A DNA stretch of 39,129 nt from Endomicrobium sp. (lineage in GTDB: Bacteria > Elusimicrobiota > Endomicrobiia > Endomicrobiales > Endomicrobiaceae), in NCBI GenBank assembly GCA_031289585.1, contig JAITPF010000035.1, positions 1 to 39,129 of the forward strand, in the 5' to 3' direction. The notes beneath the pieces are model-generated. The model was not told where the DNA came from. It saw only the letters and a list, made by a program, of their open reading frames with translations, and did no database searches. How positions within the stretch are numbered: the stretch's first letter is position 1; each line of letters opens with the position of its first letter. Positions 1-39,129 of this stretch are shown piece by piece. The translations under genes were made by a program, and so were the position numbers.

Positions 1-935
1 TTACGCATAAGGGCGACAATAGCGACCATTTTAGGTTTGCCGTTGTTTGTAAAGGGTTTCATAGAAAGCTTTTAAATTGCAATTGTTCTTAATGGCAACC
101 ATAGCGCACATAAAGAGCATTTTTTTGACAATAGGTCTGCCCAACGCGAGTTCTACGTCTTTTACAGGTTGCGCCACTATCGTTGGCATAAGGAGCAAAG
201 ACCTGCCTAAGGCGGCAATTTTTCTGCGATTGGCAATGCCTAATTCAGACCCCCCGCCCATACAAGCTAATAAAGTCATAGTAGTCTTTTGTCCAACAGA
301 CTTTACGGACTTTATAACTTTAGCTTTGTCTTTTAATTAATTCGGTCTTTGATTTCTTGTTCTATAAGTTCTAATTGTTTTTGCAAAGCTTTAATTATTT
401 CACAAACACAATGCTTTGCGGCTTTATCATTGAAATATTCTTTGCGGTTCCTTTTCTTTCTGAAACATTTCTTTGATTTCTTCGCGGTGGCTGATAAGTT
501 CTTGCAATTGATTGTTTTGTTGTTGATGTAATCTTAAAGTTTCTTGCATTTTGCTCCATAGACAGTAAGCATTTTAGCATCTATTCTATCAGTTTTGGCT
601 TTTTGACCGTAGCTTGAAACAAATTATCTAACTTTACGACCTTGCGCTCTATGAACGTTTAAGCCTTTAGAAACAAATGCATTAATAACATTTGTTGGTA
701 AGCCTATAAGGACTAACTGCTCAGCGGTTGCCTTAAAAGATTTAAGTAAAGAATTAATACCTTTTTTATCATTGCTTACAGTGCATACGTATTGTTCTTT
801 GTTTCATAAACGTCTAATTTGTCTTTAGATACGTCAATATCGATAAATTTAGCGTATATGCATCCTTCTTTGGGTATAAGCTTTTTGCTTTCAATTGCTC
901 ACTGCTGCAAACTTTGTTTGCCCATCTCCAACCTC
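1..935 (-). pseudogene. Decayed IS110-family transposase, 3' end beyond the left edge
   Basis: Read on the minus strand from an ATG at 925, the translation carries IS110 (DEDD) transposase hallmarks in order: IDVSKDKLDVYE near 805-840, VSNDKKGINSLLKSFKAT near 720-780, GRKVR then YGQKAKTDRIDAKML near 570-635, and the C-terminal stretches IANRRKIAAL, KKMLFMCAMVAIKNN and KPKMVAIVALMRK at the left edge. The reading frame is broken several times: a TGA after eight codons, a TAA/frame change near 780, a TAG inside the KTDRIDA block near 627, a frameshift near 470-500, and another near 35. It cannot encode an active enzyme. IS110 elements lack terminal inverted repeats, so the element's right border is not visible; it probably lies before 1100. 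Confidence 0.85.
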
Positions 936-1366
936 ATCAAGCTTTTACCTATTGGTCTTGGAGAGCATGATGTCTTCGGGCTTTTAGACCCATTTTGCTT
1001 CGCTCTTCCAACCCCTTTTACTCTTATTTATATTCTTTTTTTAAGAAATATTTTTGGACTTTTTGAGATTAAGAAGAATCTGTGAATAAAGAAGATTTGT
1101 ATTCTCTTTATTTTAATGGATTCCCGCATACGCGGGAATGACATGGCAAAAGAAAGAAAGATTGCCACGAAAAATACGAAAGGCTGTATTTTGCTCTCGC
1201 TGCCTTCGGCAGTGTACAACGACAACAAGACTTAACGATACAGTTTATTTCGCTCTCTCAAGACTAAATCTTATAAAGGTGAATTTAAGGTATGAAGTAA
1301 ATTACATTGAATTATGAAGGATGACATCAGCCTTTTCAAAATAAAAAATTTGATATAATAATTGCT
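936..1366. repeat. Intergenic block with palindromic repeats
   Basis: No gene seen in this 430-base stretch. It starts with the likely outer end of the IS110 remnant. It then holds a perfect palindrome at 1120-1139 (ATTCCCGC, four bases, GCGGGAAT) flanked by ATGG and GACATGG, the same unit seen at 3949, 12147, 22503 and 29975. A second small hairpin, CTGCC-TTC-GGCAG, sits at 1200-1212. A fragment of the GATTGCCACG repeat lies near 1170. All of these recur elsewhere in the window between genes. Confidence 0.7.
1351..1359 (+). promoter_or_regulatory. Extended -10 promoter, probably leaderless
   Basis: TGATATAAT is an extended -10 element (TGn plus consensus TATAAT at 1354-1359). It ends seven bases before the ATG at 1367, so transcription would start at or next to the start codon. 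There is no Shine-Dalgarno sequence. No good -35 is visible, which is usual for extended -10 promoters. Confidence 0.55.
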
Positions 1367-2032
1367 ATGAATGATTTATTGACTTTCGAAGAGATAAAAA
1401 ATAATGCTGAAATACAAACATATCTTGAATTTACTGATAAAGCATTTGCTCTTATAGGATACAAAGAGCATGGTATAGGTCACGCTTTGTATGCCTCTGA
1501 AATTGCTGAACGAATTTTAAAATATTTGGGGTATAGCAAAAGAGAACAAGAACTTGCTAAAATAGCAGCTTATATTCACGATGTGGGCAATATGATTTCT
1601 AAATATGAGCACGATCAAAGCAGTGCAATAATGTTTTTGAATGTTCTTAGCGCAGATAGATACAATGAAGAAGTTTTTGCAGTAGCAAATGCTGTAGGTT
1701 CTCATGAAGATAAGACTACAGATCCAGTGTCGTCGATTGCTGCTGTTCTTGTTCTTGGGGATAAAACAGATGTTCGCCGCGAAAGATTAAGAGCTGAAGA
1801 TTTGTACTATATCGATAAACATTCTCGTGTTATTGCTGCTTGTCAGAAACTTGATGTTATTGTAAATAAAGAAAAAATGATTATTGAATTACGAATAAAA
1901 ATTGACACTACAATATGTTCTGTTATGGATTATTTTGAAATATTTATGTCAAGAACAAATTATTGTAGAAGGGCAAGTAGTGTTTTAAACTGTAAATTTG
2001 AATTATATATTAATGAGGATAAGTTTCTATAA
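1367..2032 (+). CDS. HD-domain phosphohydrolase, paralogue 1
   Basis: A 221-residue protein with the HD superfamily metal ligands: H39 in GIGHA, the H71-D72 doublet in YIHDVGN, H113 in GSHED and D132 in LGDKTD. Such proteins bind divalent metal and hydrolyse phosphate esters or nucleotides; the substrate cannot be told from sequence. It is cytosolic, with no signal or membrane segment. The last ~35 residues (VMDYFEIFMSR, CRRAS, LNC, FELYIN) are nearly repeated in the paralogue at 4262-4945. The stop overlaps the tgt start by one base (TAATG), so the two are translationally coupled. The start follows an extended -10 element with no ribosome site. Confidence 0.8.
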   Translation: MNDLLTFEEIKNNAEIQTYLEFTDKAFALIGYKEHGIGHALYASEIAERILKYLGYSKREQELAKIAAYIHDVGNMISKYEHDQSSAIMFLNVLSADRYNEEVFAVANAVGSHEDKTTDPVSSIAAVLVLGDKTDVRRERLRAEDLYYIDKHSRVIAACQKLDVIVNKEKMIIELRIKIDTTICSVMDYFEIFMSRTNYCRRASSVLNCKFELYINEDKFL

Positions 2033-3162
2033 TGGAATGTGGTTCTTATCAGGTTATAAGGAAATCGTCTGAATGCAGGGCAAGACTTGGAAAGGTTTAT
2101 ACTACAAGAGGTGTTATTGACACTCCGATTTTTATGCCTGTAGGAACACAAGGCACAGTAAAAGGCGTTTCCAGCGAATTTCTGCATAGTTCTGGAGCAC
2201 AGATAATACTTGCAAATTCATATCATTTATATCTTCGTCCTGGAACTGAAGTAATAAAAAAGGCAGGTGGAATACAAAAATTTAATTCTTGGAATAAGCC
2301 GATGCTTACTGATTCTGGCGGGTTTCAGGTATTTAGTTTAAACGATATCAGAAAAATTAATGAAAATGGTACTGAGTTTCAATCCCATATAGACGGTTCA
2401 AAACATTTTTTTTCGCCGGAAAAATCTATACAAGTTCAAAAAGATATAGGGGCAGATATTGTAATGTGTTTTGATGAATGTACACCATACCCTACAGATT
2501 ATGAATATGCAAAAAATTCTATGGAATTAAGCCTTAGGTGGGCTAAAAGATGTAAAGAAGAATTTTATAAAGATGATTCATATAAAACCCAAGCTTTATT
2601 TGGTATTGTGCAAGGGTCCATATATAACGATTTAAGAATAAAAAGTGCGCAAGAGATGTTAAATATCGGTTTTGTAGGTTATGCAATAGGTGGTCTTTCT
2701 GTTGGTGAACCTAAAGAATATATGCATTTAGTTTTAGAAAATATATTGCCTTTACTTCCAGAAAACAAAGCCAGGTATCTTATGGGCGTAGGAATGCCTG
2801 AAGATTTATGGGAATGTGTTGAGCGTGGAATAGATATGTTTGACTGTGTTATACCTACTCGGAATGGACGCAATGGTCAAGTTTTTACAAGTTTTGGTAA
2901 AATTAATATAAGAAATGCGGAATTTAAGGAAGATTTTAGTCCATTAGATTCGGACTGTAATTGTCCTACTTGTACTGGGTATTCAAGAGCATATTTGAAT
3001 CATTTAGTAAGGGCGCAAGAGACTTTATATTTAAGCCTTTTATCTTTACATAATATATATTTTATGGTAAACTTGATGTCTAATATAAGAAAGTCATTGA
3101 GAAACGATATATTTCTTAAATCAAAACAAGAATTTTTTGAAAAATATTATTCAAGAAATTAA
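2032..3162 (+). CDS. tgt: tRNA-guanine transglycosylase (queuine/preQ1 exchange)
   Basis: This enzyme swaps guanine 34 in the anticodon of tRNAs with GUN anticodons for preQ1 on the way to queuosine. At 376 residues it has normal family length. It shows DSGGFQVFSL at 94-103 (D94, general acid region), GGLSVGE at 220-226, MGVGMPEDL at 251-259, the DMFDCVIPTRNGRNG block at 268-282 with the catalytic aspartate, and the zinc site C309, C311, C314 and H340. Its ATG overlaps the preceding stop. As in many bacteria it is followed directly by yajC. No queA is in the window. The assignment is secure. Confidence 0.97.
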   Translation: MECGSYQVIRKSSECRARLGKVYTTRGVIDTPIFMPVGTQGTVKGVSSEFLHSSGAQIILANSYHLYLRPGTEVIKKAGGIQKFNSWNKPMLTDSGGFQVFSLNDIRKINENGTEFQSHIDGSKHFFSPEKSIQVQKDIGADIVMCFDECTPYPTDYEYAKNSMELSLRWAKRCKEEFYKDDSYKTQALFGIVQGSIYNDLRIKSAQEMLNIGFVGYAIGGLSVGEPKEYMHLVLENILPLLPENKARYLMGVGMPEDLWECVERGIDMFDCVIPTRNGRNGQVFTSFGKINIRNAEFKEDFSPLDSDCNCPTCTGYSRAYLNHLVRAQETLYLSLLSLHNIYFMVNLMSNIRKSLRNDIFLKSKQEFFEKYYSRN

Positions 3163-3176
3163 AAATGAGGTTAAAA

Positions 3177-3566
3177 ATGGAAAAGTTTGTTAACTCGTTA
3201 GTAATTTTGGCAACGGCTAGTTTAGTACCATCTTTGGCGTTTGCACAATCGCCTTTAGGAGGATTGTCTTCTTTTGGTGGATTAATGCCGTTGATTCTTA
3301 TATTTGTTTTTTTCTATCTATTTTTATTAAGACCGCAGCAAAAAAAAGCAAAAGAACATCAAAATTTGTTAAACGCTTTGAAAAAGAATGATAGAATTAT
3401 TACTGCGGGTGGTTTGTATGCTACAGTAAGTTCTGTAACGGGGAATGTTGTTGAAGCAAAAATATCAGATGAAGTTTACGTTCAAATTGCAAAACAGTCA
3501 ATTTCTACTGTTATAACAAAAGAAGCTGAAGAAACAGCTAAAATACCTGAAATAGTTAAGAAATAA
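3177..3566 (+). CDS. yajC: Sec translocase auxiliary subunit YajC
   Basis: Small inner-membrane protein that joins SecDF to the SecYEG channel. Starting at 3177 it has 129 residues: a hydrophobic N-terminus ending in LAFAQ, a Gly/Pro-rich stretch, a strong membrane helix (LMPLILIFVFFYLFLL), then the family signature RPQQKKAKEHQ and the cytoplasmic domain KNDRIITAGGLYATVSSV. I chose 3177 over the in-frame ATG at 3165 because GAGG at 3167-3170 lies six bases before 3177. It follows tgt by 14 bases. The usual partner genes secD and secF come only after a 680-base repeat block and an HD gene, so the normal yajC-secD-secF string is split here. Confidence 0.93.
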   Translation: MEKFVNSLVILATASLVPSLAFAQSPLGGLSSFGGLMPLILIFVFFYLFLLRPQQKKAKEHQNLLNALKKNDRIITAGGLYATVSSVTGNVVEAKISDEVYVQIAKQSISTVITKEAEETAKIPEIVKK

Positions 3567-4249
3567 TAAGATTGCTACAGTCCTTCGAGCTTGGCAATGA
3601 CGAACAAGAGCGAAAGAAGAGATTGTCACATTGCTTCGCAATTTCGTAATGACAGACAGGACTAAAAGAAAAGATTGTCATAGGCTTTCGGGTTTTGTGA
3701 TGGCGACTAAGATCATAACTACCGTGTCATACCTGTGATAACGGGTCCGCCTTGTTGTAAGACCCCCGCGTACGCCGGGGCGGGAATGGCATAACGAAGT
3801 CAATGTGGACCTGTGGGAGTTTACACTCGAATGTCTTTAATCGGTGGTGGGAAAACGACACAGCAAAAGACATAAGTGAGAGACAAAAGAGTCTTGTCAT
3901 GCTCGCGAAAGCGGGCTCTAAGTTAAAAAATGACAACGGCAAATGTGGATTCCCGTTTTCACGGGAATGACACCTTAAAAGCAAGAACATATTTTTCAGT
4001 GTCATAGCCGAATGTCTTGTCGGGTATCCATGATTTAAAAAGTCTTAAAGTGGTGCCGAGTATCCAAGTTAAAAAGTGATGACAATAAACGTGGATTTCA
4101 GATGGAGGTTACCCTCAAATGCCTTAATTGAGGCAGGAATGATGCGGCAAAAAAATGGATTTTTGCTAGAGTTTATATTCAAATGTCTTAATCTCATTGC
4201 TTTTAGCGGTGCGCAATTGACGACATATTAGTATGAATAGCTCTAGCTA
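3567..4249. repeat. Repeat-packed spacer splitting yajC from secD
   Basis: No credible gene in 680 bases. The stretch is a patchwork of repeat units: GATTGTCAC / TTGCTTCGCAA pieces near 3570-3680; a GTCATACC...ACGGGT palindromic unit near 3727-3750; a G+C-rich imperfect hairpin near 3763-3785; a perfect ATTCCCGT-TTTC-ACGGGAAT palindrome at 3949-3968; and a composite unit at 4001-4095 that recurs at 22970-23065. The spacer breaks what is usually one operon, so the second half (HD-secD-secF and onward) needs its own promoter; I see none with convincing boxes. Confidence 0.7.
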
Positions 4250-4261
4250 ATGGCAAAAATG

Positions 4262-4945
4262 ATGGATAATAAAAATAAGTATTCAAATATAACTCTTGAA
4301 GACGTAAAAAAAAATCCAATAGTCGATGCATTTATTAAATCTGCTAACGATTATTTAGGAACTATTGGTTATACTGAACATGGTGTAAGACACGTAAGTT
4401 TGGTTGCATCTATAGCATCAAATGTTTTACTGCATCTTGATTATCCAAAAAGACTTCAAGAACTTGCCGGAATTGCAGGATATGTACACGATATAGGAAA
4501 TGTTATAAATAGGAATGATCATGGGCGGTCTGCAGCTCTTATGGTTATGAGATTGCTAAAAGATATGGGTACTACGCCAGAGGAAACATCGTTAATAATT
4601 TCAGCTGTTGGAAACCATGAAGAAGAAGTAGGAGATCCTGTAAATCCTGTAGCGGCTGCTTTAATTTTGGCTGATAAATCTGACGTGCATAAAACAAGAG
4701 TAAGAAATCCTGATATTTCAAAATATGATATACATGATAGGGTAAACTATGCTGTGGAAAAATCTTTCTTAAAAGTTCTTAAAGATAAAAAAATCATATC
4801 ACTTCAGCTTACCGTTAATACGCAAATATCAAAAGTGATGGAATACTTTGAAATATTTATGTCAAGAATGCTTATGTGCAGAAGAGCCGCAAGTTTTCTA
4901 AATTGTGCTTTTGAATTGATAATAAATGAAAGGAAATTACTCTAA
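4262..4945 (+). CDS. HD-domain phosphohydrolase, paralogue 2
   Basis: Paralogue of the protein at 1367-2032, with the same ligands in order: GVRH, the HD doublet in YVHDIGN, NHEEE, and D in LADKSDV. The C-terminal block is also the same (VMEYFEIFMSR, CRRAAS, LNCAFEL). Length is 227 residues from the ATG at 4262; in-frame ATGs at 4250 and 4259 are possible. I prefer 4262 because it matches the paralogue's N-terminus best; none of the three has a Shine-Dalgarno sequence. The stop overlaps secD by one base (TAATG), the same junction its paralogue makes with tgt. The substrate is unknown. Confidence 0.8.
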   Translation: MDNKNKYSNITLEDVKKNPIVDAFIKSANDYLGTIGYTEHGVRHVSLVASIASNVLLHLDYPKRLQELAGIAGYVHDIGNVINRNDHGRSAALMVMRLLKDMGTTPEETSLIISAVGNHEEEVGDPVNPVAAALILADKSDVHKTRVRNPDISKYDIHDRVNYAVEKSFLKVLKDKKIISLQLTVNTQISKVMEYFEIFMSRMLMCRRAASFLNCAFELIINERKLL

Positions 4946-6372
4946 TGAGCAAAATTAACTGGAAGTTGTGGATTACTGTTGTATTATTAGTTTTTTCAAT
5001 TTGGGCATTATGTCCATCTTTTAAGTGGTTGTTGATGTCTAACGATAAAAGGGAACAAGCAGAGAGAGAAAAGAATTCTATTTTAAGCAAAGTTTTAAAA
5101 TTAGGTTTAGATCTAAAAGGTGGGACACATCTTCTTTTAGAAGTTGATACGTCAAAATTAGCTGAAAATGTAAAAATTAAAGATGCAGTTGATAGAGCTA
5201 GTGAAATTATCAGGAACAGAATTGACCAATTTGGTGTAACAGAACCAATGATTGCAAAACAGGGAGATAAGTGGATAGTAATACAGCTTCCAGGTATTAA
5301 AGACCCTAAGGCTGCAAAAGATTTAATAGGTAAAACTGCGCTGCTTGAATTTAGAATAGTAAACACAAGTAAAGAAGCAAATCAAGTCCTTGATTTGCTA
5401 AATGAAAAAAAGATAACACCTGCAGAATACAGGGAAAATTCATCAGCATATCCGGAAATAGAAGCCATTATGCCAGAAGGTGCGTCAGTTTTTGAAAGCA
5501 AAGAAGATACAAGATATTACGTTTTAGATAAAACTCTTTTAACAGGAGCTGCTCTTACAAATGCAAAAGTTGAGTTTGGCGGACAGTTTGGACAGCCTAT
5601 AGTTTCAATAGAATTTAACAAAGATGGCGGAAGAATTTTTGCAGATATTACTGAAAGAAACAGAGAAAGAAATTTGGCTATAGTTCTTGATGGTATAGTA
5701 CAATCTGCTCCTGTAATTCGTGCAAGAATTCCTGATGGAAGGGCAATTATTGAGGGGAGCTTTAGTTCTGAAGATGCAAGACTTCTTGCAACCGTATTAA
5801 GAGCAGGTGCTCTTCCGTCTCCCGTTAAAGTAATAGAAGAAAGAACAGTTGGTCCATCACTTGGAGATGATTCAATAAAGAAAGGTTTTATGTCGTCTCT
5901 TATAGGAGTTTTAGTAGTTTTTCTTTTTATGCTTATATATTATCGTTCTTCTGGGTTAATTGCAGACATAGCGCTTGCTTTAAATTTAATCGTACTTATA
6001 GCTGTAATGGCACATTTTCAGTTTACTCTTACACTTCCAGGAGTGGCAGGTATAGCTCTAACGCTTGCTATGGCTGTTGATGCAAATGTGCTTATTTTAG
6101 AAAGGATAAGGGAAGAGCTTGCCACTGGAAAAACTGCAAGAGTCGCAGTGGATGCCGGTTATCAAAAAGTTTTTTGGACTATTTTTGATGCAAATCTTAC
6201 AACTCTTATAGCTGCTATTTTTTTGTTTCAATTTGGAACGGGTCCTATAAAAGGTTTTGCAGTTACTCTTTCAATAGGTCTTATTGTAAGTATGTTTACT
6301 GCTATAACAGTAACAAAACTTATATATGAGTTTTTGTTTAGAGAAAATCTTTTATTAAAGATAAAAATATAA
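4945..6372 (+). CDS. secD: Protein translocase subunit SecD
   Basis: Inner-membrane, proton-driven component that helps pull exported proteins through SecYEG. The 475 residues show an N-terminal membrane helix (about 9-29), the LGLDLKGGTHLLLEVD motif near 53-68, the large periplasmic domain, and a C-terminal block of about five helices with AGIALTLAMAVDANVLILERIREE, the conserved RND-like motif. Length is within the short SecD range. It overlaps the HD gene upstream by one base and is followed 12 bases later by secF, with which it functions as a pair. Confidence 0.97.
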   Translation: MSKINWKLWITVVLLVFSIWALCPSFKWLLMSNDKREQAEREKNSILSKVLKLGLDLKGGTHLLLEVDTSKLAENVKIKDAVDRASEIIRNRIDQFGVTEPMIAKQGDKWIVIQLPGIKDPKAAKDLIGKTALLEFRIVNTSKEANQVLDLLNEKKITPAEYRENSSAYPEIEAIMPEGASVFESKEDTRYYVLDKTLLTGAALTNAKVEFGGQFGQPIVSIEFNKDGGRIFADITERNRERNLAIVLDGIVQSAPVIRARIPDGRAIIEGSFSSEDARLLATVLRAGALPSPVKVIEERTVGPSLGDDSIKKGFMSSLIGVLVVFLFMLIYYRSSGLIADIALALNLIVLIAVMAHFQFTLTLPGVAGIALTLAMAVDANVLILERIREELATGKTARVAVDAGYQKVFWTIFDANLTTLIAAIFLFQFGTGPIKGFAVTLSIGLIVSMFTAITVTKLIYEFLFRENLLLKIKI

Positions 6373-6384
6373 TCGGAGGTTAAA

Positions 6385-7317
6385 GTGCAATTTTTTAAAT
6401 CTACAAATATAGACTTTATCAAAAACCGCTATAAATTTTTTACAATTTCGGGATTGTTATTGTTGATGACTGTGTGTGTGCTAATTTATAGAGGTGGACC
6501 TAATTATGGTATTGATTTTACCGGCGGTGTTCTTATGCGTATTTCTTTTCAAGATAAAGTTGAATTGCAAGATGTTCGCACCGCTGTGGAAGAAAGCGGA
6601 ATAAATTCTTTTGAACTTCAGAGTTCAGATAATCTCATTATGATAAGAGCAAAGAAGAATCTTGAATCTCAAGAAGAATTTGAAAAGTCAGTTCAAAATT
6701 CAATGCAGTTAAAATTTCCTGATAATCCAATGAAAATTGAAGGAATTGAATATGTAGGTCCTACTGTTGGAGAGTACCTTTCCAAGCAAGCAGTCTATGC
6801 GTTTTTGTTTGCATTTTTAGGTATGATTGTCTATGTTGCTTTTAGATTTAAATCAAGTTTGTGGGGCATTGTGTCTGTTATAGGAATTGCCCACGATGTT
6901 ATTATAGCTTTTGGTTTTGTCGTTCTCGTAGGTAAAGAAATTAATATAACGATCATTGCTGCTCTCCTTACAGTTGCAGGTTATTCAATTAACGATACAA
7001 TAGTTTTGTTTGATAGAATAAAAGAAAATTTAAGACTTGTTGCAAAGCAAGATTTTGCAACTGTAATTAATAAAAGTATAAATGGAGTTCTTCTTAGAAC
7101 TGTTGTTACTGCTATAACTGTATTTATTGTAGCGTGTTCGCTGTTTTTCTTTGGAGGTGAAGTTATACATACTTTTGCATATATAATGGTTATAGGTACA
7201 GTGCTTGGAGTGTTTTCTACAATATTCATTTGTACTCCACTTGTTTATGAATGGGAAACAAGAAGAAATAGACGTTTAAAGACTGCTATAAAACAAGGTG
7301 TTGTACGTACAAGGTAA
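6385..7317 (+). CDS. secF: Protein translocase subunit SecF
   Basis: Partner of SecD in the inner membrane. The 310 residues include an N-terminal helix, YGIDFTGGVLMRISF near 42-56, a small periplasmic domain, then five helices with AGYSINDTIVLFDRIKENLR, the SecF signature. The start is GTG at 6385, set by a strong GGAGG at 6375-6379 five bases before it. The stop overlaps the next gene by one base (TAATG at 7315-7319), so a third consecutive TAATG-type coupling occurs in this segment. Confidence 0.97.
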   Translation: MQFFKSTNIDFIKNRYKFFTISGLLLLMTVCVLIYRGGPNYGIDFTGGVLMRISFQDKVELQDVRTAVEESGINSFELQSSDNLIMIRAKKNLESQEEFEKSVQNSMQLKFPDNPMKIEGIEYVGPTVGEYLSKQAVYAFLFAFLGMIVYVAFRFKSSLWGIVSVIGIAHDVIIAFGFVVLVGKEINITIIAALLTVAGYSINDTIVLFDRIKENLRLVAKQDFATVINKSINGVLLRTVVTAITVFIVACSLFFFGGEVIHTFAYIMVIGTVLGVFSTIFICTPLVYEWETRRNRRLKTAIKQGVVRTR

Positions 7318-7889
7318 TGCGAAAAATAAAAAATTTTAAGGTAAACTTACGCATAAAAGAAATTTTGCGTGTAATCAAGAAACTTACAAATACCGTTGAA
7401 CTATCTGTAGAGCTTGAAGAAGCAGTTCAACGGTGTTGTTGTTTTTATTCTCAATTTTTAGCTCCATCTGTAATTTATGAAACTTTTTCAAAAGAAACTC
7501 TACCTTTTGTGTATGAAAAAGACGTTCCAACAGAATGGCTTGCTGGAAGTGTCTTTTTTATAACTATAGGAAATACTCATTATAAAGAATATAAGAAAAA
7601 TGAAGAAGCTTTTGGTGAATATACTGGAAAGATTGTTTCTGCAATAGCTGTTGATGCTTTGGAACAATCAAAAAATTTTATACAAAGACTTATTTCAAAT
7701 GAAGCACAGGAAGAAAGTTGTGAAATTTCAAGAAGTATCGACATTCCGCAACATTTATACGAATTAGCTGCAAAAACTATTGCTGTTGATAAAATAGGCA
7801 TAAGAATAGAGTCCGAAAACTTAACTCCCCTATATTCAACATGCGGATTGTTTTATTGGATACCATCTAAGAAAAAATCAAAAAGATGA
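7317..7889 (+). CDS. Stand-alone protein resembling the MetH reactivation domain
   Basis: A 190-residue soluble protein. Its layout resembles the activation (SAM-binding) region of B12-dependent methionine synthase: N-terminal helices (IKEILRVIKKL, ELEEAVQRCC), a P-S-V-I-Y strand, GSVFFITIGNTHYKEYKK near 77-94, a helix SAIAVDALEQ, then a C-terminal DKIGIRIESENLTPLYSTCGLFYWI. In true MetH the tyrosine/glycine-rich SAM site (SPGY.DWPL) precedes the last helix; here it reads SRSIDIPQHL, so SAM binding may be lost. Similarity is judged by pattern only, so the call is moderate. It is sandwiched between secF (1-base overlap) and kdtA (4-base ATGA overlap). Confidence 0.5.
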   Translation: MRKIKNFKVNLRIKEILRVIKKLTNTVELSVELEEAVQRCCCFYSQFLAPSVIYETFSKETLPFVYEKDVPTEWLAGSVFFITIGNTHYKEYKKNEEAFGEYTGKIVSAIAVDALEQSKNFIQRLISNEAQEESCEISRSIDIPQHLYELAAKTIAVDKIGIRIESENLTPLYSTCGLFYWIPSKKKSKR

Positions 7890-9136
7890 TAAAATTTTTC
7901 CTTATACTATACAACGTTCTCTTTGCCCTATCATTACCTTTCATTGTATTTATTGTTCTTTTTAGCAGTAAGTATAGAAAAGAATTATTTTATAAATTAC
8001 ACGAACGTTTTGCAATTTACAATTCATTAAGTAAAAATACCAAAAAAACTCTTTGGATACACTGTGCTTCTCTTGGTGAAGTGCGTGCTGTAGATCCTAT
8101 CTTAGATGAACTTAAAGATAAATATTTTATTGTTTTAACGTCAATTACAAAAAGTGGTAGAGAATATGCGCAAAAATTACAAAAAGCAGATTTTGTTGCT
8201 TTACTTCCTTTAGATATTTATCCTGTTATGTGTAAAGCTTTTGATATTATTAAACCGGATATGCTTATACTTGTCGAAACTGAACTTTGGGCGACTATGC
8301 TTTATACAGCAGCGTATAAGAATGTAAAAATTATTACAATTAACGGAAGAATGTCTGCTAAATCGTTTAGAACATATAAAAAGTTAAAATTTTTCTGGAA
8401 TAAATTTACGAGATTAATTAATGTTGTTATTGCAAGAAACAAGGACGATGCTGCTAGGTTTATATTTTTGACTGATGGAAAAAGCAAAGTCATCGTTTCT
8501 GGAAATATAAAATATGACAGAAAATTTATGTTAACTTTAAAAAGAGAGGAATTCTTTTTAAATAAGGAAGATTTTGTTTTTACAGCAGGTAGTACAAGGG
8601 AAGGGGAAGAAGAAATTATTGCAGATGTATATAATAAAATAAGTTGTGGTTATAGTAATGTTAAATTTTTCCTTGCCCCAAGACATATTTCAAGAATAAG
8701 TAATATAATAAAAATTCTTGAAGACAAACATATTAAATATTCATTATTTTCTAGCTGTGATTTTAAAAATAAATTTGTTTTAGTTGATATTTTTGGAAAA
8801 CTTCAAAGCATATATTCGGTATCAGATATATGTTATGTTGGAGGATCGATTGTAAAGAAAGGTGGACAAAATCCCATAGAACCTGCATCTTATGGCAAAC
8901 CTGTTTTATTTGGTAAAAATATGGATAACTTTAAAACTGAATCTGAAATTCTTGTAAAATATGGGGGCGCTTTAATTGTTGAAGATGTCAATGATTTAAC
9001 TGAAAAGCTAGAAAATTTTATAAATGATAAAGTTTTTCTTAAAGACGTAGGACAAAATGCTTTAAAAGTTGTTGCATCACAAAAAGGTGCGTTAGCTTTT
9101 ACAATAGAAAAGATAAAAGAGAGTTTGGATGCGTAG
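7886..9136 (+). CDS. waaA: 3-deoxy-D-manno-octulosonic acid (Kdo) transferase
   Basis: KdtA/WaaA, a membrane-associated GT-B glycosyltransferase that adds Kdo to the lipid A precursor at the cytoplasmic face. Length (416) is typical. There is one N-terminal membrane anchor (4-26), then WIHCASLGEVRA with the catalytic glutamate E65, VETELWATML, INGRMSAKSF, the nucleotide-sugar side FTAGSTREGEEE, LAPRHISR, and the family signature CYVGGSIVKKGGQNPIEPASYGKPVLFG. It overlaps the preceding gene by 4 bases and the next by 8. It implies a Gram-negative outer membrane. Confidence 0.97.
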   Translation: MIKFFLILYNVLFALSLPFIVFIVLFSSKYRKELFYKLHERFAIYNSLSKNTKKTLWIHCASLGEVRAVDPILDELKDKYFIVLTSITKSGREYAQKLQKADFVALLPLDIYPVMCKAFDIIKPDMLILVETELWATMLYTAAYKNVKIITINGRMSAKSFRTYKKLKFFWNKFTRLINVVIARNKDDAARFIFLTDGKSKVIVSGNIKYDRKFMLTLKREEFFLNKEDFVFTAGSTREGEEEIIADVYNKISCGYSNVKFFLAPRHISRISNIIKILEDKHIKYSLFSSCDFKNKFVLVDIFGKLQSIYSVSDICYVGGSIVKKGGQNPIEPASYGKPVLFGKNMDNFKTESEILVKYGGALIVEDVNDLTEKLENFINDKVFLKDVGQNALKVVASQKGALAFTIEKIKESLDA

Positions 9137-10820
9137 TAAAAAATTAGTAAAAATTATTGCATTTGTATGTCGTATTATAGATAAAACTTTAAGAAAAACA
9201 TCATTAAACAATACCTTTCATTATCCCAAACCTTCAATTTATTCTTTCTGGCATGGAAATGAATTCCCGATGATGTTGTCTAACCAAAAAAATAATATAG
9301 TCATTATGGTTAGCCTTTCAAAAGATGGGGAACTTCTGTCTCAAATTTTACAAAAATTTGGTTATTTGACAGTCAGAGGATCTTCAACTAAAGGTGGGAA
9401 AAGAGGACTTATAGAAATTATAAGATATGCTCGTAAAGGATATACTCTTGCTTTTGCGGCAGATGGTCCTAGAGGCCCTTATCATAAACTTAAACCTGGA
9501 GTTGTATATACAGCACAAAAAACAGGTATGCCGCTGCTTCCTATAAGCTGTTCACCTAAAAATAAAATTGTGCTTAATAAATCGTGGGATAAGACAATAA
9601 TTCCTCTACCTTTTTCGAAAACAATACAAATTTATGGGGATCCGGTTTATGTTAATGACGGTGATAATATTGAAGAAAAAACAGCTCTTGTGGAAGAAAG
9701 GTTAAATAAGCTGTTTGAATTTACGGGGAAATTTTATTGGGGGAAAAATATTTTAAAATATTTAGAGTATCATCCTGCGCCAAAAATTTTAATAGTTCAA
9801 CCTAGCAGGATTGGCGATATAGTATTTTCTTTACCAGTTCTTGCAGCAATAAAGAAAAGATACCCTAAAGTAAAAATAAGTTGGATTGTGGATGAAAGAT
9901 GTGCTGAAATTTTGGAAGGCAATTTATGTCTTGAAAATATTTTTGTATGGGATAGGAAGCAAATTTCTTTTAAATATTATAAAAATCTGAGAAAGCGCCT
10001 AAGAGAAAAAAAGTTTGATTTAAGCATAGATTTGCATGGACTTGCAAAGTCTGCAATGCTTGTTAAACTTGCAAATGCGAGATTTAAAATAGCATCGTCT
10101 TCTACAAACGGTATGAAAGAGTTCTCATGGCTGGTTTCAAAAGAAATAAAATCTCCTCGAAGATATCATTGTGTAGAACGTCATTTTGAAGTTGCAAAAT
10201 ATTTAGGTTGCAATGATGATATAAATTATCCTATTGCAATTTCAGAAGAAAACTTTAAAAGTGTTCAAATAAAGCTTGTTAATGAAAATATTAATATAAA
10301 AAATATGATAGGAATACATCCTGGTAGTGGTTGGGTTTCAAGAAGATGGGATAGTTATAAATTTGCGTGTCTTGCCAGAAAATTGAAAACAGAATTAAGT
10401 ACAGATATTGTTCTTGTAGGAGGAAAAGAAGGCGGAACGAGCGAAAAAGGTTTAAATGAAGAAATAATTGCAAATGCTGGTGTTAAAATAGCTAATATGA
10501 GTGGAAAATTTACGTTAAAAGAATTATGTGCTTTCTTAAAAATGTGTAAAGTGTTTGTTGGAAACGAAGCTGGTCCTATGCATATTGCAACGGCACTAAA
10601 TACGCAGGCTGTAGCAATTTTGGGACCTACAAATGCAAAACGTACCGGACCATATAAGGGCAATACAAAAATTATACAGCATCAAGTGGACTGCCAGCCA
10701 TGCAGAAATAGAAATTGTAAAGAAGTAATATGTATGCGCAGTATAACTGTTTTAGAAGTTTTTGAAGAAGTAAAAAAGAAATATCAATTAAATTATAATA
10801 TGTTCATGATGAACGCATGA
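9129..10820 (+). CDS. Fusion: DUF374 acyltransferase-like domain + heptosyltransferase (GT9)
   Basis: One 563-residue frame holds two proteins usually made separately. Residues 1-205 match the DUF374 lysophospholipid-acyltransferase-like family: YSFWHGNEF at 38-46, VSLSKDGELL, TVRGSSTKGGKRGL at 81-94 and ADGPRGPYHKLKPGVV at 111-126. Residues 218-550 are a family 9 heptosyltransferase: ILIVQPSRIGDIVFSLPVL at 220-238, a nucleotide-sugar domain with IHPGSGWVSRRW, then FVGNEAGPMHIATAL and ILGPTNAKRTGPY. It probably extends the lipid A-Kdo core made by KdtA, whose gene it overlaps by 8 bases; the acyl donor and acceptor are unknown. No stop or frameshift separates the halves. This is the last gene of the segment. 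Confidence 0.9.
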   Translation: MRSKKLVKIIAFVCRIIDKTLRKTSLNNTFHYPKPSIYSFWHGNEFPMMLSNQKNNIVIMVSLSKDGELLSQILQKFGYLTVRGSSTKGGKRGLIEIIRYARKGYTLAFAADGPRGPYHKLKPGVVYTAQKTGMPLLPISCSPKNKIVLNKSWDKTIIPLPFSKTIQIYGDPVYVNDGDNIEEKTALVEERLNKLFEFTGKFYWGKNILKYLEYHPAPKILIVQPSRIGDIVFSLPVLAAIKKRYPKVKISWIVDERCAEILEGNLCLENIFVWDRKQISFKYYKNLRKRLREKKFDLSIDLHGLAKSAMLVKLANARFKIASSSTNGMKEFSWLVSKEIKSPRRYHCVERHFEVAKYLGCNDDINYPIAISEENFKSVQIKLVNENINIKNMIGIHPGSGWVSRRWDSYKFACLARKLKTELSTDIVLVGGKEGGTSEKGLNEEIIANAGVKIANMSGKFTLKELCAFLKMCKVFVGNEAGPMHIATALNTQAVAILGPTNAKRTGPYKGNTKIIQHQVDCQPCRNRNCKEVICMRSITVLEVFEEVKKKYQLNYNMFMMNA

Positions 10821-11023
10821 AAACTTTAGTTATCAACTCAATCCAGTTTAAAAGGGCTACAATTGCTTTATCGGCTTTGCCAATTCAAAACATGGATTTC
10901 TGTAGGAGTTTTCCCTCGAATGTTCTTATTGGGAGCAGGAATGATCCGGCAAAAGAGTGAATTTCTGCAGAAGGAGTTTATCCTCGAATATCCTCTGGGG
11001 TAGGAATGACATCTTATTTTGTT

Positions 11024-11134
11024 GTCATTGCGCACTGCCAAAGGCAATGAGGGTAGGGACAGAGTCCCGATGAAGCAAATATATGTTGTTGAAAGAGAAA
11101 GATTGCCACGATTGCTACGCAATCTCGCAATGAC
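11024..11134. repeat. Element with GTCATTGCG / CGCAATGAC ends, copy 3
   Basis: GTCATTGCGCA at 11024 and CTCGCAATGAC at 11124-11134 bound a 111-base unit that includes GATTGCCACG and GCTACGCAATC. It is longer than the copies near mutL because an extra GCCAAAGGC hairpin lies inside. Confidence 0.6.
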
Positions 11135-11282
11135 AACGAAAAGTATGGATTCCAACAAATATTCATTTTACATATTGAGTTAGAAGGAAAAAGCTGACTT
11201 AAGGTTTAATTTAATTGTATAGGTTTTTTTAATTTTAAATCTTAGTTTCGCAAGAAGTCTATTGTCTTTTACTATACAACAA

Positions 11283-11313
11283 GCAGCCTCCAGAATTCCT
11301 AACTGGAGACTGC
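11283..11313 (-). terminator. Stem-loop, possible weak terminator
   Basis: GCAGCCTCCAG at 11283-11293 and CTGGAGACTGC at 11303-11313 form an 11-pair stem with a 9-base loop. On the minus-strand RNA the single mismatch becomes a G-U pair, so the full stem forms. It lies about 155 bases beyond the stop of the minus-strand gene at 11469. The following bases are only mildly T-rich, so terminator function is uncertain. Confidence 0.35.
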
Positions 11314-11468
11314 CACTTTTCTAATTTATCAAAGTTATGAATACAAAATATCGAGCAATCTTATTTATAAACTAAATAGAAAGCTTCGCATATAAACACT
11401 ACTATGTTGTTCCTTTCTTCTATTAGCCTTTTGTATGTTTTCATTCCTTCATTTTACTAATTCTTCTT

Positions 11469-11891
11469 TTACAAGTGTTGCGTTAGCAACTTGAATTCAC
11501 CTGCTTCTATAACCGTACTGTTTTTATAATCGGGAAAATCGCAAGTACAAGTATATTTTATAGGGTTATTACACATTTCCTTTAACCAGGATTCTATATC
11601 AACCATAGTTTTACTATCGCATAAATAATTTTTCCCTAGCTCGCCAATAATAATTCTAGCAATAGGTATAGCAGGTGCAGCTGGAGCTGCTACAAAATAT
11701 ACAGCACAACTAATACCAATTTTACATACTGGCTTAGGTAACTTAGCTAACGAAAGACAAAAATCATTCTTCCAATAATCAGGATTTTTCTTACACTCAC
11801 ACTCATTGGATTTCATTTTTGTTCCAAATGAAAATGTCGGCAATGCGCCGATTATGGATATCACAACTATAATCGAAAATAATTTTTTCAC
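11469..11891 (-). CDS. Small secreted cysteine-rich protein, function unknown
   Basis: I do not recognise the family. The 140-residue product begins with a clear signal peptide (MKKLFSIIVVISIIGALPTFSFG) and the mature part has eight cysteines (ECEC, FC, VC, SC, LC, MC, CTC region), fit for disulfides outside the cytoplasm. A hydrophobic Ala/Pro-rich stretch (AVYFVAAPAAPAIPIARIII) sits mid-protein. The start is GTG at 11891. A perfect AAAGGAGGT lies about 25 bases upstream, too far, and points to a TTG in another frame; see findings. It is flanked on both sides by repeat blocks. Confidence 0.6.
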   Translation of the reverse strand: MKKLFSIIVVISIIGALPTFSFGTKMKSNECECKKNPDYWKNDFCLSLAKLPKPVCKIGISCAVYFVAAPAAPAIPIARIIIGELGKNYLCDSKTMVDIESWLKEMCNNPIKYTCTCDFPDYKNSTVIEAGEFKLLTQHL

Positions 11892-12668
11892 TGCATTTAT
11901 AATGCTGTTTCAACAATTTTACCTCCTTTGATAGTTAGAAAAGTGTAAAAATAAGTCGTCAATTGCACACTGACTAAGGCTGCGAGATTAAGATATTTGA
12001 GGATACATATTAACTTCGTTGTTTTATTCTTGTGAAAATGGATACCCGATAAAAAACATTCGGGTATGACACTCTTGTCGTGTCATTCCTTCCGATAAAA
12101 GACATCCGAGGGAAACTTCAGCAGGAATTCATTCTTTTGTCGTGTCATTCCCGCGCATGCGGGAATCCATGTTAACTAACATCTTACGACAACTTGGATA
12201 CCTCATTGTCACGGGTATGACATGGTACTTATGATATTGGCGTCATTGTCAGGACCGAAGAGCTGGGCAATCTTTTCTTTTGTTCTTGTTTATCTGCGGA
12301 GCAATCGTGGTAATCTTTTCTTTATTAACAACACAGATTGCTTCGTCGAGAGTTTGTCCTTTTTCCCGCAATAACAATGGAAATTCTATGACTTTGTCAT
12401 ACTCATGAAATTAATCTTTTGATCTTAATTTATAAAATTAATATCCCGTTATTTAACAAATGTAATTTTAATATAAAAAGAATGTAAAGAAACATAAAGA
12501 TGTGAATTTTTTGTGAAATCTTTTTCTCTTTTGAACAAACACATATGAAAAAGTATTTAGCAGTAAACATCCGTCTTGCAGTATTGATGAAAGTTTTAAA
12601 ACAGACTGCTTCCAAGGCGTAAGCCTGTAGAACTTTACTTTTATAACTCATTCGCAACATTTATCATG
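11892..12668. repeat. Repeat block between secreted-protein gene and ATPase gene
   Basis: About 780 bases without a convincing gene; a 76-codon minus-strand frame at 12430-12660 has no ribosome site and odd composition, and I do not call it. There is an inverted repeat ATACCCGA...TCGGGTAT at 12043-12068, a perfect palindrome ATTCCCGC-GCAT-GCGGGAAT at 12147-12166, a decayed GTCATTGTC...GCAATCTTTTCTT unit near 12240-12370, and a GGCGTAAGCCTGTAG piece near 12619 that matches the CTACGGGCGTAAGCCCGTAG palindrome near 22833. Confidence 0.65.
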
Positions 12669-13799
12669 TTATATTACAAACTCAAACCAATTGTTTTTGT
12701 TTATTGTTTTAAAAACTTGTGGTTTATATTGTTCAATAAAATGTTTTGGTAATTTGATATTTTCTTTGCTATATTTAAACTCATACCCATCTAGTTTACC
12801 ATTATACTCTTCTATATAATCTACCTCTTCTCCTTCGTAAGTTCTGTAAAAATATTGATTTACAAATCTATCTAGTATTTGGTTTAGTTTTCTTTTCTCA
12901 ACTATACAAAAATTCTCCCACAAAGCACCAACATCAGCTCTTAAACTTAACGGAGCAAAAGATTGTATAAGCGCATTCCTTATCCCCAAATCGTAAAAAT
13001 ATATCTTTATAGATTTAGAAATTTCGTTTCTTTTATTTCTATTAAAAGCATGTAATTTAAAAATTACAAAACTTTTTTCAAGAATATCTATGTATTTTAT
13101 CACTGTAATCCTGTTCATTCCTAATTTTTGTCCTATTTCATTATAGGATACTTCATTGCCTACTTGTAAAGCTAAAAGCTGAAGTAATTCTGTCAACTGG
13201 TGAGGATTTTTAATATTTTCATACATAAAAATATCTTTATATAAATAGTTACCTGCTAAAAGATTTAATAATCTTTCAGCTTCATTTTTACTGGCATTAA
13301 AAATTTCAGGATAACAACCTGTTGTTAAAATATGATCAAGTTCTCCTGTGGCATTGATAAAACTGGTGTTATTTTTTAACTCTCGAATTGAAAAGGGATA
13401 CAAAATAAAAGAAATCGCGCGTCCTGTAAGCGGTTCGGACAACTTATTTGCCAAATCAAAACTTGAAGAACCTGTCGCAATTACTTTAACATCCGGCATT
13501 GTGTCAGATATAATTTTCAGCGTTTTTCCAATATCTTTTACTGTTTGTGCTTCATCTAAAATAATAAGCTTGTTTTCCCCTATCATATAACGTAAAGCAT
13601 TATCGCTTGAAATTTCAAAAAATTTCTTTACATCAAAAAGTTCGCAGTTAAAATACTGAATTTTAAATGTTTTTGAATATTTCTCTAAGATTTGTTTACA
13701 AAGAGTTGTTTTACCTACTTGTCTTGCACCATAGAGAAGTATTATCTTACTTTTATTGAGCCACTTTTCAATTGCTTCTTGCAAATCTCTTCTAAACAT
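12669..13799 (-). CDS. AAA ATPase with DUF4143 C-terminal domain
   Basis: A 376-residue protein of the widespread single-protein AAA_14/DUF4143 family found in accessory regions of bacteria and archaea. Walker A is GARQVGKTT at 24-32, Walker B LIILDEAQ at 78-85 and a sensor-like ATGSSSFDL near 107-115. A winged-helix part follows (EVSYNEIGQKLGMNRITVIKYIDILEKSFVI), then the DUF4143 nuclease-like fold with LRADVGALWENFCIVEKRK and EVDYIEEYNG.LDGYEFKYS, which keeps the D/E-x-K pattern of PD-(D/E)XK enzymes. It is intact. The family's role is not settled. Upstream bases carry repeated ATACCA boxes (13830-13878). Confidence 0.85.
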   Translation of the reverse strand: MFRRDLQEAIEKWLNKSKIILLYGARQVGKTTLCKQILEKYSKTFKIQYFNCELFDVKKFFEISSDNALRYMIGENKLIILDEAQTVKDIGKTLKIISDTMPDVKVIATGSSSFDLANKLSEPLTGRAISFILYPFSIRELKNNTSFINATGELDHILTTGCYPEIFNASKNEAERLLNLLAGNYLYKDIFMYENIKNPHQLTELLQLLALQVGNEVSYNEIGQKLGMNRITVIKYIDILEKSFVIFKLHAFNRNKRNEISKSIKIYFYDLGIRNALIQSFAPLSLRADVGALWENFCIVEKRKLNQILDRFVNQYFYRTYEGEEVDYIEEYNGKLDGYEFKYSKENIKLPKHFIEQYKPQVFKTINKNNWFEFVI

Positions 13800-13824
13800 T
13801 ATCCATTCCTATCATAAAAATAAT

Positions 13825-13878
13825 ATTATAATACCATTTTTTATATTAATTGTAATATCACAATACCATTTTTGGTAT
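13825..13878 (-). promoter_or_regulatory. Candidate promoter with repeated operator boxes for the DUF4143 ATPase
   Basis: On the minus strand a consensus -10 TATAAT occupies 13830-13825, about 25 bases before the ATG at 13799, with AGGAA as a modest ribosome site. AATACCATTTTT occurs twice, at 13830-13841 and 13862-13873, 32 bases (about three helical turns) apart. The second copy is half of an inverted repeat ATACCA-TTTT-TGGTAT at 13863-13878. This looks like a repressor site next to the promoter. No -35 is clear. Confidence 0.45.
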
Positions 13879-13912
13879 GGTAATGTCAATTTTTACTCCC
13901 AAATAGATACTA

Positions 13913-14036
13913 CGACAAACGCATGAAAAAAAGTTATCAATAACAATATTTTAACTGGTTAAGCTTTTTCGCAATTAATGAAAAAACAGCAGCAACTACA
14001 AGAGGAAAATCTATTAGGTTTTTCATGCGTTTGTCG
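13913..14036. repeat. 18-base perfect inverted repeat around an 88-base core
   Basis: The 18 bases at 13913-13930 (CGACAAACGCATGAAAAA) return in inverted form at 14019-14036. The core, read on the minus strand from the ATG at 14026 within the arm to a TGA at 13937, gives a 29-codon frame beginning MKNLIDFPLVVAAVF, which resembles the start of a membrane protein cut short. It could be a small non-autonomous mobile element or the scar of one. Confidence 0.5.
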
Positions 14037-14049
14037 ACTACTACCCCCT

Positions 14050-14397
14050 CTACTCTTGTTTTGATCTTTTGTCACCAAGTACATCTTGAGCTTTAGCATG
14101 GATCTTGGCAATAAAATCAGCGCTATTTTTGACGATATCGCGAATATTTTGTAGCCTGGTGAGGAAAAAGTAAGCAAACATGCGATCCATGTGACGGGGG
14201 GTAGTATGCATGCCAATGTGTATGTGTATGGTAACCAAATCTTCAGCAATAATACCAGCAATAGCGTCAATATCCTCAATAATATCAGAAAGAGTATCTT
14301 TGCTATCCTCATTAAAACCGGTAACAATATCAACATATTCTTGGCTACCACCATGCGCAACAAAAGCCAGTACACAAATTGATAAACCTACTACCAT
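14050..14397 (-). CDS. Small secreted or membrane-anchored protein, function unknown
   Basis: Family not recognised. From the ATG at 14397 the product has 115 residues: a hydrophobic leader (MVVGLSICVLAFVAHGG), an acidic helical stretch (EDSKDTLSDIIEDIDAIAGIIAEDL), His-rich HIHIGMHTTPRHMDRM, and a helical C-terminus (LQNIRDIVKNSADFIAKIHAKAQDVL). The frame stays open upstream to a TTG at 14460. A GGAGG site lies there with an ATG seven bases on, but that ATG is one frame off and hits a stop after six codons. The gene may have lost its true start by a one-base indel. Its composition and position in debris suggest an accessory gene. Confidence 0.5.
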   Translation of the reverse strand: MVVGLSICVLAFVAHGGSQEYVDIVTGFNEDSKDTLSDIIEDIDAIAGIIAEDLVTIHIHIGMHTTPRHMDRMFAYFFLTRLQNIRDIVKNSADFIAKIHAKAQDVLGDKRSKQE

Positions 14398-14460
14398 ACT
14401 TAATAGTCTCTTATCTTGTCTTATTTTCCATTTACTTTTTCCTCCAATGATAAAAACCAA

Positions 14461-15120
14461 ATATAGATTTAAGAATCTACTTTAATTTTTAAATTAGTTT
14501 TTTTGCTATTTCTTTATTCCAATACTCAATTGTTGAAATTGGCAAATCCAAAACCGTTTTTTTATATCCTCCTCTTTTTTTTCAATTTAACTTCTACTTC
14601 TCTTCCTAAAACTTTTTTCCTCCTTTTATTTCAATATTTAATGCTCCTACCATCAAAGACATTTTGTTATTTCCTGTCTTTTATCATAGTATAAACCTTA
14701 GCCTTTAAAGCAATTCTATTAGAACTTTCAACTTAGTCACTTCCTTTAAATTGGATGCTTATTTGCACAGACATGACTCCAAAACTTACATTTTTATTGC
14801 TTTGCCTTTTTATTTTTGGACAAAATGAAACACTGCATCCTTGATTAACTTCACAAGAGATTAAGAGTAGTAGCTGAGGGAAATGTTAAGAAAATATATA
14901 CATAAGCACTAATCGAATTTATACCATGTCGTTGCAGTTGATATAAAGCCACACCACTTAGGACGTGCTTACAATTTCACTGGAATAAGTATTTCGAAAG
15001 TATTTGTTGAAGTGACTCTTTTAGAGGTATTTAGATAAGATTTGTCTTGTCTCCCATTATGTCTAATCATTATTGCACAATAGTTGTTTCACACTTTTAA
15101 CTTATTTAATCTTATAAATT
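14461..15120. other. Gene debris upstream of dprA
   Basis: About 660 bases with no intact gene. On the minus strand, near 14510-14660, short frames translate to KKTVLDLPISTIEYWNKEIAKK and are broken by stops and probable indels in A-runs, with AAAGGAGG just upstream, so this looks like a dead gene. Near 14960-15070, also minus, a 33-codon frame (IRHNGRQDKSYLNTSKRV, then FEILIP) vaguely recalls the NGxxxKxLxTS...IPRDRNG region of IS256-type transposases. Neither can be named with assurance. Confidence 0.35.
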
Positions 15121-15127
15121 TTCTTTA

Positions 15128-15167
15128 TTACTGTCAATTTTTTCAAACAAATTTACTGTCAATTTTT
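15128..15167. repeat. Direct repeat pair upstream of dprA
   Basis: TTACTGTCAATTTTT occurs at 15128-15142 and again at 15153-15167, 25 bases apart. On the opposite strand each copy contains TTGACA, so the pair could also serve as -35 boxes for minus-strand transcription. They adjoin the palindrome in the dprA promoter. Confidence 0.55.
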
Positions 15168-15195
15168 GACAAATTGTTAACAATTTGTTTACAAT
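15166..15195 (+). promoter_or_regulatory. dprA promoter with a 20-base palindrome in the spacer
   Basis: Consensus -35 TTGACA (15166-15171), an 18-base spacer and -10 TACAAT (15190-15195) place the transcription start at about 15202, two bases before the dprA ATG, so the mRNA would be nearly leaderless; there is no ribosome site. The perfect palindrome ACAAATTGTTAACAATTTGT fills 15169-15188, overlapping the -35 and covering the spacer: a classical repressor position. Confidence 0.6.
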
Positions 15196-15203
15196 AGCTC
15201 ACA

Positions 15204-16298
15204 ATGAACGAAAAAGATTTGTCTTTATTTAACCTTCTTTTGGCAACAGATATCGGTGCGGTAAGATTTTTTAGACTGCTCGACAAATTCGGCGATGTAG
15301 AATCAATCCTCAAGACATCTAAGAAAGATCTTATGTCAGTTGACGGTATAGGTTCAGTAATTGCCGACGCAGTTCATAACGTTCCAAATTCTAATAAAGC
15401 TGAAAAAGAACTTGAATCTGCAATAAAAAATAATATAAAGATTGTTCTCTACAACAACAACGATTATCCAAAATCTTTAAGAAATTTCTCCGATAAACCG
15501 CTTGTTCTTTATATAAAAGGCAGCATTTTAGAAAGAGATTTTGATTCTATATCAATAATTGGATCAAGAAAAATAAGCAATTATGGAAAAACTGTTACTT
15601 CAGAATTTGCATCTTATTTTGCAAAAAAAGCAATAACAATAGTTTCAGGTCTTGCAAGAGGTGTTGATACTCAAGCGCATATTACGGCTTTGGAAAACAA
15701 ATCAAGAACCATAGCCGTTTTAGGCAATGGACTGCTTGTAAATTATCCTCCTGAAAATATAAAACTACAGGAAAAAGTTGCGCATTGTGGTGCAGTCATA
15801 AGCGAATTCCCGCTTAAGCAAAAGCCCGATAGAGGAACTTTTCCTAGAAGAAACAGAATAATTGCAGGACTTTCTAAAGTAACTTTGATTACAGAAGCAG
15901 CTCTTGGAAGCGGAGCTGTAATAACGGCAAGATTTTGTGGCGAATATGGAAAAGATGTTTTTGCAGTGCCGGGGAATATATACTCAAATGTATCAAAAGG
16001 AACAAATTTACTTTTACAAAACGGTGCTTTTGTTGCGTTAAGTCCGAGCGATATGGCAAGCCATCTTGAGTGGATTCCTAAAGACAATGTTTCAGAAAAA
16101 AGTAAATTTTCAACTCTTGATAAACTTGAATTGGGAATTCTTAATTTGATAGAAAATGATAGTGCTGGACTACCGTCAGATTTAATTGCAAAAAAATTGA
16201 ATATCGAAATTTCAAAAACAGCGCTTGCACTTTTAAAACTTGAAGTAAACGGGCTTATAAAAACAACTCCGGGACAAATATATATAAGAGTGTACTAG
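15204..16298 (+). CDS. dprA: DNA-processing protein DprA
   Basis: DprA (Smf) binds incoming single-stranded DNA during natural transformation and loads RecA; it also occurs in bacteria not known to be competent. At 364 residues it has family length. An N-terminal helix-hairpin-helix-like part (VDGIGSVIADAV) precedes the Rossmann core: GSRKISNYGK near 113-122, SGLARGVDTQAH near 149-160, VLGNGLLVNYPPEN, the FPRRNRIIAGLS motif, EAALGSGAVITARF and VFAVPGNI, then SKGTNLLLQNGA. A winged-helix C-terminus (about 300-364) is present. topA begins 15 bases after its stop. It is intact, while the DNA just upstream is decayed. Confidence 0.96.
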   Translation: MNEKDLSLFNLLLATDIGAVRFFRLLDKFGDVESILKTSKKDLMSVDGIGSVIADAVHNVPNSNKAEKELESAIKNNIKIVLYNNNDYPKSLRNFSDKPLVLYIKGSILERDFDSISIIGSRKISNYGKTVTSEFASYFAKKAITIVSGLARGVDTQAHITALENKSRTIAVLGNGLLVNYPPENIKLQEKVAHCGAVISEFPLKQKPDRGTFPRRNRIIAGLSKVTLITEAALGSGAVITARFCGEYGKDVFAVPGNIYSNVSKGTNLLLQNGAFVALSPSDMASHLEWIPKDNVSEKSKFSTLDKLELGILNLIENDSAGLPSDLIAKKLNIEISKTALALLKLEVNGLIKTTPGQIYIRVY

Positions 16299-16313
16299 TA
16301 GAGGAGTAAAATA

Positions 16314-18533
16314 GTGCCTAAATATCTAGTTATAGTAGAGTCCCCTGCAAAAGAAAAGACAATATCAAAAATTTTAGGTAAAGATTTTACTGTAAAGAGT
16401 TCTTATGGACACATCAGAGATTTGCCTAAAAGCAAAATTGGTATTGATATTGAAGATAATTTTGCACCGACATACACAAATATACCAAAAGCTAAAAAAC
16501 TTATATCAGATTTAAAAAAAGCAGCTGAAAGCTCCGACAAAATTTATCTTGCTACTGATTTTGATCGTGAGGGAGAAGCCATTGCATGGCATTTAAAAGA
16601 AGCATTACAACTTACGGATTCTAAAATTTCAAGAATAACATTTCACGAAATCACATCCGAAGCAATTCTTGACGCTGTAAAACGTCCAAGAGGACTGGAT
16701 ATGGGGCTTGTAAACAGTCAACAAACACGCAGAATCTTAGATAGACTTGTAGGCTATAAACTTTCTCCCCTTTTATGGAAAAAAATAAAAGTTGGACTTT
16801 CTGCAGGAAGAGTACAGTCTGTAGCTGTAATGATTATATGCAGCAGAGAAGAAGAAATTAAAAATTTTGTTCCAGTAGAGTACTGGAGCATTGAAGCAGA
16901 ACTGTCAAAACTTGAAAAAAATGCAATTCCTTTTAAGGCACAGATTTTTTCAAAAAACAACATCAAGTTTGATAGACTTGCAATTCAAAATAAAGAGCAA
17001 GCTGATAACATATTAAAAGAACTCGAAGGCACAAAATATATCGTAAAGTCAATTGACACAAAACAACGTAAACGTTCTCCATATCCGCCCTACACTACTT
17101 CAACAATGCAGCAAGATGCTTCAAGGCGGCTTGGTTTTTCTGCCTCAAAAACAATGTCTGTCGCACAAAAATTATATGAAGGCATAAATATAGGAAGCAG
17201 TGTCAGTACCGGTCTTATAACTTATATGAGAACCGATTCTTTAAATATAGCAAAAAGTGTTCAAAATGAGACGTTAAAATTTATAGAATCATCTTATGGG
17301 AACAATTTTCTTCCTAAAACGCCAAGAATTTACAAAGCAAAAACCAAAGGAGCGCAAGAAGCCCACGAAGCTATAAGACCAACTTCACCAAACAAAATAC
17401 CATCTAAAATAAAACAATATTTATCTTCTGATGAATTGAAACTTTACGATTTAATATGGAAAAGATTTTTGGCAAGTCAAATGTCAGACGCAGTTTACAA
17501 TACAGTTACAGCAGAAATTTCAGCAAAAGATTATTTATTTAAAGCGACAGGAAGCACATTGATTTTTGAAGGATTTTTAAAAGTTTATAACATAGATGAT
17601 AATGAAAAAGAAATAAAACTTCCTCTTTTAAAAAACGGCGAAATATTAAATCTTTTACAAATTATTCCTCAACAACATTTTACAGAACCACCACCGTGCT
17701 ATAATGAAGCAAGTTTAATCAAAGCTCTTGAAGAACACGGTATAGGAAGACCATCAACTTATGCTCCTACAATTAAAACTATTTTAGATAGATTATATGT
17801 ACGTCTTGACGGTAAAAAATTTGTTCCTACAAATCTTGGGATTGTCGTCAACAATGTTTTAAAAAATCATTTTGGCAATATAATTAATGTCAAATTTACT
17901 GCAGGTGTTGAAGAAAAACTTGACGACATTGCAGAAGATAAAGTTGTGTGGCAAAATGTCTTGAAAGATTTTTATAATCCATTTGAAAAAGATTTAGAGG
18001 AAGCAGAAAAAAATCTGCAAAGACAAAAAATTCAAGCACAACAATCTTCGGAGATTTGTCCCAACTGTGGAAAATATATGGTTATAAGAGATTCCAAAGC
18101 AGGACAGTTTTTAGGCTGCTCAGGATATCCTGAGTGTAAAACAACATTGTCTTTAGATAAATACGGAAAAGTTGTTGCAGGTTCACAAGAAACAGATATG
18201 AAATGCGATAAATGTGGAAGTCCATTGATAAAAAAAATAGGATTCCGTGGTAAACAATACCTTTCATGTAAAAACTACCCGGAATGTAAGACTATATATA
18301 ATATTGATAAAGATGGGAATAAAGTAATAAAACCAGAACCAGAACACACTAACATAAAATGTGAAAAGTGTGGTGCTGAAATGCTTAAAAGAGTAGGCAA
18401 AAGAGGCCCATTTCTTACCTGTTCGGCATTCCCTAAATGTAGGAATTTACAATGGATCAAAACATCCAAGCCCAAGAAAAAGAAAATAAACGTTCCGATG
18501 AAAATATCGGAAAAGAAAACAATAAACAAATAG
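16314..18533 (+). CDS. topA: DNA topoisomerase I (type IA)
   Basis: Relaxes negative supercoils by cutting one strand through a 5'-phosphotyrosine. The 739 residues include the Toprim domain (LVIVESPAKEKTISKIL at 4-20; YLATDFDREGEAIAWHL), the active-site segment TGLITYMRTDS with Tyr304, and three C-terminal four-cysteine zinc ribbons beginning near residues 582, 630 and 677 (each CxxCG...C...PxC). The start is GTG at 16314 with GAGGAG at 16301-16306. The last 82 bases overlap the Xer gene in another frame. The dprA-topA-xer order is common in bacteria. Confidence 0.97.
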   Translation: MPKYLVIVESPAKEKTISKILGKDFTVKSSYGHIRDLPKSKIGIDIEDNFAPTYTNIPKAKKLISDLKKAAESSDKIYLATDFDREGEAIAWHLKEALQLTDSKISRITFHEITSEAILDAVKRPRGLDMGLVNSQQTRRILDRLVGYKLSPLLWKKIKVGLSAGRVQSVAVMIICSREEEIKNFVPVEYWSIEAELSKLEKNAIPFKAQIFSKNNIKFDRLAIQNKEQADNILKELEGTKYIVKSIDTKQRKRSPYPPYTTSTMQQDASRRLGFSASKTMSVAQKLYEGINIGSSVSTGLITYMRTDSLNIAKSVQNETLKFIESSYGNNFLPKTPRIYKAKTKGAQEAHEAIRPTSPNKIPSKIKQYLSSDELKLYDLIWKRFLASQMSDAVYNTVTAEISAKDYLFKATGSTLIFEGFLKVYNIDDNEKEIKLPLLKNGEILNLLQIIPQQHFTEPPPCYNEASLIKALEEHGIGRPSTYAPTIKTILDRLYVRLDGKKFVPTNLGIVVNNVLKNHFGNIINVKFTAGVEEKLDDIAEDKVVWQNVLKDFYNPFEKDLEEAEKNLQRQKIQAQQSSEICPNCGKYMVIRDSKAGQFLGCSGYPECKTTLSLDKYGKVVAGSQETDMKCDKCGSPLIKKIGFRGKQYLSCKNYPECKTIYNIDKDGNKVIKPEPEHTNIKCEKCGAEMLKRVGKRGPFLTCSAFPKCRNLQWIKTSKPKKKKINVPMKISEKKTINK

Positions 18534-19390
18534 ATTCTTTTGTAAAATATCTCAAAGCTGAACGAAATTTTTCTTCACATACTTTAAGAGCTTATAATAG
18601 AGACATTTTTGATTTTGCGCTTTTTTTATATACAAAGCAGTTAAATTTCTCTCAGGCTGGAAAATATGATATAAGAAAATTTCTTGAAGAACTCAACAGT
18701 AAAAATTTAAGCAAAGCAACAATTACAAGAAAATTTGCATCACTTCGTACATTCTTTAAATTTTTAATAATAAATGGTATAATTAGCAAAAATTCGATAG
18801 AAAGTATGTCGGGACCCAAAAAAGATAAAAAAGTTCCGTTATTTTTAACCGAAACTGAAATGCAAGCTCTTTTCAAATTGCCCGGTATAAAACTTCGCGA
18901 CAGCGCAATGCTTGAAGTTCTTTACTCATGCGGTTTAAGAATTGAAGAATTAATGAGTTTGGATTTGAAAAATATAGATTTTATATCTAACACCATTATT
19001 GTAACAGGCAAAGGAAGCAAAGAAAGAATTGTACCGGTAGGAAACCAATGTCTTCGTGCAATAAAAAATTATATTGATGAGCGACGTTCCTTAAAACTTC
19101 CCTGCGACCTAAAATCCCCAGTATTTTTAAGTGATCATGCAAAAAAACTCAATCAAAGAACTGCGAGAAGAATTTTACACAGATGGTTTGTTAAAGCGGG
19201 TTTTACAAAAAAAGTAAGTCCTCATACTTTAAGGCACACATTTGCAACACATATTCTTGACAGAGGTTGCGATTTAAGAAGCGTTCAAGAAATGCTTGGA
19301 CATAAAAATCTTTCTACAACACAGATTTACACACATGTTACAATAGAAAGTTTAAAAAAAGTTTACGAAAAAGCTCATCCGAGAAAATGA
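18452..19390 (+). CDS. Tyrosine recombinase XerC/XerD
   Basis: Site-specific recombinase, probably resolving chromosome dimers at dif. From the ATG at 18452 it has 312 residues: a SAM-like N-terminal domain (about 26-115) and a catalytic domain with R163 (GLRIEEL), K187 (GKGSKER), H258 and R261 (HTLRHTFATHIL), H284 (LGHKNLSTTQ) and nucleophile Y293 (IYTHV). The first ~25 residues are hydrophilic and overlap the end of topA by 82 bases; no later ATG, GTG or TTG fits, so the overlap appears real. XerC and XerD cannot be told apart by eye, but a position after topA suggests XerC. Confidence 0.93.
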   Translation: MDQNIQAQEKENKRSDENIGKENNKQIDSFVKYLKAERNFSSHTLRAYNRDIFDFALFLYTKQLNFSQAGKYDIRKFLEELNSKNLSKATITRKFASLRTFFKFLIINGIISKNSIESMSGPKKDKKVPLFLTETEMQALFKLPGIKLRDSAMLEVLYSCGLRIEELMSLDLKNIDFISNTIIVTGKGSKERIVPVGNQCLRAIKNYIDERRSLKLPCDLKSPVFLSDHAKKLNQRTARRILHRWFVKAGFTKKVSPHTLRHTFATHILDRGCDLRSVQEMLGHKNLSTTQIYTHVTIESLKKVYEKAHPRK

Positions 19391-19423
19391 TACACATAAT
19401 TAAAACGAAGAGAGGGGGGATTT

Positions 19424-21523
19424 ATGGAAACGAATAAACTTGTGAAGTGGAGCGAAGAAGCGCGGGAATTTTTTGAATCTTCTATAGACAATAGTGTAGA
19501 TTTAACATTTATTGTATGTCATGACTGTAAGAGTCAAACAGAAAAAGGATTTGAAGAATTTGTTAATTCAATTAATAACGAAAGTATCAAAAGAAAGATT
19601 AGAAAACTCATTATTCTTGATGCTTCGTATTTATACAGACATTCCATTCCTGGCTTTGCTCAGTATTCTACCCCTAACATTCTAACTATATGGAGAATTA
19701 ATAATCAAAACCTTATTGATAAATTGACATGTAATGTTGAAATTAATTCTTGGGCAGAACAAATAAAAAGTCATAATTTTAAGCGCTACCATAAACAGAT
19801 ACTGCTAGATTATACTGGAGATGAGAACGGAAATGGCTTAGTGCAAGAATTTAGAGATATAGTAACAATGGAAGCACAAAATGGATCTGCTAAAGGGAAA
19901 GGGACATTTGAAGGTTGTCGCGATTTTATCCTTGAAGAGTGTGCTCATGCTTGTGCATATCTAAAAGATGCTGTTGTTGCATATCCAATGCCTTTATCTA
20001 TGCCCATGTTAAATACGATAAAAAGATATGATATTCAATTGCTTCACTTGTATTATATGATTTCTAATAATGCACGCAATTCTCAGCGTATAACCAACGA
20101 TTACACACAAATAAATCAAAAGTTGCTTTTACTTTTAACGGAAAAGCTTAACATAAACTTTTATGTAACAGATAAATTTGGAAATTTTATATATAAAAAC
20201 AATCTTCTTTCAAATATGGTTCATGGACTTCCTGCTGATATTGTTGATCCTGAGGCATGGAAAACATCAAAACAAGTTATTGAAACAAGGAAACAAATAA
20301 TACTTGAAGAACGATATAAAAATATTTGCTTTTTTTCTGTAAAATCTCCATTAATAATAAACGACAAAGTGGAAGGAATGATTGGATTTGCTGTTGATAT
20401 TACGGATCGTAAAAAAACTGAAGAGTTACAACAGAAACTAAAGTTACAAAAAGAGCTTTTGACTATTTCAAGTCAAGTAGCACATGATATTGCTTCTCCA
20501 TTGTCTGTGTTAAAGATGTTAACAAGTTCTTGTTTTGATAATTCCAATTCAAAAGAGCAAAGCTTGTTAAATAGCGCAATAACAAGTATTGAAAATATTA
20601 TAAATAATTTACTTGAAAAATATAAACAAAACGAAATCGCAGAGTTAAATATAAGCAAAGTGGCAAAACAATATACCTCGATTTCTTTTTGTTTAAACGA
20701 CATTATTGCTAGTAAGAGATTCCAATATAAAGACTTAAATGTAGTATTTAACTATTCTCCAAATCCATCATATAATTTTGTATTTATAAAAGGCGACTAT
20801 ACCCATTTTTATCGAATGATATCTAACTTAATAAACAATGCAGTAGAATCATTAGAAGGAAAAGAAGGGATTATAGATATTAGTTTTAATGTAAAACAAG
20901 GCAAAGTAGAAGTTAAGATAAAAGACAATGGAAAAGGAATGCCAAAAGAAACTGTAGAAAAAATAATGAAAGGCATAGATATTGGCACAACAAAACAGGA
21001 AGGTTCAGGTATCGGCTTAAAACAAATTAGACGCACATTAAAAGCTATGAATGGTCAAATGTTTATTGAAGCTAAAGAAAATGTAGGCACTGAAATTACT
21101 CTTATATTTTCTGAGTCTGAAATCCCGCAATTTGTCGTTGATAAAATCGCGCTGCCTAAAGGTAATGCTATAGTAGTGTTAGATGATGATATATCCTTTC
21201 ATGAAATTTTGAAGAATCGTTTTGAGAATTATCTTGACGATATAAGCGTAAAATATTTTACTCAAGGTTTAGAAACTATTGATTTCATAAATTCAGCAAA
21301 AGAAAAGGATAAAATCTTTTTACTTTCAGACTATCAATTAAGAGATCAAAATATAGACGGAATAGAAGTAATAGAGAAATGCAATATGCAAGATAGGCAT
21401 ATTCTTATAACTAGCATGCATACAACAAAAATAAAGGACTTCGACAAAAAATGTAAATTTCTTAAAATATTAAATAAATCATTTATAAATGATGTTTCTA
21501 TATTGATAGAAAAAGAATTATGA
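19424..21523 (+). CDS. Hybrid histidine kinase with a cyclodipeptide-synthase-like N-terminal domain
   Basis: A 699-residue soluble kinase with no membrane helix. C-terminal parts are clear: a PAS domain (about 244-330, ending GFAVDITDRKK), an H-box with H354 (SQVAHDIASPLSVL), an ATPase domain with N471/N472 (NLINNAVES), DNGKGMP (501-507) and GSGIGL, and a receiver with D587-D588, phosphoacceptor D636, T663/S664 and K685. Residues 20-205 resemble a cyclodipeptide synthase: LIILDASYLYRH, an INSWAEQIKSHNF segment, then CRDFILEECAHA and AYP, matching the Y-x3-E and Y-P positions of that family, with F168 in place of the tyrosine and no clear catalytic serine. That part is inferred by pattern. 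A GAGGGGGG site precedes the ATG. The last four bases overlap the next gene. Confidence 0.8.
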   Translation: METNKLVKWSEEAREFFESSIDNSVDLTFIVCHDCKSQTEKGFEEFVNSINNESIKRKIRKLIILDASYLYRHSIPGFAQYSTPNILTIWRINNQNLIDKLTCNVEINSWAEQIKSHNFKRYHKQILLDYTGDENGNGLVQEFRDIVTMEAQNGSAKGKGTFEGCRDFILEECAHACAYLKDAVVAYPMPLSMPMLNTIKRYDIQLLHLYYMISNNARNSQRITNDYTQINQKLLLLLTEKLNINFYVTDKFGNFIYKNNLLSNMVHGLPADIVDPEAWKTSKQVIETRKQIILEERYKNICFFSVKSPLIINDKVEGMIGFAVDITDRKKTEELQQKLKLQKELLTISSQVAHDIASPLSVLKMLTSSCFDNSNSKEQSLLNSAITSIENIINNLLEKYKQNEIAELNISKVAKQYTSISFCLNDIIASKRFQYKDLNVVFNYSPNPSYNFVFIKGDYTHFYRMISNLINNAVESLEGKEGIIDISFNVKQGKVEVKIKDNGKGMPKETVEKIMKGIDIGTTKQEGSGIGLKQIRRTLKAMNGQMFIEAKENVGTEITLIFSESEIPQFVVDKIALPKGNAIVVLDDDISFHEILKNRFENYLDDISVKYFTQGLETIDFINSAKEKDKIFLLSDYQLRDQNIDGIEVIEKCNMQDRHILITSMHTTKIKDFDKKCKFLKILNKSFINDVSILIEKEL

Positions 21524-22428
21524 AAAAAAAAGACCAGCTCCTGCAACTTTTGATGGAAGAAACTGAGTGTCAACAAGAAGAAGCAGAGCTTGCTCTTTCT
21601 CTTTCAGATAATAATCTTGAAAAAGCTATAACTACAATAGGATTTTTTTTAAAATTTATCACTGTATTTAAAATAAAACTAATATTTCCAAAAGAAAATA
21701 TATATGGCTTAATACAGATAACAATAAATATGAAAACTTATGATATTTTACGTTTTAGCTTAGTATTTTCACACAACCCATCTATATACGAGATATCTGC
21801 AAATACTGATTGGTTTTCTTTTGAAAAAGCAATCTTTTCAGTGCGTTTAGATGCAGGTACAATAGAAAGCTATACTCAAAAAGTTGAAGAAAATTTAAAG
21901 TTATATATTCAACAAGCGGTCAACAAAATTGCTATTGTTTCAAACAATGAAATTACAACAATAATCAAAACTTTTTTCCATCCCGTTATTGTTGAAACAG
22001 AAACTGTGCGTGAAGAATTAAATCTGATACAGTTTAAAAAACTTCCCGACGACAACACAAAACAAAATACAACTTCTTTTACAGACTATAATTTAGGTTT
22101 TATAAAACTTGACGTTGAAATATTTGAAGATTCTGACGGTAAAACTGCAAAAAAAATTAAAGAAGGTGATATAGTATTGTCAGTAATAACCGATGAAAGA
22201 GATATAGCACATTATCTTGCGCATCTAATCGGAGGTAAAAAAAATGACAATATGATTCCTCTTCCTGCAATTGTAAAAAAGATATCTTCCAAAAATGATG
22301 ATTTTGAAATATATCTGCAATATACGCCATCTATAATAGGTTTTGCAAAAGTTAAAAATAACATTAAATTAAAAGTTTTAGAAACCCACAATAAACCATG
22401 GTGGAATAAAATAATACCTTGGAAGTAA
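21520..22428 (+). CDS. UBA-like N-terminal domain protein, function unknown
   Basis: The 302-residue protein starts with a short helical domain (residues 4-42: LLMEETECQQEEAELALSL, then NNLEKAITTIG) that fits the UBA-like/NAC-type three-helix pattern, where an E-A...A-L...N...E-A-I spacing is typical. The rest is unrecognised: beta-rich stretches, a helical part (QKVEENLKLYIQQAVNKI), and a C-terminal segment (KEGDIVLSVITDERDIAHYLAHLIGG) ending in Trp-rich KPWWNKIIPWK. There is no signal peptide or membrane helix. Its ATG lies inside the kinase stop (ATGA), so it is translationally coupled and is the natural candidate partner or output of that kinase. This functional link is inference from the overlap. 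Confidence 0.65.
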   Translation: MKKKDQLLQLLMEETECQQEEAELALSLSDNNLEKAITTIGFFLKFITVFKIKLIFPKENIYGLIQITINMKTYDILRFSLVFSHNPSIYEISANTDWFSFEKAIFSVRLDAGTIESYTQKVEENLKLYIQQAVNKIAIVSNNEITTIIKTFFHPVIVETETVREELNLIQFKKLPDDNTKQNTTSFTDYNLGFIKLDVEIFEDSDGKTAKKIKEGDIVLSVITDERDIAHYLAHLIGGKKNDNMIPLPAIVKKISSKNDDFEIYLQYTPSIIGFAKVKNNIKLKVLETHNKPWWNKIIPWK

Positions 22429-23146
22429 CAAATCTATAAGTTATGTAAGGAAGTCTATTAGGGACAATCCTGTTGAAAAATACTGCTCAATTTTTACCGT
22501 AGATTCTCGCATGCGCGGGAATGACATCTTATTTTGCTGTCATTGCGAGGAAGGACAAAGTCCTGACGAAGCAACCTGTGTTGTTAAGAATAGAATGCCA
22601 CGCAAACTTCGTTAGCTCGCTATGACCAGACAAGACCAAAAGAAAGATTGTCACGTTGCTTCGCAACCCTCGCTGCCCCTTCGGCAGTGCACAATGACGA
22701 CCAAGATTATAAGTACTATGTCATACCCCGAATGTCTAATCGGGTATCCACTTTCGTCGTCATCGCGAATCCTGAAAGGATGAAGCAATCTATGTCGTTA
22801 AGAATAGAACGCCACGTAAACTTCGCAACTGCTACGGGCGTAAGCCCGTAGTTTCCATAAGGTATGGTTATGACACAAACGAGACTTAACAACATAGATT
22901 GCCACGTTGCTTCGCAACCCTCGCTGCCCCGTCGGCAGTGCACAATGACGACCAATATCATACGTACCGTGTCATACCCGAGTGTCTTTTATCGGGTATC
23001 CATGTTTTATAAAGCCTTAAAATTGTGCCGTATATCCAAGTTAAAAAATGATGACAAAAAACATGAATTCCAACATCGTGGGAACGACACTTATAATTTG
23101 ACTATTTTTGAGCTTAACACTTTTGCCCTATTGGAGTGAACAGGCT
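22429..23146. repeat. Dense repeat block, convergent spacer
   Basis: About 720 bases with no credible gene. In order: imperfect palindrome at 22503-22522 (ATTCTCGC-ATGC-GCGGGAAT); an element bounded by GTCATTGCGAG and CTCGCTATGAC at 22539-22626; a ~105-base unit at 22646-22750 repeated almost exactly at 22899-23008; the CTACGGGCGTAAGCCCGTAG palindrome near 22833-22852; inverted ATACCCGA...TCGGGTAT at 22976-23001; and, from 22970, a composite unit shared with 4001-4095. Small open frames here arise from the repeats. Confidence 0.75.
22539..22626. repeat. Element with GTCATTGCGAG ends, copy 4
   Basis: 88 bases from GTCATTGCGAG to CTCGCTATGAC (one mismatch in the right end), with the central TGTTGTTAAGAA.AGAATGCCACG seen in other copies in inverse orientation. 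Confidence 0.6.
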
Positions 23147-25180
23147 CTATTTCTTTCTCTTATTTTTTATAGAAGATTTGCCGGATTTCATATTTTTCAG
23201 TTCAATAATTCTGTCTCTTAAAACCGTTGCAGATTCAAAGTCAAGATTATTGGCAGCTTCTTTCATTTGTACTTCAAATTTTTTTATTATATTGTCGATA
23301 TTTTTAGGTGTAATTTTATAATCAAATTGTTCTTCTGCAACAATATGAGTTATTGATTCCTCTCTTGATAAGTTTCTAAACTCGTCAAGTTCGTAAACAG
23401 CTTTAATTATTGATTTCGGTTTAATATTATTTTTTTTATTGTATTCAATCTGTTTATTACGTCGACGTTCCATTTCGTTTAAAGCTCTTTGCATTGAACC
23501 TGTTATAGTATCCGCATAAAATATGACCCGTCCATCAACATTTCTTGCAGCTCTTCCACATATTTGAATCAGGGTAGATTCAGAACGCAAAAAACCCTCT
23601 TTGTCAGCATCTAAAACAGCTACTAAAGAAACCTCCGGTAAATCTAATCCTTCTCTTAAAAGATTTATTCCTACTAAAACATCAAATTTTCCAAGACGCA
23701 GATTTTTAAGTATGTCTATTCTTGTTAAAGTATCTATTTCTGAATGAAGGTATTCAACTTTAAACCCTTTTTCTTTTAGATAAGCTGCTAAATCTTCTGA
23801 CATTTTTTTTGTAAGAGTAGTAATTAATGTCCTCTGTTTTTTCTCAACATTTTTTTGTATTTCAAGAATTAAATCCTGTATCTGCCCATCTATAGGGCGG
23901 ATAAGAACTTCAGGATCTACAAGTCCCGTAGGACGAATAATTAAATCTACTATATGTTTTTTACTTCTTTCAAGCTCGTAAGCTCCTGGAGTTGCTGAAA
24001 CCATCATAAATTTTCTTATAAGTTTTTCAAATTCCTGAAATTTTAACGGTCTGTTATCTAATGCAGATGGTAGTCTGAACCCAAAATCTACAAGCGTTTG
24101 TTTTCTACTTCTATCTCCTTCAAACATTCCCCTTATTTGTGGTAGAGAAATATGTGATTCATCAGCTATCATCAAGAAATCGTCATTTTCTTGCAAAAAA
24201 TAATCTATAAGGGTTGTCGGTCTTGTACCCAATGGATTACTTGATAAATGTCTTGAATAGTTTTCAACACCATTGCACGAACCAGTTTCTTTTAACATTT
24301 CCATATCATACTTTGTTCTTTGTTCAAGACGCTGCGCTTCAAGAAGCTTGTTTTGTGATTTCAAAACCGCAAGATGATCTTTTAATTCTATTTGTATTGT
24401 TTTCAAAGCGTTATCAATTTTGTCCTTATCAGTAACAAAAAGTTTTGCAGGATAAATATACGCTTTATCTTTTTTATTGATTATTACACCCGTTATAGGA
24501 TTAAATTCCTTTATATTTTCAATCATATTACCGTAAAATTCAATTCTTATGGCAGTTTCAAGGTATGCTGGAAGAATTTCAACGGTATCCCCTTTTACTC
24601 TAAACTTTCCTCTTATAAATTCAACTTCATTCCTCTCATAATGACTTGCAACAAGCTCAGTTAAAAGTCTGTTCATGGTTTTTTCTTTCCCAACAATTAT
24701 TTCAATACACATATTTTGATAGTCTTTTGGCGAGCCTAAATTATATATGCACGAAACAGAAGCGACTACAATAACATCTTTTCTCTCAAGAAGAGAAGTA
24801 GTTGCTTTTAAACGTAACCTATCTATATGATCGTTTATTGATGCATCTTTTTCTATATACGTATCACTTGATGGAATGTAAGCTTCAGGTTGATAGTAAT
24901 CGTAATAAGAGATAAAATATTCTACAGCATTATTAGGGAAAAAAGCTTTAAATTCCGCATAAGTCTGTGCTGCTAAAATTTTATTAGGAGATATTATAAG
25001 AGTGGGTTTTTGGAGTTTTTCAATGACATTTGCCATAACAAATGTCTTACCTGAGCCTGTAACACCAAGTAAAACCTGACAGTTCTCATTATTCAAATAA
25101 TTATGATACAGTCTATCAATAGCATGTAGCTGGTCACCAGCCGGTTTAAATTTTGATATTAGTTTGAATTTATTTTCCAT
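23147..25180 (-). CDS. uvrB: Excinuclease ABC subunit B
   Basis: UvrB, the damage-verifying helicase-like core of nucleotide excision repair. From the ATG at 25180 it has 677 residues and begins MENKFKLISKFKPAGDQ, as in other UvrBs; an in-frame GTG at 25198 would add six residues. Seen in order: Walker A GVTGSGKTF, the beta-hairpin YYDYYQPEAYIP, IADESHISLPQI, SATPGAYE, LLREGLDLPEVSLVAVLDADKEGFLRS, QICGRAARN, and a C-terminal UVR motif (QMKEAANNLDFESATVLRDRIIEL) that contacts UvrC. It is complete. It stands alone, divergent from miaB; its partner uvrC lies 10 kb away and is short. Confidence 0.96.
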   Translation of the reverse strand: MENKFKLISKFKPAGDQLHAIDRLYHNYLNNENCQVLLGVTGSGKTFVMANVIEKLQKPTLIISPNKILAAQTYAEFKAFFPNNAVEYFISYYDYYQPEAYIPSSDTYIEKDASINDHIDRLRLKATTSLLERKDVIVVASVSCIYNLGSPKDYQNMCIEIIVGKEKTMNRLLTELVASHYERNEVEFIRGKFRVKGDTVEILPAYLETAIRIEFYGNMIENIKEFNPITGVIINKKDKAYIYPAKLFVTDKDKIDNALKTIQIELKDHLAVLKSQNKLLEAQRLEQRTKYDMEMLKETGSCNGVENYSRHLSSNPLGTRPTTLIDYFLQENDDFLMIADESHISLPQIRGMFEGDRSRKQTLVDFGFRLPSALDNRPLKFQEFEKLIRKFMMVSATPGAYELERSKKHIVDLIIRPTGLVDPEVLIRPIDGQIQDLILEIQKNVEKKQRTLITTLTKKMSEDLAAYLKEKGFKVEYLHSEIDTLTRIDILKNLRLGKFDVLVGINLLREGLDLPEVSLVAVLDADKEGFLRSESTLIQICGRAARNVDGRVIFYADTITGSMQRALNEMERRRNKQIEYNKKNNIKPKSIIKAVYELDEFRNLSREESITHIVAEEQFDYKITPKNIDNIIKKFEVQMKEAANNLDFESATVLRDRIIELKNMKSGKSSIKNKRKK

Positions 25181-25199
25181 AATTTTTAAGGTTATCACA

Positions 25200-25480
25200 G
25201 CCTTTTAGTCCTACATCTGTAGTTGTTAAGGTCTTTTATGACTTTGTTCCATGAAAACAGATATCCATTTTACTAATATCTTACAAAAACGTGGATCCCC
25301 ACTTTCGCAATTGTTACTTAAAAAAGAAATATAATTATAGTATAAAAAGGAAGTTAAAGGAAGAATGTCTGTTTTGAAATAGAGAAGAAAGCCCTATTCG
25401 TAATTAACAAAAAAACAAGCCTTTTTAATTTTGTATAATGTAACAAATTACAAAGTTTTGCAAAATAATAGGATATAATC
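25200..25480. other. Divergent spacer between uvrB and miaB
   Basis: A decayed repeat piece (AACGTGGATCCCCACTTTCGCAA) is visible near 25288-25310. A TATAAT at 25434-25439 could serve miaB with a leader of about 35 bases; a second TATAAT at 25474-25479 abuts the miaB start. Neither has a clear -35. Confidence 0.4.
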
Positions 25481-26740
25481 TTGAATTATTTAATTGAAAC
25501 AATAGGTTGTCAGATGAACGTGTGTGATTCTGGTATGCTTGGTTCTACGCTATCAACTTATGGAGCGTCACAAGTAAATAGTTTATCAGATGCAGATGTG
25601 GTTATACTTAATACTTGTTCTGTAAGAGAACAAGCGGAACAAAAAGCTTTTTCTTATCTTGGCAGAGTAGAAGAATTCAAGCAGCAAAACCCCTTTATAA
25701 AAATAGTTGTTATTGGTTGTATGGCAGAACGACTTGGTCAAAAAATTAAGAAACGTTTTAACAACATTGATTTAATTATAGGTGCAAGGGAGATTGATAA
25801 TGCCGCTTTAAAAATTATAAATTTATGCTCTATGAGCGACGTGTCAAAAAAAGACCAGCCTGATATAAAATCTGAGATTATAAGATATGTCTCAATTATG
25901 AGAGGCTGTGACAATTATTGCTCGTACTGTGTAGTGCCTTTTGTAAGAGGAAGAGAGAAAAGTCTTGACTATAAAACAATATTAAATGAATGCTCTTTGA
26001 TGGTAAAAAATGGCGCAAAAGAAATAATGCTTTTAGGACAAAATGTAAACTCATATCAATATGAAAATATGAATTTTGCATCGCTAATTAAAAAAGTTGC
26101 TGCAATAGAAAATCTTGAAAGAATAAGATTTATGACAAATCATCCTAAAGATCTAAATGATGACTTAATAAATATTATGGCAACAAATCCCAAGGTATGT
26201 TCTCACATTCATCTTCCAATGCAATCTGCTTCTGATAAAATTCTTAAAGCAATGAACAGAAAATACACTTATGAACGCTATCTTGGTTTAATTAATAAAC
26301 TAAGAATAACTATACCAGATGTAAGCATAACAACTGATATTATAGTAGGGTTTCCGTATGAAACTGAAAAAGATTTTGAAGATACTTTAAATGCAGTAAA
26401 ATCAATAAGATTTGGCGGATTATATGTTTTTAGATATTCTCCACGTCCAAATACAAGAGCGGCAGATATGATTGATAACGTGCCTTTAGAAGAGAAAAAA
26501 AGGCGTCATGCAATTATACTTGAAGAATCAAATAAAATTTCTATTGAAATTGTTTCAAAAATGGTAGGAAGTACCCAACAGGTTTTAATCGAAAAGATTG
26601 AAAATGATGTTATAGAAGCAAGAACAAGAAGCGGGCGTAAAGTTTTTGTAGAATGTGGCAAAGAATATGAACTTGGCAAACAGATAAATGTTAATATAAA
26701 AGAAGCAAAGATAAATTTATTATTTGGTGGTATTATATGA
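25481..26740 (+). CDS. miaB: tRNA-2-methylthio-N6-dimethylallyladenosine synthase
   Basis: Radical-SAM enzyme that adds the 2-methylthio group to i6A37 made by MiaA. At 419 residues it is complete: N-terminal MTTase domain with cluster ligands C10, C46 and C80; radical-SAM motif CDNYCSYC with C143, C147 and C150; then RGREKS, the GFPYETEKDFEDT block and a C-terminal TRAM domain (VLIEKIENDVIEARTRSGRKVFVE). The start is TTG at 25481, needed because MNYLIETIGCQMN is the expected N-terminus; there is no ribosome site, and TATAAT ends two bases before it. The stop overlaps slt (ATGA). Its substrate-making partner miaA is at 32313. Confidence 0.95.
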   Translation: MNYLIETIGCQMNVCDSGMLGSTLSTYGASQVNSLSDADVVILNTCSVREQAEQKAFSYLGRVEEFKQQNPFIKIVVIGCMAERLGQKIKKRFNNIDLIIGAREIDNAALKIINLCSMSDVSKKDQPDIKSEIIRYVSIMRGCDNYCSYCVVPFVRGREKSLDYKTILNECSLMVKNGAKEIMLLGQNVNSYQYENMNFASLIKKVAAIENLERIRFMTNHPKDLNDDLINIMATNPKVCSHIHLPMQSASDKILKAMNRKYTYERYLGLINKLRITIPDVSITTDIIVGFPYETEKDFEDTLNAVKSIRFGGLYVFRYSPRPNTRAADMIDNVPLEEKKRRHAIILEESNKISIEIVSKMVGSTQQVLIEKIENDVIEARTRSGRKVFVECGKEYELGKQINVNIKEAKINLLFGGII

Positions 26741-27294
26741 AAAAAGTTATTACAGTTGTTATATTAATTACCATGATATTTTTTCTTTTTTATCTTGAAA
26801 AGAAAATAGGATTATTTGAGAAAAATCCATATGAAAATTATATAGTTAAATATTCTAATCGCTTTGGAGTTGATTCTTTGCTTGTTAAGGCTGTTATGAA
26901 AAAAGAATCGAATCTAAATCCTAATGTAGTTTCAGATAAAAATGCTGTTGGTCTTATGCAACTAATGCCTAAAACTGCAGCAAAAATTGCAAATCAGCTG
27001 GGTATTACAAATTATTCCGATAAAAAACTTAAAGAAATTGAAATAAATGTAATGTTTGGAACGTATTATTTACAAAAGCTTTTGAATTATTATAACAATA
27101 ATCTGATTTTAGCTTTGGCTGCGTACAATGCAGGAATAGGAAATGTTGAAAATTGGTATAGAGAAAATCCAAAAGTAGGTAAAAAAATATGTAAAATACC
27201 TTTTAAAGAAACTAAATATTATGTCTGGTCCGTAATATTTACTTATAAGGCTTACAAGGAAGTAGAAAAATTAAAAAATATTCTGAAAAGTTAA
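26737..27294 (+). CDS. Lytic transglycosylase (SLT domain), membrane-anchored
   Basis: Cleaves the glycan strands of murein. 185 residues: one N-terminal helix (about 4-20) as signal anchor, then an SLT domain with the catalytic E57 (VMKKESNLNP), AVGLMQLMPKTA, NVMFGTYYLQKLL and ALAAYNAGIGNVENW. The size and layout match the small Slt/MltE-like group. It overlaps miaB by four bases, and mutS follows within a few bases, so the three are probably co-transcribed. Confidence 0.92.
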   Translation: MKKVITVVILITMIFFLFYLEKKIGLFEKNPYENYIVKYSNRFGVDSLLVKAVMKKESNLNPNVVSDKNAVGLMQLMPKTAAKIANQLGITNYSDKKLKEIEINVMFGTYYLQKLLNYYNNNLILALAAYNAGIGNVENWYRENPKVGKKICKIPFKETKYYVWSVIFTYKAYKEVEKLKNILKS

Positions 27295-27302
27295 CACCTT
27301 TA

Positions 27303-29825
27303 ATGCAGCAATACTGGGATATTAAAGCTAAATATTCAGAGGTAATATTATTTTTCCGTTTGGGCGATTTTTATGAGATGTTTAGCGATGATGCAGTAAA
27401 AGCTGCACCTGTTCTTGAAGTTGTGCTTACACAAAGAGCAGGAATGCCGATGTGTGGAATTCCATATCATTCGGCAAACTCTTATATTAGAAAACTTATA
27501 ACAAAAGGATTTAAAGTTGCTATTTGTGAGCAGCTTGAAGAGTCTGGAACTACAAGAGGCATTGTAAAGCGTGGAGTTACAAAAATTATAACTCCCGGAA
27601 CAGTTTTAGAAGATACTCTTTTAGAGTCTAAAAAAAATAATTTTTTGATGTCTATTATTTTTAATGAAACTACATTGTTGGCAGCTTATGGAGCAGCTGA
27701 CATATCAACTGGAGAATTTTTTACTTCCGAAACAACGTTAAAGTCTATTGAAACTGAAATATCAAAATACAATCCTAGTGAACTTATTATATCTGCTAGC
27801 AACAAGCAGAATGAACAGATTTCAAATTTTACATCAAAACTTAAAGTGTCTGTTTCTGATGTAAACAACTCTTTTTTTGATTTTGACAATTCTCAAAAGA
27901 TAATATCAGAACTTTTTTATGATAATGATGTAAAAAATAAAAAAGAAATAGTTTGCGCTTGTGGCGCGTTATTTTCTTATATAAAAGAAATGCAGCCGCA
28001 AAGTGTCAGTATTTTTTCAAATATAAAATATATAAGAAGTTCAGATTTTGTGTATTTAGATACTGTTGCAATAAAGAATCTAGAACTTCTTAATTCTATG
28101 TCAAGTGGGAAGTTCGAGAACTCATTGCTTTCCGTTATGGATTCTACAAAAACACCTATGGGTGCAAGAACTATACGACAATGGCTTATAAAGCCTCTTT
28201 TAGATGTTTCAAAGATTGAAAATCGTCAAAATATTGTAAAGTTTTTTATAGAAAATCCTAATATACGGAAAGAAATAATTGAAAAGTTTAAAACTGTTTC
28301 TGATATTGAAAGAATAATTGCAAGAATTTTTTCCAGCACTGCAAATCCTAAAGATTTAGCAGCTTTAAGAGATTCATTAAAAATAATAAGTAATATCTCG
28401 AAAATTATAAAATCTGCAAATAGTTTAAGTCTTAATATTCCTGAAAATACTCAGGTGATAGATAAAATTGTGACATATTTATATGACGACCCTCCTATCT
28501 ATTTAAAAGATGGAAATATAATTAAGAGTGGTATTAACGCTAATCTCGATGAGTTAAGAAAGATATCAACAGATGCAAAAGCTTATATATCTAATCTGGA
28601 AGTTAAAGAGAGATCTTCATCTGGAATAAATAATCTTAAAATAGGTTACACTTCAGTGTTTGGCTATTATATAGAAATCAGCAAAACTAATGTTGCCTTA
28701 GCTCCAAAGCATTATGTGCGTAAACAAACCGTTGCAACTGGCGAAAGATACATAACTGAAGAATTAAAAACTCTTGAAGAAAAAATATTATCAGCACAAG
28801 AAAAAACTTTAAGACTTGAAAGCGATATCTTTAATACTTTAAGACAGGAAATATCTCTTTTTGCTACAGATATTTTGAAAACAGCACAAATTATTTCAGA
28901 AATTGACATTTTTTGTGGATTTGCTGCAAATGCATTGGAATATAATTATGTTTGCCCTAAAATCTCAGACGATAAAAAACTTTCCATCAAAGATGGTAGG
29001 CATCCTGTAGTGGAAAGAATATTAAAAAGCGGTGACTTTACAACAAATGATGTTACTTTTGATGAAAATTCAAAAATCATGATTCTTACCGGTCCAAATA
29101 TGTCTGGAAAATCCACTTATTTAAGACAAACAGCTCTTATCGTGATAATGGCTCAAGTCGGATCTTTTGTTCCTGCTTATAGTGCAGAAATAGGACTTGT
29201 TGACAGAATATTTACAAGAATTGGAGCAGGAGACAATCTTGCTGGCGGTGAATCAACTTTTATGGTTGAAATGACTGAAACCGCAAATATTTTAAACCAA
29301 TATACACAAAGAAGTCTTATTATTCTTGATGAAGTAGGCAGGGGAACATCAACTTACGATGGAATGTCTATTGCTTGGGCAATAATAGAATTTTTTGCAG
29401 ATGATAATAGAAAAGCAAATGCTGGAGCAAAAATACTTTTTGCAACGCACTATTTTGAGCTTACTAGTCTTTACAAAACTCTTAAAGGAGTTGTAAATCA
29501 TAGCGTTGATGTTAAAGAATGGAACGGAGACGTCATATTTTTACATAAAATAGTTGAAGGTAGCGCAGATAAATCTTATGGAATTCACGTTGCAAAAAAT
29601 GCAGGCATTCCTCATCAAGTTATAGAAAGAGCTTATAAAATTTTAAATGAATTGGAGACAAACTCTATTAAATCATCAGAATACGATGATAAAAACCCGC
29701 AAATTGAGTTTTTCTGTACTACTGAGTCGCAGATTTTAACAGACTTAAAAAATATTGATATAAATACTATAAGCCCTTTAGAAGCATTTAATATATTGCG
29801 CGACTGGAAAGAAAAATACAAGTGA
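27303..29825 (+). CDS. mutS: DNA mismatch repair protein MutS
   Basis: Mismatch-recognition ATPase. 840 residues from the ATG at 27303: mismatch-binding motif F23-Y24-E25 in GDFYEMF, connector and lever domains, Walker A GPNMSGKST at 597-605, Walker B LIILDEVGRGTSTYDG, and FATHYFELTSL. The ATG lacks a ribosome site, and the bases just before it would encode SEKLTPL in frame, which matches the conserved MutS N-terminus (LTPxMxQY). The true start may therefore be a rare codon upstream, for example ATT at 27270 after AAGGA at 27256-27260. Repeats, not mutL, follow directly. Confidence 0.96.
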   Translation: MQQYWDIKAKYSEVILFFRLGDFYEMFSDDAVKAAPVLEVVLTQRAGMPMCGIPYHSANSYIRKLITKGFKVAICEQLEESGTTRGIVKRGVTKIITPGTVLEDTLLESKKNNFLMSIIFNETTLLAAYGAADISTGEFFTSETTLKSIETEISKYNPSELIISASNKQNEQISNFTSKLKVSVSDVNNSFFDFDNSQKIISELFYDNDVKNKKEIVCACGALFSYIKEMQPQSVSIFSNIKYIRSSDFVYLDTVAIKNLELLNSMSSGKFENSLLSVMDSTKTPMGARTIRQWLIKPLLDVSKIENRQNIVKFFIENPNIRKEIIEKFKTVSDIERIIARIFSSTANPKDLAALRDSLKIISNISKIIKSANSLSLNIPENTQVIDKIVTYLYDDPPIYLKDGNIIKSGINANLDELRKISTDAKAYISNLEVKERSSSGINNLKIGYTSVFGYYIEISKTNVALAPKHYVRKQTVATGERYITEELKTLEEKILSAQEKTLRLESDIFNTLRQEISLFATDILKTAQIISEIDIFCGFAANALEYNYVCPKISDDKKLSIKDGRHPVVERILKSGDFTTNDVTFDENSKIMILTGPNMSGKSTYLRQTALIVIMAQVGSFVPAYSAEIGLVDRIFTRIGAGDNLAGGESTFMVEMTETANILNQYTQRSLIILDEVGRGTSTYDGMSIAWAIIEFFADDNRKANAGAKILFATHYFELTSLYKTLKGVVNHSVDVKEWNGDVIFLHKIVEGSADKSYGIHVAKNAGIPHQVIERAYKILNELETNSIKSSEYDDKNPQIEFFCTTESQILTDLKNIDINTISPLEAFNILRDWKEKYK

Positions 29826-29873
29826 GCGCTTGTCTTTAACTTGATATGACACGGTATTCTTTTGATATTGTCC

Positions 29874-29958
29874 GTCATTGCGAGCCTACGAAGTAGGCGA
29901 GGCAATTTCTTAACAACACAGATTGCTTCGTTGGGACTTCGTCCCTCCTCGCAATGAC
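29874..29958. repeat. 85-base element with 11-base terminal inverted repeats, copy 1
   Basis: Starts GTCATTGCGAG and ends CTCGCAATGAC (perfect inverted ends). The centre contains GGCAATTTCTTAACAACACAGATTGC, giving internal GCAAT/ATTGC symmetry. Copies with the same ends are at 30085-30170, 22539-22626 and 11024-11134. Confidence 0.75.
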
Positions 29959-30084
29959 AACAAAATAAGGAGTCATTCCCGTGGAAGTGGGAATCCATTT
30001 TGTCCGTCATTGCGAGTCCTAAAAGGACGAAGCAATCTATGCCGTTAAGTTCCGTTGTTATTGCGAATTGCCACAAGCAGTGCC

Positions 30085-30170
30085 GTCATTGCGAAGCCCG
30101 AATGGCTGTGGCAATCTTTTCTTAACAATGCAGATTGCTTCATCGGGACTTTGTTCCTCCTCGCAATGAC
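30085..30170. repeat. 86-base element with terminal inverted repeats, copy 2
   Basis: GTCATTGCGAA to CTCGCAATGAC with the same centre (GGCAATCTTTTCTTAACAATGCAGATTGC) and the same 3' tail as copy 1; inserted in the same orientation about 127 bases downstream of copy 1. Confidence 0.75.
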
Positions 30171-30284
30171 AACAAAATAAGGAGTCATTCCTGCAAAAAA
30201 GGGATTTCATTGCCTTCGGCAGTGTGAGTGCAGAAATGTTACATCTACTATAGCGGGAATGAAAAATAATATTGAGGATAAAAA

Positions 30285-32108
30285 ATGCCGATAAATATTT
30301 TATCGCAGGAAACAATAAATAAAATAGCTGCTGGTGAAGTTGTGGAACGTCCATTAAACGCGGTTAAAGAACTTGTAGAAAACTCTTTAGACGCTTTTGC
30401 ATCTTCTATAATTGTGGAAATAGAAGAAGCCGGGAAAAAGCTTATAAGAGTTTCCGATAATGGTTTTGGTATGGATAAAAAAGATTTAGAATTTTCTATA
30501 TTAAGGCATGCTACTAGTAAAATAGAAAATTTTAATGATTTATCGCATATTCATTCTTTAGGGTTTAGGGGGGAGGCTCTTGCTTCTATTGCAGCTGTTT
30601 CAAATTTTGAAATAAAAACAAGGAAAAAAGGTGCAACTTCCGGCTGGAAACTTTTAGCTGAAGGTGGTAAAGATGTTAAATTTATTCCATGGTCAGGTGG
30701 TGAAGGAACAATAACAGAAGTTAAAAATTTATTTTTTAACACCCCTGCAAGACAAAAATTTTTAAAAAGTGACTCTACCGAACGTTCAAGGATCATAAGT
30801 TTGCTTGAAGAGACAGCTCTTGCAAATCAAGAAATAGCTTTTAAAATACTTTCTGAAAATAAAACTATTCTTTCTATACCACAAACAGATAATAAAATAG
30901 AAAGAATTTCGGATATTTTGGGGCGAGATTTTGCAAAAACGCTTAGAAATACAAAGATTAACCACTCTAAAGTTTCTTTAGATATTTATTTTACAGGAAG
31001 AGATGATTCATTGTCTAATAGAAAGTATCAATATCTTTTTGTTAATTCTAGACCGGTAAATTATCCTAAGTGGCTTATACATTGTGTTTATCAAGCTTAT
31101 AAAGAATCTATTCCTCATGATAAACAACCTGGAATTTTAATTTATATTAGTATCGATCCGTCAGAAATTGATGTAAATATACATCCGACAAAAAGAGAAG
31201 TAAAATTTGCAGGTGAAACTAGTATATACGATATGCTTTTTAAGGTATTAAGAAATGCTCTTATATCACACGCCCATCCGGAAATACCTATTAATTCATC
31301 TATTGCTGATAATATATCTGGTTGTTATTCAAAGGCGACTACAGAGAAGCATATTGAACTTGATCCAGGATCTGTTGCTGCCGACAATTATATATCTACT
31401 ACTTCATCACGACCAACAATCTATATTAGAGAACCTAAATCAAAACATAATTATGTTTCTTCAAAACAAATTTACAATATAGATAGATATGCTAATGTTT
31501 TTGCAAAGCAGGAAGAGTTTGCTCCTGAAAATTTTGATAACAATATAAAAATTCTAGGACAAGTTTTTGATACGTATATTATTGTTGAAAACAAGGGAGA
31601 TTTATACATTTTTGATCAACATGCTACTGCAGAGAGAGTTAGATATGAACTTTATCTTTTGCAAATGAAACAGCAATCTATTAAAGCACAACAAATGCTT
31701 ATGCCTGAAACTTTTGATCTTTCGCCAAGTGTTTCAGAGTTTCTTAAAGCAAATATAAATCTTTTCAACGAGCTTGGGATAAACATTGAAGAATTTGGAC
31801 AAAATTCTTTCAGGATTATAGCATATCCAGCATTGCTTGGAAATATATCAATAGAGCAAATAGTTAAAACAATAATATCAGATATTGAAGACGATAAAAA
31901 TGTGGAAATAGGACAAAAAAGAGATAAAATTATTCGTTCAGCGTGCCGCGCAAGTATAAAAGCAGGTGATAAAGTTTCATTTGTTGAAGCTAAAAAATTG
32001 ATAAGTGATATCTTTAAATGTGAATATCCTTTTACATGTCCGCATGGTAGGCCTACAGCTTATAAGATTTCGTTGAATAAACTTGAAAAATTTTTCAGAC
32101 GTAAATAA
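30285..32108 (+). CDS. mutL: DNA mismatch repair protein MutL with endonuclease motif
   Basis: Links MutS recognition to strand cleavage. 607 residues. The GHKL ATPase N-terminus is complete: IAAGEVVERP, VKELVENSLDA with E32 and N33, DNGFGM, and SLGFRGEAL. The C-terminal part keeps the metal-binding endonuclease motif DQHATAERVRYE at 444-455 (DQHA-x2-E-x4-E), plus ACRASIKAGDK and CPHGRPTAYK. It is thus the nicking type of MutL, as in bacteria that lack MutH. GAGG at 30274-30277 lies seven bases before the ATG. The next gene is separated by repeats. Confidence 0.97.
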   Translation: MPINILSQETINKIAAGEVVERPLNAVKELVENSLDAFASSIIVEIEEAGKKLIRVSDNGFGMDKKDLEFSILRHATSKIENFNDLSHIHSLGFRGEALASIAAVSNFEIKTRKKGATSGWKLLAEGGKDVKFIPWSGGEGTITEVKNLFFNTPARQKFLKSDSTERSRIISLLEETALANQEIAFKILSENKTILSIPQTDNKIERISDILGRDFAKTLRNTKINHSKVSLDIYFTGRDDSLSNRKYQYLFVNSRPVNYPKWLIHCVYQAYKESIPHDKQPGILIYISIDPSEIDVNIHPTKREVKFAGETSIYDMLFKVLRNALISHAHPEIPINSSIADNISGCYSKATTEKHIELDPGSVAADNYISTTSSRPTIYIREPKSKHNYVSSKQIYNIDRYANVFAKQEEFAPENFDNNIKILGQVFDTYIIVENKGDLYIFDQHATAERVRYELYLLQMKQQSIKAQQMLMPETFDLSPSVSEFLKANINLFNELGINIEEFGQNSFRIIAYPALLGNISIEQIVKTIISDIEDDKNVEIGQKRDKIIRSACRASIKAGDKVSFVEAKKLISDIFKCEYPFTCPHGRPTAYKISLNKLEKFFRRK

Positions 32109-32312
32109 ATTTCTTCTGCCTTTTTGCTGTGCGAGATTGCGTAGCAATTGTGGCAATCTTTCCTTTTGGACTTGCCTGTTATTGAGGTCCTACGAAGTAA
32201 GGCGTGGTGATCTGTTTTTAACAATGCAGATTACTTCGTCTAGGATTTTGTCCATCCTCGTAATTGTTATTATGAGTGAAAGGACAGCAACGAAATAGAT
32301 AGTGGTAAAATT
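32109..32312. repeat. Decayed repeats between mutL and miaA
   Basis: Shows worn copies of the GCGAGATTGCGTAGCAATTGTGGCAATC and CCTACGAAGTAAGGC...AACAATGCAGATTACTTCG...CTCGTAATTG units; no intact terminal repeats. A TAAAAT at 32306-32311 precedes the miaA ATG by one base. Confidence 0.55.
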
Positions 32313-33164
32313 ATGAACATAATCATCATTTCGGGACCAACTGCAAGTGGAAAGACAAAGAAGGCTGTTGAACTTTGTAAAGAAAAAGATGGCGAGATAA
32401 TTTCCTGCGATTCAAGGCAAGTTTATAAATATTTAAGTATTGGTACGAATAAAGAAGGAATTCTTTTACAAAATGAACTTCGCGAAATTGATGGAATTTC
32501 ACAGCATTTAACTGATATTATAGATCCTAATCAGACTTATAGCGTTGCAAATTTTGTAAGAGATGCTGATTTAAAAATTTCAGAGATTTTCAAAAAAGGA
32601 AAAAATCCGATTATAACAGGTGGAACTGGATTGTACATTAAGGCTTTGCTTTACGGATTAGACGAAATGCCTAAAGCAGATGAAACTTTAAGAAAAAAAT
32701 TAAAAACTAAATCTAAAGATGAACTTTATAATAAGCTTTTGGAATTAGACCCAAAAGCTGCTGAAAAAAATATAAAAAATCCGCAAAAATTGCTTCGGGC
32801 GCTTGAAGTAAACATTCTTTCGGGAAAAACTATGCAAGAACATTTTAAGTCTAAAAGTCCAAGATATATTTTTAAACATTACAGCATATCTATTGAAAAA
32901 GAGGTTTTATATAAAAAAATAAATGAAAGATGTAAATATATGATTGAAAATGGAATGATTGAAGAAACACAAAAAATTTTAGATATGGGCTTTAGTAAAA
33001 ATTGTCCTGCTCTAAGCGGTATAGGTTACAGACACATAATACAGTATCTTGAAAAAAAGATTTCAAGGGATGCTTTAATTGCAGAATTTTCAAAAGATAC
33101 AAGACATTATGCTAAACGTCAAAACACTTGGTTTAAAGCGCAACCTGATGTTGAATTTATATAA
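32313..33164 (+). CDS. miaA: tRNA dimethylallyltransferase
   Basis: Transfers the dimethylallyl group to A37 of tRNAs reading UNN codons; MiaB (25481) then thiomethylates the product. 283 residues: P-loop GPTASGKT at 8-15, DSRQVYKYLSIGT, HLTDIIDPNQTYSVANF, GGTGLYIKALLYG, and the C-terminal ALSGIGYRHIIQYL and RHYAKRQNTWFK. It is complete but at the short end of the family. No clear ribosome site precedes the ATG. A miaB-mutS-mutL-miaA arrangement is common in bacteria. Confidence 0.96.
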   Translation: MNIIIISGPTASGKTKKAVELCKEKDGEIISCDSRQVYKYLSIGTNKEGILLQNELREIDGISQHLTDIIDPNQTYSVANFVRDADLKISEIFKKGKNPIITGGTGLYIKALLYGLDEMPKADETLRKKLKTKSKDELYNKLLELDPKAAEKNIKNPQKLLRALEVNILSGKTMQEHFKSKSPRYIFKHYSISIEKEVLYKKINERCKYMIENGMIEETQKILDMGFSKNCPALSGIGYRHIIQYLEKKISRDALIAEFSKDTRHYAKRQNTWFKAQPDVEFI

Positions 33165-33293
33165 GGTTTTATCGTCTTTACTTGTAAAATCCAGAATTAA
33201 AAAGTGATAGACTAGAGTTACTTCTCGCTAAGCGCAAGAAAAACATATGCATTAAAAGATTAAAAATTAAAATAGGATGATCATGAGATATCT

Positions 33294-34829
33294 ATGGAAA
33301 ATAAAACATTGACAAAAAATGCTGGGGAAACATCTTTTGGGACAATGCTTTCTAGAATTCTTGGATACGTAAGAGATATGTTTGTTGCCAACTTGTTTGG
33401 TGCAGGTATATTTGCCGACGCTTTTTATGCGGCTTTTCGAATTCCTAATCTTTTCAGGCGTTTGTTTGGTGAAGGTTCGTTTTCGGCTGCATTCGTCCCG
33501 GTATTTAGTGAATATTTACATACAAAAGAGAAAAATGAAACACAAAAATTTTTGAATGTGGTGTTTACAGCTTTGCTATTAATACTTATCGTGATATCTA
33601 TTTTAGGAATGTTTTTTGCGCCTGTGCTTGTAAGGGTAATAGCTTGGGGATTTACAAATGATCCCGAAAAAATGCAGCTTACCATAGAACTAACAAGACT
33701 GATGTTCCCTTTTATTCTGTTTATATGTCTTGCCGCTTTTTTACTTGCAATATTAAATACGTTACATTCATTTTTTATTCCAGCATTTGCGCCGTCTGCG
33801 TTAAGTTGTTCTGAGATTTTTTATGTGCTTACACTTGCTCCGATACTTATTTCTGAAAACCAAATCAAAGGACTTGCTGTAAGTGTTATTATTGGCGGAG
33901 CATTACATTTTTTTATACAGTATCCAAAACTTAAAAACTTAGGTTGGAATTTAAAATTTAAAATGGATTTTAAACATCCAGGTATAAGAAAAATTGTATT
34001 ACTTATGATACCGTCAGTAATAGGTTTGTCAGTAGATCAAATAAATGCTTTTGTTGATAATATATGTGCATCTTTTCTTGTAAGTGGTTCTATAACAGCG
34101 CTTTACTATTCTAACAGGCTTATGCAGTTGCCTTTGGCAATGTTTGGACTTGCTTTTGCTACTGTTTCGCTTCCTGTAATGTCAAAAGCTTATGCCAAAA
34201 AAGATATGATAACACTTAAAAAGTCTCTTAATTATTCCATAAGATCTACAGTTTTTATTCTCTTTCCTGCAGCGACAGGTCTTATGGTTATAGGGTTACC
34301 TATAGTGAAACTTTTATTTGAACACGGCAAATTTGATTCTTTAGCATCACTTATGACAAATAATGCTTTGTTTTTCTATTCTTTAGGACTTCCTGCTTAT
34401 GCCGTAGCAAAAATTTTTGCAAATGCGTTTTACTCATTTCAAGATACAAAAACCCCTGTTAAAACAGCAATATGGGCTATGAGTTTGCACATTATTTTAT
34501 GCGTTATATTAATGCGACCAATGGGTATAGGTGGACTTGCTCTTGCGACAGCTATATCGTCTTATTTTAATTTTTTCCTGCTTGCTGCATATCTCAAAAA
34601 ACGTATAGGTAGACTTGGTTTTAAAAAAATATTGTTCTCAGGTTTTAAATCCATGGCAGCATCTATTATTACTGGAGTTGTAGCAGGGCATATATATAAA
34701 ATTTCAGAAAATTTATTTATTTCAGTTACGTCTTCAATAATTTTAGGCTTAATTGTGTTTATTGTGATTTCGTATATTTTAAAATCTGAAGAGTTAAAAA
34801 CTTTTTTGCATATTTTCTCAGAGAAATAG
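33294..34829 (+). CDS. murJ: Lipid II flippase MurJ
   Basis: Flips the murein precursor lipid II across the inner membrane. 511 residues with about 14 membrane helices of the MOP superfamily. The N-terminal signature is clear: TMLSRILGYVRDMFVANLFGAG then ADAFYAAFRIPNLFRRLFGEGSFSAAFVPVF, including the RRLFGEG arginines implicated in substrate binding. It shares the wall pathway with the transglycosylase upstream. An AGGATGA lies 14 bases before the ATG, so the ribosome site is weak. uvrC follows after 41 bases. Confidence 0.95.
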   Translation: MENKTLTKNAGETSFGTMLSRILGYVRDMFVANLFGAGIFADAFYAAFRIPNLFRRLFGEGSFSAAFVPVFSEYLHTKEKNETQKFLNVVFTALLLILIVISILGMFFAPVLVRVIAWGFTNDPEKMQLTIELTRLMFPFILFICLAAFLLAILNTLHSFFIPAFAPSALSCSEIFYVLTLAPILISENQIKGLAVSVIIGGALHFFIQYPKLKNLGWNLKFKMDFKHPGIRKIVLLMIPSVIGLSVDQINAFVDNICASFLVSGSITALYYSNRLMQLPLAMFGLAFATVSLPVMSKAYAKKDMITLKKSLNYSIRSTVFILFPAATGLMVIGLPIVKLLFEHGKFDSLASLMTNNALFFYSLGLPAYAVAKIFANAFYSFQDTKTPVKTAIWAMSLHIILCVILMRPMGIGGLALATAISSYFNFFLLAAYLKKRIGRLGFKKILFSGFKSMAASIITGVVAGHIYKISENLFISVTSSIILGLIVFIVISYILKSEELKTFLHIFSEK

Positions 34830-34870
34830 TACGTTGTTAAATAATTGAAATCATAGTCGAATTTTATTAT

Positions 34871-36166
34871 ATGAAAACTAAAAACAAGCAACTCGCACAA
34901 ATTCCTAAACTTCCCGGCGTTTATATAATGCGCGATGGAATAGGTAATATTGTATATATTGGCAAAGCAAAAAGTCTTAAAGACAGAATATTATCATATT
35001 TTAATGCTGATATAAATTCAAAAGCTGCTACCATTATAACGGTGATGCATAAAATTGATTATATTTTATGCACTTCTGAGAGAGAAGCGTTAATAATTGA
35101 AAGACAGCTTATAAATAAAGTAAAACCGTATTTCAATTCAATGTGGAAAGACGATAAATCTTATCCATATATCAAATTTTCAATAAAGGAAGATTTTCCT
35201 CGTTTGACGTTTACAAGGAAAAAGATTAAAGATGAATCTTTATATTTTGGACCATACCCACAGATTTTTTATATAAAAAAACTTGTTCGTTGGCTTGTAA
35301 AGCTCTTTAAAATTCGTCCATGTAAACTGAATATTGTAGAAAGTTCTCTGCCAGAAGAAAAAAAAGTCAAGTCGTGTCTTTACTATCATACGGAAATGTG
35401 TTTTGCTCCGTGTCTTGGTAAAATTATTTCGAAAGATTACAAAGAAAAAATCAAAAATGTTGAGTTGTTTTTAAACGGTAAGTTTAAAAAACTTGAAGAT
35501 GAATGGAAAACGCAAATGTTTAACTTGAGTCAAAATTTACGTTATGAAGAAGCAATAGAAATAAGAGATAGACTTTATGCATTGCAAAATATATCTGAAA
35601 GAGTTATGATAAGCGAAATTACACAGGACGAAATAAATCAGTCTGTTCAAAGAGCAGACAGCATAAACGAATTGAAAAATATTTTAGGATTAAAATCTCA
35701 ACCGGCAATAATAGAAGGATTTGATAATTCGAATATACAGGGAACAAATGCTGTAGCTTCCATGGTAAGATTTCAAAATGGGATTGCTGATAACAAAAAT
35801 TACAGAAGATTTAAAATTAAAACTGTGTTTGGAGCAGACGATTTTGCAAGTATGAGAGAAGTCGTTTTTAGAAGATATTCGTCATTAATAAGAAAAAATG
35901 AAAAAATGCCGGATTTAATTTTAATTGATGGTGGAAAAGGACAACTTGGAGCTGCTGTAAGCGCATTGGAAGAACTTCAGTTGCAAATCCCTATAATTTC
36001 ACTTGCAAAGAAAAATGAAGAAATTTTTTTGCCAACCAAAGATAATCCATTAGTTTTAAGCAGACATTCTGCAGCCTTAAGACTCTTACAATCAGTAAGA
36101 GATGAAGCGCATAGATTTGCTATAAATTATCATAGAAAGCTTAGATCAAAAGAGTTCGGAGTGTAA
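34871..36166 (+). CDS. uvrC: Short-form UvrC nuclease
   Basis: Dual-incision nuclease of excision repair, 431 residues where about 600 is usual. Present: GIY-YIG domain (GVY at 16-18, VYIGKAKSLKDR 28-39 and the EREALIIE helix with the catalytic glutamate), a Cys cluster (C151, C169, C177, C181), the UVR motif (about 215-245) and the RNase-H-like nuclease with D285 (EGFDNSNIQG), D353 (LIDGGKGQL) and RDEAHRF (D411, H414). Absent: roughly 100 residues between UVR and nuclease, and the whole C-terminal helix-hairpin-helix region, since the frame ends KLRSKEFGV where that region would begin. Both catalytic sites survive, so it may be functional. Confidence 0.93.
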   Translation: MKTKNKQLAQIPKLPGVYIMRDGIGNIVYIGKAKSLKDRILSYFNADINSKAATIITVMHKIDYILCTSEREALIIERQLINKVKPYFNSMWKDDKSYPYIKFSIKEDFPRLTFTRKKIKDESLYFGPYPQIFYIKKLVRWLVKLFKIRPCKLNIVESSLPEEKKVKSCLYYHTEMCFAPCLGKIISKDYKEKIKNVELFLNGKFKKLEDEWKTQMFNLSQNLRYEEAIEIRDRLYALQNISERVMISEITQDEINQSVQRADSINELKNILGLKSQPAIIEGFDNSNIQGTNAVASMVRFQNGIADNKNYRRFKIKTVFGADDFASMREVVFRRYSSLIRKNEKMPDLILIDGGKGQLGAAVSALEELQLQIPIISLAKKNEEIFLPTKDNPLVLSRHSAALRLLQSVRDEAHRFAINYHRKLRSKEFGV

Positions 36167-36238
36167 TGTTTTGCGATTAATAAGAGAATTTCATGACAAT
36201 AGACTGTATCGTATCGATGACACAACAAAAGAGAGATT

Positions 36239-36562
36239 ATGAAAAAAATACCAAAAGGTATCATTGAAAAAATGAAAAAATATCCTAACTTCTATGTAAA
36301 AGTTTGGAAGACTTGTTTTGAAATCCCTGACGGAAAAACATTGACATATTTGCAGATTGCAAAGAAGGTAGGATCTCCTAAAGCCGCAAGAGCAGTTGGT
36401 ATGGCATTAAGTAAGAATCCGTTTGCTCCAATAATTCCTTGCCATAGGGTTATAAGAGTTGATGGTAAAATGGGTGGATATTCTGCGGTAGGTGGAATAA
36501 AGAAAAAATTACAAATGCTAGAGTATGAAAAGAAAACCGGAAAAGATGCTTCGATGGATTAA
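36239..36562 (+). CDS. ogt: O6-alkylguanine-DNA alkyltransferase, single domain
   Basis: Suicide repair protein that moves alkyl groups from guanine O6 to its own cysteine. Only the C-terminal catalytic domain is present (107 residues): the acceptor C68 in PCHRV, the DNA-inserting helix KAARAVGMALSKNP with R51, Y37 in TLTYLQIAKK, and GKMGGYSAVGGIKKKLQMLE at the end. Because the cysteine is kept, it is a transferase rather than an ATL-type binding protein. GAGAGATT stands before the ATG. The 3' end overlaps the next gene by 17 bases. Confidence 0.92.
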   Translation: MKKIPKGIIEKMKKYPNFYVKVWKTCFEIPDGKTLTYLQIAKKVGSPKAARAVGMALSKNPFAPIIPCHRVIRVDGKMGGYSAVGGIKKKLQMLEYEKKTGKDASMD

Positions 36563-37202
36563 TGACATTCCAAGAAATGCCGCAATGAATATGGCTCTCG
36601 ATGAGGTGCTTTTTAATGAGTATAAAAGTGAACCTATATTAAGAATTTATTATTGGGATAATTTATATACAACAATAGGATATTTTCAAAAAGCCAAAGA
36701 TATTATTGTTCCAGGATTTGTACGAAGACTTACTGGTGGGCTTATGGTAAATCATAGCGGTGATATATCTTATAGTTTTATTGTATCATCAGATCTTTGG
36801 AATGTGTATGATCAGAATGGGACTTACAGAAGTATTCACTTGGCAATACAAAAGGCTTTGCAGCAAATTGGTATCAATTCTATAATTTTGAATAAGAAAA
36901 CAGGGAGTATGAGTAATATTTGTATTCAGACTTTTTGCGAAAATGATTTAATTTCAAACAAAAAAAAAATTGTAGGTTCTTGTTTGCGAAGGCGAGGGAA
37001 TAAATTAATGGTGCAGGGTTCAATTCATATAAATTTATATGGCAAAGCTAAAAAAGTTTTTTCTAAAAATTTTGCAAAAAACATAGCGGAGTTTATAAAA
37101 ACCGAAGTAAAAGCTTTGAGTTTTAGTAATAACGATGTTGAATATGCAGAAAAAATTGCAAGTGAGAAATATTTAATTTCTGAATGGAATGATAAATTTT
37201 AG
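36546..37202 (+). CDS. Lipoate-protein ligase / octanoyltransferase family protein
   Basis: Member of the BPL/LplA/LipM fold that puts lipoate or octanoate on 2-oxoacid dehydrogenase or GcvH lysines. 218 residues from the ATG at 36546, chosen because MLRWINDIPRNAAMNMALDE matches the family N-terminus; an in-frame ATG at 36525 would extend further into ogt. Seen: RRLTGGLMVNHSGDISYSF (substrate loop) and the NKKKIVGSCLRRRGNKLMVQGSI block with the conserved lysine. The AMP-forming accessory domain of LplA is missing, and the cysteine expected in LipM is ambiguous, so ligase or transferase cannot be decided. Confidence 0.8.
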   Translation: MLRWINDIPRNAAMNMALDEVLFNEYKSEPILRIYYWDNLYTTIGYFQKAKDIIVPGFVRRLTGGLMVNHSGDISYSFIVSSDLWNVYDQNGTYRSIHLAIQKALQQIGINSIILNKKTGSMSNICIQTFCENDLISNKKKIVGSCLRRRGNKLMVQGSIHINLYGKAKKVFSKNFAKNIAEFIKTEVKALSFSNNDVEYAEKIASEKYLISEWNDKF

Positions 37203-37236
37203 AGTTTTAGGAGCAAAAATAGTCAAACTGCAAGGC

Positions 37237-37429
37237 ACGAAAGTGTAGAAATAGCGAGATTCTTGACACATCTTGAGCAACGGCTGCATCGGGCTATTTT
37301 TTATCCCAACTCTTTGAGCTGTAACAGTTTTTGGTAAATTTTAGCTGTTTTGTTCTGCCAATATGTTTCGCAATGTTGCTTATCGCAAAACAGTCAAAAT
37401 TTCCTCAAAAATCCTAGTAGCACTTTCGT
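37237..37429. repeat. 193-base segment bounded by a 9-base inverted repeat
   Basis: ACGAAAGTG at 37237-37245 and CACTTTCGT at 37421-37429 bracket a unit free of open frames. AGTCAAA occurs beside both ends (37221 and 37392). It contains none of the GTCATTGCGAG or ATTCCCG units found elsewhere. Its nature is unknown; it may be a small mobile element or a structured spacer. Confidence 0.35.
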
Positions 37430-37468
37430 CCTATTAGTATGAACAGACTCTAAATTTTTATAATAACG

Positions 37469-38479
37469 CTACTTTATTTTAATTATTGTTCCGACGATTT
37501 TATCATCTGCATTTATTGAAATTGCTGTGATTGTATAATTATTAAGAGAATCATTAATTTCTTTTCCTGGATTTTCATTCGCTTCTGCTACTATTTTGAC
37601 CAAATTTGGGTTTTTTGAAATCTCAAGTATGTGGACATTTTTTTCAAAATCTTTTTTCAGAATCTTTCCAGTATTATCATATGCATACACGATTTCATTT
37701 AATGAATTTAAAATTATAAACGCCAAACTATTTTTAATTGCAGTTTCTTGTGAATATTCGATAATTTTACTTAAGCTTTCTCTATTTTCTTTCAGTGTTT
37801 CTATTTTCTTTATAAGCTTTTCTTTTTCTGTCACAAAAATATCAGTAATTTCATTATATCCACCTTTTTTTATATCTTCCGCAGGTGTTTGTTCTAAAGT
37901 TTTTTTGATTCTGTTGAATGGTAATAGTATAAGTAATTTTGAAAGAAAGTAAAAAATTACTATTATAAATAGTGCGACAGATGAAGTAATAGCGTAATAT
38001 TTTATTTTCCAATATTTTGCAGTTTCTTTTGCTTTTTGAATAGAGAACGTACAAAACAGTGTGCAATCATCCATGAGTGGTTCTGAAAATAGTAAAAGAT
38101 TTTTATCAGGTGTTTGTTGTAAAAGTTCAGTTCTTTGCTCTAGGGCTTTATTGTAAATCTTACTGTTTTTTTCTGTATTCCATTCACTTGTGTTATTATG
38201 TATAATAACTCTGCTATTTTTATTTAAAACAAAGCATGCTGTAATATTTTCTATTTTTGAAACTGATTCAGCGTTTATAAGAAGAGATATATCGTCTGAA
38301 CTTTCAAGAGCTTTGTTAAAAGATGGAACAATTACTTTTACGGCTGATTTGGCTTTCTCTACTATCAGGGTTTCTAGATCTTTTGCTTTATCTTTTGAAA
38401 GAAATTCTGTGAGTGGATAAAGAATTCCACATATAATTATTAATGAAAAAAACAACAAAAATACAATATTTTTTTTCAT
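37469..38479 (-). CDS. Membrane sensor-like protein without a kinase domain
   Basis: 336 residues: membrane helix 1 (4-24), an extracytoplasmic domain (about 30-155), membrane helix 2 (161-183), a charged linker (184-215), a coiled coil (216-245, EKEKLIKKIETLKENRESLSKII) and a PAS-like C-terminal domain (252-336, LAFIILNSLNEIVYAYDNTGKIL). The arrangement is that of a histidine kinase or cyclase receptor, but the frame ends cleanly after the PAS-like domain with no H-box, ATPase or GGDEF. It could act by partnering with a separate output protein, such as the soluble kinase at 19424, though nothing shows that directly. Confidence 0.65.
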   Translation of the reverse strand: MKKNIVFLLFFSLIIICGILYPLTEFLSKDKAKDLETLIVEKAKSAVKVIVPSFNKALESSDDISLLINAESVSKIENITACFVLNKNSRVIIHNNTSEWNTEKNSKIYNKALEQRTELLQQTPDKNLLLFSEPLMDDCTLFCTFSIQKAKETAKYWKIKYYAITSSVALFIIVIFYFLSKLLILLPFNRIKKTLEQTPAEDIKKGGYNEITDIFVTEKEKLIKKIETLKENRESLSKIIEYSQETAIKNSLAFIILNSLNEIVYAYDNTGKILKKDFEKNVHILEISKNPNLVKIVAEANENPGKEINDSLNNYTITAISINADDKIVGTIIKIK

Positions 38480-38485
38480 AAGGTA

Positions 38486-38494
38486 ATTATAACA
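38486..38494 (-). promoter_or_regulatory. Extended -10 promoter for the sensor gene, probably leaderless
   Basis: On the minus strand TGTTATAAT (TGn plus TATAAT) ends six bases before the ATG at 38479. As at 1351, this puts the transcription start on or beside the start codon, and no proper ribosome site exists. Confidence 0.5.
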
Positions 38495-38539
38495 TAAATT
38501 ATGAAAAATTGTTATTGTTAATTAACTAAGAAATAGTGT

Positions 38540-38860
38540 ATGGGAAATACAAAATTGGGTATACCGATAATTAAAGCTGAAACATTTTGGGAAAGATTTT
38601 CAGGGTTTATGTTTAAGAAAAGTGCAAATTATGCTCTTTTATTTAATAATTGTAAATCCATACATACTTGTTTTATGCGTTTTGACGTAGATGTTGTTTA
38701 TCTAGATAAATCAAATAGAGTTTTAAAAGTCATAAAATCTTTACAACCTTTCAAAGTAGCATTTCTTGTAAAAAATTCAGCTTCAATTCTTGAAATTCCT
38801 TCAAATATGACTAATGCTGAAGAGTTGGCAATAGGTAAAAAAATTGATTGTTTATTTTGA
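38540..38860 (+). CDS. DUF192 family protein
   Basis: 106 residues matching the DUF192 small beta-barrel family: an N-terminal RFSGFMFKK (the usual RxxGLMfR), HTCFMRFDVDVVYLDKSNRVLKV (usual FWMKNT...LDILFLDxxGxV), a proline-containing strand and SILEIPSNMTNAEELAIGKKI. Family function is unknown; many members are secreted, but this one has no signal peptide. It is divergent from the sensor gene with 60 bases between them. Confidence 0.8.
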   Translation: MGNTKLGIPIIKAETFWERFSGFMFKKSANYALLFNNCKSIHTCFMRFDVDVVYLDKSNRVLKVIKSLQPFKVAFLVKNSASILEIPSNMTNAEELAIGKKIDCLF

Positions 38861-39129
38861 CTGAACATTATCAAGTCATTTAAAATGACATTATAAAATT
38901 TACCAAGTCGTTACTTCCCAAATGTATTGCATTTATTAGTATCTGCTTTATCTTCACTAAATTTAGTTGTCTTACCATTAATAGTTTTTATGTTTAATAT
39001 GCATCTCTCCAAGGTCTGATATATTATAATTCTTGATTAACTTATATATTTGCCATCGTTTTAAATGTTATGCAAGAAATCTATTACTGTTAATACTTTT
39101 TCATATATTCGTTCTAAAATAGAAAAAGA
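38861..39129. other. Right-edge spacer, no gene seen
   Basis: About 270 AT-rich bases with stops in all frames. A minus-strand fragment near 38930-39000 gives KTTKFSEDKADTNKCNTFGK before a stop and may be the tail of a dead gene. No repeats of the families seen elsewhere. Confidence 0.3.

Follow-up and report, generated by a model that had tools for sequence, protein, structure and literature searches.

A gene in the window (the 39,129-nucleotide stretch of Endomicrobium sp. DNA analyzed here, taken at its full length) encodes a soluble hybrid histidine kinase whose input domain is a homologue of cyclodipeptide synthases (CDPSs) of the XYP branch. This input has probably turned from a synthase into a ligand-binding pseudo-enzyme, working through a ligand and a phosphorelay that we infer. 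Because two catalytic residues of the CDPSs, a serine and a tyrosine, are both replaced in the window protein, we do not class it as a cyclodipeptide synthase; we regard its N-terminal domain instead as an input domain, derived from a CDPS, within a hybrid histidine kinase.

The kinase and its CDPS-fold input domain

The kinase reading frame of 699 codons (Table 1) is preceded by the purine-rich stretch GAGAGGGGGG, the last base of which lies 4 bases 5' of the ATG. The initial annotation had placed PAS, H-box, ATPase and receiver in one soluble protein, an arrangement now borne out by Pfam, relatives, a structural model, receiver motifs and hydropathy. Pfam recognized HATPase_c (5.6e-19) and, under its cut-off, HisKA (6.4e-4) in the kinase protein, while neither PAS nor receiver was matched by Pfam in the window copy. 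In the relative L054 both were found (PAS_4, 1.2e-4; Response_reg, 2.7e-4), and Response_reg was also matched in L073. A full-length AlphaFold model (mean pLDDT 83) has a PAS-like order of strands and helices at residues 244-325 and a receiver-like order at 582-684. The protein carries an H-box together with the HATPase_c boxes (N468, N472, D501, G503, G505), and its receiver has D587/D588, the phospho-acceptor D636, T663/S664 and K685, as in a hybrid histidine kinase. No membrane helix is present, the peak 19-residue hydropathy mean across the protein being 1.08. Some relatives (L065, L058, L068, L072 and L073) are longer, at ~800 aa, and have a second C-terminal receiver that the window protein lacks; this second receiver was matched by Response_reg in L065 and L073.

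Table 1. Coordinates of the kinase gene, its parts, its neighbors and PQ-loop genes at related loci. Positions are those of the window unless a locus is named.
Feature	Coordinates	Strand	Basis
Hybrid histidine kinase (CDPS-like/PAS/HisKA/HATPase_c/receiver), soluble, 699 aa	19424..21523	+	ORF, Pfam, full-length model, hydropathy
CDPS-like input domain, aa 1-222	19424..20089	+	A1 profile vs PDB, AlphaFold model, Foldseek
Cys32 codon TGT, site of the acylated Ser of CDPSs	19517..19519	+	Ser in 31/32 aligned members
F168-x3-E172 pair (Y178-x3-E182 of AlbC)	19925..19939	+	Phe 31/32, Glu 30/32
Y187-P188 (Y202 and XYP Pro)	19982..19987	+	Tyr 31/32, Pro 32/32
Linker helices, aa 215-241, joining CDPS-like domain to PAS	20066..20146	+	Full-length model
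PAS-like domain, aa 242-326	20147..20401	+	Strand/helix order of model; PAS_4 in relatives
HisKA helices, aa 327-411	20402..20656	+	Pfam
H354 phospho-acceptor in VAHDIASPL	codon 20483-20485	+	H354, D355, P359 invariant in alignment A5
HATPase_c, aa 457-563: N468, N472, DNGKGMP, GTTKQEGSGIGL	20792..21112	+	Pfam
Receiver, aa 582-699	21167..21520	+	Motifs, model, Response_reg in L054 and L073
xerD-type recombinase, left edge of the conserved block receiving the kinase gene	18452..19390	+	Pfam; synteny
302-aa conserved Endomicrobium protein, start overlapping kinase stop	21520..22428	+	Synteny
PQ-loop genes by CDPS-like kinases or CDPS-kinase loci	L144:1185-1454, L146:1142-1420, L073:4719-4991, L058:3697-3966, L129:3412-3693		
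PQ-loop genes by CDPS-like kinases or CDPS-kinase loci	L066, L068, L076, L077, L080, L093, L101		

The relation of the N-terminal domain to CDPSs was examined by sequence and by fold. A single-sequence phmmer search with residues 1-223 against the PDB returned a CDPS (5ocd, 0.0022) as its top match. Profile A1, built from 14 family members from the genus and searched against the PDB, matched 5mlp (2.9e-8), 5ocd (6.5e-7), 9i5m (5.2e-6), 5mlq (5.6e-6) and 9iam (1.3e-5); the significant matches were all XYP CDPSs, and the first non-CDPS appeared at 0.017. An AlphaFold model of the domain built with 32 sequences reached a pLDDT of 93.9, and when it was compared with the PDB by Foldseek all matches at E<=0.001 (34/34) were CDPSs, the best belonging to the XYP group (1.4e-10; TM about 0.67-0.70). 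Tyrosyl-tRNA synthetases ranked below the CDPSs, with weaker scores. Since phmmer, the A1 profile, AlphaFold and Foldseek agree, the fold named in the initial annotation was right, and neither an unrelated fold nor a confident match to another sensor family was found. That a soluble hybrid kinase uses this fold for its input is likewise upheld, by the profile search, the fold search and an architecture that recurs in two phyla.

At the sequence level, PF16715, the Pfam CDPS model proposed as a check of this region, gave zero matches to the window protein and to the 14 family members. A profile-profile comparison of the CDPS-like family with NYH-type CDPSs of the genus gave no useful match. The link to CDPSs depends only on the fold and on the XYP enzymes of the PDB. 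Searching plasmids with the CDPS-like domain gave no match. A viral structure library yielded just 2 matches at E<=0.001, each carrying a CDPS annotation, and we do not argue for a viral origin of the domain.

Distribution of the kinase and its coupling to recognized CDPSs

Relatives with the same architecture, which the initial annotation had suggested looking for, were found in two phyla. We collected 57 related loci from Endomicrobium, Holosporaceae, other gut Alphaproteobacteria and one Prevotellaceae bin, many of them colinear with the window protein over nearly its full length. Within the Elusimicrobiota the family occurred in 18/341 genomes, all Endomicrobium, with up to 9 matches per genome (many broken), as if it were multicopy, recombining and decaying in this genus. 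The alphaproteobacterium G345 falls in an order that also takes in every termite Holosporaceae locus of this analysis; 25/50 genomes sampled from that order had the family, mostly as long open frames. An even draw from the alphaproteobacterial class gave matches only in G345 and in a single genome whose XYP CDPS stands alone. This CDPS (L159:1267-1995), from another alphaproteobacterium, is the nearest outside relative in the class sample, with Tyr178 and a basic strand at its N-terminus both retained. Many copies are broken or cut at contig ends (G004, G009, G019, G033, G040 and others), and in L058 the kinase gene stands in two tandem copies with a PQ-loop gene between them.

In a tree, the window sequence groups with two Holosporaceae sequences (96/98). 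The kinase architecture has been transferred between phyla, the Elusimicrobiota and the Alphaproteobacteria. Members of the Endomicrobium/Endomicrobiellum lineage of the Elusimicrobiota live inside termite-gut flagellates. The 302-aa protein encoded downstream of the kinase occurs in 29/42 genomes of the genus, and in 9/9 other loci showing both genes (L111-L119) it adjoins xerD without a kinase. Because xerD and the 302-aa gene adjoin elsewhere in the genus, we conclude that in the window the kinase gene is an insertion, placed immediately upstream of the 302-aa gene. Misbinning as the cause of the cross-phylum pattern was rejected for the window, where the topA-xerD-302-aa flanks are conserved in the genus; for individual MAG contigs, L063 and L075 among them, it may still apply. 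In L075 (4989-5648), from the Prevotellaceae bin, the CDPS-like domain stands alone (~216 aa) with no kinase, and this contig may be misbinned. A weak match in G080, from another genus of the order, was not upheld by the profile.

The same kind of kinase also accompanies CDPSs that Pfam does recognize. Searching the genus with PF16715 found strong CDPSs in relatives, and in all loci with enough sequence (L036, L037, L038, L039, L040, L041 and L043) the kinase gene lies a few bases after the CDPS or overlaps it. In the alphaproteobacterial order PF16715 was matched in 3/50 genomes. There L143 has a CDPS and then a PAS-kinase-receiver protein, while L146 has a PQ-loop gene, a CDPS and a kinase in that order. 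In L144 a PF16715 CDPS (2.4e-44), PAS and kinase are fused in one 711-aa protein, with a PQ-loop gene upstream and with Cys in place of the cyclizing Tyr, and a further CDPS-kinase fusion, L145, keeps all four of Ser, Tyr178, Glu182 and Tyr202. A Pfam CDPS therefore stands directly before, or is fused to, this kinase type in 11/11 assessable loci, so that the same kinase type is coupled to two CDPS branches, as neighbors and as fusions. Such pairs and fusions in two unrelated bacterial lineages point to an undescribed signaling module. PAS_4 scores were 2.8e-35 and 3.5e-15 in kinases with a Pfam-type CDPS and ranged from 1.2e-4 to no match in the CDPS-like kinase family; the weak PAS_4 would fit, if indirectly, a sensing role taken over from PAS by the CDPS-like domain. 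A PQ-loop (SemiSWEET-like) gene of ~90 codons was found within 900 bases upstream of 10/46 fusion starts tested, in both phyla, and by one decayed CDPS-kinase locus as well; it is absent from the window.

Active-site residues and the candidate ligand

Residue counts refer to 32 aligned family members, the window copy included. The CDPS-like motifs picked out by the initial annotation (YLYRH, W90, F168-x3-E172 and Y187-P188) occur in order in the window protein and are conserved, and given the phmmer, profile and fold results their presence is not due to chance. The region reading FIVCHDC, which it had taken for the serine region, is the nucleophile loop, and we can now assign Cys32 to the site of the acylated serine (S37 of AlbC). 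This residue is Ser in the XYP enzymes and in all members except the window copy. Catalytic Tyr178 is replaced by Phe168, shared by 31/32 members, and catalytic Glu182 is kept as E172. The Tyr-Pro signature (Y202, P203, with X at 40) is present as Y187-P188, with C35 at the X position. R72, W90, N94 and W110 are invariant in the 32 members, with the same letters in XYP enzymes. The pocket is thus retained in Glu172, Tyr187-Pro188 and two tryptophans, along with the serine of the relatives.

The doubt that the initial annotation had cast on catalysis was justified, since in AlbC the Y178F substitution substantially impairs formation of the aminoacyl-enzyme (PMC5935735). The family keeps its pocket and the greater part of the acylation site, yet has fixed the change from Tyr to Phe, a replacement that cripples the known enzyme. 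A kept pocket, a lost Tyr and a tRNA-binding strand that is modeled as a helix are more in keeping with a pseudo-synthase that binds a ligand than with an active enzyme. Retention of Ser32 and Glu172 in nearly all relatives could mean residual chemistry. The window copy itself may be drifting, because Ser32 has become Cys and its last strand is without basic residues.

In the mechanism we propose, the former active site would hold an aminoacyl-, dipeptide- or cyclodipeptide-sized ligand; the binding event would be relayed by way of the helices of residues 215-241 and the PAS domain, reach H354 and pass from there to D636 and on to a partner. Transfer would have spread the module among gut-protist endosymbionts, and the small PQ-loop membrane protein often found with it may move the ligand. 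Because sister kinases are fused to, or lie directly after, apparently competent CDPSs, a cyclodipeptide or aminoacyl compound is the likeliest class of ligand, and we favor one of that size over a whole aminoacyl-tRNA. A PF16715 search of the window's own genome (86% complete) found no CDPS, so that a cyclodipeptide produced by the cell itself is not apparent. A wider picture, which we put forward tentatively, is one of cyclodipeptide circuits in endosymbionts of gut protists, in which a CDPS would make the signal within the cell, the PQ-loop protein would carry it and the kinase would read it; in one large branch the synthase would have become the receptor, its active site now a pocket, and the modules would cross between phyla that share hosts.

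The initial annotation had instead named aminoacyl-tRNA or a related ligand. A domain that binds the acceptor end of charged tRNA together with its amino acid, and so reports tRNA charging as a measure of amino-acid supply to the kinase, is in our view rather unlikely. In a Nocardia CDPS, strands beta2 and beta7 hold the acceptor stem (H11, K12, S19, K44, R224, K226-K229), and A76 is contacted by S34, Y172, Y194, F149, C169 and N72 (PMC13062777); a consensus for the XYP strand has also been reported (PMC7566563). The A76 contacts are partly kept in our family, with Y187 for Y194 and C165 for C169 (Cys in 22/32 members), and Phe168 could keep the stacking that A76 makes on the Nocardia Tyr (PMC13062777). 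The serine, too, is kept in 31/32 members. Against this, a helix (residues 11-19) precedes the Ser strand in the predicted domain model, where XYP enzymes have the basic beta2 that grips the acceptor stem, and the last strand is short. The net charge of the domain is -4 in the window copy and negative in most members, and residue 212, basic in 21/32 members, is Met in the window. The modeled helix and the mostly negative charge argue somewhat against an aminoacyl-tRNA ligand, and on the predicted model we lean toward a small ligand, with binding of a whole tRNA in the known mode appearing less likely.

A slow or altered synthase whose product the kinase reads through PAS, making the protein a bifunctional synthase-sensor, is improbable. 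Sister fusions do contain Pfam CDPSs, one of them (L145) with its four catalytic residues kept, and Ser and Glu persist across the CDPS-like family; yet Phe replaces Tyr178 in nearly every member, a substitution that impairs AlbC (PMC5935735), the window copy has lost the Ser, and PAS is weak in this family. Less probable still, and in our view very unlikely, is a domain that binds nothing, whether as a dimerization element or structural remnant or as part of a gene decaying like many copies in the genus. Many Endomicrobium copies are indeed fragmentary or interrupted by stops, and Cys32 is unique to the window copy, but the window frame is open with all kinase and receiver motifs present, and the pocket residues rank with the best-conserved positions. 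For the CDPS-like domain, dN/dS was 0.04 and 0.06 in two close pairs of relatives (kinase part, 0.055 and 0.11) and 0.23 in a third pair, above the 0.13 of its kinase part. At least in the two closest pairs, this domain is clearly constrained. A pseudo-enzyme that would bind a small ligand and pass the signal on to the kinase is our preferred reading.

Known systems and a second kinase in the same genome

We compared the window domain with the XYP CDPSs Rgry (5MLP), Fdum (5OCD), Nbra (5MLQ/9I5M) and Cglo (6Y4B). They have in common the fold, the pocket residues and the order of motifs (Ser loop, L-x-R-H, W-x3-N, W, [YF]-x3-E, Y-P). Unlike these enzymes, the window domain has Phe for Tyr178 and Cys for Ser, is fused to a kinase, has no PF16715 match, and is modeled with a helix in place of the tRNA-gripping beta2. 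The NYH-type CDPSs (L036-L041, L043, L143-L146) resemble it in that each goes with a PAS histidine kinase like that of the window, in some cases along with a PQ-loop gene, but they are recognized by PF16715, are mostly catalytically intact and belong to a different CDPS branch, with profiles that align poorly. With hybrid kinases of the PAS-HisKA-HATPase_c-receiver type the window protein shares the kinase core, the H-box and the receiver Asp, whereas its input has a synthase fold.

A 2010 survey described CDPSs as standalone proteins without fusions (PMC2922099), and in titles, abstracts and open-access text we found nothing relevant on CDPSs with kinases or two-component systems. On the basis of that open-access literature and the 2010 statement (PMC2922099), a synthase fold as kinase input is to our knowledge new. 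If our reading is true, this would be the first sensor kinase with the fold of a tRNA-dependent synthase as its input that we know of, charged-tRNA chemistry would be linked directly to two-component signaling, and small-genome intracellular symbionts of protists would share a signaling system that crosses phyla. The question is testable, since the fused and operonic CDPSs nearby name the chemistry to look for.

The window's own genome encodes a second kinase (G000:C11:538-1383; L128, L131) with a different input, 'domain X', of ~250 aa. Domain X gave no match against the PDB and Pfam. It has the motifs FWESH, RTGYLSR and Y[IL]xEExxWIL, has relatives at L132-L142 and occurs in 16/42 genomes of the genus. 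A short stretch of domain X aligned with the CDPS-like profile (hhalign 86%, 62 columns), and the first 28 residues of domain X copy the start of the CDPS-like kinase.
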